In this document: one piece after another, positions 1-43,622 of the stretch
How positions within the stretch are numbered: position 1 is the stretch's first letter
Layout: each line of letters begins with the position of its first letter
IMG/VR virus record: IMGVR_UViG_3300025000_000188
Span: 1 to 43,622 of that record
Reading direction: 5' to 3' (one strand)
DNA: 43,622 nt
From: a virus
Position numbers and translations under genes: made by a program
The notes under the pieces: model-generated
The model's input: only the letters and a program-made list of their open reading frames with translations
What the model was told of the DNA's origin: nothing
Databases searched by the model: none

Positions 1-224
1 TAATCACTGGAATGCTGGTTACATTTAAAAACAAAATACTTTCATTGTCTTCTAAAGTTGCACCACAATTAATTGGGCAAAGAAATATAAATAAAATAAG
101 CGATATTTTAGATGGTGAATTAAGAGAATGCTTGGTTGAACTATCACAGTATGATCCTAAATTATTTATTGGGGATGATGATGAGTTTGAAGAAAACATT
201 GATACTATTTCAGAAGATACTTAA
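1..224 (+). CDS. Terminase small subunit, C-terminal part (partial at window edge)
   Basis: The frame is open at base 1, so only the C-terminal part is seen. The segment around residues FKNKILSLSSKVAPQLIG matches the conserved 'K.kLLaLPsKlAPqL' helix of Nu1-type terminase small subunits, followed by an acidic tail. These proteins recognise the packaging site and load the large subunit. The gene overlaps the next one by 44 bases, the usual terS-terL arrangement. If the molecule is circular, the frame continues upstream through 43622 (codon G+TA) into the open frame at the right end. The N-terminal winged-helix domain of the family is not visible there, so the gene may be truncated or start unusually. 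Confidence 0.72.
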   Translation, partial: ITGMLVTFKNKILSLSSKVAPQLIGQRNINKISDILDGELRECLVELSQYDPKLFIGDDDEFEENIDTISEDT

Positions 225-2037
225 ATTTGTTGCACCGCCTATAAAATTAAAAGTAAGCGAATGGGCAGATACTAATAGAAAACTATCTTCCGAAACATCT
301 GCTGAACCAGGTAAATGGAAAACAGATAGAGCACCTTATCAGAAAAAAATAATGGATACCTTAAACGATACTGATATTGAAAAAATTGTTGTTGTTAGCT
401 CTTCACAAGTCGGAAAATCTGAAATAATCAATAATATAATTGGGTATTACATAGATATAGATCCGTGTCCAATGCTATTAATACAGCCCACTGTAGATAC
501 TGCACAAGATTATTCAAAAAGACGTCTTGCTCCAATGATAAGAGATACGGAAGTGCTGGCTACAAAAGTATCAGATACTAAAAGTAGAGACTTAAACAAC
601 ACTATACTAATGAAAGTTTTTTCTGGTGGGTTTTTAGCTATAGGTGGAGCGAATAGCCCTGCTGGTCTTGCAAGTAGACCTATAAGAGTATTGCTTGCCG
701 ATGAAATAGATCGCTATCCTGTATCTGCTGGAAGTGAAGGAGATCCTTTGGTACTAGCAGAAAAAAGGACAACAACTTTTTGGAATAAGAAAAAAATATT
801 CGTATCTACACCAACAAATAAAAATGCATCAAGAATAGAAGTTGAATATGAGAGTGGAACGCGTGAAAAATGGTGTCTAGAATGTCCTGAATGTGGAGAT
901 TTTCAATTCGTAAACTTATATGGAATAAAATTTCAACATAGTAAAGACGAAAAAGGCAACTACAAAGTATGGGATGTAACATTTCAATGCCCTGCTTGCT
1001 TGGAACAATTTGACGAGTACACCTGGAAAGCTCAACTTGGGACGTGGATTTCAGATAACCCAGAGGCAAAAAAAGTAAGAAGTTTCCACTTAAATGCTTT
1101 TGTTTCTCCATGGGTGTCTTGGGTAGATATAGTTAAAGAATGGCTCGAGGTTAAAAAGGATCCAGCAAGGCATAAAGTTTTTAAAAATACAGTACTGGGT
1201 GAAACTTGGGAGGATAAAGGAGAAATTGAAAACGAGGACTTTTTAATTGAAAGATGCGAAAATTACAAAGATGAAGTTCCGGCCAGAGTCCTGATCTTAA
1301 CAGCATCAGTCGATGTTCAAGACGATAGACTTGAATACGAAATTGTTGGATGGGGAAAAGGTGAAGAGACTTGGGGAATTGAAAAAGGTATCATAATGGG
1401 AGTCCCTGACAAAGCTAAAACTTGGAGCATGTTATTAGATAAATTGAACTATGAATTTACTCATGAACTTGGATTTAAGCTTAAAGTTGCATGTACTTGT
1501 GTAGATTCGGGCGGTCACTTTACAAAAGATGTTTATAAGTTTTGCAAAGAAAATGAACATAAACGAGTCTTTGCGATCAAAGGTATGGGTGGAGAAGGAA
1601 TATCAATTGTACATAAAATTTACCGTAGCAAATTAGAAAATGCTACGGTTTTTATTTTGGGTGTAGATTCAGGCAAAACAACAATAATTGGTAGATTAAA
1701 AATAAAACAGTCAGGAGAAGGCTATTGTCATTTTCCTAACAATGAAAACAGAGGATATGATAGGCAATATTTTAAAGGCTTGATATCCGAAAGACTTGTT
1801 AAGCAGATTGTTAAAGGAAAAGTAAGATTAAATTGGGAAAAGATATCGAAATCAAACAGTAAAAGGAACGAACCTTTAGACCTTAGAGTCTATGCATTTG
1901 CTGCACTAAAAATTTTGAATCCAAATTTTCAAACTTTAGAGCAAAAATTTCAAAATCCTGAAGAATATATTGAAAAATCAAATCAAAAAACAGCTATTAA
2001 AAGGCGTGGAGTAGTTAAGAAGGGTATAGAATTTTAG
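181..2037 (+). CDS. terL: Terminase large subunit, lambda GpA family
   Basis: ATP-driven packaging motor and nuclease that acts at the portal. Counting from the ATG at 181 (618 aa), a Walker A-type loop SSQVGKSE lies near residues 72-81 and a Walker B-type strand RVLLADEIDRY near 169-177. Two Cys pairs (CLECPEC and CPAC) follow. The nuclease-like half has an acidic motif, SVDVQDD, and later DSGGHFTKDV. The ATG at 181 is preferred because GGGG lies 6 bases upstream; ATGs at 136, 175 and 178 are alternatives. The length fits lambda GpA-type enzymes, which often cut at cos sites. It sits directly after the small subunit and before a gpW-like gene, the lambda order. Confidence 0.95.
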   Translation: MSLKKTLILFQKILKFVAPPIKLKVSEWADTNRKLSSETSAEPGKWKTDRAPYQKKIMDTLNDTDIEKIVVVSSSQVGKSEIINNIIGYYIDIDPCPMLLIQPTVDTAQDYSKRRLAPMIRDTEVLATKVSDTKSRDLNNTILMKVFSGGFLAIGGANSPAGLASRPIRVLLADEIDRYPVSAGSEGDPLVLAEKRTTTFWNKKKIFVSTPTNKNASRIEVEYESGTREKWCLECPECGDFQFVNLYGIKFQHSKDEKGNYKVWDVTFQCPACLEQFDEYTWKAQLGTWISDNPEAKKVRSFHLNAFVSPWVSWVDIVKEWLEVKKDPARHKVFKNTVLGETWEDKGEIENEDFLIERCENYKDEVPARVLILTASVDVQDDRLEYEIVGWGKGEETWGIEKGIIMGVPDKAKTWSMLLDKLNYEFTHELGFKLKVACTCVDSGGHFTKDVYKFCKENEHKRVFAIKGMGGEGISIVHKIYRSKLENATVFILGVDSGKTTIIGRLKIKQSGEGYCHFPNNENRGYDRQYFKGLISERLVKQIVKGKVRLNWEKISKSNSKRNEPLDLRVYAFAALKILNPNFQTLEQKFQNPEEYIEKSNQKTAIKRRGVVKKGIEF

Positions 2038-2053
2038 AAAAGTTGGTGATTTT

Positions 2054-2293
2054 ATGAGTATAAGCGAGAGATTAGAGAAAACAAAAGAGAGATTAAGTTC
2101 TTATTATGAGGCTGAAATTAGTGTGTTAACTAATCAATCCTACAAAATAGGGAGTAGAGAATTAACACGTGCAGATTTAGATGTAATTAAGACTACTATT
2201 GAGAAGTTGGAGAATGCAGTTGAAGAACTCGAATCAATGGCTACAGGAAAAGGTAAAAGAAAATCTTACAGAATAACACCGAGAGATTTATAA
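2054..2293 (+). CDS. gpW-like head-tail joining protein
   Basis: 79 aa, mostly helical, with the pattern YKIGSRELTRADL followed by a coiled-coil-like helix and a basic C-terminus. The size, the 'sRelTRaDL..i...i..le' pattern and the position just after the large terminase match small gpW/DUF6148-type connectors, which complete the head before tail joining. The start has a GGTGAT ribosome site. The family call is from pattern and order; it could be a DUF6148 protein of unverified role. Confidence 0.75.
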   Translation: MSISERLEKTKERLSSYYEAEISVLTNQSYKIGSRELTRADLDVIKTTIEKLENAVEELESMATGKGKRKSYRITPRDL

Positions 2294-2312
2294 AAATAAG
2301 GGGGAACAAAAA

Positions 2313-4070
2313 TTGATAGAAAAATTAAACTTAGAAGCAAATACTGAATTTACCAAAACTTTTGAAAATCCAATATCTAAAATTGCTATTAAAGTGATTA
2401 GCGGAGGCACTGTTTATGTTAAGGATACAACTGTTGAACTTGAAGATTCTAAAGCATTCAAAATTAATTTAGGCGAACGCACATTAATTCATTTTTGGGA
2501 TATAAGCGAACTAAACTTTATTTCGGATATTGATACGGTTGTAGAAATTGAAGTTGAAAACGATTTAGAACTAACTCAATTTACAACTGTTGGAATAGAT
2601 GAGAAAGTTATAGATTTAAAGACTACAACATCTAATGTTTTTATAAGAAATCTTAGTGAAACAGCTACTATATATTTAGCATTAAACAGAGAAGCAGATA
2701 TAGAAGGGGTGGGAACGTACCCTTTGCTACCTAAAAACAGCATAGATGGATTGAGCGAAGAATGTAATTTTTTACATATGATTTCAACTGAAGCAGATAC
2801 GAAAATTTATATCAAGATTAATACCTCGGACAAGAATATAAATCTGATTAGTGGCGAAGGCGATGCTGTAAAAAAACTTGATGAAATTAATACTTCTTTA
2901 AAGCAATATGTAGAAGGTGATATGGATACAGGCATTGCCACAGGAGGAACTGTAGACAGTTTAACAGATACTAGTGCTGTGTGGATTGTGGACGATTGGA
3001 AAGGCGCTAGAGTAGAGATACTAATTAATGGAAAGAGGCATTTTGCTAGTGTGTTGTCTAATACAGCGGACACATTGGCTTTTGCAAATACGCTTGCAGT
3101 TGCGGTTACTGCCGGGTGTGCGTATAAAATTAAGCTATTTACGGTGCAGACACAAGACGTAAGGTCGATAAATGGAGTGAATCAAACACCAGCAGATTGG
3201 ACTGTATTATTTCAAGATATGAAAAATTATATTGAAGCTTTAAAAAAATTAGCAGAAGGATTGTCAGGATATGAAGAAGATGAAAAACCTACAGAGAATG
3301 TTTTAAAAAATACAGAATATTTTGAATTTGACACCCAAAAAACTTATATATTTAACGGAATTGATTGGACTGAGATTACATCAGGGGACACTGTAACTAT
3401 GGAAATGGTAGATGGTGGCTATGCAACGGACGGAACTAAATCTGATGTAGCAGAGCAAGATGAAACCGCAACAGCAACAAAAATGTCCTTTATTAAAGGC
3501 ATTGCAAAATCTTTCAGAGAAATAAAAGAATTTGTTGTAACCATAAAGGATTATTTATTATATCTGACTAAGCGAGACAGAGCGATGTCATGTGTAGTTA
3601 CCCTAGTCAGACCAAATGATTCAATAGCATATACTGCTAATGATTTAATAGCTAACAGCACAGTAGCAGGAGAGGTTGTACCTTTAGAGTTTGACTTTAC
3701 CAATGCGATCCCAGGCAGCGTGCTAGAAATTAAAAATGCAACAGTAGCATCCGATAACTCACCAGGAACGCCGGGTCAATATTATCTTCATTTATTTAAT
3801 ACGCCGCCGGTTTCAACAGTTGGTGATAATGCATTGTTTAATGTGATACCAGCAAGTACAAAAACGGAAGTTAGAAGACAATTAGTTAGTAATGGTTATA
3901 AAAACGTCGACTCACAATTCGTAGACTCAGGGTCTTCTGTTCTAGGGATAACGATGACACTTGCAGAGGGTAGTACGAAATTTTATGGATTGCTGCAATC
4001 AAATTCAACTCCATCGACACAAAAAGAAGAGGATGAGTTTACCATAAGGGTTGAAATGATACAAAGATAA
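2313..4070 (+). CDS. Large phage structural protein, possible head fibre or decoration
   Basis: 585 aa starting at a TTG, with AAGGGGG upstream at 2299-2304. No catalytic motif is visible. The N-terminal 180 residues are beta-rich and Thr/Asp/Glu-rich. The middle contains Gly/Thr-rich strands and a short segment typical of virion adhesion proteins (TYIFNGIDWTEI). The C-terminal 150 residues are again beta-rich (LRPND-like start, ending RVEMIQR). It pairs with the fibre-like gene downstream (14-base gap, strong AGGAGGT between). Both lie between the gpW-like gene and the portal, not in the tail-fibre position, so a capsid-attached fibre or decoration is one reading; a tail appendage is the other. 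I do not recognise a family. Confidence 0.55.
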   Translation: MIEKLNLEANTEFTKTFENPISKIAIKVISGGTVYVKDTTVELEDSKAFKINLGERTLIHFWDISELNFISDIDTVVEIEVENDLELTQFTTVGIDEKVIDLKTTTSNVFIRNLSETATIYLALNREADIEGVGTYPLLPKNSIDGLSEECNFLHMISTEADTKIYIKINTSDKNINLISGEGDAVKKLDEINTSLKQYVEGDMDTGIATGGTVDSLTDTSAVWIVDDWKGARVEILINGKRHFASVLSNTADTLAFANTLAVAVTAGCAYKIKLFTVQTQDVRSINGVNQTPADWTVLFQDMKNYIEALKKLAEGLSGYEEDEKPTENVLKNTEYFEFDTQKTYIFNGIDWTEITSGDTVTMEMVDGGYATDGTKSDVAEQDETATATKMSFIKGIAKSFREIKEFVVTIKDYLLYLTKRDRAMSCVVTLVRPNDSIAYTANDLIANSTVAGEVVPLEFDFTNAIPGSVLEIKNATVASDNSPGTPGQYYLHLFNTPPVSTVGDNALFNVIPASTKTEVRRQLVSNGYKNVDSQFVDSGSSVLGITMTLAEGSTKFYGLLQSNSTPSTQKEEDEFTIRVEMIQR

Positions 4071-4084
4071 TAGGAGGTACTAAA

Positions 4085-5695
4085 ATGTTTAAAAAAAGAG
4101 GATTGCCAGGTAAGACTGGGGAACCGGGCACCAATGGAGTAGGAATAGTTGCTGGTGGAACTACTGGTCAAGTGTTAAAAAAGAAAACAAATACTGACTA
4201 TGATACAGAGTGGGCAAATGAGTCAGGCGGAGGCGGGGCAAGTGACCCAACACTTCCAATTGATACCGACCAAGTAATAGCGGTCGGTAACCCATTAGAA
4301 GTTATAAATGGGAAATACCAAAGAGCTCTAATTAGCCCAGTTTATGATATCACAGCAAGCGATAAAGGTGAAAATAATTTTATAGAACTTGATGAAAATA
4401 GATTATTTAGTCTATTTACCCCTGCGGAGCTACAAACAACGGCTCAGTATTTACGTATAATTAAAAAAGTTGTTGGTGGCTATGAAGTTGGCGAAGCTGT
4501 ATTACCTACGGGTTATACAGCTAATAACTTTAGTAATATGGCTATACTAAAAGTGGTCGGAGCTACTGACAAAGTAATAATATTAGGACAAAACGCATCT
4601 AATGTATTATTGTCAATAGCTACAGTAGATGATAAAGTGATAACCCCTGCTGCCACACCTACAGTTATTCATGCTAGTACAGGAAGTGGTGGTTATCCTA
4701 AACTATTTTATATTAGAGATAACTATTACGTAGCCTGTCACAGAGCAGGTAATGCTTCCAGAGCTCAAATAGTGCATATCGACCCAATTACTGACGTTAT
4801 AACACCGGGAGCGGTTATAACAACAACAGCGTATGCTACAAACAGTGGATGGGAAATAGAACAAGTAAATTCCAATAGATTACTTTTAGAATTTGGAACT
4901 ACTACTCCAACTCCCAATGCTACAATTCTAAAGTATATTGATATTGATAATAGTACTCCTCCAGTTTTAACCGCTATAACTGACGCTGATGCTATGACAA
5001 TTGCAACAGTCCCAGTATCAGGAAGCTCTCAATTGTCTACAATTGCAATATCCGCAGATGGAACTAGAGCCCTATCCTATATTAATATCAACACAAGTTC
5101 GTCTACAGGTAGGTTTTATATAGCTGATATCACAGGGGTAAAACCAACGTTACTCGCTATAAAAGATTTTGACTTCCAATATAACAGTATTGGTAGATTT
5201 GCTGTTCGTCCAGATGGCAAAATTATATTTAATTTACTTCCTAACATTGCAACAGGGAGTAAATTCTTATCCTTATTAATTAGCACTACTGGAGACCTTA
5301 TAGACATAGTGTCTATGTCATATGTCCCCTATTTCAGAAATACAGGAGCTACACAATCTGGTTATAGAATGAGTGGTATATATAATGTTACAAATGACGC
5401 TTATACATTGTTTGTAGCTGATTGCATACAAACTCTTCACTACGTCAATAACCAAGTGAGGGAAAGTGGTGCGTTTTTTGCAGGATTGGCTGTAAGTGCT
5501 GGAGTTGCAGATGATTTGATAGGCTCGAGGAAAACTAATATTTTGACTGGGCTAAGTGGATTATTGCCAGGTTACGCTTATTATTATGACTATAATGTGG
5601 GTTTAACCACTATAGAAAATAGTATAAGTAGTATTTATATCGGCGTAGCTTTAAGCGAAACATCAATATTGTTAGACGTTAGAAGTAATTATTAA
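4085..5695 (+). CDS. Fibre protein with collagen-like N-terminus
   Basis: 536 aa. Residues 5-17 (RGLPGKTGEPGTNG) are a short collagen-like Gly-X-Y run. Then comes GGTTGQVLKKKTNTDYD, a linker seen in many phage fibre proteins. A Gly-rich hinge (ESGGGGAS) leads to about 480 residues of repeated beta-strands with a propeller-like character (repeated 'sNvLLSIATVDDKV' and 'LLaitDADAMTIATV' type segments). Such proteins bind host surface sugars or decorate heads. The ribosome site is AGGAGGT at 4072-4078. A terminator follows, so the two fibre genes end a transcription segment. Confidence 0.65.
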   Translation: MFKKRGLPGKTGEPGTNGVGIVAGGTTGQVLKKKTNTDYDTEWANESGGGGASDPTLPIDTDQVIAVGNPLEVINGKYQRALISPVYDITASDKGENNFIELDENRLFSLFTPAELQTTAQYLRIIKKVVGGYEVGEAVLPTGYTANNFSNMAILKVVGATDKVIILGQNASNVLLSIATVDDKVITPAATPTVIHASTGSGGYPKLFYIRDNYYVACHRAGNASRAQIVHIDPITDVITPGAVITTTAYATNSGWEIEQVNSNRLLLEFGTTTPTPNATILKYIDIDNSTPPVLTAITDADAMTIATVPVSGSSQLSTIAISADGTRALSYININTSSSTGRFYIADITGVKPTLLAIKDFDFQYNSIGRFAVRPDGKIIFNLLPNIATGSKFLSLLISTTGDLIDIVSMSYVPYFRNTGATQSGYRMSGIYNVTNDAYTLFVADCIQTLHYVNNQVRESGAFFAGLAVSAGVADDLIGSRKTNILTGLSGLLPGYAYYYDYNVGLTTIENSISSIYIGVALSETSILLDVRSNY

Positions 5696-5705
5696 TAAGA
5701 TATTT

Positions 5706-5733
5706 AAGCACTCAGTAATTTGGGTGCTTTTTA
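5706..5733 (+). terminator. Rho-independent terminator after fibre genes
   Basis: Arms AAGCAC (5706-5711) and GTGCTT (5724-5729) flank a 12-base loop and lead into a T-run. It separates the fibre pair from the portal, so late transcription must read through or use antitermination. Confidence 0.7.
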
Positions 5734-5780
5734 TATGCTGTTTTTTAATCTTTAAAACAATAAAGAAATGAGGTGATATC

Positions 5781-7394
5781 ATTAATATAATTGACGATGT
5801 CGTAAAATATATATCTCCAACACGAGCCTTAAAACGTGAAATAGCACGTGCACGGCTAGGACTTATTAATAATTCGGGTTATTCAACTAGTGGTGCTAGC
5901 AAAACTAAAAAATCTTTAAGAGGGTGGAATTCATCTAGTAGAAGCCCTCAAGAAGACATCGATTATAACCTAGACACTTTAAGGCAAAGGTCTAGAGATT
6001 TATACATGTCATCACCGCTTGCTGTTTCTGCCATAAAGACAAATAGAACCAATGTTGTAGGTGCGGGACTTAAATTAAAATCTAGGATTGATTTTAAAAA
6101 AATAGGAATCGCTAGAGAACAAGCAGACGAATGGGAACAAAACACCGAAAAAGAATTTGCATTATGGGCTGATTCAGTTTGGTGTGATTCGATGAGACTT
6201 AATAACTTTTATGAATTGCAACAATTAGCTCTTATGAGTTGGCTTATGAACGGAGATTGTTTTGGTCTAGTAAATAACGTTGAGCCGACAGCTTGGATGC
6301 CATATGGGATTAGATTATTTTTAATAGAATCCGATAGAGTCTGCACTCCTAATTTATACAACGTCATAGCAAAAAACAAAGATGGTAAAAACATTTATAG
6401 TGGCGTAGAGATTGATAATGCAGGAGCAATAATTGCTTATCATGTTTGTAACAAACATCCAAATAGTAATATTAGTTTTAAAAAAGCTGAATGGGTGCGA
6501 GTTCAAGCTTTCAGCAAGGTTACAGGAAATCCAAACGTGCTGCACATTATGGAGTCTGAAAGATGTGAGCAATATAGAGGTGTGCCTTATTTGGCACCTG
6601 TAATTGAAACAATCAAGCAAATAACTAGATATACGGAAGCAGAACTAACAGCTGCAGTTATCCAAGCATTTTTTACAGCGTTTATTAAAGTTGATAGCGA
6701 TAGAAGTCAAGTTCCTTTTGGTGATTCGATTTCAGATGAAGAAAAGATTGAAACTGATCCAAGTTCTTATGAGATGGGAGCAGGCACGATTAATGTACTT
6801 GGTGAAAACGAAGATGTAGTATTTGCAGATCCAAAACGTCCGTCAAGTGGATTTGAAGGATTTGTAAATTCAATGACCAAGCAAATAGGGGCAGCTTTAG
6901 AAATCCCGTTCGAACTACTGAATAAGTCATTCACGGCGAGTTATTCAGCATCTAGAGCAGCACTTTTAGAAGCCTGGAAAGCTTTTAAAATGCGTAGAAC
7001 ATGGTTTGCTAATGACTTTTGTCAACCAATTTATGAAATGTGGTTATCGGAAGCCATTGCTAGAGGCAGGGTTAAAGCTCCTGGATTTTTTAACGATCCA
7101 TCAATAAAAAAAGCATGGTCCAGATCGGAGTGGATAGGTCCTGCACAAGGAATGCTGGATCCTGTAAAAGAGGTAAATGCTGCAATATTAAGAACATCAC
7201 ATGCATTTAGTACACATGAGAGAGAAACCACTGAGCTTACAGGCGGTAATTGGGATGACAATATCAATCAAGTAACTAGAGAAAATGAGCTGTTAAGTAA
7301 GATTTTAGGTGCTCAAAATAATAGTAATCAGACAATGAACAGTACAAACAATAATGATGATGACGATGATGAGGAGGGAGCAAAGAAACAATGA
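5781..7394 (+). CDS. Portal protein, lambda gpB/HK97-like; apparent ATT start
   Basis: Dodecameric DNA gateway at the capsid vertex. The first ATG is at 6006, but the frame is open back to a TGA at 5769-5771. The 75 codons before 6006 encode the family's conserved N-terminus: IIDDVVKYISPTRALKREIA, then a Trp/Ser linker and DYNLDTLRQRSRDLYMSSPL. That stretch contains no ATG, GTG or TTG. A good GAGGTGAT (5770-5777) lies 3 bases before ATT 5781. I therefore place the start at ATT 5781 (537 aa), with ATC 5778 as alternative. The C-terminus ends in an Asn/Asp-rich tail and overlaps the protease gene by 4 bases. The family call is firm; the start codon is inferred. Confidence 0.9.
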   Translation: MNIIDDVVKYISPTRALKREIARARLGLINNSGYSTSGASKTKKSLRGWNSSSRSPQEDIDYNLDTLRQRSRDLYMSSPLAVSAIKTNRTNVVGAGLKLKSRIDFKKIGIAREQADEWEQNTEKEFALWADSVWCDSMRLNNFYELQQLALMSWLMNGDCFGLVNNVEPTAWMPYGIRLFLIESDRVCTPNLYNVIAKNKDGKNIYSGVEIDNAGAIIAYHVCNKHPNSNISFKKAEWVRVQAFSKVTGNPNVLHIMESERCEQYRGVPYLAPVIETIKQITRYTEAELTAAVIQAFFTAFIKVDSDRSQVPFGDSISDEEKIETDPSSYEMGAGTINVLGENEDVVFADPKRPSSGFEGFVNSMTKQIGAALEIPFELLNKSFTASYSASRAALLEAWKAFKMRRTWFANDFCQPIYEMWLSEAIARGRVKAPGFFNDPSIKKAWSRSEWIGPAQGMLDPVKEVNAAILRTSHAFSTHERETTELTGGNWDDNINQVTRENELLSKILGAQNNSNQTMNSTNNNDDDDDEEGAKKQ

Positions 7395-8548
7395 GTAAAT
7401 TTTGGAATTTCATAAAAAATGAACAAAACGAAGATGAAGTAGAGTTAAGAATATCAGGAGAAATAATTAGCGATGACGACGCATGGATATATCAATGGTT
7501 TGGTATTGCACATGCATCTCCGAATGCCTTTAGAAAAGAACTTGATAAATACAAAGGTAAAAATATAAAGGTTTGGATTGACAGCTATGGCGGAGATGTA
7601 TTTGCAGCTGCCGGCATTTACAATGCTTTAAAAAATCATGATGGAAAAGTAACAACAATAATTGATGGAAAAGCGATGTCTGCAGCTTCAGTTATCGCTA
7701 TGGCTGGGGAAGAGATACAGATAAGTCCAGTAGGAATAATGATGATACATAATCCTTGGACTGGTGCAGTTGGGGAAGCGAAAGACATGAGACATGCTGC
7801 TGATGTGCTTGATGAAGTTAAAAGCACAATTATTAATGCATATCAGTCAAAAACAGGACTGTCTCGGAATAAAATTTCTGAATTAATGGATAAAGAAACT
7901 TTTATGTCCGCAAAAAAAGCAGTAAAAGAAAAATTTGCCGATAAAGTTTTATTTGATTCAAATTTAGAGGCTAATTCTATTCAAGATAACTTTACGTTTA
8001 GTAGATTGGCTATACAGAACTCCATGGCTGATTCAATGAATAAGTTTTTTGAAATTGCTAAAAAGAATGAATTAAACGAAAGTAAAACTAATGATGCAAA
8101 GCAGACTCAATTAGAGTCTGATGCAAATATAACAAACATTAAGAAAGGAGAGCAACCTATGTGTAAAACAATTGAAGAACTTAAGAATGCCTATCCAGAT
8201 TTAGTTACTAAAATAGAAAATGTAGCAAAAGATGAAGGCAAAAAAGAGGAAAGACAAAGAATTCAGGCTATTGAAGAAATTTCAAACAGCATTGATCCTG
8301 AATTAATAAGAAAGGCGAAATACGAAGATGTAATAGATGCTAAAGAATTAGCATTTAAAGCACTTCAAAAAGATAGTGCAAAAGGAGATGAATACCTTAA
8401 AAACATAAAAGATGATTCTGAAAAATCAGGAATAAAGGATGTTGATGCATTGCCTACAGAACAAAAAACAAAAGAGCAACAAAAAGAAGTTGAAAACAAT
8501 TTAATTGACAAAATAGTAAATGGAGCAAATAAAAGGAGGATTGGATAA
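7391..8548 (+). CDS. Prohead protease (ClpP/S49-like) fused to scaffold domain
   Basis: 385 aa. Residues 1-200 are a ClpP-like serine protease: GG in the oxyanion strand (SYGGDVFAAAG, 65-75), nucleophile Ser97 in DGKAMSAAS, His120 in MMIHNP and an acidic residue in MDKET near 167-169. The protease matures the capsid by cutting scaffold and coat. Residues 205-385 are charged and helical, typical of a scaffold. An in-frame internal start at 8159 would make the scaffold alone, as lambda C/Nu3 does. It follows the portal and precedes decoration and coat genes. Confidence 0.92.
   Translation: MSKFWNFIKNEQNEDEVELRISGEIISDDDAWIYQWFGIAHASPNAFRKELDKYKGKNIKVWIDSYGGDVFAAAGIYNALKNHDGKVTTIIDGKAMSAASVIAMAGEEIQISPVGIMMIHNPWTGAVGEAKDMRHAADVLDEVKSTIINAYQSKTGLSRNKISELMDKETFMSAKKAVKEKFADKVLFDSNLEANSIQDNFTFSRLAIQNSMADSMNKFFEIAKKNELNESKTNDAKQTQLESDANITNIKKGEQPMCKTIEELKNAYPDLVTKIENVAKDEGKKEERQRIQAIEEISNSIDPELIRKAKYEDVIDAKELAFKALQKDSAKGDEYLKNIKDDSEKSGIKDVDALPTEQKTKEQQKEVENNLIDKIVNGANKRRIG
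8159..8548 (+). CDS. Internal in-frame scaffold protein (Nu3-like)
   Basis: Met257 of the protease frame is preceded by AAAGGAG at 8144-8150, 8 bases upstream, a far better ribosome site than chance would give inside a gene. The product would be 129 aa, charged and helical (KIENVAKDEGKKEERQRIQ). In lambda the scaffold Nu3 is made from an internal start of gene C; this arrangement looks the same. The existence of a separate product is inferred. Confidence 0.7.
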   Translation: MCKTIEELKNAYPDLVTKIENVAKDEGKKEERQRIQAIEEISNSIDPELIRKAKYEDVIDAKELAFKALQKDSAKGDEYLKNIKDDSEKSGIKDVDALPTEQKTKEQQKEVENNLIDKIVNGANKRRIG

Positions 8549-9207
8549 TGTCTGAAAATTTATATCAAGTAACTGGAAGTGTTGTTCCTGATAATCTAAT
8601 TGCAGGAGTAACGGAAAACCTGAACATTAAAGGTATAACTATTTTAACAGGTCAAGGAGCTTTAAAAAGAGGTACAGTCCTTGGAGTAATTACAAAAGCA
8701 TTAGGAGAAGTTGTAGCAGATGAAGGAAATACTGGAAATGGCACAATAACAGCTTTTGCACTAAAAGCAAAGTCTAAGGTTGGTAATTATAAGTTAATTT
8801 GTACCGCAGCTGCAGAAAACGCTGGAACGTTTAATGTTTATGATCCTGAAGGAAATAGGCTTGCAGATGCAACAGTAGCAGTCGCTTACGCAAACGACCA
8901 AATAGGTTTTACTATAAATGATGGCTCAGCCGATTTTATAGTAGGCGACAATTTTGTGATCCCGGTTGAAGAAGGATCTAAAAAAGCAAAGATAGTAAAT
9001 TCAGCAAATGTAGATGGCTCGCAAGTAGCGGATTGTATATTGACAGATGATGTCGATGCCACATCTGCAGACGTCAATGTTCAAGCATATACTACAGGTA
9101 TGTTTAATAGACAGGCTTTGGTATTTGGTGGATCTGATACAGCAGCAAAGCACGAAGATGTTCTTAGAACCAAAGGAATAATTTTAAAAGATAATATCGC
9201 AAATTAA
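8548..9207 (+). CDS. Head decoration protein, lambda gpD-like
   Basis: 219 aa. The ends match the lambda gpD-type fold: N-terminal ITILTGQGALKRGTVLGVIT and C-terminal DCILTDDVDATSADVNVQAYTTG cut across residues 30-50 and 160-190. Between them lies an insert of about 90 residues (GNGTITAFALKAKS to FVIPVEEGS) with an immunoglobulin-like beta pattern seen in other decoration proteins. It stabilises the expanded capsid. Its start overlaps the protease stop by one base, with AAAAGGAGG before it. Confidence 0.85.
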   Translation: MSENLYQVTGSVVPDNLIAGVTENLNIKGITILTGQGALKRGTVLGVITKALGEVVADEGNTGNGTITAFALKAKSKVGNYKLICTAAAENAGTFNVYDPEGNRLADATVAVAYANDQIGFTINDGSADFIVGDNFVIPVEEGSKKAKIVNSANVDGSQVADCILTDDVDATSADVNVQAYTTGMFNRQALVFGGSDTAAKHEDVLRTKGIILKDNIAN

Positions 9208-9224
9208 AGGAGGAAAATAAAACA

Positions 9225-10274
9225 ATGGCAAACACAGTAAATATTTATAGCACTAGAACTATGATGACAGCAATAGAAAAAATGATGCCAGTAAGATCTT
9301 TTTTTCTAAATACGTTTTTTTCAGAGATTGACACAAAACTTACCGAAGATGTTGATGTTGATTTTAAAAAAGGCAAAAGAGTAATGGCACCTTTTGTGGC
9401 TCCAAGAGTAGGTGGAGTTGTTATGGATAGACAGGGATATACTACTAGAAGCTATAAAGTACCTAAGATAGCACCTGAAAGAGTTATAAGTATTGATGAT
9501 ATAAACAAGCGTAGCATGGGTGAAAATGTTTATAGTATTAATACTCCTGAAGAAAGAGCAGCTATACTGCTTGGAAAAGATTTATCAGAACTTGATGAGT
9601 CAATTTCGAGAAGAGAGGAATGGATGTGCAGAGAACTTTTGATTAACGGCAAGATAACAATGAAAGGAATTATTGACGATAAAACAAATAAAACTATTGA
9701 ACAAGAAGTTGATTATGGCTTTACAAATAAGGAAACTTTGTCAGGAGCAGCGAAATGGGACACTACTACTGCTGACATATACGGAGATATAAAAAGGTGG
9801 AGACTTGACATAATAAAATCGTCAGGCAAAGCACCAAACGTTTTAATACTTGCATCTAATGTTGTTGATTTAATTAGAAACAATGCTGCAATTCAAAAAG
9901 TTTTTGATGTTAAGAATTTTAACTTTGGTGCATTTGATCCTAAAATTAAAGGTGATGCCGTTACATTTGTGATGTATTTAGCGGAATTTGGATTAGAAGT
10001 TTATAGTTATGATGAGTGGTTTATCGATGATGCTGGAACGGAACAACCATTTATGCCTGATTCTACTGTTATAATGGCGAGAGTAGGAATGGGTAAAAGA
10101 CTTTACGGAGCAATATCTCATGTTGAAGATACTGGTTTTGTTACTTATGAAGGTACCAGAATACCAAAAAGAATTATTGACAGCAAAAATGATACTACAT
10201 TATTAAGATTAAGCTCTAGACCATTGCCGGTGCCTGAAGATGTAGATGATTGGTTTGTTGGAATTGTAAAATAA
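9225..10274 (+). CDS. Major capsid protein, lambda gpE family
   Basis: 349 aa. It carries gpE-type features: N-terminal 'FFLNTFFSE' loop, DVDVDFKKGKRVMAPFVAP, the E-loop YTTRSYKVPKIAPERVIS, and EEWMCRELLINGKI. The C-terminal half includes the receptor-like LILASNVVDLIR and ends KRIIDSKNDTTLLRLSSRP. Position between decoration and connector genes and the strong AAAGGAGG ribosome site fit the most abundant virion protein. Confidence 0.93.
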   Translation: MANTVNIYSTRTMMTAIEKMMPVRSFFLNTFFSEIDTKLTEDVDVDFKKGKRVMAPFVAPRVGGVVMDRQGYTTRSYKVPKIAPERVISIDDINKRSMGENVYSINTPEERAAILLGKDLSELDESISRREEWMCRELLINGKITMKGIIDDKTNKTIEQEVDYGFTNKETLSGAAKWDTTTADIYGDIKRWRLDIIKSSGKAPNVLILASNVVDLIRNNAAIQKVFDVKNFNFGAFDPKIKGDAVTFVMYLAEFGLEVYSYDEWFIDDAGTEQPFMPDSTVIMARVGMGKRLYGAISHVEDTGFVTYEGTRIPKRIIDSKNDTTLLRLSSRPLPVPEDVDDWFVGIVK

Positions 10275-10294
10275 TTAAACAGGAGGTGTCTAAA

Positions 10295-10624
10295 GTGATA
10301 AGAGTTGTAAAGTTTAAAGTTAGAACAATAAATAAAACATATGTGCAAGGCGATGTTATTACAGAACTTTCAGAAGAAGATGAAAAAAAGTTAGTTGATA
10401 GCGGATTTGCTGAGTATTTAGAAGTTATTAAAGAACTTACAGAACCTGAGGGAAATGAAGAAACTAAAACAGAAGAGGGATCTAAGGATAAAGTAGAGAC
10501 TACAGAACCTGAAGAACCTACAGAACCTACAGAACCTGAGGGAAATGAAGAAACTTTAGATTCGATAAAAATTGATTTTGATCCAAATGAATATGTAAAA
10601 GAAACAAAGAAGAGCAGGAAGTGA
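10295..10624 (+). CDS. Small post-capsid protein with acidic TEPEG repeats
   Basis: 109 aa from a GTG with AGGAGGTG at 10281-10288. The N-terminal 50 residues form a compact domain (VVKFKVRTINKTYVQGDVIT) ending at a lysine-rich helix. The middle is a low-complexity Glu/Pro/Thr stretch with two copies of TEPEGNEET. The C-terminus has EYVKETKKSRK. Small proteins of this N-terminal pattern often follow the coat gene in siphovirus- and myovirus-like clusters; the role is unknown, perhaps a head accessory. A GTG start is chosen over an upstream ATG at 10250 that lies inside the coat gene. Confidence 0.7.
   Translation: MIRVVKFKVRTINKTYVQGDVITELSEEDEKKLVDSGFAEYLEVIKELTEPEGNEETKTEEGSKDKVETTEPEEPTEPTEPEGNEETLDSIKIDFDPNEYVKETKKSRK
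10438..10555 (+). repeat. Two 28-bp perfect direct repeats inside the post-capsid gene
   Basis: Positions 10438-10465 and 10528-10555 are identical over 28 bases and encode the repeated TEPEGNEET. The copies are 90 bases apart, in frame, with shorter GAACCTACA units between them. Slippage could change the repeat number without a frameshift. Confidence 0.85.
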
Positions 10625-10630
10625 TGATGT

Positions 10631-10951
10631 ATGCCCAAGTTTAGAGATTTTCTTAAAACAGATTTAAATACTTTTATAAATTCAGATGAATTTGCCACTA
10701 ATCACAATGTAAATGGTAATGAAATTAACATTGTAATAGATACTGAATTTTTAAAAGAACGCTCAAGAAAAATGAGTGATCCGGATGGAACGTATAAAGA
10801 AGAGATTCTATTTCATGTAAAAAAAGATGATTTTGAAGGCGAACCTGCAATACGGAGCATTTTAAAATTAGATAATACTATATATCGAATTTCTGACGTG
10901 CAGGAAGACGAGTATATGTATACTATTACATTGGTGGGGAATGGATCATGA
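10631..10951 (+). CDS. Head-tail joining protein, gpFII-like
   Basis: 106 aa with an N-terminal helix (FRDFLKTDLNTFINSDEF), a central strand NEINIVIDTEFL and a beta-rich C-terminus ending YTITLVGNGS. Small proteins with 'fin.deFa..h.vng..i..ii' followed by beta-strands sit between coat and gpZ-type genes and join the head to the tail. The next gene overlaps by 4 bases. Family call from pattern and order. Confidence 0.65.
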   Translation: MPKFRDFLKTDLNTFINSDEFATNHNVNGNEINIVIDTEFLKERSRKMSDPDGTYKEEILFHVKKDDFEGEPAIRSILKLDNTIYRISDVQEDEYMYTITLVGNGS

Positions 10952-11502
10952 TTGAAATTAATACAAAAATGTTAAAAGATCTAGAGCGGAGATTAGGAAC
11001 ATATAGTTCTAAAGCTCCGCTTGTTTTAGCTAGGGCATTAAATAGAGCAGCCCAAAATACTAAAAGCAATATATCGAAAAAAACACGTGAAACATATACG
11101 GCAAAAGCAAAAGATATAAAAGATACAATAAGAATATCTAACGCTAATAGTTATAGATTAGGGGCTGTTGTATATTCTCGTGGAAACCTAATAGCTCTAG
11201 ATAAATTTAAAATTAGTCCTACACAAGCTAATCCAAAGAAGGTACCTAAAAAAATAAAAGTTAGCGTAAAAAAAGGAAATGTTTCAGAATTTATGCATGC
11301 ATTTATTGCAAATATTCAAGGAAACAAACTATTTCAAAGAGTAGGGAAAGCTAGGCTACCTATTAAGAGATTAATGGGACCTGCTGTACCTCAAATGATT
11401 GACAATGCAATGATTAGAAAATTTGTTGAAAAAGAAGCAAAAACTACATTCGACAAAAGATTAGAACATGAAATAAAAAGAGTATTGGAGGGTAATAAAT
11501 GA
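10948..11502 (+). CDS. Minor tail protein Z-like
   Basis: 184 aa, basic. The N-terminus (LERRLGTYSSKAPLVLARAL followed by NRAAQNTKSN) and TYTAKAKDIKDTIRIS match the lambda gpZ-type family, which acts at tail completion and head joining. It overlaps both neighbours by 4 bases, so it is translationally coupled. Confidence 0.78.
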   Translation: MIEINTKMLKDLERRLGTYSSKAPLVLARALNRAAQNTKSNISKKTRETYTAKAKDIKDTIRISNANSYRLGAVVYSRGNLIALDKFKISPTQANPKKVPKKIKVSVKKGNVSEFMHAFIANIQGNKLFQRVGKARLPIKRLMGPAVPQMIDNAMIRKFVEKEAKTTFDKRLEHEIKRVLEGNK

Positions 11503-11963
11503 TACCTTCATTTTTGCAAGATTTTTTAGTTGAAGAACTAAAAACATTATTTAAAGATTTTAAGCTTAAAAATGCATTAGGAGAACTATCATCATTAAAC
11601 ATATATCCTCAATTTTTACCAGTGAAAAAAGGAAAAAAAGATACCGAGCATTTTCCTTACATTGTTGTAATCTTACAAGATGGAGAAGATCCTAACGAAA
11701 CAGATTCTAATACATGCAACATATTATTGATGGCCGGAATATATGATGATGATGAGAATTATCAAGGTTATAAAGATTTGCTAAATGTGCTTCAAAAAGT
11801 TTATGAGCATTTAATGAAACATAGATTATTTGAGGGTAAGTACCAAATTGAATATCCTATTAAATGGAGAATTCACGATGAGGATACATATCCTTATTTT
11901 TTTGGAGCAATTGAGACAAATTGGATAGTAGGAAAGATAGAAAGTATTGATACATTAATATAG
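11499..11963 (+). CDS. Tail completion/terminator protein
   Basis: 154 aa with the pattern NIYPQFLPVKKGKKDTEHFPYIVV, a strand with acidic loops and an ETNWIVG C-terminus. It lies between the gpZ-like gene and the tail sheath, where phages of this type code a tail terminator. No catalytic features. The family cannot be named with certainty. Confidence 0.6.
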   Translation: MIPSFLQDFLVEELKTLFKDFKLKNALGELSSLNIYPQFLPVKKGKKDTEHFPYIVVILQDGEDPNETDSNTCNILLMAGIYDDDENYQGYKDLLNVLQKVYEHLMKHRLFEGKYQIEYPIKWRIHDEDTYPYFFGAIETNWIVGKIESIDTLI

Positions 11964-11982
11964 TAGAAAGAGGTGTAAATAA

Positions 11983-13476
11983 ATGAGTTATACGCATGGA
12001 ATTTATGTTCAAGAAAACCCAACACAATTTAAAGCACCAGTAGAAGTTAATAGTGCAATACAATTCATTGTAGGTACAGCACCAATTAATTTATTGGCTA
12101 ATCCTGCAGGTGCAGTAAATAAGCCTATACAAATTAATAACTTTGCTGAGGCTAAAAGTAAAATTGGATATTCTAATGATTTTGAGAAATTTAGTATATG
12201 CCAAGCATTAGATGCAAGTCTTAGAGTTTATAACGTAAAGCCTTTAGTAGTTTTAAATGTCTTAGATCCTGCTGTGCATAAAACGGCAGTTGTTAGTCAA
12301 TTGGAAAGCGTATCGAACTCACAGGCAGTAATTGATGAAGAAGGAATAATGCTTGACGATGATTTTGTAGTTAAAAATTCTGAAGGAACAGTAACTTATG
12401 ACTTAGATGATGACTACACGGTAGAGTTTAATGATGCTGGATATGTAGTTGTTAAAATAGTTTCAGGAGGGGCTATTGATCCAGTTCCTGCACAGCTTAG
12501 CTTTAGCTTTACAAAATTAGACCCAAGCGCAGTAACGGAAGATGAAATAATTGGTGCTTATACTGAAGCAACAGGAGTATACACTGGACTTGAAAACATA
12601 GAACAGGTGTATCCTAGACTAGGACTTAACCCTGGACTAATAGTAATACCAGGATGGAGTCATAAACCTAATGTTGGTGCTGCTATGACGGCTAAAACAG
12701 AATCGGTTAACGGTTCATTTAAGTGCATGGCGATAAAAGATGTCGATACATCGTCAGCTGATGGTGCGACTGTATATTCTGACGCTGCAACATGGAAAAA
12801 CACTAATAATTATACAAATAAACACGACATAGTTTGTTGGCCTATGGTTAAGATAGGTACTAAAAAATATTACTTCAGTGCTGTACTTGCCGCACTAATA
12901 GCTGATGTAGATTATTTAAATGATGGAGTTCCTTATATTTCACCATCTAATAAGAACTTTAAAATCTCGGCAGTTATTTTAGATGATAATTCAGAGGTTT
13001 ATTTGGACCAAACAAAAGCGAATACCTTAAATTCAAACGGTATAGTAACTGCATTAAATCTAAATGGTTGGAAATCATGGGGTAATAACACAGGTGCTTA
13101 TCCATTAAATAGCTTAACGGTGGATTCTGTGCATGATCCCAAAGATAGATTTATATCCGTGAGAAGAATGTTTGATTGGTGGGGTAATACCTTTATACTT
13201 CGATATTTAGCAAAAGTTGATGATCCTATCAATACAAGGTTAATAGAATCTTTAGTTGATAGTGAGAATATAAGAGCAAATGGTTATATAGCAAAGCAAC
13301 AAATAGCGGATGCTAAAATAGAGTTTATATTAGATGAAAATCCTACTTCAGATTTATTGAATGGAATCATAAGATTTAAGCAATATCTTACGCCTTTTAC
13401 CCCTGCAGAAACAATTATAAATACCTTAGAATTTAATCCAGAAGCATTAATAACAGTTCTAGGAGGTGAAGCTTAA
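11983..13476 (+). CDS. Contractile tail sheath protein
   Basis: 497 aa. It opens with HGIYVQENPTQFKAPVEVNS, then IQFIVGTAPINL, a known sheath N-terminal strand pattern, and ends with RANGYIAKQQIADAKIEF and LTPFTPAETIINTLEFNP, the C-terminal handshake region that interlocks subunits. The sheath contracts to drive the tube through the host envelope, which makes this a myovirus. AAGAGGTG ribosome site. The tube gene follows directly. Confidence 0.93.
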   Translation: MSYTHGIYVQENPTQFKAPVEVNSAIQFIVGTAPINLLANPAGAVNKPIQINNFAEAKSKIGYSNDFEKFSICQALDASLRVYNVKPLVVLNVLDPAVHKTAVVSQLESVSNSQAVIDEEGIMLDDDFVVKNSEGTVTYDLDDDYTVEFNDAGYVVVKIVSGGAIDPVPAQLSFSFTKLDPSAVTEDEIIGAYTEATGVYTGLENIEQVYPRLGLNPGLIVIPGWSHKPNVGAAMTAKTESVNGSFKCMAIKDVDTSSADGATVYSDAATWKNTNNYTNKHDIVCWPMVKIGTKKYYFSAVLAALIADVDYLNDGVPYISPSNKNFKISAVILDDNSEVYLDQTKANTLNSNGIVTALNLNGWKSWGNNTGAYPLNSLTVDSVHDPKDRFISVRRMFDWWGNTFILRYLAKVDDPINTRLIESLVDSENIRANGYIAKQQIADAKIEFILDENPTSDLLNGIIRFKQYLTPFTPAETIINTLEFNPEALITVLGGEA

Positions 13477-13477
13477 T

Positions 13478-13999
13478 ATGAATGTTAATTCAATACCTGA
13501 AAAAATTTCGAATTATAATGTTTACAATGATACTGATAAATTAGTAGGAGTATCTGCAGAGGTTACTATGCCTAAACTTGAGGCAATGAGTGAAACCATA
13601 AGCGGAGCAGGGATTGCTGGAGAATTTGACTCACCAACTCCAGGGCATTTCGGAAGTATTCAAGTTGAAATTCCGTTTAGAGTTTTAATGGACCAGTCTT
13701 TTAAATTGATGGTTCCAGGTGCCAAAAATATAGTATTAAGAGCATCTCAACAATCTTATGATGTTGCAGGTGGTCAAATCAATCATAGACCATTAAAGAT
13801 TACGTTTAGGGGGTTGCCTAAAGGCGTTGATTTAGGAACTATGGGGGTAGGTAAGCAAACAGATACAAAAAACACTCTTGAAGTTTTGTACATCAAAATT
13901 GAAGAGAACGGTAAAACGTTATTGGAGTTAGATAAATTAAACTTTATTTATAAAATAAATGGAGTAGATGTGCTCGGAGATATAGCAAAACAAATATAA
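13478..13999 (+). CDS. Tail tube protein, P2 gpFII-like
   Basis: 173 aa from ATG 13478, chosen over an in-frame GTG at 13466 that lies within the Shine-Dalgarno AGGAGGTGA. Segments such as VEVTMPKLEAMSETISGAG, AGEFDSPTPGHFGSI and LEVLYIKIEENGKTLLELD match the P2 FII family of inner tube proteins. It polymerises inside the sheath. Overlap with the sheath stop region indicates coupled translation. Confidence 0.9.
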   Translation: MNVNSIPEKISNYNVYNDTDKLVGVSAEVTMPKLEAMSETISGAGIAGEFDSPTPGHFGSIQVEIPFRVLMDQSFKLMVPGAKNIVLRASQQSYDVAGGQINHRPLKITFRGLPKGVDLGTMGVGKQTDTKNTLEVLYIKIEENGKTLLELDKLNFIYKINGVDVLGDIAKQI

Positions 14000-14012
14000 G
14001 GAGCAAATAAAA

Positions 14013-14360
14013 ATGGATGATAAAACAATAGAGATGAATAAAGATGGAGAAATAATAGAAATAAATAAAGAAAAAGGCAAGGGTATAGTAGAGTTTAAAA
14101 AACCTTACTTTTTTGAAGGAAAGCAATATACCGAAATTGATTTAAATGGAATTGAAGATTTGACAGTTAAAGATTTAACAAACGCAGATAAACAATTTGC
14201 AACAAGTGGAAACATTGCAGCTATGAACGAGATGAACTTATTGTATGCTTGTATAGTTGCATCTAAAGTAACTGGAAAACCAATTGAGTTTTTCGAAAAT
14301 TTACCCGGAAACGAAGGTTTAAAAATCAAAGGTGAAGTTATGCGTTTTTTTTACGCCTAG
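14013..14360 (+). CDS. Tail assembly chaperone, unshifted product
   Basis: 115 aa. Charged N-terminus, then a helix-rich P2 gpE-like core (GIEDLTVKDLTNADKQFAT, AAMNEMNLLYACIVASKVTG). It ends just after a run of eight T at 14345-14352. Tail assembly chaperones coat the tape measure during tail building and do not enter the virion. It lies between tube and tape measure as in P2. Confidence 0.85.
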   Translation: MDDKTIEMNKDGEIIEINKEKGKGIVEFKKPYFFEGKQYTEIDLNGIEDLTVKDLTNADKQFATSGNIAAMNEMNLLYACIVASKVTGKPIEFFENLPGNEGLKIKGEVMRFFYA

Positions 14361-14515
14361 GCTTAAAACAAAATGATGGACAGCAGCTCAAAAAGCTTGC
14401 TGTCCATTTATCTTTAAATACGTTTACAAGCCTAGAGTTTTATTTAAAATTAAGTATTGTTGATCTTTTGGAGATTGCCGAAGAGGTAAATGAGGTGAAT
14501 AAAAATGGCAAATAG
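14013..14515 (+). CDS. Tail assembly chaperone, -1 frameshift product
   Basis: A slippery T_TTT_TTT heptamer at 14345-14351 in the zero frame, one codon before TAC and the stop TAG at 14358-14360, allows a -1 slip. The new frame adds 54 residues (LRLGLKQNDGQQ at the start, DLLEIAEEVNEVNKN at the end) and stops at 14513-14515, 11 bases into the tape-measure gene. The total is 167 aa. The extension has the leucine-rich helical composition of the P2 E+E' product, and the region would otherwise be non-coding between chaperone and tape measure. The slip itself is inferred. Confidence 0.78.
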
Positions 14516-16556
14516 AGTTCAATATGAAACACAGTTTTTGCTAGGAGCTAAAGTTCAAGCAAGTCTTGGGAAAGCTTTTGGTGGTGTGCAGAAAAATATG
14601 CAGGCTATGCAAAAACAGGCTAGTATTACCGAACGTGCATACAACGGAATAGGAAGTGCGTTAAAGGGATTGACTGGAGCAGCAGCAGCTTATGTTGGAC
14701 TTAATGCTGCTAAAGATCTAGCTGCAAAAACCATTGATACAATAGATAATTATGCATCTATAAACGCAAGAATCAATATCATGAATACCGGACTAGAGAC
14801 TACATCTCAGCTTCAAGACATGATATTCAAATCTGCTCAAAATAGCAGAGGTTCATATATTGATATGACATCATCTATTGCTAAAATGGGAATTCTTTCA
14901 AAGGAGTCTTTTAGAAACAATACAGAATTAATTGAATTTACTGAATTGCTTCAAAAATCATTTAAAATAGGAGGGGCTTCTGCACAAGAACAAACAGCAG
15001 CGATGTATCAGTTGACACAAGCTATGTCAGCCGGCAAACTCCAAGGTGATGAATTTAGAAGCATAATGGAAAACGCACCACTTTTGGCAGAGGCAATTGC
15101 AAAATATACCGGAAAAAGCAAAGGTTATTTAAAAGAGATGTCAAAAGAAGGCACTATAACTTCTGATGTAATTAAGGCATCTGTTTTTGCAATGGCAAAT
15201 GACATAAATAATAAATTTAACACTATGCCGAGAAATTTCGGTGATATTATGATGAGTATAAAAAATAATACGATAAAAAGTTTCGGAAAATCTATGGATA
15301 CAATTATTAAATACTTAAATAATCCTAAAATCATAAATGCTTTAAACAAACAAGAAGTCATAATTAATTCTTTACAAAAAAACTTATCAAATAATTTTAT
15401 TAAGTTTAAAAATTTAGGATTAATTGCTTTTAATAATATTAATAAAGCTGTTATAAAAAATAAGCCTACGCTTGATGCTTTTAAATTAGTAGTAATCAAT
15501 ATCGGGCAAAGGCTATACGATGCATTCACAATCGCAAAGCCAGTAATATCTTGGATATTTACAAATGGTTTTCCACTATTAATTGATCTTGGCAGTAGGG
15601 TATTAGATGGAGTAACATTTATATACAATATGTTTAATAATTGGACAACAATTGAGCCAATTATAAAAAACATAGGCATTGCATACGCAGGGTGGAAAAT
15701 AATCGAAATAACAGAAAGCGTAATAAAACTAACTGCTGCAATGAAAGTTTTGGTTGGGTGGAAAATGAAAGATATTTTTGTAACTGGTGCTTTGACTGCA
15801 ATGTATGTATGGGAATCATTATCCTTAAAAGCTATTTTGTTCTGGAATTCTGCTGTTATATTAGCTACATCAGCTTGGACTATAGTATGCGGAATAGCAG
15901 CTGGTGCAACATGGGCATTTGGTATAGCAATGGCATTTCTTACGAGCCCTATTGGGTTGATTATACTTGCAATAGGAGCGGTTATAGTAGCAGGTGTTTT
16001 GTTATACAAAAACTGGGATAAAATTAAAAGTGTTGCAGCAGATGTATGGGTATCGATTAAAAATAGTTTTGCAGACTTTATGAATTTTTTTATTCCTGGA
16101 ATTAATAGCCTAATAGAAATAATAAATAAAATACCGGGCGTAAATATTCCGATTATAAAAGATAAATTCACAAAAGAAATAAAACCAAGCCAACAAAAAT
16201 TGCTGGATTATTATAATTCACACAAAGGTATAGGTGGAAGTGGATTCGAGATTCCACAACACAAAACAGGACTAAACTATGTTCCTAATGATGGATATGT
16301 TGCAGAATTACATAAAGGCGAAGCCGTGGTGCCTGCTAAGTACAATCCGTATAATAGTAGAGCAGAAAGTCTTTTAAATAGATATAAAGGCAATAGAAAT
16401 AATCAAACGGTTTCAGTATCATATTCGCCGCAAATTATTATTCAGGGCAATGCAGATGCAAATGTTATTGGAGAAGCAAACAAACAATCATTCAAAGATT
16501 TTGAGAAATGGTATTATGCAGTTGTGGACAAAAAAAGAAGGCTAAATTTTGCATAA
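14505..16556 (+). CDS. Tail tape measure protein
   Basis: 683 aa. The N-terminus (EYNGIGSALKGLTG-type helix and ASAQEQTAAMYQLTQAMSAG near 165-185) matches the tape-measure N-terminal domain. Hydrophobic membrane-like segments lie at about 375-500. The C-terminus holds HTGLNYVPNDGYVAELHKGE, a common end motif. It sets tail length and helps DNA enter the host. At 683 residues the tail should be short for a contractile phage. The stop lies at the hairpin of the minus-strand cassette. Confidence 0.92.
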   Translation: MANRVQYETQFLLGAKVQASLGKAFGGVQKNMQAMQKQASITERAYNGIGSALKGLTGAAAAYVGLNAAKDLAAKTIDTIDNYASINARINIMNTGLETTSQLQDMIFKSAQNSRGSYIDMTSSIAKMGILSKESFRNNTELIEFTELLQKSFKIGGASAQEQTAAMYQLTQAMSAGKLQGDEFRSIMENAPLLAEAIAKYTGKSKGYLKEMSKEGTITSDVIKASVFAMANDINNKFNTMPRNFGDIMMSIKNNTIKSFGKSMDTIIKYLNNPKIINALNKQEVIINSLQKNLSNNFIKFKNLGLIAFNNINKAVIKNKPTLDAFKLVVINIGQRLYDAFTIAKPVISWIFTNGFPLLIDLGSRVLDGVTFIYNMFNNWTTIEPIIKNIGIAYAGWKIIEITESVIKLTAAMKVLVGWKMKDIFVTGALTAMYVWESLSLKAILFWNSAVILATSAWTIVCGIAAGATWAFGIAMAFLTSPIGLIILAIGAVIVAGVLLYKNWDKIKSVAADVWVSIKNSFADFMNFFIPGINSLIEIINKIPGVNIPIIKDKFTKEIKPSQQKLLDYYNSHKGIGGSGFEIPQHKTGLNYVPNDGYVAELHKGEAVVPAKYNPYNSRAESLLNRYKGNRNNQTVSVSYSPQIIIQGNADANVIGEANKQSFKDFEKWYYAVVDKKRRLNFA

Positions 16557-16590
16557 AAAAGAGGCATGTTAATAAAAATAGCATGCCTCT
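16554..16590 (-). terminator. Terminator of the minus-strand cassette
   Basis: Nine-base arms AGAGGCATG (16560-16568) and CATGCCTCT (16582-16590). Read on the minus strand, the stem is followed by six T, so it ends leftward transcription. Its base overlaps the tape-measure stop codon. Confidence 0.8.
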
Positions 16591-16596
16591 AAAAGA

Positions 16597-16797
16597 TTAC
16601 TTTAAGCGATTTAGGATATCTTCTTTAAAAAATAATTGCGTATGCTTATGTTTTTTAATAGGAATTAACTTGTTTCTTCTTATTAAATCATCTATGTTTT
16701 GTCTAGAACAATTTAATATTTCCATAACCTCGGAAGTTGTTAAGACTTCCGAAGCTATGAATGCTGCTAAATCATTTTTGCTATTAAATTTGTACAC
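16597..16797 (-). CDS. Small helix-turn-helix DNA-binding protein
   Basis: 66 aa from a GTG with AAAGGAGG upstream on the minus strand. Residues 16-45 (SEVLTTSEVMEILNCSRQNI) followed by DDLIRRNKLIPIKK form a MerR/excisionase-like helix-turn-helix with a recognition helix and a wing. It is the last gene of a three-gene minus-strand cassette lying inside the tail operon. It may regulate the cassette's own promoter or a host gene. Function unknown; the DNA-binding call is good. Confidence 0.8.
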   Translation of the reverse strand: MYKFNSKNDLAAFIASEVLTTSEVMEILNCSRQNIDDLIRRNKLIPIKKHKHTQLFFKEDILNRLK

Positions 16798-16799
16798 GG

Positions 16800-16955
16800 T
16801 TAAGACCTCCTTTGCTTATAAAAGTTTAATACTAAAGCTATAACAAGCAATACAAATTTAATAAAATCTAATGCTGATGGATTTTTGAAATCTCCATCTA
16901 ATATTTGCACTATTACAAGTGCAAAAAGTAAAACAGTAATATATTTTGATTTCAT
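16800..16955 (-). CDS. Small two-span membrane protein
   Basis: 51 aa. Two hydrophobic segments (YITVLLFALVIVQIL and FIKFVLLVIALVLNF) flank a short Asp/Asn loop; the C-terminus is basic (YKQRRS). Its stop lies next to the ribosome site of the helix-turn-helix gene. No strong Shine-Dalgarno precedes it, so translation may depend on the upstream peptide. A role in superinfection exclusion or toxicity is possible but unproven. Confidence 0.6.
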   Translation of the reverse strand: MKSKYITVLLFALVIVQILDGDFKNPSALDFIKFVLLVIALVLNFYKQRRS

Positions 16956-16979
16956 AAAATTAAGTGACTGTGTTATAAT
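16951..16979 (+). promoter_or_regulatory. Candidate plus-strand promoter antisense to the 28-aa peptide
   Basis: Extended -10 TGTTATAAT (16971-16979) with a weak -35-like TTCATA 17 bases upstream at 16951-16956. A transcript from here would run antisense through the hairpin, the peptide gene and its ribosome site. No clear terminator is visible, so the RNA's length is unknown. Confidence 0.45.
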
Positions 16980-16984
16980 ATATT

Positions 16985-17009
16985 CAGGAGGGGATTTCTC
17001 CCCATCCTG
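16985..17009 (-). ncRNA. Stable RNA hairpin after the 28-aa peptide
   Basis: The 25-base region forms arms CAGGA-TGGGGA and TCCCC-TCCTG with one bulge and a GAAA tetraloop on the minus strand. No T-run follows. It lies 12 bases beyond the peptide stop and could protect the mRNA or act as a target of the antisense RNA. Only the structure is seen; a distinct RNA is inferred. Confidence 0.5.
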
Positions 17010-17020
17010 CGGACTTCTTG

Positions 17021-17107
17021 TTATTTGTTCTTTAAACTCTTAATTAGAGTTGCGGTGGTCAAACCTAGAACAATTATTTCAAGTAAGTCCTTTATTATTT
17101 CAATCAC
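17021..17107 (-). CDS. 28-aa hydrophobic peptide, candidate type I toxin
   Basis: GTG start with a strong GAGGAGGTG on the minus strand, 28 codons plus stop. The peptide has an acidic N-terminus (MIEIIKDLL), one membrane-spanning stretch (EIIVLGLTTATLI) and a basic end (KSLKNK). That build and size resemble type I toxins or holin-like toxins of Gram-positive prophages. A strong minus-strand promoter and a possible antisense promoter frame it. The toxin role is inference; a leader peptide is possible. Confidence 0.55.
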   Translation of the reverse strand: MIEIIKDLLEIIVLGLTTATLIKSLKNK

Positions 17108-17133
17108 TCTTTTCACCTCCTCTCTATGTTTAT

Positions 17134-17162
17134 ATTATATTATAGCACTTGTTAATTGTCAA
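17134..17162 (-). promoter_or_regulatory. Consensus promoter of the minus-strand cassette
   Basis: On the minus strand a perfect TTGACA (17157-17162) is followed by 17 bases and a perfect TATAAT (17134-17139). It drives the peptide, membrane and helix-turn-helix genes. It lies just upstream of the LysM gene, facing away from it. Confidence 0.85.
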
Positions 17163-17215
17163 GTATATTTTATAAAATATTTGTAAAAAATATTAAAAAA
17201 TGGATGGTGCTAAAC

Positions 17216-17422
17216 ATGACTTATACAACGATTTCGGGCGATACTTTTGACAGTATTGCTTTTAATTTGTTAGGTAATAAAAAATACACAAAAGAGTTGA
17301 TGGAAGTTAATAAACAACAGATATCAACTGTTATTTTTGCAGCAGGTACTGTTTTAAATTTACCTGAAATATCAAACCAAAACGAAGTAAATTCATCTAA
17401 TTTACCGCCTTGGAGGTCTTAG
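17216..17422 (+). CDS. LysM-like tail protein X
   Basis: 68 aa from ATG 17216, chosen because family members start at the motif T.. GDT.D.IA (here TYTTISGDTFDSIAF) and because the region upstream is occupied by the minus-strand promoter; ATG 17204 is possible. The protein carries a single LysM-like fold (GDTFDSIAFNLLGNKKYTKE, then AAGTVLNLPEI) and ends NLPPWRS. P2 gpX-type proteins bind the hub region of the baseplate. It is followed by the gpD-like gene after 2 bases. Confidence 0.85.
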   Translation: MTYTTISGDTFDSIAFNLLGNKKYTKELMEVNKQQISTVIFAAGTVLNLPEISNQNEVNSSNLPPWRS

Positions 17423-17424
17423 TT

Positions 17425-18438
17425 ATGATTATAAGACAATCTAGCATTGAGCTGATTTATCATGGTGTCAATATTACTGATAACATAAAAAATGATTTAA
17501 AGAGCATATCGTATACTGACAATGCATCAGGTGCAGCAGATGATATTTCAATTGAATTAAAAGATGATATAGGTAAATGGATAAATTATTGGAATCCTAA
17601 AAAAGGAGATATAATTAATCCTTTTATAAAAACTAAAAACTGGAGATCAGAAGGAGATGCTCAATTATTTGATTGCGGTATTTTTTTAGTTGACGAGGTT
17701 AGTTATTCAGGTAGACCGAGGACCTTGAGTATTGGAGCAGTTTCGACACCTAAAAATAATGATTTTACCAATACACCTAAAAGCAAAACTTGGGACAATG
17801 CAAGTGTAAAAAAAATAGCACAGAGTATAGCTTATAATGCAGGGCTAGCATTATATTTTGATTCTTCTATAAATCCAATAATAAAATTTATAGAACAAAG
17901 CGAAGAATCAGATATTGAATTTATTAATAAAATATGCAAAAACAACGGCTTAGCAATCAAAGTTTATAGCAATAAAATGATTATATTTAATGAATATGAA
18001 TATGAGCAAAAAAAAGAGGTTGCAACAATAAAAGAGTCGGATATGCTATCTTGGCAAGCTAAAACCACTTATACCGATACAGGATATGATGCCTGTAAGG
18101 TGGAGTATACAGACCCTACAAGCGGTCAAGAACTTGTATACATGTATACAATACCAAACAGAGTGCCTATAAAGGTTTATAAGGTAAATGAAAATGTATC
18201 AAGTATTTCAGAAGCAAAGATATTGGCAAAAGCAACACTTAGAGAAAAGAATAAAAATGAAACAACTCTTAGTATAAGCTTGATGGGAAACCTAAACTTA
18301 GTTGCTACCCAAACCATTATTATATCTGACTTAGGGGTATTTAACGGAAAATATTATATAGATAAAATAAGCCACACCTTAGGAAGTGGATTTACAACTG
18401 ATTTAGATATGCACAAGGTTTTAGAGGGGGGATACTGA
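17425..18438 (+). CDS. Baseplate hub, P2 gpD-like late control protein
   Basis: 337 aa from ATG 17425 with GGAGGT at 17412-17417; a TTG at 17410 is rejected. Features: IELIYHGVNITDNI, SISYTDNASGAADDISIELK, then GCGIFLVDE-like strand and the WDNASVKKIAQSIAYNAGL segment, all typical of gpD/T4 gp27-type hubs. It joins the tube to the spike and works with gpV-like protein encoded next. Confidence 0.9.
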   Translation: MIIRQSSIELIYHGVNITDNIKNDLKSISYTDNASGAADDISIELKDDIGKWINYWNPKKGDIINPFIKTKNWRSEGDAQLFDCGIFLVDEVSYSGRPRTLSIGAVSTPKNNDFTNTPKSKTWDNASVKKIAQSIAYNAGLALYFDSSINPIIKFIEQSEESDIEFINKICKNNGLAIKVYSNKMIIFNEYEYEQKKEVATIKESDMLSWQAKTTYTDTGYDACKVEYTDPTSGQELVYMYTIPNRVPIKVYKVNENVSSISEAKILAKATLREKNKNETTLSISLMGNLNLVATQTIIISDLGVFNGKYYIDKISHTLGSGFTTDLDMHKVLEGGY

Positions 18439-18858
18439 TTGAAAAATCTTATCAGGATAGGAAAAGTATCTTCGATTAATTATGAATTAGGAACCGTAAA
18501 AGTAATTTTTAGTGATCAAAGCAATATAGTAACTAATAATTTACCAATGCTTTCGTTTGAATATAATATGCCAAAAGTTAATGATCTTGTATTATGCTTG
18601 TTTTTAGGCAATGGGATTTCTAATGGTTTTTGTTTAGGCAAATATTACAATCAAAATAATATGCCTTTAGAACATGGAAGAGACATTTTTTACAAAGATT
18701 TTTTTGGAGAAGGATATCTTAAGTATGATAAACAAACAAGGACCTTAACAATATCTGCAGAAAATATTCAAATTGAGGGAAATATAACCGTTGACGGAAA
18801 TCTAGATGTAACAGGTGATGTGCTTGCAACAGGTACGATAAATGGCTCAAATATATAA
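18439..18858 (+). CDS. Baseplate spike protein, gpV-like
   Basis: 139 aa from a TTG directly after the hub stop, with GAGGGGG upstream. The N-terminal OB-fold pattern (RIGKVSSINYELGTVKVIF and VLCLFLGNGISNGFCLGKYY) and the beta-helical end (NIQIEGNITVDGNLDVTGD) match gpV. It tips the central puncturing device. A terminator follows. Confidence 0.88.
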   Translation: MKNLIRIGKVSSINYELGTVKVIFSDQSNIVTNNLPMLSFEYNMPKVNDLVLCLFLGNGISNGFCLGKYYNQNNMPLEHGRDIFYKDFFGEGYLKYDKQTRTLTISAENIQIEGNITVDGNLDVTGDVLATGTINGSNI

Positions 18859-18880
18859 AGATACTTAGTTTTTAATAAAC

Positions 18881-18903
18881 AGAACCTCTTAGGGTTCTTT
18901 TTT
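18881..18903 (+). terminator. Terminator between spike and gpU-like genes
   Basis: Arms AGAACC (18881-18886) and GGTTCT (18893-18898) with a 6-base loop and a six-T tail. It lies within the baseplate operon, so it may be attenuating, with readthrough to the downstream genes. Confidence 0.7.
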
Positions 18904-18919
18904 AATGGGGTGATTTATT

Positions 18920-19318
18920 TTGATTGGATATTTTGGAGATATAATTTTTGAAACATCAGATAAAAAAATACTTAATTTTACGGATATGAGTCGAGAAGCC
19001 TCGTCTAGATTTGCGACACATGAATTAATTGGACAAAAACCAAAAGATGAATTTATTGGGCCTGGACTAGATACTATTAGTTTTACAATTAATCTTAATG
19101 CTAGCTTTGGAGTTAACGTAAGACAAGAGCTTGACAAATGGATCGAATTAGTAAGAAATGGCATGGCTCATACGCTTGTTGTTGGAGGTAAAAAACTAGG
19201 TGTTGATAAATGGAAGATAAAATCAGTTAGTGAAAGCTTTGGCACTATTTTTCAGCAAGGACAAATATATTCAGGAAAAATTAATGTAAACTTAGAAGAA
19301 TATATAAGTACTTTATAG
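18920..19318 (+). CDS. Tail protein U-like
   Basis: 132 aa from a TTG with GGGGTGAT upstream. The pattern GYFGDIIFETSDKKILNF, the RFATHELIGQKP loop and GLDTISFTINLNASFGVN match P2 gpU, a protein acting at the tail and baseplate. Strongly conserved lengths and order confirm it. Confidence 0.88.
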   Translation: MIGYFGDIIFETSDKKILNFTDMSREASSRFATHELIGQKPKDEFIGPGLDTISFTINLNASFGVNVRQELDKWIELVRNGMAHTLVVGGKKLGVDKWKIKSVSESFGTIFQQGQIYSGKINVNLEEYISTL

Positions 19319-19330
19319 GAGTGATTTTTG

Positions 19331-19642
19331 ATGAACATTGATTTAAACTCTGTGGATTTAGTCTTGAATTTAAGTTCTAACTTATCCGAAACGGATGAAA
19401 TTTTAAGAAATATAAATATTATATTTACTACTCCAAAAGGTTCTGTGCCTCTAGATAGGGACTTTGGGATTGATTTTAGCATACTAGATAACAATTTGGA
19501 AAAATCAAAGGCATTGCTAACAATTGAGTATATAGAAAAAACAAGCAGATACGAACCTAGAGCAAAAGTTCTGGAAGTACAATTTGAAAATGATGCAATT
19601 AAAGGAATTTTAAAGCCGAAGGTGGTGATAAATATTGTCTAA
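19331..19642 (+). CDS. Baseplate wedge protein, gpW/gp25-like
   Basis: 103 aa from ATG 19331 (an in-frame TTG precedes it directly). The motif NIIFTTPKGSVPLDRDFGID is characteristic of the gp25/W family; it is an assembly piece of the baseplate wedge. The next gene overlaps by 8 bases. Confidence 0.9.
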   Translation: MNIDLNSVDLVLNLSSNLSETDEILRNINIIFTTPKGSVPLDRDFGIDFSILDNNLEKSKALLTIEYIEKTSRYEPRAKVLEVQFENDAIKGILKPKVVINIV

Positions 19643-20777
19643 TTTATTTAGTAACTTGCAAGATATTAATTTTGTAAACAAAGATGTCGATACTTTATTG
19701 AGAGATATGATTTCTGAATATGAAAATGCCTATTTTGAGTCTACGGGAGAAAAGAAAACACTTGCACCTGGTGATCCAATTAGGATATGGATATATTCAC
19801 AAGCGTTAAGAATCTACACGGCTTATCAATTGATAGATTTTTCAGCAAAACAAAATTTGTTGAAATACTCAGAAGGCGGTTATCTCGACAACATAGCAGC
19901 AAGAATAGGCATAACAAGGCAAGATGCCACTAAAGCAATAACAACTATCAGATTTACCTTATCTGCTATTCAAAGTTCTGCAGTTTCGATTCCGGAAGGC
20001 ACTAGAGTGAGTCCAGGTAATAATGTGTTTTTCGAATCAACTGAATATGCGGAAATTATAGCAGAACAAACTTTTGTAGATATTACTATGCAATGTACAG
20101 ATGTGGGAATTGGTGGTAATGGGTATACTGTTGGACAAATTAATATATTAGTAGATCCTATTAATTATATTCAAAGTATATCTAATTTAGATATACCACA
20201 AGGAGGAACAGATATCGAAAGTGATGATTCTTTAAGAGAACGAATATTTTTGAAGCCTGAATCATTTTCTGTAGCAGGTCCAAGTGGTGCTTATGAATTT
20301 TTTACCAAGCAATACAATTCAAGTATTTTAGATGTAAAAGTATCATCTCCTGATCCTGGCGAAGTAGATATAAGGTTTATATTAACAGATGGAGAGATCC
20401 CTGAAGAAAGTTTAATTTTAGGACTTCAAAATTACTTAAGTGATTCAACAAGAAGACCGCTTACGGATAGCGTTACAGTACAAGCACCAACTCAAATACC
20501 TTACGATGTAGATATTACTTACTATATTAAAACAAGTGATTCAGACTATGCTTTAAGTATTCAAACTGCAGTTAATAGTGCGATAAATGAGTATAAGATT
20601 TGGCAAAAATCAAAAATAGGAAGGGATATTAATCCGTCCGAATTGATAAGTAAAGTAATTCTAGCCGGAGCTAAAAGAGTAGTTATAAATAGTCCTAGTT
20701 ATACGCCTATAAACAATACGGAAGTAGCTGCAGACGACACCACTACTATAACTTATGGAGGACTTGAAGATGAGTAA
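19635..20777 (+). CDS. Baseplate protein J
   Basis: 380 aa from a TTG with GGTGGTGAT upstream. Typical features are the N-terminal SNLFSNLQDINFVNKDVDTL, the DNIAARIGITRQDATKAIT segment, a beta-domain (TRVSPGNNVFFEST), and the GPSGAYEFFTKQYNSSILDV motif near 220. It forms the wedge with W- and I-like proteins. Overlaps both neighbours. Confidence 0.92.
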   Translation: MSNLFSNLQDINFVNKDVDTLLRDMISEYENAYFESTGEKKTLAPGDPIRIWIYSQALRIYTAYQLIDFSAKQNLLKYSEGGYLDNIAARIGITRQDATKAITTIRFTLSAIQSSAVSIPEGTRVSPGNNVFFESTEYAEIIAEQTFVDITMQCTDVGIGGNGYTVGQINILVDPINYIQSISNLDIPQGGTDIESDDSLRERIFLKPESFSVAGPSGAYEFFTKQYNSSILDVKVSSPDPGEVDIRFILTDGEIPEESLILGLQNYLSDSTRRPLTDSVTVQAPTQIPYDVDITYYIKTSDSDYALSIQTAVNSAINEYKIWQKSKIGRDINPSELISKVILAGAKRVVINSPSYTPINNTEVAADDTTTITYGGLEDE

Positions 20778-21387
20778 AAGTATAGATGAAGTTACTTTAC
20801 TGGAATTGCTTCCTGAAAATCTTAGGTCGGATTTAGATATAATTGCAGCAAGCCAAGCAATAGATCAAGAATTTAGCTTGCTTGTGCAATCTATTAATAA
20901 TTGCTTTACTTTTGTAGATATTGATAACGCTAATAGTGAGGTAGTTAATTTATTGGCCGCTGAAATGCATGTCGATTTCTATGATGAAAGCTTACCTCTT
21001 GAAAGCAGGCGTGCAATTGTTAAGAATGCTTATATTTATCACTTTACAAAAGGGACTCCATTTGCAGTTAAGCAACTCATAATAGATATATTTGGACAGG
21101 GAGAATTAATTGAATGGTTTGACTACGAAGGAAATCCGTATCATTTTAGAGTTGCTATAGATTATGCAGCAGTAAGCGAATTCAATATACAAAAATTTAT
21201 TAAATTAATTGATTCAGTCAAAAACATGAGATCTAAGTTAGAATCAATTGAGTATACCATTAGAACGTTTTTAGGAATTCAAGAAGAGATTTATAGCACA
21301 AACATAGTAAGAAACACAAAATTAGGTGTTTGGACTCTTGGTAATACGACATTCGCTACACCTGATGAGGAGGTAAAAAGAAAATGA
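20770..21387 (+). CDS. Tail protein I-like (baseplate wedge)
   Basis: 205 aa from ATG 20770 with GGAGG at 20757-20761. Motifs: LLPENLRSDLDIIAASQAID, LAAEMHVDFYDESLPLESRR, FTKGTPFAVKQLIIDIFGQG, all typical of P2 gpI. It links the wedge to tail fibres. It overlaps gene J by 8 bases. Confidence 0.9.
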   Translation: MSKSIDEVTLLELLPENLRSDLDIIAASQAIDQEFSLLVQSINNCFTFVDIDNANSEVVNLLAAEMHVDFYDESLPLESRRAIVKNAYIYHFTKGTPFAVKQLIIDIFGQGELIEWFDYEGNPYHFRVAIDYAAVSEFNIQKFIKLIDSVKNMRSKLESIEYTIRTFLGIQEEIYSTNIVRNTKLGVWTLGNTTFATPDEEVKRK

Positions 21388-21677
21388 TTCAAGCTACTTA
21401 TTTAAACGAGATAATGCAATATACTAAAACTCAAATTTCAAAAGCATTAGTAAATGACAGTATAGAAATAACATCTTTTAATTTAGAAATAGTAAGCGAA
21501 AATCAATATGAAGTAACTTTTAGTGTTATGGCAGTAGATACTACACAAATTAATAATATTAAATTGTGCAAATCAGATGATACCGTTATTATTGATGATG
21601 ATGTAAATATACCTATGACGGGTAACGAGGCGGTAATAAGATATGTATTAACAATAAGCGAGGTGATATCAGCATGA
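21384..21677 (+). CDS. Small distal tail protein of unknown function
   Basis: 97 aa, overlapping gpI by 4 bases and the next gene by 4. It starts with a helix (TYLNEIMQYTKTQISKAL) and continues as beta-strands (QYEVTFSVMAVDTTQINNIK). It lies where tail fibre genes begin. No family recognised; likely a fibre connector or fibre-chaperone. Confidence 0.6.
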   Translation: MIQATYLNEIMQYTKTQISKALVNDSIEITSFNLEIVSENQYEVTFSVMAVDTTQINNIKLCKSDDTVIIDDDVNIPMTGNEAVIRYVLTISEVISA

Positions 21678-21940
21678 GTTACGTACCAAAAACTGATTGG
21701 GTAGATTATGATTCGTTAGATCCATTAAATCCTAATGCTATACCAAAGGCAAATGATTTAAACAGAATCGAGCAGGGAATTGCTGATATCGATAGCGAAA
21801 TTGGGGATTTAGAAAATTTAGAAACTACAGACAAAACAAATCTGGTAGGTGCTATAAATGAACTAAAGGAAGTTACCGATACTGGCAATACCAACATGAT
21901 AATGATTAAAAGAAAATTACGAATGGGGGTAAGAATATAA
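21674..21940 (+). CDS. Short tail-fibre-like protein
   Basis: 88 aa. The pattern DLNRIEQGIADIDSEIGDLE and the signature DKTNLVGAINELKEV occur in many phage tail-fibre N-terminal regions. There is no long C-terminal receptor domain, so it may be a shaft piece or a reduced fibre. Coupled to neighbours by 4-base and 1-base overlaps. Confidence 0.65.
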   Translation: MSYVPKTDWVDYDSLDPLNPNAIPKANDLNRIEQGIADIDSEIGDLENLETTDKTNLVGAINELKEVTDTGNTNMIMIKRKLRMGVRI

Positions 21941-22287
21941 TGATAGGAGATACAGAACAAAAGAAACTATTGCAAGCCACGTTGACAACTACAAATACCG
22001 AAAGTCAAATTACCAATCCAGGCGCTACCTACAAAACTACTATTACAAGCATTACAGCTTGTTTACAAGATGGTGCTACAACAAAAAGGCACATATCGGG
22101 GTACTTGTATGGAAGTGCAGCAGGAAATCAATTTTTAAGTTTCGATTTAGACCCGAGCGATTCGGTTAATGAGGTACTTACCGGATTAGATTATGTGCTT
22201 TCAGTAAGCGAAATAATGTGTTTTAAGCAAGATGCAGGGGCTGATGTAAATATCACGATACAAGGAATTAGCGAGGTGATTGCATAA
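21940..22287 (+). CDS. Small Thr-rich virion protein
   Basis: 115 aa, Thr/Ser-rich beta pattern (TLTTTNTESQITNPGATYKT, SITACLQDGATTKR). One-base stop/start overlaps with both neighbours. The content suggests a beta-sandwich fibre or adhesin piece. No family recognised. Confidence 0.55.
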   Translation: MIGDTEQKKLLQATLTTTNTESQITNPGATYKTTITSITACLQDGATTKRHISGYLYGSAAGNQFLSFDLDPSDSVNEVLTGLDYVLSVSEIMCFKQDAGADVNITIQGISEVIA

Positions 22288-22865
22288 TGCCAAGATATAG
22301 TTTTGGAAGCAAGGTATTAGATATTAGTAAATATACTCCAAAGCATTATATGAACAATGGTACAGTTTATGTAAATGGTACACACACATTATTAGAGGTA
22401 ACTAATAAGGCAGGTTACTTTGGTGGCATTAGACTTTTAGCCTCTACTAGTCCTGGTGGCACTTTAACTGCTGCTCTTAAAATAACAATTGACGGAGTAG
22501 TGTATTATCATAAAGCAGGTCAGGTGTTAACAAATAGTTCATACGTAAGGAATTTAGAAATAATAGTAGCTTCACAAGACATGCTAAAAATTAGTGCATA
22601 TGGTGGCAATTCTAACGAGGCAAGGTTTTCTGTTATACGCGGCGGATTAGACTCAATTGAATGTAAAAATACTACTTTATCTGTGATAAAAAATAAATTA
22701 GAGACTGATGGAAGCACAGACATAGAAACCCTTAACATGCCCTTAATGCTTGGATATTTTATGATTGATAGAATATTCTTTAATAGTTCTTTAAAAATAG
22801 AAATAATAACAACTGGATGTACCGAAGCAATAGAGTCATATGCACAATACGGAATAATCGAATAG
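22287..22865 (+). CDS. Fibre or adhesin protein, unknown family
   Basis: 192 aa of beta-rich sequence: YGGIRLLASTSPGG-like strand (GYFGGIRLLASTSPGGTLT), an ITIDGVVYYHKAG strand and hydrophobic C-terminal IEIITTGCTEAIESYAQYG. It is the largest of the small post-gpI proteins and the best receptor-binding candidate in this cluster. Family unknown. Confidence 0.55.
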   Translation: MPRYSFGSKVLDISKYTPKHYMNNGTVYVNGTHTLLEVTNKAGYFGGIRLLASTSPGGTLTAALKITIDGVVYYHKAGQVLTNSSYVRNLEIIVASQDMLKISAYGGNSNEARFSVIRGGLDSIECKNTTLSVIKNKLETDGSTDIETLNMPLMLGYFMIDRIFFNSSLKIEIITTGCTEAIESYAQYGIIE

Positions 22866-22874
22866 GAGGTATTT

Positions 22875-23129
22875 ATGTATACACAAAAAGGAGATTTGGT
22901 TTATAAGGAACACGATAATATTAAAGAAAATGTTGGGAACGTAAATAGTATTTATAAGGTAGAAGAGGAATTAAAAATAACATGCAAATGGCAAAGGTTT
23001 GATTTTAAAGAAGGCAAATATATAGATGACGATAAAAACAAAACTAAGATTAGAATTAATGATACGGAATATACGCCTTTGAATGGCAAAATAGAAATAG
23101 CCAAAGAAAAAGAACTTGAAATAAGATAA
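22875..23129 (+). CDS. Small beta-rich protein of unknown function
   Basis: 84 aa with AGGAGG before the ATG. Charged beta pattern (ELKITCKWQRFDFKEGKY). It is the last gene before the lysis terminator, thus part of the late tail operon. Unknown role. Confidence 0.6.
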   Translation: MYTQKGDLVYKEHDNIKENVGNVNSIYKVEEELKITCKWQRFDFKEGKYIDDDKNKTKIRINDTEYTPLNGKIEIAKEKELEIR

Positions 23130-23139
23130 TAAAATTATA

Positions 23140-23166
23140 AGCACCCGCAATGGGTGCTATTTTTAT
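23140..23166 (+). terminator. Terminator between tail and lysis genes
   Basis: Arms AGCACCC (23140-23146) and GGGTGCT (23152-23158) with a 5-base loop and a T-rich tail. Confidence 0.85.
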
Positions 23167-23180
23167 TTAAAGGGGGATTT

Positions 23181-23513
23181 ATGACAATAGAAGGTGCATT
23201 ATTAATATCAGGGGTTTCGTTGGCTTTTAGTATTTATATGGGCATCACTAATTATAAGAGAAATGTAAAAAGCGATGCAAAAAAAGAAACGTCCGAAGCA
23301 AAAACAGAAGCTTCAAAAATGACAGAGGTTATAGTAAAGCTAGAAACTATAAGTACTTACTTGGTTGAAATGAAAAGTGAACTAATGAGTGTAAAGAAGG
23401 ATGTAAAAGAAGACAGAGAGTTAATTATAAGAGTAGACGAATCTGTCAAACAAGCACACAAGCGAATCGAAGCATGTGAAAAGTACTACAAGAGATACAT
23501 AGAGGAGGAATGA
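23181..23513 (+). CDS. Membrane-anchored coiled-coil protein, XhlA-like lysis accessory
   Basis: 110 aa from ATG 23181 with AAGGGGG upstream. One N-terminal membrane stretch (GALLISGVSLAFSIYMGI) followed by a long charged coiled coil (KKETSEAKTEASKMTEV). It precedes the holin and amidase and overlaps the holin by 4 bases. This build resembles XhlA-type lysis accessory proteins, though the membrane segment is N-terminal here. Confidence 0.6.
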   Translation: MTIEGALLISGVSLAFSIYMGITNYKRNVKSDAKKETSEAKTEASKMTEVIVKLETISTYLVEMKSELMSVKKDVKEDRELIIRVDESVKQAHKRIEACEKYYKRYIEEE

Positions 23514-23710
23514 GCGCAATGAGTGAGATGGTAAAAAGATTAGCAAAATTGATTGATTTAAAAACTATAGTCACTTTAATTATTGTATCAACACTTGCGA
23601 TGATGACGTGGAAAGGCTTGATAACTGCTGAACAATTTATACCTATAGCTATGGTTGTCATAGGTAGTTTTTTTGGTTATCAAAACAATAAAAAAGGTGG
23701 CGATATATGA
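23510..23710 (+). CDS. Holin
   Basis: 66 aa with two hydrophobic segments (TIVTLIIVSTLAMMTW and FIPIAMVVIGSFFGY), a polar N-terminus and a charged C-terminus (NNKKGGD). Size, spans and position directly before an amidase fit a class II holin. ATG 23510 lies in an ATGA overlap with the previous stop; ATG 23519 is an alternative and could set the dual-start timing seen in some holins. Confidence 0.75.
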   Translation: MSAMSEMVKRLAKLIDLKTIVTLIIVSTLAMMTWKGLITAEQFIPIAMVVIGSFFGYQNNKKGGDI

Positions 23711-24336
23711 TGTTAGATATAACTAAACAAATCTCAAACTATAATTTTTCAAGCAGAAACGGAATTGAAATTAAGTACATAGTCATTCACGATACAGGAA
23801 ATTTAACTGATTCTGCAGCAGGAAATGCAAATTATTTTAGTCAAGGAAGGCAAGCTTCAGCACATTATTTTGTAGATGACAATTCAATTTATCAGCTTGT
23901 TGAAGATAATAATGCATCCTGGCATTGCGGAGATGGTGCAGGTAAATATGGAATAACAAATCACAATTCAATTGGTGTTGAAATGTGCAGGGTTAACGGA
24001 AATGTAACACCTGCAACGGAAGCAAATACAGTTGAACTTATAAAATATTTGATAAAAAAATATAATGTAATTTTAGATGATGTCAGAAGGCATTATGATG
24101 CATCACGCAAAAACTGTCCATCATCATTTAGTGCAAATAATTGGGCCCGATGGGATTCATTTAAACAAAAATTAACTGGAGGTGTTAATATGCAACAAGA
24201 AGTATCGGATTGGGCAAAGGAAGCACAAAAGTTTGTAATTGACAACAAAATATCTGATGGGGCTAGACCAAAGGATAACATGACAAGAGAAGAAACTTGG
24301 ACAATGTTACACAGGTTTGCTAAGGCAATAAAATAA
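23707..24336 (+). CDS. Endolysin, N-acetylmuramoyl-L-alanine amidase (Amidase_2)
   Basis: 209 aa. Zinc-ligand positions are His28 (IVIHDTGN), His129 (RRHYDAS) and Cys137 (KNCPSS); the Glu in GVEMC is at 92. It cleaves the amide between muramic acid and the stem peptide. Residues 162-209 form a separate small domain (SDWAKEAQKFVIDNKISDG), likely wall-binding. That domain has its own in-frame ribosome site and start. It overlaps the holin by 4 bases. Confidence 0.92.
   Translation: MMLDITKQISNYNFSSRNGIEIKYIVIHDTGNLTDSAAGNANYFSQGRQASAHYFVDDNSIYQLVEDNNASWHCGDGAGKYGITNHNSIGVEMCRVNGNVTPATEANTVELIKYLIKKYNVILDDVRRHYDASRKNCPSSFSANNWARWDSFKQKLTGGVNMQQEVSDWAKEAQKFVIDNKISDGARPKDNMTREETWTMLHRFAKAIK
24190..24336 (+). 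CDS. Internal in-frame start: endolysin C-terminal domain alone
   Basis: Met162 of the amidase is preceded by GGAGGTG (24178-24184) with 5 bases spacing. The product is a 48-residue cell-wall-binding-type domain with SLH-like helix pattern. Clostridial phage endolysins such as CD27L and CTP1L are known to make their wall-binding domain separately from an internal start and assemble it with the full enzyme. The separate product here is inferred from the ribosome site. Confidence 0.65.
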   Translation: MQQEVSDWAKEAQKFVIDNKISDGARPKDNMTREETWTMLHRFAKAIK

Positions 24337-24342
24337 GACACA

Positions 24343-24396
24343 TTAAACGCACGATTTGCGTTTAACTAAAATATAAGACGCGCGCGTGCGTTTAAT
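24343..24396. repeat. Inverted repeat TTAAACGCA plus third copy after the endolysin
   Basis: TTAAACGCA (24343-24351) and TGCGTTTAA (24357-24365) form a nine-base inverted repeat with a 5-base gap; a third arm TGCGTTTAAT lies at 24387-24396 next to a GCGCGCG run. It may be a hairpin at the mRNA end or protein-binding sites. Confidence 0.6.
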
Positions 24397-24403
24397 CCAA
24401 ATA

Positions 24404-24430
24404 AGAGGGGTAGACTCTACCCTTCTTTCT
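24404..24430 (+). terminator. Probable terminator of the late operon
   Basis: AGAGGGGTAG (24404-24413) and CTACCCTTCT (24417-24426) pair over ten bases with one G-U and a 3-base loop. The following T-tract is weak, so efficiency is uncertain. Confidence 0.5.
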
Positions 24431-24603
24431 AACACATCTAAATTTATTAATCTTTCACAAATTCAATAACTTTCAAAAATATGATCTATATCGAAAATGT
24501 AAATTTGGTAAGGACATTAATGTCTCTACCTAATCACAACATTCTAATTATTCCAAGTCAATAGTTTTTGGAAATAAATTTAAAAAACTTACAAAAAAAG
24601 CGT

Positions 24604-24632
24604 TGACACTGTATTACACGCGTGATACTATA
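24604..24632 (+). promoter_or_regulatory. Promoter with overlapping operator-like dyad for the accessory gene
   Basis: Perfect TTGACA (24604-24609), 17-base spacer, TACTAT (24627-24632). Inside the spacer is the dyad GTATTACAC/GCGTGATAC (24612-24629), 7 of 9 positions symmetric around ACGCGT. Binding there would block polymerase. The downstream gene is therefore probably independently controlled from the late operon. Confidence 0.75.
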
Positions 24633-24685
24633 AATACATAAACAAATAAATCGCGGCTCGGCGAAAGAGCAGAAGGAGAATTATT

Positions 24686-25255
24686 ATGGTATTTTTAAGA
24701 TTAGGAAAAATTCCAGGAAATAAACAAAGTACAAATTTTTTTACGAACGAAAAAGAAATCGGTGTATCGGTGTTTGAATTTAAAAATAACCTACCTATTT
24801 TATCTAATTTAAATCAATTAAATAGTTTTGCGTTAAGGAGAGAAGAGCCTGCATTTATATGCTCAGGCGATGTTATCGGCATAGGAAATGATGAAGAGCC
24901 TTTAATAAAAAATATAAAAATAATAAAATCAATAAACTATAGCAAAGAAGATTTTTTGAAGATCATATTAGACAAATTAAATCAGGCTTTTTTAAGCAAA
25001 TCAGGTGATTTAGATTTAATTGATAGGGATTTGTCGAGAGTTTTTCACAGTGTAAAAAGGACAAAAACTTGCACTATTTGCAAGATTGAAATTGATGAGT
25101 TCGATAATTGTGATTGCAAATCTAAAAAAAATACGTATAAATATACCAAAGGCAAAGAGATTCACGAATATATATATGCGGGCATAAAATTTACAAATCC
25201 CGTAAATGGATTCGATACATTAATGGGTTGGAAAAATAAAGTGGCAAAAATATAA
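24686..25255 (+). CDS. Zinc-cysteine accessory protein of unknown function
   Basis: 189 aa, AGAAGGAG ribosome site. The N-terminal half is strand-rich (VFLRLGKIPGNKQSTNFF, EIGVSVFEFKNNLPIL). A cysteine cluster at C129, C132, C142 and C144 (CTICKIEIDEFDNCDC) suggests a metal site. The C-terminus ends EYIYAGIKFTNPVNGFDTLMG. It has its own regulated promoter in the accessory region, so a lysogenic conversion or host-interaction role is likely. I do not recognise the family. Confidence 0.6.
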   Translation: MVFLRLGKIPGNKQSTNFFTNEKEIGVSVFEFKNNLPILSNLNQLNSFALRREEPAFICSGDVIGIGNDEEPLIKNIKIIKSINYSKEDFLKIILDKLNQAFLSKSGDLDLIDRDLSRVFHSVKRTKTCTICKIEIDEFDNCDCKSKKNTYKYTKGKEIHEYIYAGIKFTNPVNGFDTLMGWKNKVAKI

Positions 25256-25290
25256 CACAACCCATCGAAACGGGTAGAAAGAGGTTTAAT

Positions 25291-25638
25291 ATGATTAAAA
25301 TTAACGGAGTATGGTATTTGAACTCATTACCACTGCACGCGGTAGTGGAATTGGAAAATGGAAGTTTAACTAAATTTTTAATAACTCCATTTAGAGAGTT
25401 GGGTAACAAGGATTTTACAGATTACAAAGGATATCACCCGCGTAAATGCAAGGGACAACAATTGCCTAATTATTTGTATAAATTTTATGGTTTAGAAAAA
25501 AATAACGAATCATTGACAGAAGTAATTCATGTAAGGCTTACGCCGACCGAAAAATCCAAAATTGAAACTTATGGACAAAATTTGGATCCTAAATTAAGTT
25601 CTTCTGAAATTGTAAGAAAATTTATTAGCGATTTATAA
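25291..25638 (+). CDS. Small protein with C-terminal ribbon-helix-helix-like region
   Basis: 115 aa. The N-terminal 60 residues are unknown (IKINGVWYLNSLPLHAVVE). The last 40 (EVIHVRLTPTEKSKIETYG then SSSEIVRKFISDL) have the strand-helix-helix pattern of mobilisation/ribbon-helix-helix proteins. It follows the cysteine protein by 35 bases, so the two may share a transcript. Possibly a co-regulator. Confidence 0.55.
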   Translation: MIKINGVWYLNSLPLHAVVELENGSLTKFLITPFRELGNKDFTDYKGYHPRKCKGQQLPNYLYKFYGLEKNNESLTEVIHVRLTPTEKSKIETYGQNLDPKLSSSEIVRKFISDL

Positions 25639-25650
25639 CGGAGAAATTTT

Positions 25651-25980
25651 ATGGAAAACTTGAAAAGAAAAAGTAGTGGCAAAGAACATTTTTTAATCCG
25701 AATCCTAAAAATCCTGCGAATCCTGCGAAAAAATAAATGCATAATGGGCATAGCTGAACTTGCAGAAATGACTGAAATGTCAGAAAGAAATGTAAGGCGT
25801 GCAAGAGAATTATTGAAAAAATCAGGATATAATATAGTTAGCAGACCAGGACGCGGTGGAGGATATAGATTAGTAGAGGAAAAACTCGACGAAAAGGATT
25901 GGGCAATAATTGAGCAGGCTTTGACTCATAGTCCAAAATTTATTGATAAAATAAGACATATATCCGAAGAGAGGGTATAA
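25651..25980 (+). CDS. Winged-helix transcriptional regulator
   Basis: 109 aa. Residues 35-75 (IAELAEMTEMSERNVRRARE followed by LLKKSGYNIVSRPGRGGGYRL) are a winged helix of the HTH_11 type. The N-terminus is basic, with a short tandem of ATCCTGCGA in the DNA. The stop codon is within a terminator hairpin shared with the next, convergent gene. It may regulate this accessory operon. Confidence 0.75.
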   Translation: MENLKRKSSGKEHFLIRILKILRILRKNKCIMGIAELAEMTEMSERNVRRARELLKKSGYNIVSRPGRGGGYRLVEEKLDEKDWAIIEQALTHSPKFIDKIRHISEERV

Positions 25981-25991
25981 ACCCTCTTTTC
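25969..25991. terminator. Bidirectional terminator between convergent genes
   Basis: Arms AGAGGGT (25970-25976) and ACCCTCT (25981-25987) with an ATAA loop and T-rich flanks on both strands. Both convergent genes end here. Confidence 0.75.
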
Positions 25992-26734
25992 TACAAATCA
26001 GTCCAATTCTTTGAACTCACCTTGCCATTGCTGATAAAAACATCAATTGCCTTCATGGTGAAGCCTTTTTGATAATGAAACATTTCGCTTTTACCCAAAC
26101 CTGCAAGTTCGCTTTCACTCACCATATCAGGCTCTCCTAATATATCTATAACTTCTTGCTTAGTCATTCCCGCTTTTATTTTTTCATAATTTTCTTTCGT
26201 GATTTCTTTATCAACCTTTTCGCTTATAATATCGACTTTTTCGTTTACAGTCTCTGCCGCATTAGATGATACTGAAGCAACAGTAGAAGATACAGGAGCA
26301 GTTTTATTCGATGAAACCCCTAGGATAACCCCAAAAATGATTAACGCCGCAATAACAACAAAAGCAGCAGGTAATTTGTTTTTATTAGGTTTATTGTTCG
26401 AAGTAATACTTTCTTTAATTTCTGATATTTCAGAACCGTCTAAGGATTTTACTTTATTTATAATTTCAGCTTCCAATATTTCTGTTTTTTCTTCTAATCT
26501 TTTGCCAATCTTAAACACATCTAAAAGAGCCCAAAACCCTAAACCTCCAAGTGTAAACGTCATAGCCATAGCTTTCTTAGTATCACCAAGATAGTATCTA
26601 TGTCCTCCAATGCCTCCTGTAAACCACCATGCTAAATACATAACAGTTTTGCTCTTTTTCTTTTTATCTAACTCACTTTGTACTATTGCTAATTGTTCCG
26701 TGGACAAATCCTTTTTCAATAACATGTTATTCAT
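25991..26734 (-). CDS. TM2-domain membrane protein with BamE/SmpA-like C-terminus
   Basis: 247 aa. After an N-terminal charged helix come two membrane spans with the TM2 signature (FTGGIGGHRYYLG at about 38-50). A third span lies near 120-142. Then a Ser/Val linker and a domain starting NYEKIKAGMTKQEVIDILGE, the pattern of SmpA/OmlA and DUF3862 lipoproteins. The second domain would be outside the cell. AGGGGGAT ribosome site on the minus strand. It is most likely a lysogenic conversion protein; the partner is unknown. Confidence 0.75.
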   Translation of the reverse strand: MNNMLLKKDLSTEQLAIVQSELDKKKKSKTVMYLAWWFTGGIGGHRYYLGDTKKAMAMTFTLGGLGFWALLDVFKIGKRLEEKTEILEAEIINKVKSLDGSEISEIKESITSNNKPNKNKLPAAFVVIAALIIFGVILGVSSNKTAPVSSTVASVSSNAAETVNEKVDIISEKVDKEITKENYEKIKAGMTKQEVIDILGEPDMVSESELAGLGKSEMFHYQKGFTMKAIDVFISNGKVSSKNWTDL

Positions 26735-26976
26735 AAAAATCCCCCTTATGTAAATTATTTACTAATTCTTATCATAAAAATTACAACAAAACAATACTTT
26801 TTACATAAACAGTCAATTTATCTTATTATTCGACAAATTATAAGAAAATTTGCATTTCATGCGTCAAAAGATGCATTTCGCGTATTTTAATTGCTATTTA
26901 TTTCTTAGCCATATAGAATATATAAATTATGTAAACTGCGCGCGGCAAAAAAACATAAAGAAAGAAGGCAAAATAA
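26735..26976. other. AT-rich noncoding stretch between minus-strand genes
   Basis: About 240 bases. It contains two TGCATTTC direct repeats near 26850-26875, a GCGCGCG run near 26940, and no convincing consensus promoter, although a weak TTGACT-like box lies on the minus strand. The promoter of the TM2 gene must be here or upstream. Confidence 0.5.
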
Positions 26977-27168
26977 TTATTTTTTCTTTTTAATATTTAG
27001 TTTTGATCTTGATTTTTTCTTTTTGATATAAGCGATATATTGTATTAATATTTTGGTGATAAATTTATTTACCATTAGCATTTGATTTGAAGCTAACTCA
27101 TCAAGTTCATCAAGCAAATCTTTTGGTAAAGTAATTGTAATTCGAGTATTGGTTTCTCTGATAGCCAT
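26977..27168 (-). CDS. Ribbon-helix-helix DNA-binding protein
   Basis: 63 aa from ATG 27168 on the minus strand. NTRITITLPKDLLDELDELA is a standard ribbon-helix-helix strand and first helix; the C-terminus is very basic (KKKSRSKLNIKKKK). It has its own promoter, with two tandem operator-like 12-mers immediately upstream of the -35. It lies divergent to a small plus-strand gene, so it probably controls both. Confidence 0.85.
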   Translation of the reverse strand: MAIRETNTRITITLPKDLLDELDELASNQMLMVNKFITKILIQYIAYIKKKKSRSKLNIKKKK

Positions 27169-27184
27169 TTTTTCACCACTTTTT

Positions 27185-27237
27185 ATATTATGTATTAGAT
27201 TAGCATATATCAAAAAGTGTGCACTAAAGTGTGCACT
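27185..27237 (-). promoter_or_regulatory. Promoter and tandem operator of the ribbon-helix-helix gene
   Basis: Minus-strand TTGATA (27208-27213), 17-base spacer, TAATAT (27185-27190). Directly upstream lie two perfect gapless 12-base repeats AAAGTGTGCACT (27214-27225 and 27226-27237), each near-palindromic around AGTG/CACT, as expected of an operator bound by paired ribbon-helix-helix dimers. Confidence 0.75.
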
Positions 27238-27283
27238 TTCTTTGACTAAAATAAAAAAATATGCATAAGAGGAGCGGGCACAA

Positions 27284-27532
27284 ATGATTAGAAGTAGTAA
27301 AGCATTTAAAGAATTTGTAGTAAAGAGATGCGAGGAAATATTAAAGGAAAATAATGAATATAATAAATTGCTAAAACAAAGCAATGAAATAATAAAAGAT
27401 TTAATGTCTGAGTTGTCCGAAGAAAACAAAGAGACATTTTTAAAATACGAATTAATAAATGCAAAAATGCAATCATTAATTGAGACGTCAATATATGTAA
27501 TTGCGTTGAGTGATGCAAAACAAATATTTTAA
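27284..27532 (+). CDS. Small helical protein divergent to the ribbon-helix-helix gene
   Basis: 82 aa, AGAGGAG ribosome site. All-helical with heptad-like charge pattern (EFVVKRCEEILKENNEYNKL, IIKDLMSELSEENKETF). It shares the operator region of the divergent DNA-binding protein. Could be a partner in a two-gene regulatory or toxin-antitoxin pair; no known family. Confidence 0.6.
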   Translation: MIRSSKAFKEFVVKRCEEILKENNEYNKLLKQSNEIIKDLMSELSEENKETFLKYELINAKMQSLIETSIYVIALSDAKQIF

Positions 27533-27535
27533 AAG

Positions 27536-27553
27536 TTGCAACCCATTTTGCAA
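27536..27553. repeat. attP arm-like repeat, left
   Basis: TTGCAACCCATTTTGCAA. A nearly identical copy lies at 27826-27842 across the tRNA-Leu core. Candidate integrase arm-type site; binding is inferred. Confidence 0.5.
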
Positions 27554-27707
27554 TCCTCATAAATTGTTGATTGACAAAAGTTATTCGTTTGGCAACAAAT
27601 TATATTTGTAAAATAAACTTATAGCTTATAGATGTCGAAAAACAAAAGCATTACAAAAATACCACCAGTAAAGAGTTGACAGATTAGCAACTAAAATCTG
27701 AATCGTT

Positions 27708-27767
27708 GGACTTAAAATCCTGCGAGACTTACCTCTCGTACCGGTTCGATTCCGGTCTCCGGCACCA
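27708..27767 (+). other. attP core: 3' portion of tRNA-Leu(UAA)
   Basis: The segment holds the tRNA-Leu anticodon loop CTTAAAA, the long variable arm with CGAGA/TCTCG pairing, the T arm CCGG-TTCGATT-CCGG, and the acceptor strand CTCCGGC with CCA. The matching 5' half (GCCGGAG, D arm) is absent: the bases before 27708 do not pair with the anticodon stem. This is the pattern of a phage attachment core that restores the tRNA on integration. Confidence 0.88.
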
Positions 27768-27770
27768 GTA

Positions 27771-27812
27771 AAATGGAGGGTTTAGACAAAAACTAAACTC
27801 TCCATTTTTTTA
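27771..27812 (+). terminator. Strong terminator just after the tRNA-Leu core
   Basis: Arms AAATGGAGGGTTTAG (27771-27785) and CTAAACTCTCCATTT (27793-27807) pair over 15 bases with one G-U and a 7-base loop, then a T-run. After integration it would terminate the host tRNA transcript; in the phage it blocks readthrough into the integrase. Confidence 0.88.
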
Positions 27813-27825
27813 TTAAAATCTAAGT

Positions 27826-27842
27826 TTGCAACCCATTTGCAA
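27826..27842. repeat. attP arm-like repeat, right
   Basis: TTGCAACCCATTTGCAA, nearly the same as the copy at 27536. Candidate arm-type site. Confidence 0.5.
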
Positions 27843-27944
27843 CCTTGAATATTTTTCCATCTAGTTTATGACACAAATAAATACTAATATTGTAGATAAA
27901 AACATTAAGCAAATAAAAGGATTTTTATTTACAAGATTAAAACA

Positions 27945-29021
27945 TCAACTTAGTTTTAGTACTTTATTAAGCTTATCAGCAGCTTCTTGCTGCATTTTAC
28001 TCGTAACATGTTGATATATTTTTTGAGTAATTTGCGGAGTCGAGTGCCCAAGGAAATCGGCTACTATTTTTGAATCTACGCCATGCCCTAACAACATGGT
28101 TGCAGTGAAATGCCTTAAGTCATGTAATCTGATATGAGGTAATCCGTGTTTTTTTAAAAGATTTTTAAATCTATGTGAATAATTTCCTCCATTTTCAGGA
28201 GTGCCATCTTGTTTTGGAAAAACATATGCATCTCCAATGCCTTGATACTTTTTTAAAATATTCTTAATATCTGATGGAAAAATAAAGCTTCTAAAACTAG
28301 TTTTATTTTTAGGCTTTTTGATTATTATTCCTTTAGATGTAGGCACTGCCGCTTGTCGTACATGAATAATATTATTGTCTAAATCTACGTCGGACCACCT
28401 TAAACCCATGATTTCGGAACGTCTTAAACCGCACATTCCTCCTAATACAATAACCAATTCATCCTTTGTGCCTTTTATGCATTTTAACAACTTATTATAT
28501 TCTTCTTCAGTGTAAATATTTGATTCGTATTCTTTTTGCTCTGGCAATATTACAAATGAACATGGATTTCTAGTTAATAATTCATTGCTTATTGCATCAT
28601 TAAATGCTTTCCTCAAAATTGCATGTTGTTGTCTAATATTAATCCCTTTTTCCGTTTGCTTATTATAAAATTCTTGTACGTGAATAGGCTTAATTTTTGA
28701 TAGTATCATTTTGCCAAGCGACGGAATTATATGCTTCTTAATATGAGATGTGTATCCATCTATAGTCATAGGAGCCTTTGTAATACAATAAACTTCTAGC
28801 CATGTTTTTAAATAAGACTCTAGTGTTAATTTATTTGACTTTATAAAATCACCCGAATCCACTTTTGCTTTACATGCGTTCATTTGTCGCACTACTACCT
28901 TTCTCTTGACATCTCTAAACCATTCTCGCTTTCTTTCGCCAGTAATTGGGTCTTTTTTTAATTCTACATAGCCTATCCACGGACCTCCTTGCGTTCTTTG
29001 AAACGGATTCTTTGACGCCAT
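27945..29021 (-). CDS. int: Tyrosine site-specific integrase
   Basis: 358 aa. N-terminal arm-binding domain (residues 1-60), core-binding SAM-like domain (65-160) and a catalytic domain with Arg200 (GGMCGLRRSE), His300 and Arg303 (LHDLRH), His326 (FLGHS) and nucleophile Tyr336 (KIYQHV). It joins attP to the bacterial tRNA-Leu. It lies 2 bases after the repressor gene on the minus strand, so both share the leftward lysogeny promoter. It sits directly beside the attachment core. Confidence 0.96.
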   Translation of the reverse strand: MASKNPFQRTQGGPWIGYVELKKDPITGERKREWFRDVKRKVVVRQMNACKAKVDSGDFIKSNKLTLESYLKTWLEVYCITKAPMTIDGYTSHIKKHIIPSLGKMILSKIKPIHVQEFYNKQTEKGINIRQQHAILRKAFNDAISNELLTRNPCSFVILPEQKEYESNIYTEEEYNKLLKCIKGTKDELVIVLGGMCGLRRSEIMGLRWSDVDLDNNIIHVRQAAVPTSKGIIIKKPKNKTSFRSFIFPSDIKNILKKYQGIGDAYVFPKQDGTPENGGNYSHRFKNLLKKHGLPHIRLHDLRHFTATMLLGHGVDSKIVADFLGHSTPQITQKIYQHVTSKMQQEAADKLNKVLKLS

Positions 29022-29023
29022 TT

Positions 29024-29383
29024 TTACACACCTCTATTCTTGGTACTTATTATTACTCTTATTATTCGTTCTAAGTCATCGGCAGATAGTCCTGACTCAT
29101 ATGCAAGTTGTGCGACTTCTATAAATCTATTAGCTTCCTCTTTAAATTCGGGAACTTGTTGCATATGAACTAAAGATAAATATCTATTATCTGTATTTCC
29201 AACGAGCCAATCAATCGATACTTTGAAATAAAGAGCTAATTTTACGACAAAATCTATATCAGGAGCACGTAATTCATTTTCATACCTTGATAACGTAGAT
29301 TTATAAGTATCAAGTCTTTCAGCGAGCTCCTCTAGAGTTAGTCCCACTTCCTCTCTTAATTGTTTAATTCTTTCTGAAAACAT
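29024..29383 (-). CDS. CI-like repressor, short XRE type
   Basis: 119 aa. An N-terminal XRE helix-turn-helix (FSERIKQLREEVGLTLEELA to STLSRYENELRAPDI, residues 2-45) is followed by a hydrophobic segment SIDWLVGNTDNRYL and a helical tail. There is no S24 peptidase domain, so induction would not be by RecA-stimulated self-cleavage. GGGGGTGA ribosome site on the minus strand. It most likely holds the divergent promoters off. Confidence 0.88.
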   Translation of the reverse strand: MFSERIKQLREEVGLTLEELAERLDTYKSTLSRYENELRAPDIDFVVKLALYFKVSIDWLVGNTDNRYLSLVHMQQVPEFKEEANRFIEVAQLAYESGLSADDLERIIRVIISTKNRGV

Positions 29384-29408
29384 TTAATATCACCCCCTTT
29401 TTGTAATT

Positions 29409-29437
29409 ATTATACAATACTATTTCCCAAATGACAA
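29409..29437 (-). promoter_or_regulatory. Leftward lysogeny promoter
   Basis: Minus-strand TTGTCA (29432-29437), 17-base spacer, TATAAT (29409-29414). The spacer contains TTTCCCAAAT, an operator-like half-site. It drives repressor and integrase. Confidence 0.85.
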
Positions 29438-29537
29438 TAAAATATTCCCGAAATACAAAAATAATTTATAATTTAGCTTGACAAGTAAAATAAAAATAAA
29501 ATATAATGGGAATATAGAGTTACCAAACGGGAATTTT
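29422..29537. promoter_or_regulatory. Operator half-sites of the divergent control region
   Basis: The TTCCC motif recurs as TTTCCCAAAT (29423-29432) and ATTCCCGAAAT (29443-29453) and in the reverse orientation as GGGAATAT (29508-29515) and GGGAATTTT (29529-29537). A perfect dyad of the same motif occurs at 29792-29807. These are likely binding sites of repressor and Cro. Confidence 0.65.
29478..29507 (+). promoter_or_regulatory. Rightward early promoter
   Basis: TTGACA (29478-29483), 18-base spacer, TATAAT (29502-29507), with GGGAATAT directly downstream. It drives Cro-like and early genes and should be repressed in the lysogen. Confidence 0.88.
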
Positions 29538-29553
29538 AAAGGGGTGAATATAT

Positions 29554-29811
29554 TTGAAGAAAAAAACTAAACGAGGCAAGCCTAAGCAAAACGTACCAAT
29601 GTATCCAAACCTAGAAGCTGAAATAATAAGACAAGGAAGGACGCATGCTGATATATCTCTAAAAATAGGAATTAATCCTTCTACTTTTAGTGAAAAAATC
29701 AATGGTAAAACTAAGCCTCTCGATATTGAACAGTGCAAGATAATGAGCGTAGAACTTAATGAGAGCTTAGACTATCTTTTTATGTGTAATAGTTCCCAAA
29801 AGGGAACATAA
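29554..29811 (+). CDS. Cro-like XRE regulator
   Basis: 85 aa from TTG 29554 with GGGGTGA upstream. Residues 20-70 (AEIIRQGRTHADISLKIGIN, then PSTFSEKINGKTKP) are an XRE helix-turn-helix. Basic N-terminus. First gene of the rightward early transcript, opposite the repressor. Confidence 0.85.
   Translation: MKKKTKRGKPKQNVPMYPNLEAEIIRQGRTHADISLKIGINPSTFSEKINGKTKPLDIEQCKIMSVELNESLDYLFMCNSSQKGT
29792..29807. promoter_or_regulatory. Perfect operator dyad at the end of the Cro-like gene
   Basis: GTTCCC-AAAA-GGGAAC. It uses the same TTCCC half-sites as the divergent promoter region. It lies within the last codons of the Cro-like gene and upstream of the next gene. Confidence 0.7.
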
Positions 29812-29881
29812 AGTTTCAATAAACAAATAATTACCGAACATTGACAAGTGAATGAAGTGAGTAGTAGAGGGGGTGAGTTGA

Positions 29882-30043
29882 GTGGATAAAGAATTAGAAG
29901 AAAAATCAAATGAGGATATAAAAAATAAGCTTGAGAAATTTATACTAAAAGCTTTGGATAAAGAAAGCATTTCCGACAAAGAATTAGAAGTTTTACCGGA
30001 AATGCTCAAAATTTGGATACAACTAAATACTAGTCCTATTTAG
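29882..30043 (+). CDS. Small acidic protein of unknown function
   Basis: 53 aa from GTG 29882 with GAGGGGGTGA upstream. Very charged helical sequence (DKELEEKSNEDIKNKLEKF), ending KIWIQLNTSPI. Its 3' end overlaps the convergent minus-strand gene by 8 bases. Early-region gene; unknown role. Confidence 0.65.
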   Translation: MDKELEEKSNEDIKNKLEKFILKALDKESISDKELEVLPEMLKIWIQLNTSPI

Positions 30044-30188
30044 TTTCAAAGCTATCCAGTGCTTTTTTAAACGCTTTTAGAACTTCAACTGCATCATTGG
30101 AGTTTATTGCAACAGTAGTATTTTTATTATTCCAAGACGTAATGAATGCAATTGTTAGTTCTGAAGCTAACTCGGTATTATTTTTCAT
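30036..30188 (-). CDS. Small minus-strand phage protein
   Basis: 50 aa from ATG 30188 on the minus strand, GGGAGGTG upstream. Sequence TELASELTIAFITSWNNKNT then DAVEVLKAFKKALDSFE. It lies against the direction of the early operon. A strong extended -10 (TGGTATAAT) is upstream. Its Shine-Dalgarno is inside a hairpin. Such small opposing genes occur next to Cro in many Firmicutes phages; function unknown. Confidence 0.7.
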   Translation of the reverse strand: MKNNTELASELTIAFITSWNNKNTTVAINSNDAVEVLKAFKKALDSFETK

Positions 30189-30197
30189 CAGTAACAC

Positions 30198-30221
30198 CTC
30201 CCTTCTTGGGAGATTATACCA
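30198..30221 (-). promoter_or_regulatory. Extended -10 promoter and hairpin over the ribosome site
   Basis: Minus-strand TGGTATAAT (30213-30221). Immediately downstream CTCCC (30208-30212 on this strand) can pair with GGGAG (30198-30202) of the ribosome site, loop AAGAA. If the transcript includes both arms, translation could be masked. Confidence 0.55.
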
Positions 30222-30252
30222 CAAACTAATAATTATTAAGGGGTGAATTAAA

Positions 30253-30456
30253 TTGAGACAAATACTAAGAAATATGATGAAGAAAAAAATGGGAACGAAC
30301 AAAATTGCAAACGCCTGGCGTGAGTATCAAATCGAGAAGTTTGGAGAAAAGTTTCATTTATTTAAATTATTATTGCCTTGCAAGTACCCAAGAAGGGCAA
30401 CGAAACAATTTGCAATAATTAATGCAAAAAGAAATTTTAAAAAGCTATTTTTATAA
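30253..30456 (+). CDS. Small basic early protein
   Basis: 67 aa from TTG 30253 with GGGGTGA upstream. Arg/Lys-rich (MGTNKIANAWREYQIEKFGE; KYPRRATKQFAIINAKR). Could be nucleic acid-binding. Unknown family. Confidence 0.6.
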   Translation: MRQILRNMMKKKMGTNKIANAWREYQIEKFGEKFHLFKLLLPCKYPRRATKQFAIINAKRNFKKLFL

Positions 30457-30496
30457 TTTTAATAAATTCATAATGCGACCCAAGGGGGACTTCAAA

Positions 30497-30910
30497 ATGA
30501 TAGGAAAATGTATATGCGGAAAAAGAACTCAAGTTTTTAAGTATTTCGGAAATGATGTTTGCGTTGACTGCATGAACAAAATAATGGTTACTACCGAGAA
30601 ATTGGCTCCAATACTATCGATTAAATCTATATTGATAATTAACCAGGACAAAGACAAAAGACATGCAATAACTAAAACATGGGGCGAGGAATACTTTCAC
30701 AATGGTAAACTTTTCGGCTACAACATTTACGGCAGAAAGTGCACTACAGGAAAGAAGGTTTTACTTGGCACATACGACGAAGAGCACGACATGAAGCAGG
30801 TGTTGGCTGAGATATACAAATTTATGGACATCGGAATTGAAGCGTACTATATGCCAGAAAGCATTACAGATGAGGAGACTGAGGAACTAATGACAGGAGG
30901 TGGATATTGA
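30497..30910 (+). CDS. Cysteine-rich early protein
   Basis: 137 aa from ATG 30497 with AAGGGGGAC upstream. A metal-site pattern CICGK...CVDCMN near residues 5-26 heads the protein; the remainder is a strand-rich domain (GKLFGYNIYGRKCTTGKKVL). Unknown role. The next gene starts at its stop region. Confidence 0.65.
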   Translation: MIGKCICGKRTQVFKYFGNDVCVDCMNKIMVTTEKLAPILSIKSILIINQDKDKRHAITKTWGEEYFHNGKLFGYNIYGRKCTTGKKVLLGTYDEEHDMKQVLAEIYKFMDIGIEAYYMPESITDEETEELMTGGGY

Positions 30911-31071
30911 TGGTTAGTGCATTGATTATTTTAGGGATTACTTCGGCACTTTTTGTAGGTGCATACTTAGGCAGGGAAGAAGGATATCAAGAAGGGATTA
31001 AAGATGGTCGAAAATTAATTGTTATCGAAAAGAAAGAAGGTGGAGTGATTGAACTTAGAAATTATGCATGA
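30910..31071 (+). CDS. Small single-span membrane protein
   Basis: 53 aa. N-terminal membrane stretch SALIILGITSALFVGAYLG, then a charged tail with a Glu-Gly repeat (REEGYQEGIKDGRK). AGGAGGTGG ribosome site. The end overlaps the next gene by 23 bases. This build is common in phage early regions; role unknown. Confidence 0.7.
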   Translation: MVSALIILGITSALFVGAYLGREEGYQEGIKDGRKLIVIEKKEGGVIELRNYA

Positions 31072-31330
31072 GGCAAGATTGAGGGAATTAAAGAAGCTTA
31101 ATGAGGTTGAATTCTTAGAACGAAAAATTGAAAGAAGGCGTTTGTTTGCCGAGATTATGGAAGATGAATACAATGCCACCGGGAATGAAAAAGCATTAAA
31201 AACAGCCCAATTTATTAACTGGACTGTTATCCCTAGATTACAAAAACGTATCTGCGAAATACGAAATCAAAACGAAAGGGGACTTTACAATGATTATATC
31301 AAAAATCAAAGAGATTTGGCAAGATTTTAA
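31049..31330 (+). CDS. Helical early protein
   Basis: 93 aa from TTG 31049 with GGTGGAG upstream; ATG 31064 is an alternative. All-helical, highly charged (EFLERKIERRRLFAEIMEDE). No recognised family. Confidence 0.65.
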   Translation: MNLEIMHEARLRELKKLNEVEFLERKIERRRLFAEIMEDEYNATGNEKALKTAQFINWTVIPRLQKRICEIRNQNERGLYNDYIKNQRDLARF

Positions 31331-31496
31331 ACAAGTTTTAGTAATTAGGTTTAGCAGACATAAGTTTTTTACCATTCATTATAGGTATGGTGGAGATATC
31401 GAGAGTCAAATAAGTTGCGCTAAACGTAATACTATTAAAACTCTTAAAGACCTAAAAAAAGACTACTACATAGACAAAATAAGAGGGGTGTGCTAA
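31290..31496 (+). CDS. Small basic protein
   Basis: 68 aa from ATG 31290 with AGGGGA upstream, inside the previous gene's 3' end (41-base overlap). Basic pattern IWQDFKQVLVIRFSRHKFF. Unknown. Confidence 0.65.
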   Translation: MIISKIKEIWQDFKQVLVIRFSRHKFFTIHYRYGGDIESQISCAKRNTIKTLKDLKKDYYIDKIRGVC

Positions 31497-31805
31497 ATGG
31501 TATTTGATTTAAAAGGCAATCTAGTACGAGAATCACCTACACCTGCAGTTTATGAATTTGATAGCAAATTTGATAAGGCAATAGAAAATATTAGCGTTGA
31601 TTTGCTTGCAGATAATGATGAACTAAATGAGGTTATTGATGTTGGATATGAATACGAAACACAACTAGAAGAGGTACATAGTTACTTTAGAAGCCGTCTT
31701 GGGTCTTGCAGAATGAGAGAAGATGAAGTGGTAAAGGAAATTGATTTTATCGAAAACATAGGAAAACTACTTGGTTACAACAATGAACAAACAAGATCTA
31801 CTTGA
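31497..31805 (+). CDS. Acidic early protein
   Basis: 102 aa, AGGGGTG ribosome site. Acidic helical sequence (KAIENISVDLLADNDELNEV). It ends inside the SMC-like gene start. Perhaps a partner of the recombination module; no family recognised. Confidence 0.65.
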   Translation: MVFDLKGNLVRESPTPAVYEFDSKFDKAIENISVDLLADNDELNEVIDVGYEYETQLEEVHSYFRSRLGSCRMREDEVVKEIDFIENIGKLLGYNNEQTRST

Positions 31806-34074
31806 ACACTTATTCAGGAAACGCGAATCATTATCGTTTTTTAACTCATTGAAAACTGCAGTACCTCAGTTCGGTGCTGCAGTTCAGAGAATAAATTATG
31901 AAATATTGTTAGCAGAAATACAACTTAATAAATTAGGGGGCAAAACTTTGGATATTAGATTAAAAGATATGTTTTTAAGCAATTTTAAAGGAATTGTAAA
32001 CAATAAAATCCCGTTTAATTGCAAAAACGTCAATGTTTATGGAGATAATGAAGCTGGCAAAACATCAATTTATGATGCGTTTATTTGGCTCTTGTTTGAC
32101 AAGGATAGTCTTGGGGCTAAGGACTTTGATATCAAGCCTAAGGATGAATTAGGAAATGTTATAAGCGGACTGGATGTAACAGTTGAAGCAACTCTTGTTA
32201 TAGATGGAAAAGAATTGAAACTCAAAAAGATCTATGCAGAAAACTGGACTAAACAAAGAGGCAGTGCTGAAGCAGTTTTCTCGGGACATACTACAAATTA
32301 TTTTATCAATGACGTGCCGAGCAAAAAAACCGAGTACGATAACGTAATTAGTAATTTATGTGACGAAAAACTATTTAGGACACTAACAAACGCATTGTTT
32401 TTTAACGCGACTTTACCCTGGAGGGAAAGAAGATCTATATTAATTGATGCATTTGGAGATGTGAATGATGCAGATGTTATTGCGAAAAATCCTGAATTAT
32501 CAAGAATTGAGGATATCTTAAAGGAACATAGTGTAGATGATTATAGGAAAATCATAACAGGCAAAAAGTCAAAGATTAATGACAGATTGAAAGAACTACC
32601 TAATCGAATTGACGAGGTTAATTTATCAATTAAAATGCTTGCTGATAGGCAAGATTTTAATGCTATCGAAAATCAAATCAAGGAAATAAATGCACAAATT
32701 AATGAACATCTAAAAGCAATCAAAGGAATCGAGTCAGGAAAAGAAGTATCTGAGAAAGAAATCAGGCTTGCTGTTATTAAAAAAGAATTAATTGAACTAG
32801 AAACGCAAGAGAAATTAAAGATACAAGAGGAAGTTAGCGGCTTTCAGTCTCAAATAATCGATGCTGAAATAACTAAAAATAAAATAACTTCTGATGCAAA
32901 TAGCATGAGATTTACGATGCAAATTATTCAACAAGATATAACTGGACTCAAATCGACTGTTTTAAATTTAAGAGGGGATTGGAACAAAGAGAACAGTGCA
33001 ATATTTTCGTGCGATTCAAAATGTCCTACCTGCGATCAATCAATTCCGGAAGATGCAATCGAGGAAGCTAAAAACAAATTTAATTCAAACAAGTCGGCTA
33101 AATTAGAGTCAATAACTACTCAAGGATTACAGTATAACAACTTAATACAGTCAAAAGAAAATGAACTAGAAAAATTACTTGAAAACATTAAAAAGAAAGA
33201 TATTGAATTAGTTGAAATTAATAACAGAATTAAGGATTTAAATAATCTTATAATTGAAGCTGAATCTATTATCAAAAATCAATTTAAAGAAAAAGTTGAG
33301 ATAAAGAAAACAGAACAAATAGCATTACAAAAAGAGCTTGAAACTGTCTTGGATAGTTACGTCTTGGTTATTAATAATCACGAAAAAACAATCGGCGAAC
33401 TGTATAAGCGAGTTTATGATCTGCAATCTAAATATGCTCAAAAAGAGCAAAAAGACAAAGCTTTAAATCGAATTAACGAACTTAAATCCGAGCAAAAACA
33501 ACTTGCTAAAGAATACGAAATTATAGAGTCTGAAATGTATCTAATTGAATCCTACATCAGAACCAAAATGCAAATGCTTGACGAAAAGATCAACTCGAGA
33601 TTAACGATATCAAAATACAAACTTTTTGATACTCAAATCAATCAAGGAATCCTTGATTGTTGCGAAGTTGCATACAAGGGTGTGTCTTATGGATCCATGA
33701 ATCATGCGTCACGAAGCAAAGTGGGTATTGACATTATTAATGCATTGTCGCAGCACTACAATCTAACCGCACCTTTGTTTGTCGATAACGTGGAATCGAT
33801 AACTAAACTACCGCTTATTAATACGCAAAGCATTAATTTGATTGTACACAGAAAAGCCAAGACTTTACGAATTGAAACGGAGGAAGAAATGAATAATAAA
33901 ATTTATGGTTATTGCAAAAATTGCAAGAATTATGTTTATCGTATTCCTAACAAAGACTATGGTGAAGGTTTGATAGATGCAGACAATAATCCAATATGGT
34001 GGGAAGATGATGGAATTTTTATGGATGACGATATAAAGAAGAAAGCAAAACAAAATATAGTGAATTGCTGTTGA
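31783..34074 (+). CDS. SMC/SbcC-like AAA ATPase of the recombination module
   Basis: 763 aa from ATG 31783; a TTG at 31948, with AGGGGG upstream, is an alternative start that would begin at the ATPase domain proper (LDIRLKDMFLSNFKGI). Walker A is GDNEAGKTS near 87-95. A long coiled coil is broken by a Rad50-type zinc hook CPTC at 414-417. The C-terminal ATPase half ends with TAPLFVDNVESITKLP. In phages, these ATPases accompany RecT and help process ends. The last 60 residues look like a separate zinc-type peptide. Confidence 0.85.
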   Translation: MNKQDLLEHLFRKRESLSFFNSLKTAVPQFGAAVQRINYEILLAEIQLNKLGGKTLDIRLKDMFLSNFKGIVNNKIPFNCKNVNVYGDNEAGKTSIYDAFIWLLFDKDSLGAKDFDIKPKDELGNVISGLDVTVEATLVIDGKELKLKKIYAENWTKQRGSAEAVFSGHTTNYFINDVPSKKTEYDNVISNLCDEKLFRTLTNALFFNATLPWRERRSILIDAFGDVNDADVIAKNPELSRIEDILKEHSVDDYRKIITGKKSKINDRLKELPNRIDEVNLSIKMLADRQDFNAIENQIKEINAQINEHLKAIKGIESGKEVSEKEIRLAVIKKELIELETQEKLKIQEEVSGFQSQIIDAEITKNKITSDANSMRFTMQIIQQDITGLKSTVLNLRGDWNKENSAIFSCDSKCPTCDQSIPEDAIEEAKNKFNSNKSAKLESITTQGLQYNNLIQSKENELEKLLENIKKKDIELVEINNRIKDLNNLIIEAESIIKNQFKEKVEIKKTEQIALQKELETVLDSYVLVINNHEKTIGELYKRVYDLQSKYAQKEQKDKALNRINELKSEQKQLAKEYEIIESEMYLIESYIRTKMQMLDEKINSRLTISKYKLFDTQINQGILDCCEVAYKGVSYGSMNHASRSKVGIDIINALSQHYNLTAPLFVDNVESITKLPLINTQSINLIVHRKAKTLRIETEEEMNNKIYGYCKNCKNYVYRIPNKDYGEGLIDADNNPIWWEDDGIFMDDDIKKKAKQNIVNCC
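33889..34074 (+). CDS. Internal in-frame start: small cysteine protein at the end of the SMC-like gene
   Basis: An in-frame ATG at 33889 follows GGAGGAAG (33879-33886). The 61-residue product begins MNNKIYGYCKNCKNYVYRIP and ends NIVNCC, carrying a CKNC metal pair. The body of the SMC-like protein ends naturally just before it. It may be expressed alone, with the SMC fusion arising from loss of the stop. Confidence 0.55.
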   Translation: MNNKIYGYCKNCKNYVYRIPNKDYGEGLIDADNNPIWWEDDGIFMDDDIKKKAKQNIVNCC

Positions 34075-34108
34075 CAAAATTTAAAAACAAAACGGAGGAA
34101 TAAGAAAA

Positions 34109-34405
34109 ATGAACATTACAGATATAAGAATTACAAAATTTAAAAATCCACAGACAAGAGCCTTGGCGGTGGTAAGCATTGTTGTTGATGATGCTGTAGC
34201 AATACACGATATAAAGATCATAGATGGAGCGAACGGACTATTTGTAGCCATGCCAAGCAAGCCAAACAATAATCCTAATTGCAAAAACAAATTTATGGAT
34301 GTAGTGCATCCAATCAATCCCGAAGTTCGAGAATTTATAACGAATATAATTTTGAAGAAATTTTGCGCCGAATATTTCGAAGGAAAGGATGAATCAACAT
34401 GTTAG
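34109..34405 (+). CDS. SpoVG-like DNA-binding protein
   Basis: 98 aa. NITDIRITKFKNPQTRALAV and the core GANGLFVAMPSKP are the SpoVG signature; the C-terminal helix is the basic REFITNIILKKFCAEYF. SpoVG proteins bind DNA or RNA; in phages they lie beside recombination genes. Strong GGAGGA ribosome site. Overlaps the RecT gene. Confidence 0.9.
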   Translation: MNITDIRITKFKNPQTRALAVVSIVVDDAVAIHDIKIIDGANGLFVAMPSKPNNNPNCKNKFMDVVHPINPEVREFITNIILKKFCAEYFEGKDESTC

Positions 34406-35394
34406 ATACTCAAATTCAAAAAGTAAACGAAATTAAAGTACCTGCTACAGCATCTGAAAGATTTACTACTAAAGTTATGGCTGAGTATGGTTCAGGAGTT
34501 GGAGAAATAGCCCTTACTGATTTTCAAAAAAGGCTAGTACAAAACTATTTTATCGCCATTGATGTTGCATTAAAAGCTGCAGAAATAAAGAGGTTAAAAA
34601 CCTTAAAATACTCAAAAGACGATGCTGATAAAAATCCATTACCAATAACTTGGGAAAATGTAGCTATGGACACATTAGCAAGAAACGTTGTAGCAGTTGC
34701 GAGGGTTGGTTTGGATCCAGCTCAAAGTAATCATGTAAATATGATACCTTTTAAGAACAACAACATATCGAAATACGACATTGTATTCATTGATGGGTAT
34801 AGAGGTATAGAATTAAAGGCGTGCAAGTATGGCTTAGATATCCCTGATAGTATCATAGTTGAGTTGGTTTATTCAACCGACAAATTCAAGCCACTAAAAA
34901 AGGATCGCAATAATAAATATGAGTCTTACGAGCTTGACATAGTCAATCCTTTTGATAGAGGCGATGTTATTGGTGGATTTTATTATCATGTTTATTCTGT
35001 TAATCCTGAAAAAAATAAATTAGTCATTATGAGTATGAAAGACATCGAAAAACGCAAGCCAAAATATGCATCAGCAGAGTTTTGGGGAGGCGAAAAAGAC
35101 GTGTACGAAAATGGCAAAAAAACAGGTAAAAAAGAGAAGGTTGAGGGTTGGTTTGAACAAATGTGCCACAAAACAATTTATCGTGCCGCGTATAAAGACA
35201 TAACCATTGATAGTCAAAAGATTGATGATGACTATTTGAAGCTTAAACAAATCGAAAATACATATATTGAGGAATCTATCGAAAGTGAAATACAGGAAAA
35301 TGCGAACAAAGAGGTTATTGAGATTGTTACAGATGATAAAAAAGAGTACCAGGATGTAGAGATAGAGCCTCAAGCGAAAGGACCGGGATTCTAA
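34399..35394 (+). CDS. recT: RecT-family single-strand annealing recombinase
   Basis: 331 aa. RecT features: LARNVVAVARVGLDPAQSNH and MIPFKNNNISKYDIVFIDGY, ELKACKYGLDIPDSIIVELV, and KPKYASAEFWGGEKDVYENG. It anneals complementary single strands in phage recombination. The C-terminus is acidic. It overlaps SpoVG by 7 bases and precedes an MBL-fold gene, a frequent Firmicutes phage order. Confidence 0.93.
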   Translation: MLDTQIQKVNEIKVPATASERFTTKVMAEYGSGVGEIALTDFQKRLVQNYFIAIDVALKAAEIKRLKTLKYSKDDADKNPLPITWENVAMDTLARNVVAVARVGLDPAQSNHVNMIPFKNNNISKYDIVFIDGYRGIELKACKYGLDIPDSIIVELVYSTDKFKPLKKDRNNKYESYELDIVNPFDRGDVIGGFYYHVYSVNPEKNKLVIMSMKDIEKRKPKYASAEFWGGEKDVYENGKKTGKKEKVEGWFEQMCHKTIYRAAYKDITIDSQKIDDDYLKLKQIENTYIEESIESEIQENANKEVIEIVTDDKKEYQDVEIEPQAKGPGF

Positions 35395-35415
35395 AAATTA
35401 TAAGGGTGTGGTTTA

Positions 35416-36117
35416 GTGAAAATCAAAGTTATAGCAAGTGGAAGCTCGGGCAATTGCTATGTAATTGATGACGGAAAAACAAAATTGATGATAGAAGCAG
35501 GGCTGCCAATCAATAAAATAAAAAAGGCACTTAATTATAAATTGCATGAGATTGATGCAGTGTTGATATCACACGAGCACAATGATCACGCGATGGCAGT
35601 TAAGGATTTAACAGCGTTGGGCATAGATGTGTATATGTCTTTTGTAACAGGACTTTATTTAGGACTGCATCCTAATGAATTTTATGAAGCTCAAGAGAAA
35701 TTTACAAATTATATTGGAAGCTTTAATGTTACACCGTTCAAAACTATACATGATTGCAAGGATCCTTTAGGTTTTATAGTTTACAGCAAAGTGACGAAAG
35801 AAACCTTGCTTTTTGCAACGGATACCGCGTACATACCATATATGTTCAGTGATCTTAACTACATCATGATTGAGTGCAATTATGACCTTGATATTTTGAA
35901 CGAAAACGTTGAAAAAGGATTGATTTCACAAGAAAGAAAAAACAGGCTCTTGCAATCTCATTTTAGTTTAGGTCACTGCAAAGAGTTTTTGTTAGCAAAT
36001 GATTTATCAAATGTTTATGCTATTTATTTACTGCATCTATCGAACGAAAACAGTGATGCAGAGAAGTTTAAGAGAGAAATTTCGGAGTTAACTGGCAAGA
36101 TGGTTTATATAGCTTAG
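35416..36117 (+). CDS. MBL-fold metallohydrolase, YycJ-like
   Basis: 233 aa from GTG 35416. Metal motif HEHNDH at 53-58 (LISHEHNDHAMAV), GSSGNCYVIDDG at 9-20, and LLFATDTAYIPY near 136. Members cut nucleic acids or phosphodiesters; in this context it may trim DNA ends for RecT in place of an exonuclease. The substrate is unknown. Confidence 0.88.
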   Translation: MKIKVIASGSSGNCYVIDDGKTKLMIEAGLPINKIKKALNYKLHEIDAVLISHEHNDHAMAVKDLTALGIDVYMSFVTGLYLGLHPNEFYEAQEKFTNYIGSFNVTPFKTIHDCKDPLGFIVYSKVTKETLLFATDTAYIPYMFSDLNYIMIECNYDLDILNENVEKGLISQERKNRLLQSHFSLGHCKEFLLANDLSNVYAIYLLHLSNENSDAEKFKREISELTGKMVYIA

Positions 36118-36133
36118 AAAAGGAGGTGAGGTT

Positions 36134-36316
36134 TTGGACAATGATTTTGTAGATTTTACAGGAGATGAAAATGAAATTGAATTTTTAGAAAAATGTTTGA
36201 AGCAGTGGGAAATTACAGCCAATAATGAAAAATTAAGCGAACCGATTAAATTATGCCAAGTAGGCTCTGTTTTTAGCGAAATGAGACACAGATTAGAAGA
36301 ATTGAAGGAGGAATAA
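36134..36316 (+). CDS. Small acidic protein
   Basis: 60 aa from TTG 36134 with AAGGAGGTG upstream. Acidic helix-rich sequence (FTGDENEIEFLEKCLKQWE). Unknown; part of the recombination operon. Confidence 0.65.
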   Translation: MDNDFVDFTGDENEIEFLEKCLKQWEITANNEKLSEPIKLCQVGSVFSEMRHRLEELKEE

Positions 36317-36320
36317 TTAA

Positions 36321-36695
36321 ATGGAAAACATGAACATAGCTAACATTGCCGATGGGGCACTAGTAGAAAGAGCTGATGAAGAGATTAAGAAGGTCCTAGA
36401 AAACATTATGGACCCAAACACTCCATCAAAAGCAAAAAGAAAAGTGACTATAACATTAGTATTTGAGCCAAAAGAAGATATTAGAGATATGTCGGAAGTT
36501 ACCTTTTCGGTTAAGAGCCAACTGGCCCCTGCTAAGGCAATAAGTACTTCAATTGCATTTGAAAAAGATGGCAACAACATCGTGGTTGAAGAGTTTGTAA
36601 AAGGCTCTTTAAGAGGTCAAACAAAAATTGATCATGAAACAGGCGAAATAATAGAACCAAAAGTGGCATCACGCAAGATAGGTATTAACAACTAA
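36321..36695 (+). CDS. Conserved phage protein, often labelled replication terminator
   Basis: 124 aa. The core EEIKKVLENIMDPNTPSKAK followed by KRKVTITLVFEPKEDIRDM is a motif of a conserved Firmicutes phage family that databases often label 'replication terminator protein'; I recall no experimental support. Strong GGAGG start. Confidence 0.75.
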   Translation: MENMNIANIADGALVERADEEIKKVLENIMDPNTPSKAKRKVTITLVFEPKEDIRDMSEVTFSVKSQLAPAKAISTSIAFEKDGNNIVVEEFVKGSLRGQTKIDHETGEIIEPKVASRKIGINN

Positions 36696-36714
36696 AAAAA
36701 GGAGACTAAAAACA

Positions 36715-37416
36715 ATGATTAAATCAGCATTAGAGTATTTAATAGGTCTTGGCAAGAATGAAATTATAGAAGTAGAGGGGTTTAAATATAGTACTAAAAA
36801 CATTAACAAAATTTTAGAACCGCGATGTAAAGAGCTTAATATATCAACATTAACAGGATTAGTAGATTACATAAAAACAAATATTGATAATGTATCAACT
36901 AAATTTTTAATTGTTGTTAATGATTATAAATCGGTGTCGGTACTAAATCCTTTAAATAAGGACATGGCAAGAAACACATATATAGATACTGAGGCAATAA
37001 TTCCTGAAATAAAAACATCTAGATTTCTTGATATAGAAGAATTTAATATCATGCTGCAATCTTGCTTTTTGGATAGCGATGATAAAGCATCTGTATTAAA
37101 ACTCATAGGCAACATTAAAGAGGAAAATGTAAAAACTACAGGAGATGATGGTATCGCTCAAAGCGTTACAGCTAAAGCTGGCATTGCGAGGGTTGAAGAT
37201 GTCGTTGTTCCGAATCCTGTTAAATTAGTACCGTTCAAGACTTTCGTTGAAATAGATCAACCTGAAATTAAATATGTTTTCAGAATGAAAAGCGGACCTT
37301 CTGCAGCGCTTTTTGAAGCTGATGGTGGGGCGTGGAAGCTGGAAACTATGCTTAGAATTAAAAAGTATTTACAAGAGGAATTGAAAGATTTTACGAACGT
37401 TGAAATAATAGCTTAA
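36715..37416 (+). CDS. DUF2303-like phage protein
   Basis: 233 aa. N-terminal EYLIGLGKNEIIEVEGFKYS, a central long helix near FNIMLQSCFLDSDDKASVLK, and C-terminal YVFRMKSGPSAALFEADGGA followed by WKLETMLRIKKYL. This pattern occurs in DUF2303-type proteins in phage replication/recombination clusters; the function is unknown. Confidence 0.75.
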   Translation: MIKSALEYLIGLGKNEIIEVEGFKYSTKNINKILEPRCKELNISTLTGLVDYIKTNIDNVSTKFLIVVNDYKSVSVLNPLNKDMARNTYIDTEAIIPEIKTSRFLDIEEFNIMLQSCFLDSDDKASVLKLIGNIKEENVKTTGDDGIAQSVTAKAGIARVEDVVVPNPVKLVPFKTFVEIDQPEIKYVFRMKSGPSAALFEADGGAWKLETMLRIKKYLQEELKDFTNVEIIA

Positions 37417-37456
37417 TTCGGTAGTTGCACCTGATGCAACCCTTAAATCCTCATAT

Positions 37457-37488
37457 AGGGGAGAAGATGGTTTTCTCCTCACTTTTTT
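37457..37488 (+). terminator. Terminator after the DUF2303-like gene
   Basis: Arms GGGAGAA and TTCTCCT (37459-37465 and 37473-37479) followed by six T. Upstream, GTTGCA/TGCAAC (37424-37439) forms a second small hairpin. It splits the early operon. Confidence 0.75.
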
Positions 37489-37511
37489 AAGAAAAGGAGA
37501 TTGTTTTTAAA

Positions 37512-37922
37512 ATGAATACATATTCAGAAGAAGATTTTAAAATAGTAAAACTAATTCAAGAACAGCTTAAAAAATACAATATCCACGTTCCTGTTGAGGA
37601 AACTTTTAATTATATCGGAATTCAAGAGGTGGAAAAAGTTAAATTATTTATTAGAGAGACAAAAGGGAATATTTATAATTCTTGTTATGTAAAAAGCCCA
37701 AGTAATAAAAACGGACCTCCTTATGATTATTATGATTTATTATTTATTGTACATAATGGTCGTCCTATTTGCGTACCGGTTCCGATAATTCGTAAACTTT
37801 TTAATTTGGATCATATAGACTCGGAATGTTTTAGAAATAGTATTTCAAAAAGCATGTATGAGCATATATTTGATTTTTACTACAAATATAAAAAACCACA
37901 AGATGAAGAATTGCCATTTTAA
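37512..37922 (+). CDS. Early protein of unknown function
   Basis: 136 aa. Sequence KIVKLIQEQLKKYNIHVPVE at the N-terminus and a strand-rich centre (YYDLLFIVHNGRPICVPVPI). It ends PQDEELPF. It could be a single-strand binding or accessory replication protein given its acidic, hydrophobic tail, but no family is recognised. Confidence 0.6.
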   Translation: MNTYSEEDFKIVKLIQEQLKKYNIHVPVEETFNYIGIQEVEKVKLFIRETKGNIYNSCYVKSPSNKNGPPYDYYDLLFIVHNGRPICVPVPIIRKLFNLDHIDSECFRNSISKSMYEHIFDFYYKYKKPQDEELPF

Positions 37923-37943
37923 CAAAAAGGAGTTGACTGCAAA

Positions 37944-38282
37944 ATGAGAAATATGTCTGAAATAATTGAAGATTGCAAGCTTAATAAGGCTGTTGATAAT
38001 GAAGAATTAATATATACAGTTCTTACTCTTGTATATTTAACAAATATGTCAATATCAACCCTTAGAGATTTTTATGAAGATGGAATAAATATATTTAAAA
38101 AAATGAGAATTGATAATGCAAGTAATGCTTACAGTGCTGCTTTGGGTAAATCTCCAAAAGACTTTGTTGGATGGAATAATGACCCCAAAAATCCTGAATA
38201 TCAAAAGTTTCATGAACTTGGAAATAAATTGTTTGAAAAAGCTTCAAATGGTGAATTGCCAAATCAAAAACAAAGGAGTTGA
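37944..38282 (+). CDS. Early helical protein of unknown function
   Basis: 112 aa, AAAAGGAG start. Helical at first (ELIYTVLTLVYLTNMSISTL), then a polar C-terminus (DFVGWNNDPKNPEYQKFHEL). Shares the repeated spacer 'AAAGGAGTTGACT..AAAATG' with the next gene, a duplication of the start region. Unknown. Confidence 0.6.
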   Translation: MRNMSEIIEDCKLNKAVDNEELIYTVLTLVYLTNMSISTLRDFYEDGINIFKKMRIDNASNAYSAALGKSPKDFVGWNNDPKNPEYQKFHELGNKLFEKASNGELPNQKQRS

Positions 38283-38289
38283 CTACAAA

Positions 38290-38817
38290 ATGTTACCAAC
38301 CGAAGAGCCACAAGAAGAACTTAAAGAAGAATTTAAGCTAGATAATGATATGAAAGCTGAATGGGCAATATGCCAAATTAAAGCTAAAAAAGATGAAATG
38401 GAACGCATGATTAAAGTATGTGAAGGTATGATTGAAGAATATAGAACAGTTATGAAAAAAGAGGTTGAAAAATTTGAAAACGGAACATCTTACTTAAAAG
38501 GTAAGTTAATGCAGTATTTTGAGGGTTGCAACAAACAGAAAACAAAAACAGCAGAAACTTATAGACTGCCAAGCGGAACACTAAAGAAAAAGTTTGGCAC
38601 TATCACGTTTGATAGAGATGAAGATACTCTAATTAAATGGCTTGTAGATAATCATAAAGATAGTGAATTTTTAGAAACACAATACAAGTTGAAATGGAAT
38701 GAATTGAAGAAATCTTGCAATTTTAGCGGAGATAAATTAATAACCGCAGATGGTGAAGTGGTTGAGGGAGTTATATTAGTGCAGCAGGCAGATAAGTTTG
38801 AAATTGATTTTAAGTGA
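38290..38817 (+). CDS. Gam-like host nuclease inhibitor
   Basis: 175 aa from ATG 38290 with AAAGGAG upstream. Long helix (IKAKKDEMERMIKVCEGMIE) followed by YLKGKLMQYFE, then the typical TETYRLPSGTLKKKFGT-like strand (AETYRLPSGTLKKKFGTITF) and LKWNELKKSCNFSGDKLITA. Matches the Mu Gam/Gp157-type family, which binds DNA ends to protect them from host exonucleases. Fits next to RecT. Confidence 0.85.
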   Translation: MLPTEEPQEELKEEFKLDNDMKAEWAICQIKAKKDEMERMIKVCEGMIEEYRTVMKKEVEKFENGTSYLKGKLMQYFEGCNKQKTKTAETYRLPSGTLKKKFGTITFDRDEDTLIKWLVDNHKDSEFLETQYKLKWNELKKSCNFSGDKLITADGEVVEGVILVQQADKFEIDFK

Positions 38818-38849
38818 TTGTTTACTAAATAATAACTAGAGGTGCACAT

Positions 38850-39737
38850 ATGGGCAGGCGAATAAAAAATGGATTAGATTATTTTAATTTAGATGTGCAC
38901 ATGGACGATAAAATTGAATTAGTAGAAGCTAAACACGGCATAGAAGGTTTTGCGGTAGTTCTTAAACTATACCAAAAAATATACTCCGAGGGGTATTTTT
39001 ATCAATGGACAGATAAAGAAAATCTTTTGTTTAGTAAGAGAAATAACATAGATTACAATGTCGTTTTTGATATAGTTGAAACTTGTATCGAAGAAGGAAT
39101 TTTCGATAAGTTTTTATTTGAAAAATATAACATAATAACATCTTTAGGAATACAAAAAAGATATTTTGATGCTATTAAAAAACGCAAAGAAATAATAGTG
39201 ATTAAAGAGTACGTGATAGATACAAAAATAGTCAAAACTATACCAACAAATGTAAAAGTAGTCATTAATTCAATAAATGACGGAATTAATTCGATAAATG
39301 ACGTTAATAGTACACAGAGTAGAGTAGAGAAGAGTAGAGTAGAGAATATAACTACATCTACTAGTAAGTCTATAATAAAGCCTGAAATTATCGAAACTTA
39401 CGAAAAGCATTTTGAAGAAGAAATTTCTGATGTTGTTGTTGATGATATTTTTGCTTTTATGGATCAGGGATTAGAACAGGAATTAATCTTAGAGACGATC
39501 AAAGACGGAATACGACACAAAGCCAAGACTTGGAGTTATATTAATACGATTTTAAAGGCTTGCGTGAAGAATAAAGTTTTTACGTTAGAAAATTACATAA
39601 ACGAAAAAGAGTTGCGTAATCATAATTGCAAAAGCAGGGATAAACCGCCTAACGCACTGGATAATCGAAACAATTTTGACCAGCGAAATCATGAAAGTAA
39701 AGATTTTAATGTTTTTTTTGAGAATTTTGTCAAATAA
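38850..39737 (+). CDS. Replication initiator, DUF4373/DnaD-like
   Basis: 295 aa. The N-terminal 110 residues (GLDYFNLDVHMDDKIELVEA, KHGIEGFAVVLKLYQKIYS) are the DUF4373 winged-helix domain of phage initiators. Residues 185-250 (IETYEKHFEEEISDVVVDDI, KAKTWSYINTILKACVKNKV) are a DnaD C-terminal domain. It would bind the origin and load the host helicase. The linker between the domains is encoded by direct repeats that look like an origin. Ribosome site AGAGGTG. Confidence 0.9.
   Translation: MGRRIKNGLDYFNLDVHMDDKIELVEAKHGIEGFAVVLKLYQKIYSEGYFYQWTDKENLLFSKRNNIDYNVVFDIVETCIEEGIFDKFLFEKYNIITSLGIQKRYFDAIKKRKEIIVIKEYVIDTKIVKTIPTNVKVVINSINDGINSINDVNSTQSRVEKSRVENITTSTSKSIIKPEIIETYEKHFEEEISDVVVDDIFAFMDQGLEQELILETIKDGIRHKAKTWSYINTILKACVKNKVFTLENYINEKELRNHNCKSRDKPPNALDNRNNFDQRNHESKDFNVFFENFVK
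39264..39345 (+). repeat. Iteron-like repeats inside the initiator gene, candidate replication origin
   Basis: Two 19-base repeats ATTAATTCRATAAATGACG lie at 39264-39282 and 39285-39303, 21 bases apart. Then AGAGTAGAGTAGAGA is repeated twice without gap at 39316-39345. An AT-rich stretch follows. Phage origins are often found inside the initiator gene at the interdomain linker, as in lambda O. Protein binding is inferred. Confidence 0.7.
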
Positions 39738-39753
39738 AAAAGGGGGACTAATC

Positions 39754-39969
39754 TTGGAACCTAGATATGAATGTAATTGTTGCGTTTGCCAACATCGGTT
39801 TTATGCATCAAAATCGATATTTCAAACTTGGGGAGATCATGAACATGGTATGGGAACATGCCCTAGTTGTAAGACGGTTTTAAATTTAACGTTTGATCCT
39901 GATACTAACGAATTTATAACAAAAATATGGATAGATTTTGTAAACGAGAGGAATGTGGCAAATGGCTAA
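39754..39969 (+). CDS. Zinc-ribbon protein
   Basis: 71 aa from TTG 39754 with AGGGGGAC upstream; an upstream ATG lies inside the initiator. Cysteines in CNCCVCQHRF and CPSCK make a zinc-ribbon-like metal site. Ends FVNERNVANG. Unknown role. Confidence 0.7.
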   Translation: MEPRYECNCCVCQHRFYASKSIFQTWGDHEHGMGTCPSCKTVLNLTFDPDTNEFITKIWIDFVNERNVANG

Positions 39970-40372
39970 TAAACTACCAGTGCCGACTGAAAGTGAAGAA
40001 CAAATAGCGTTGTTTGAATGGGCTCAACTTATGCAAAATAAGCATCCAGAATTGGAGTTGCTGCACCATATCCCTAATGGTGGTAAAAGACCTATAGGAG
40101 TTGCGCGAAAACTTAAAACTGAAGGAACAAAATCTGGGTTACCTGATATTTGTTTTCCGGTACCATGCGGAAATTACCATGGATTATACATAGAGCTAAA
40201 AAGAACGAAAGGAAGTTCTATATCTGATCCTCAAAAATGGTGGATAGAACAATTGAATATCCAAGGTTATTTAGCAATTTTTTGTTATGGATGGGAAGAT
40301 GCACGAAAGGTCATTTTGAATTATTTAAAATTCGAAATAAGAGAAAGCGTAGGTAGGATTAATGGAGATTGA
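39962..40372 (+). CDS. VRR-NUC domain nuclease
   Basis: 136 aa from ATG 39962 (ATG 39953 is too close to its ribosome site). Features: HHIPNGGKRPIGVARKLKTE, then the catalytic GLPDICFPVP, the strand YIELKRTKGS and QKWWIEQLNIQGYLAIF. These are the conserved VRR-NUC residues (D..., ExK). Usually a structure-specific nuclease in phage replication or recombination. Confidence 0.9.
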   Translation: MANKLPVPTESEEQIALFEWAQLMQNKHPELELLHHIPNGGKRPIGVARKLKTEGTKSGLPDICFPVPCGNYHGLYIELKRTKGSSISDPQKWWIEQLNIQGYLAIFCYGWEDARKVILNYLKFEIRESVGRINGD

Positions 40373-40529
40373 AGAACGAGATAGTAAATGTCCTATGTTT
40401 AAAAATAAAAAATATAAACTAACAGAAAAACAAATAAAATACTTTTGCGGTTCAGGGTGTTCAGTAAGTTGTGAAGAGCTTTTTGAAGAATACATAAAGA
40501 GGTCGAAAATTAGAGAGGAAGTTGAGTAA
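40362..40529 (+). CDS. Small cysteine-rich protein
   Basis: 55 aa from ATG 40362 overlapping the nuclease end by 11 bases. Four cysteines (SKCPMF, FCGSGCSVSCEEL) with conserved spacing suggest a zinc site. Unknown. Confidence 0.65.
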   Translation: MEIEERDSKCPMFKNKKYKLTEKQIKYFCGSGCSVSCEELFEEYIKRSKIREEVE

Positions 40530-40530
40530 A

Positions 40531-40863
40531 ATGGAGAATAAAAAAGCATTAGCACTGTTGGATATAAAAGCATCACTAGATGAGCAGATTGAACATATAA
40601 ACAGAGAATATATAGAGGTTTTGACTGAGTTAATTAGGTTAGAAGATGCGACGGAAATTGAAAGAGAAATGCATTTAAAGAAATTACAAGGCGAATTAAT
40701 TGATGTCATGCAAACGGCGTTTACCGCACTATTTATAACGTGTGATAACGACAAAGATAAGTTTAATGAAACTCTTGATAAGTTATTTAAACAACACGTT
40801 AATAAGCTGGAAAATGAACGTGACTATCCTGTGGTTGGATGGTATGGATTGAGTGGTGATTAG
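40531..40863 (+). CDS. Helical protein of unknown function
   Basis: 110 aa from ATG 40531, GAGGAAG upstream. Mostly helical and charged (LDIKASLDEQIEHINREYIE, LEDATEIEREMHLKKLQGEL). Ends YPVVGWYGLSGD. Unknown. Confidence 0.65.
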   Translation: MENKKALALLDIKASLDEQIEHINREYIEVLTELIRLEDATEIEREMHLKKLQGELIDVMQTAFTALFITCDNDKDKFNETLDKLFKQHVNKLENERDYPVVGWYGLSGD

Positions 40864-41088
40864 ATGACAAGAGGAGAACTTACATACGCAATAAGACAGG
40901 CACACAACAATTTTGATAAATGGAACAACATAACAGGATTTTTTGACAAAGGTTCAGGTTATTACTATGAAATTTTATCCGTGATTGAAGATTCTGTTAA
41001 GATTGGGGCAAAAATAGCAAGTGAGGGAATTGACACAAGTTTGCAAAATATAACTGATTGGGATAAAGATGAAGAGGAGGAGGATTAA
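40864..41088 (+). CDS. Small protein with acidic tail
   Basis: 74 aa, immediately after the previous stop. Helical (TRGELTYAIRQAHNNFDKWN), ends DWDKDEEEED. Unknown. Confidence 0.65.
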   Translation: MTRGELTYAIRQAHNNFDKWNNITGFFDKGSGYYYEILSVIEDSVKIGAKIASEGIDTSLQNITDWDKDEEEED

Positions 41089-41090
41089 GA

Positions 41091-41324
41091 ATGCAAAACA
41101 CACTTGGAGACTTAAATAACCATTTATTTGCACAACTAGAAAGGTTAGGAGATGAAGAATTAAAAGGAGAAAATCTACAAGAGGAAATCGGCAGGGCTAA
41201 GGCTGTAACTTCACTTGCCTCTCAAATAATATCTAACGCTTCACTGGTTCTAGATGCAAGAAAAATTGCAAATGAATTTAATTTGAATACTGATAGTGAA
41301 TTGCCAAAAATCCTGGAGGGCTAG
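41091..41324 (+). CDS. Small helical protein
   Basis: 77 aa. Pattern FAQLERLGDEELKGENLQEE and IGRAKAVTSLASQIISNASL is common in Firmicutes phages just before HNH or late-regulator genes. Function unknown. Confidence 0.75.
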   Translation: MQNTLGDLNNHLFAQLERLGDEELKGENLQEEIGRAKAVTSLASQIISNASLVLDARKIANEFNLNTDSELPKILEG

Positions 41325-41326
41325 AA

Positions 41327-41900
41327 ATGCATAAATATACAGAGGAACAGGTAGGTTTTTTATTAGAAAATATAAAAGGTCGTAGTTATCAAGAACTTGT
41401 TAATTTGTTTAATGATTATTTTGGGGTTAAATTAAAATTATCTCAAATAAAAAATTTTATAGGGAATAGAAAGTTAAATAGTGGGCTTGATGGGAGATTT
41501 AAAAAAGGTAATGTGCCTGCAAATAAAGGTAAAAGAGGTGGTGGTTGGGAACCTACACAATTCAAAAAAGGTAATGTGCCTCATAATTATAAACCTGTGG
41601 GAAGTGAAAAGATTTGTGACGGATATGTTTGGGTCAAAATAGCGGATCCAAAAAAAGTGGAAAGCAAAACATATTATAATTTGGGAGAGTGAAAACGGTA
41701 AAGTCCCAAAAAATCATGTAGTTATTTTTACAGATACAAACAATCGCAATTTTGATATTAATAACCTGATTCTTGCGTCTAGACAACAGTTATTGATTTT
41801 GAATAAAAAAAGTTTGATAAAAAAAGATTCGGATTTAACAAGAACTGGAGTTATTATAGCAAATATATATCAAAAGATTGGTGAGAAAAAACATCAATAA
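41327..41900 (+). pseudogene. HNH endonuclease with a frameshift in an A-run
   Basis: The first frame (41327-41692) encodes the DNA-binding half with repeated KKGNVP segments. It then loses frame at a run of seven A (41650-41656). Reading with one A removed continues W K A K H I I I W E S E N G K V P and then HVVIFTDTNNRNFDINNLIL, the conserved HNH core, to a TAA at 41898-41900. The gene is either inactivated, corrected by slippage on the A-run, or a base-call error. HNH enzymes near terminase genes are common and may act in packaging or homing. Confidence 0.85.
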
Positions 41901-41922
41901 AAACAAAGCGAAGAGGTGAATA

Positions 41923-42177
41923 ATGCTTAATAAATATGTTTATGCAGTAGCGATGATATCTGTTTTTATAAGAATAATACTAGAGGTAATAGATGGGCAC
42001 TTAACAAGAAAATCAATAATTCAAAAAAAAGAATATACAGTATTAGTGTTAGAAGGTTGGTCTTTAGATATTTATAGAAACATAATGATATGCAATAATC
42101 CAAGAAAACCAGTAAATATTAAAGACATAGATAAATACCAAAAAATAAAAAGAATTATTGAAAAATATAAATCATAA
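41923..42177 (+). CDS. Small membrane protein
   Basis: 84 aa, GAGGTGA upstream. One N-terminal hydrophobic segment (YVYAVAMISVFIRIILEV), then a polar domain ending KIKRIIEKYKS. Unknown. Confidence 0.65.
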   Translation: MLNKYVYAVAMISVFIRIILEVIDGHLTRKSIIQKKEYTVLVLEGWSLDIYRNIMICNNPRKPVNIKDIDKYQKIKRIIEKYKS

Positions 42178-42190
42178 GGAGAAAAATTAG

Positions 42191-42700
42191 ATGGCTAATA
42201 GTGAGAAAATCGACAAAATCATAGAAAAAGCTGTAAACGCAGGTATCAAGGCTGCGAGTAATTTGAATCCTTTTAAACGTACAGAACAGCTATTATATAG
42301 TTATCCAACATTAAAACAGCAAATTATAAAGACTGAACAATATATCGAGGATCTTAACAAAGTAGACAGCATCGGGAAATCTAAAGATATTGCAACATTT
42401 GGTGGTGGAGGTAGTGGGGAATCTAAGGACATGATGGAGGTGCACCAGGAGAGAATACAAGAAAAGTTAAAGAGTCTTGAGCGAACCAGGACAGATGTAA
42501 AGTGGATTGAGGTGGCACTAGATGCCGTGTGTAATGAAAAGCATTTCGAGATTATTGAGATGAGGTATTTTGGGAATATGAGTATTGTGGATATAGCGGA
42601 CATTTTGGGGATGAATCAAGATGGCGTCAATACGCACAAGAGACATTTGGTTAAAAGATTGTCGGTGTTCTTGTTTGGGTCTGATGCGGTGAATATGTAA
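42191..42700 (+). CDS. ArpU-like late transcription regulator
   Basis: 169 aa. The N-terminus is helical with a Gly-rich linker (ATFGGGGSGESKD). The C-terminus HFEIIEMRYFGNMSIVDIAD then ILGMNQDGVNTHKRHL is a sigma-70 region-4-type helix-turn-helix, as in ArpU and RinA. These activate packaging and morphogenesis transcription. It lies just upstream of the strong promoter before the terminase genes. Confidence 0.88.
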   Translation: MANSEKIDKIIEKAVNAGIKAASNLNPFKRTEQLLYSYPTLKQQIIKTEQYIEDLNKVDSIGKSKDIATFGGGGSGESKDMMEVHQERIQEKLKSLERTRTDVKWIEVALDAVCNEKHFEIIEMRYFGNMSIVDIADILGMNQDGVNTHKRHLVKRLSVFLFGSDAVNM

Positions 42701-42730
42701 TATACGCAACATGTAAGGCATATATTACAT
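42695..42730. repeat. Inverted repeat over the ArpU-like stop
   Basis: ATGTAATATA (42695-42704) and TATATTACAT (42721-42730) pair over ten bases with a 16-base loop; the stop codon is in the first arm. No T-run follows, so it is not a standard terminator. RNA processing or regulator binding are possible. Confidence 0.6.
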
Positions 42731-42758
42731 GCGAAATTATTTTAAGGAGTGGGTTTAG

Positions 42759-42980
42759 ATGAACAAAGTATTTGTAGTAATTAATCTTGATAAACATGGT
42801 GTGATAGCAAGCCCTATGCATGTAAAAGCACTTACGACATTAGAGTTAGCGCAACAATACATCGAAGAAACATGCGAAGAAGCAATACCGAAAAGAAAAT
42901 ATTATAAACATATACATGAGTATGTAGACATGAACAATACTAAGATTAAAATATTTGAATTAGATATAGAGGGGGATTAA
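42759..42980 (+). CDS. Small protein of unknown function
   Basis: 73 aa, AAGGAG upstream. Mixed strand-helix sequence (KVFVVINLDKHGVIASPMHV). Ends KIFELDIEGD. It resembles the next gene in start and length, but no family is recognised. Confidence 0.65.
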   Translation: MNKVFVVINLDKHGVIASPMHVKALTTLELAQQYIEETCEEAIPKRKYYKHIHEYVDMNNTKIKIFELDIEGD

Positions 42981-42981
42981 G

Positions 42982-43179
42982 ATGAATAAATATCGAGTTA
43001 TAGCAAAAGGTAAAATCAAATTGATGATTAACGCAAGTAGTCCCGAAGAAGCGAAAATAATTGCAAAAATTCAAATAGAAAATCTTATGAATACATTTAA
43101 AACCTTTAGTGTCGAGTATAAGAAGAGAGATATAGAGGTATTTGATGTAAAAGAAAAAGATTGCGAAAATTATTTTTAA
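42982..43179 (+). CDS. Small protein of unknown function
   Basis: 65 aa, AGGGGG upstream. Sequence YRVIAKGKIKLMINASSPEE and ENLMNTFKTFSVEYKKRDIE. It ends the middle operon before the noncoding control region. Confidence 0.65.
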   Translation: MNKYRVIAKGKIKLMINASSPEEAKIIAKIQIENLMNTFKTFSVEYKKRDIEVFDVKEKDCENYF

Positions 43180-43264
43180 GCATTTTGGGGGTTAAAAATA
43201 GCCGTGTTTACATATTGTATTTAATTTGCATAAATTAAGACAAAAATAAAATAAATCTTTATAC

Positions 43265-43293
43265 TTGAAATCACGTGTCAAGTCTTTTATACT
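43265..43293 (+). promoter_or_regulatory. Candidate late promoter
   Basis: TTGAAA (43265-43270), 17-base spacer, TATACT (43288-43293). The spacer contains a CACGTG palindrome and the -35 is within ACTTGA/TCAAGT inverted repeats (43264-43269 and 43279-43284). The strong match suggests it could work without an activator, but the dyad marks a regulated site. Confidence 0.75.
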
Positions 43294-43369
43294 ATACATA
43301 ATGCGATAAATGAATTTACGCGATTTAGACATTAATTTTAAAACAATTTAAAGTACATACAGCAACAAA

Positions 43370-43404
43370 AAAGACCTCATCTTAACTGGTGGGGTCTTTT
43401 TATT
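43370..43404 (+). terminator. Strong terminator before the tRNA-like element
   Basis: Arms AAAGACCTCA (43370-43379) and TGGGGTCTTT (43390-43399), ten pairs with one G-U, followed by a T-rich tail. Confidence 0.85.
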
Positions 43405-43406
43405 TT

Positions 43407-43482
43407 GGCGGTGTAGCTCAGTTGGCTAGAGCCATGTGCACGTGCACAACCATAGTCATTGGTTCAAATCCAATCACCGCCA
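43407..43482 (+). tRNA. tRNA-like element with aberrant anticodon arm
   Basis: The acceptor arms GGCGGTG and CACCGCC pair perfectly; D arm GCTC-AGTTGGCTA-GAGC and T arm ATTGG-TTCAAAT-CCAAT are canonical; total 76 bases. The anticodon region is not: in place of a 5-bp stem with a 7-base loop there is the palindrome TGTGCACGTGCACA (43435-43448). No loop with the invariant T33 can be assigned, so no anticodon is called. It is either a degenerate tRNA gene, a recruited tRNA-like RNA, or a regulatory site. Confidence 0.7.
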
Positions 43483-43493
43483 CTAGAATGAAT

Positions 43494-43529
43494 GGACCTT
43501 CGTTTATATTACAGACTAAGGTCTTTTTA
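43494..43529 (+). terminator. Hairpin and T-run after the tRNA-like element
   Basis: GACCTT (43495-43500) pairs with AAGGTC (43518-43523), loop 17 bases, then five T. A modest terminator that could end the tRNA-like transcript. Confidence 0.55.
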
Positions 43530-43540
43530 TATATGCAAAA

Positions 43541-43622
43541 TGGTTGCAAACCTATGGAAATGCGCGGGTTGATGTCCAAAAGGTACTTCCAGACTTTCAG
43601 AGCGATTACGGTGACGACGACG
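43541..43622 (+). other. Open frame at the right window edge, possibly the start of terS
   Basis: In the frame that contains TGG 43541, codons read W L Q T Y G N A R V D V Q K V L P D F Q S D Y G D D D up to the last base. The leftover base plus bases 1-2 of the window make GTA, and the frame then continues as I T G M in the terminase small subunit. No ATG is seen in this frame after the preceding stop; TTG 43544 is the first standard alternative. The GC content is visibly higher than the rest of the window. Confidence 0.5.

Follow-up and report, generated by a model that had tools for sequence, protein, structure and literature searches.

The closest described counterpart of the locus reported here is yonT/SR6/yoyJ of the Bacillus subtilis prophage SPbeta, a proven type I toxin-antitoxin locus (PMC3531473, PMC5848175). 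Further type I loci are carried by C. difficile prophages (CD0956.2-RCd10 and others), where hydrophobic peptides of 28 to 60 amino acids with charged C termini are countered by antisense RNAs, and these loci have been linked to prophage stability (PMC6563280). Another point of reference is the Listeria small RNA rli48, which published work describes as under in vivo regulation, as patchy in distribution, or as inducing interferon. In one review, rli98 and rli48 are listed as mutually antisense (PMC4179725), an arrangement that points to transcription of both strands; we found no paper that calls rli48 an antitoxin or assigns it a function.

Here, we describe a cassette in a phage genome, hereafter the window (the whole stretch of DNA analyzed, 43,622 bases of one virus record), whose order of genes and signals is that of YonT/SR6/YoyJ. 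We consider it likely that this cassette is a moron carrying an autoregulated type I toxin-antitoxin system of the YonT/SR6 layout, with prophage maintenance as its probable role.

A self-contained minus-strand cassette among the tail genes

The window phage is contractile-tailed, encoding a GpA-type terminase large subunit, a tail sheath, a tape measure, and an amidase, and the presence of a tyrosine integrase (27945-29021) together with a CI-like repressor indicated that it is temperate. The cassette forms a minus-strand unit (16560-17164) between the tape measure and tail-protein-X/LysM-like genes, with the following features in and around it:

Ending at 16556: tape measure gene (TMP_3, E 2.7e-45), one flank of the cassette.
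16560-16590, minus strand: intrinsic terminator hairpin (-14.9 kcal/mol, z -4.5), followed by a U6 run to about 16554.
16797 (GTG) to 16597, minus strand: winged helix-turn-helix (HTH) protein of 66 amino acids, putative autorepressor (HTH_17, PHROG 4691).
16955-16800, minus strand: two-span membrane protein of 51 amino acids, in the position of YoyJ, with no Shine-Dalgarno sequence.
16951..16979, plus strand: predicted antisense promoter TTCATA-17-TATAAT (10/12 consensus positions plus TG), with the extended -10 element TGTTATAAT at 16971-16979.
16985..17009: stem-loop after the peptide stop codon (-17.4 kcal/mol, z -3.2), where the predicted antisense RNA would begin.
16986..17117, plus strand: predicted antisense RNA of about 100 to 130 nt, putative antitoxin (rli48 alignment; z -3.2 for a 100-nt fold).
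17107 (GTG) to 17021 (stop), minus strand: membrane peptide of 28 amino acids, MIEIIKDLLEIIVLGLTTATLIKSLKNK, putative toxin, with homologues in loci L180 and L199.
17113..17121, minus strand: Shine-Dalgarno sequence of the peptide gene, AGGAGGTGA (9-base match).
17162-17134, minus strand: sense promoter TTGACA-17-TATAAT (12/12 consensus positions).
17147..17164, minus strand: putative operator ACTTGACAATTAACAAGT, overlapping the -35 box (7/9 arm positions complementary).
17216: ATG of the tail-protein-X/LysM-like gene, the other flank.

The minus-strand unit set out in the preliminary description, with its perfect promoter, 28-amino-acid peptide, 51-amino-acid two-span protein, HTH protein, and terminator, was recovered in full. 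Four features had escaped that description: a promoter on the opposing strand, the stem-loop behind the peptide gene, the palindrome of the putative operator, and the lack of a Shine-Dalgarno sequence for the middle gene.

The sense promoter is the only perfect one in the window, where two matches with at most one mismatch were found versus 0.9 expected in shuffled sequences. The terminator was not listed by a consensus scan of the window, presumably because of its long loop. The peptide is small and hydrophobic and is served by this promoter of its own, as in type I loci; its tail is short and less basic than those of most relatives, and the 31-amino-acid version given by the open reading frame finder begins at a GTG within the Shine-Dalgarno sequence.

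The same place is empty in other phages. The tape measure and LysM-like genes of five relatives have no cassette between them, being separated by 12 nt in L095-L097 and by 1 nt in L099 and overlapping in L098, and this adjacency of the flanking genes indicated that the cassette of the window is an insert. Its own promoter and terminator, the empty site in relatives, and the integrase and CI-like repressor of the phage bear out the earlier view of a self-contained moron in a temperate phage.

Distribution and conservation of the cassette

The HTH protein served as query for relatives among phages, plasmids, viral contigs, and genomes; the profile scan used a two-sequence alignment, a six-sequence alignment being too diverse. 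Similarity searches with the window peptide and two-span protein in phages and plasmids gave no matches. An automated screen requiring a promoter, a Shine-Dalgarno sequence, a peptide, and an HTH gene in order was passed by 42 cassettes, the window included, from Bacillota phages, prophages, and plasmids, and the named hosts were Bacillus, Lysinibacillus, Parageobacillus, Anoxybacillus, Aneurinibacillus, Desulfosporosinus, and other Bacillota. Many of the loci found in these searches encode a peptide of 28 to 70 amino acids, typically with a basic tail, then a two-span (in some, one-span) protein of 50 to 65 amino acids, and then the HTH protein. The preliminary description had named absence of the three frames from phage relatives as a point on which its reading could fail; the frames instead recur in the same order in many relatives, and this check spoke against refutation.

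The closest relatives of the window cassette are L180 and L199, each with all three genes. Among sampled genomes, the HTH family occurred in 33 of 397 from one bacillar order and in 16 of 391 from one clostridial class; in many of the clostridial cases, it formed part of a larger protein. The Lachnospiraceae loci L012-L030 were set aside, their HTH domain being the tail of a larger protein with no cassette, and L031, a virus contig with the highest-identity HTH protein, was left out of the count for want of a peptide upstream. Cassettes elsewhere lie after lysis genes, opposite lysis genes, between the lysin gene and attP, or beside the terminase.

All three frames are under purifying selection, with pooled pN/pS values over six pairs of 0.31 for the peptide, 0.25 for the middle protein, and 0.20 for the HTH protein. 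Two clostridial homologues share 16 to 17 of 27 residues with the window peptide, 26 to 30 of 51 with the middle protein, and 31 of 65 to 66 with the HTH protein. Family medians for the Shine-Dalgarno match were 9 for the peptide gene, 5 for the HTH gene, and 2 for the middle gene, and none of the 34 two-span genes in the family had a match of at least 5 upstream.

A putative autorepressor and a putative operator

The HTH protein exceeded the Pfam cut-off for HTH_17 and matched PHROG 4691, annotated as "excisionase," over its full length (E 1.3e-25). Its AlphaFold model is a confident winged HTH (pLDDT 92.9), the nearest solved folds of which include the excisionase RdfS, BldC-DNA, and RacA-DNA (Foldseek E 0.03-0.2); on the strength of this resemblance, the protein is likely to bind DNA.

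A candidate target lies in the sense promoter. Across 33 distinct cassette promoters, a palindrome has its center exactly 7 nt downstream of the first base of the -35 box, with a mean of 6.27 of 9 arm positions complementary at that center versus 1.9 to 3.6 at 26 other offsets. Moreover, the arms covary, with 207 matches observed in these 33 promoters versus 158.8 ± 6.4 after permutation, and none of 5,000 permutations in which the right arms were re-dealt exceeded 182 matches. The palindrome also tracks the third gene: it sits at the -35 box where that gene encodes an HTH_17 protein, while the different third gene of Listeria phages goes with a perfect 18-bp palindrome near the -10 box, and SPbeta and phi3T, both of which are without such a third gene, have none at the corresponding place. 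Autorepression through the palindrome would be the simplest reading of the HTH protein.

An opposing promoter and a predicted antisense RNA

The predicted antisense promoter lies inside the start of the middle gene, whose start sits on its -35 box, and is directed back at the peptide gene. Across the family, the opposing extended -10 element (TGnTATAAT) was perfect in 14 of 39 cassettes versus 0.8% of mononucleotide shuffles and scored at least 7 of 8 in 27 of 39 versus 10% of shuffles; it scored poorly in about a third of cassettes. Since extended -10 motifs were not enriched across the whole window (7 found versus 6.1 expected), the case for the antisense promoter rests on its conserved position.

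When stem-loops were compared directly across cassettes, one was present after the peptide stop codon in all 36 distinct cassettes examined, with a median z of -3.3 over the 36 sites and quite different stem sequences. No terminator for the predicted antisense RNA was identified, and an automated count of terminators across the family was discarded, as T-runs in loops shorten the fold. At the sequence level, the cassette has a promoter for a predicted antisense RNA that overlaps the putative toxin mRNA, which is what a type I system calls for, and it is this promoter that decides how the cassette is interpreted.

Comparison with known systems

The likeness to yonT/SR6/yoyJ extends to a one-span peptide, a stem-loop after its stop codon, an extended -10 promoter firing back, a two-span protein next in order, and carriage by a prophage. 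Nevertheless, SPbeta has no HTH gene after yoyJ, which is followed by yonU, and pyonT lacks a palindrome at the equivalent place. Profiles of the cassette peptides (a subset) and of the two-span proteins detected neither YonT nor YoyJ above background, and the Rfam model SR6_antitoxin (RF02892), which scored 128 bits on SPbeta itself, had no match in the window. As no sequence homology to YonT or YoyJ was detected, we class the cassette as working like YonT/SR6 rather than as a member of that family. The C. difficile loci, compared through their published description, are reported with neither an HTH partner nor a second membrane gene, unlike the cassette of the window. The new element relative to YonT/SR6 would be a dedicated protein repressor, in a cassette spread by Bacillota phages and plasmids.

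The Rfam model rli48 (RF01479) aligned end to end with the plus strand of the window (16967-17117), with a score of 22.6 bits and an E value of 0.06-0.17 that is near chance taken alone. The close relative L199, whose alignment also ran end to end at the corresponding place of its cassette, reached 44.5 bits (E 5.6e-7), and both scores lie below the gathering score of 100. The position of the match is exact in several cassettes, as positions 1-149 of the 149-position model aligned antisense to the peptide gene in the window, L180, L073, L069, and L061; off-place matches of similar score also occurred in L066 and L182. A weak snoRNA match was dismissed as chance.

DNA for rli48 itself was found in the Listeria phages B025, U153, LP-HM00113468, and others, and opposite it lie a 33-amino-acid peptide, a stem-loop, an opposing promoter, a two-span protein of 45 to 46 amino acids, and a third protein of 68 to 69 amino acids. 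The Listeria locus resembles the cassette in having a peptide gene and a two-span gene opposite the RNA, a shared arrangement that would explain rli48, but its third protein has no Pfam or NCBIfam match and its promoter palindrome is placed elsewhere.

Alternative explanations

A module for superinfection exclusion or anti-phage defense is unlikely, although it is the strongest competitor. In such a module, the two membrane proteins would prevent entry or set off abortive infection, and the antisense RNA and the HTH protein would do no more than adjust how much of them is made. The small membrane products would suit it, type I toxins could act likewise, and some cassettes adjoin defense or toxin-antitoxin genes, namely SIR2-like and AAA ATPase genes in L002, an Abi family protein gene on pAT1, and PemK/MazF on pDESACI.01. 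Against this, other cassettes sit among ordinary phage genes, often after lysis genes or between the lysin gene and attP, and possession of a dedicated antisense RNA is what distinguishes type I toxin-antitoxin loci. Among the roles offered in the preliminary description, plasmid-like stabilization comes nearest, given the type I anatomy of the cassette, while no finding favors superinfection exclusion over the type I reading.

We regard as improbable an accessory of lysis or host takeover, with a holin-like peptide and a membrane protein adjusting lysis and the HTH protein as a switch. Many relatives do lie directly after holin and amidase genes; however, the cassette has its own promoter and terminator, often runs against the direction of the lysis genes, as in Listeria phages and SDFMU_Pfc, and also occurs far from them, as in the window and on the terminase side in L046 and L009.

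The label of PHROG 4691, the RdfS excisionase as nearest fold, and the proximity of some relatives to int might suggest an excisionase or integration module, a reading to which we give very little credence. In the window, over 11 kb separate the HTH gene from the integrase gene, so that the expected linkage is missing; the HTH gene is instead the last gene of a membrane-peptide operon and travels with two membrane genes. In addition, the promoter palindrome points to self-regulation, and on plasmids or beside the terminase there is no adjoining integrase partner.

An origin of the frames and promoter matches by chance in AT-rich DNA, with which the background frequency of extended -10 motifs in the window would agree, is refuted by an order, frames, palindrome, and stem-loop kept in dozens of loci and by pN/pS values of 0.2-0.3, leaving this explanation a negligible probability.

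Proposed mechanism and implications

In the type I reading, the minus-strand promoter would yield an mRNA for the 28-amino-acid membrane peptide, presumed toxic, the two-span protein, and the winged-HTH protein, while the opposing promoter would yield a short stable RNA that starts in the stem-loop after the peptide stop codon and is antisense to the peptide gene. Pairing of this RNA with the toxin mRNA would lead to cleavage by RNase III, so that no toxin is made. The HTH protein may occupy the palindrome that overlaps the -35 box, shutting down the sense promoter while leaving the antisense promoter active. Were the prophage lost, both transcripts would cease, and any surviving toxin mRNA would outlast the protection, by which lysogens would be kept.

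More tentatively, and with less than even confidence, the cassettes may form a widespread, unnamed phage-borne class of three genes whose single toxin operon is held in check both by an RNA antitoxin and by a dedicated repressor. The middle gene of this class, which has no Shine-Dalgarno sequence and whose start overlies the -35 box of the antitoxin promoter, would be translated in an unusual way gated by the antitoxin. If the type I reading is right, small genes now scattered as "hypothetical" or "excisionase" through Bacillota phages, prophages, and plasmids would become one recognizable system, rli48 could be tested for a role as the antitoxin RNA of a prophage, and the protein autorepressor would be a layer undescribed for YonT/SR6. 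The type I reading would likewise make the internal ATG the true start of yoyJ, in which case copies that were described as broken in other species of Bacillus (PMC5848175) may in fact be whole. Finally, under the more tentative reading of a three-gene class, entry of such a phage into a repressor-free cell would give a burst of toxin transcription, and the cassette could thus act at infection as well as upon prophage loss.

Further genes and domains in the window and in other loci

Two further minus-strand frames were recognized in the window:

25991-26734, minus strand: TM2-domain protein whose C-terminal region is DUF3862/BamE-like
26977-27429, minus strand: 150-aa frame whose C-terminal end gives an Arc-like ribbon-helix-helix match

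The TM2-domain gene, located in the interval from the lysis genes to the integrase, is a candidate for a further moron. In the related locus L002 (3000-7000), a cassette has an AAA ATPase-like gene on one side and a SIR2-like gene (532 aa) on the other, and this region is possibly a defence island of a Bacillus prophage. The HTH domain of the third cassette protein was also observed in Lachnospiraceae and other rumen clostridia (L012-L030) as the C-terminal part of a ~275-aa protein, presumably similar to DUF2442 proteins; the cassette was absent from these loci. The Listeria phage version carries a different third-gene entry:

L201:2539-2748, minus strand: third gene, encoding a 68-69-aa protein

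This protein had no match in Pfam or NCBIfam, its gene is accompanied by a perfect 18-bp palindrome at the promoter, and it perhaps represents an unrecognised DNA-binding family.

Start of the middle gene

No Shine-Dalgarno sequence (match ≤3) was found before the two-span middle gene in any of 34 cassettes, including that of the window (16800-16955, minus strand), and its start codon overlaps or adjoins the antisense promoter's -35 box. Despite the missing Shine-Dalgarno sequence, the frame is under purifying selection. In locus L093 (1696-1947), the corresponding yoyJ is annotated as 83 aa starting at 1696, while family comparison suggests that the conserved start is an internal ATG at 1753, likewise lacking a Shine-Dalgarno sequence. 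If this internal ATG is the true yoyJ start, supposedly broken copies in other Bacillus species may therefore be intact.
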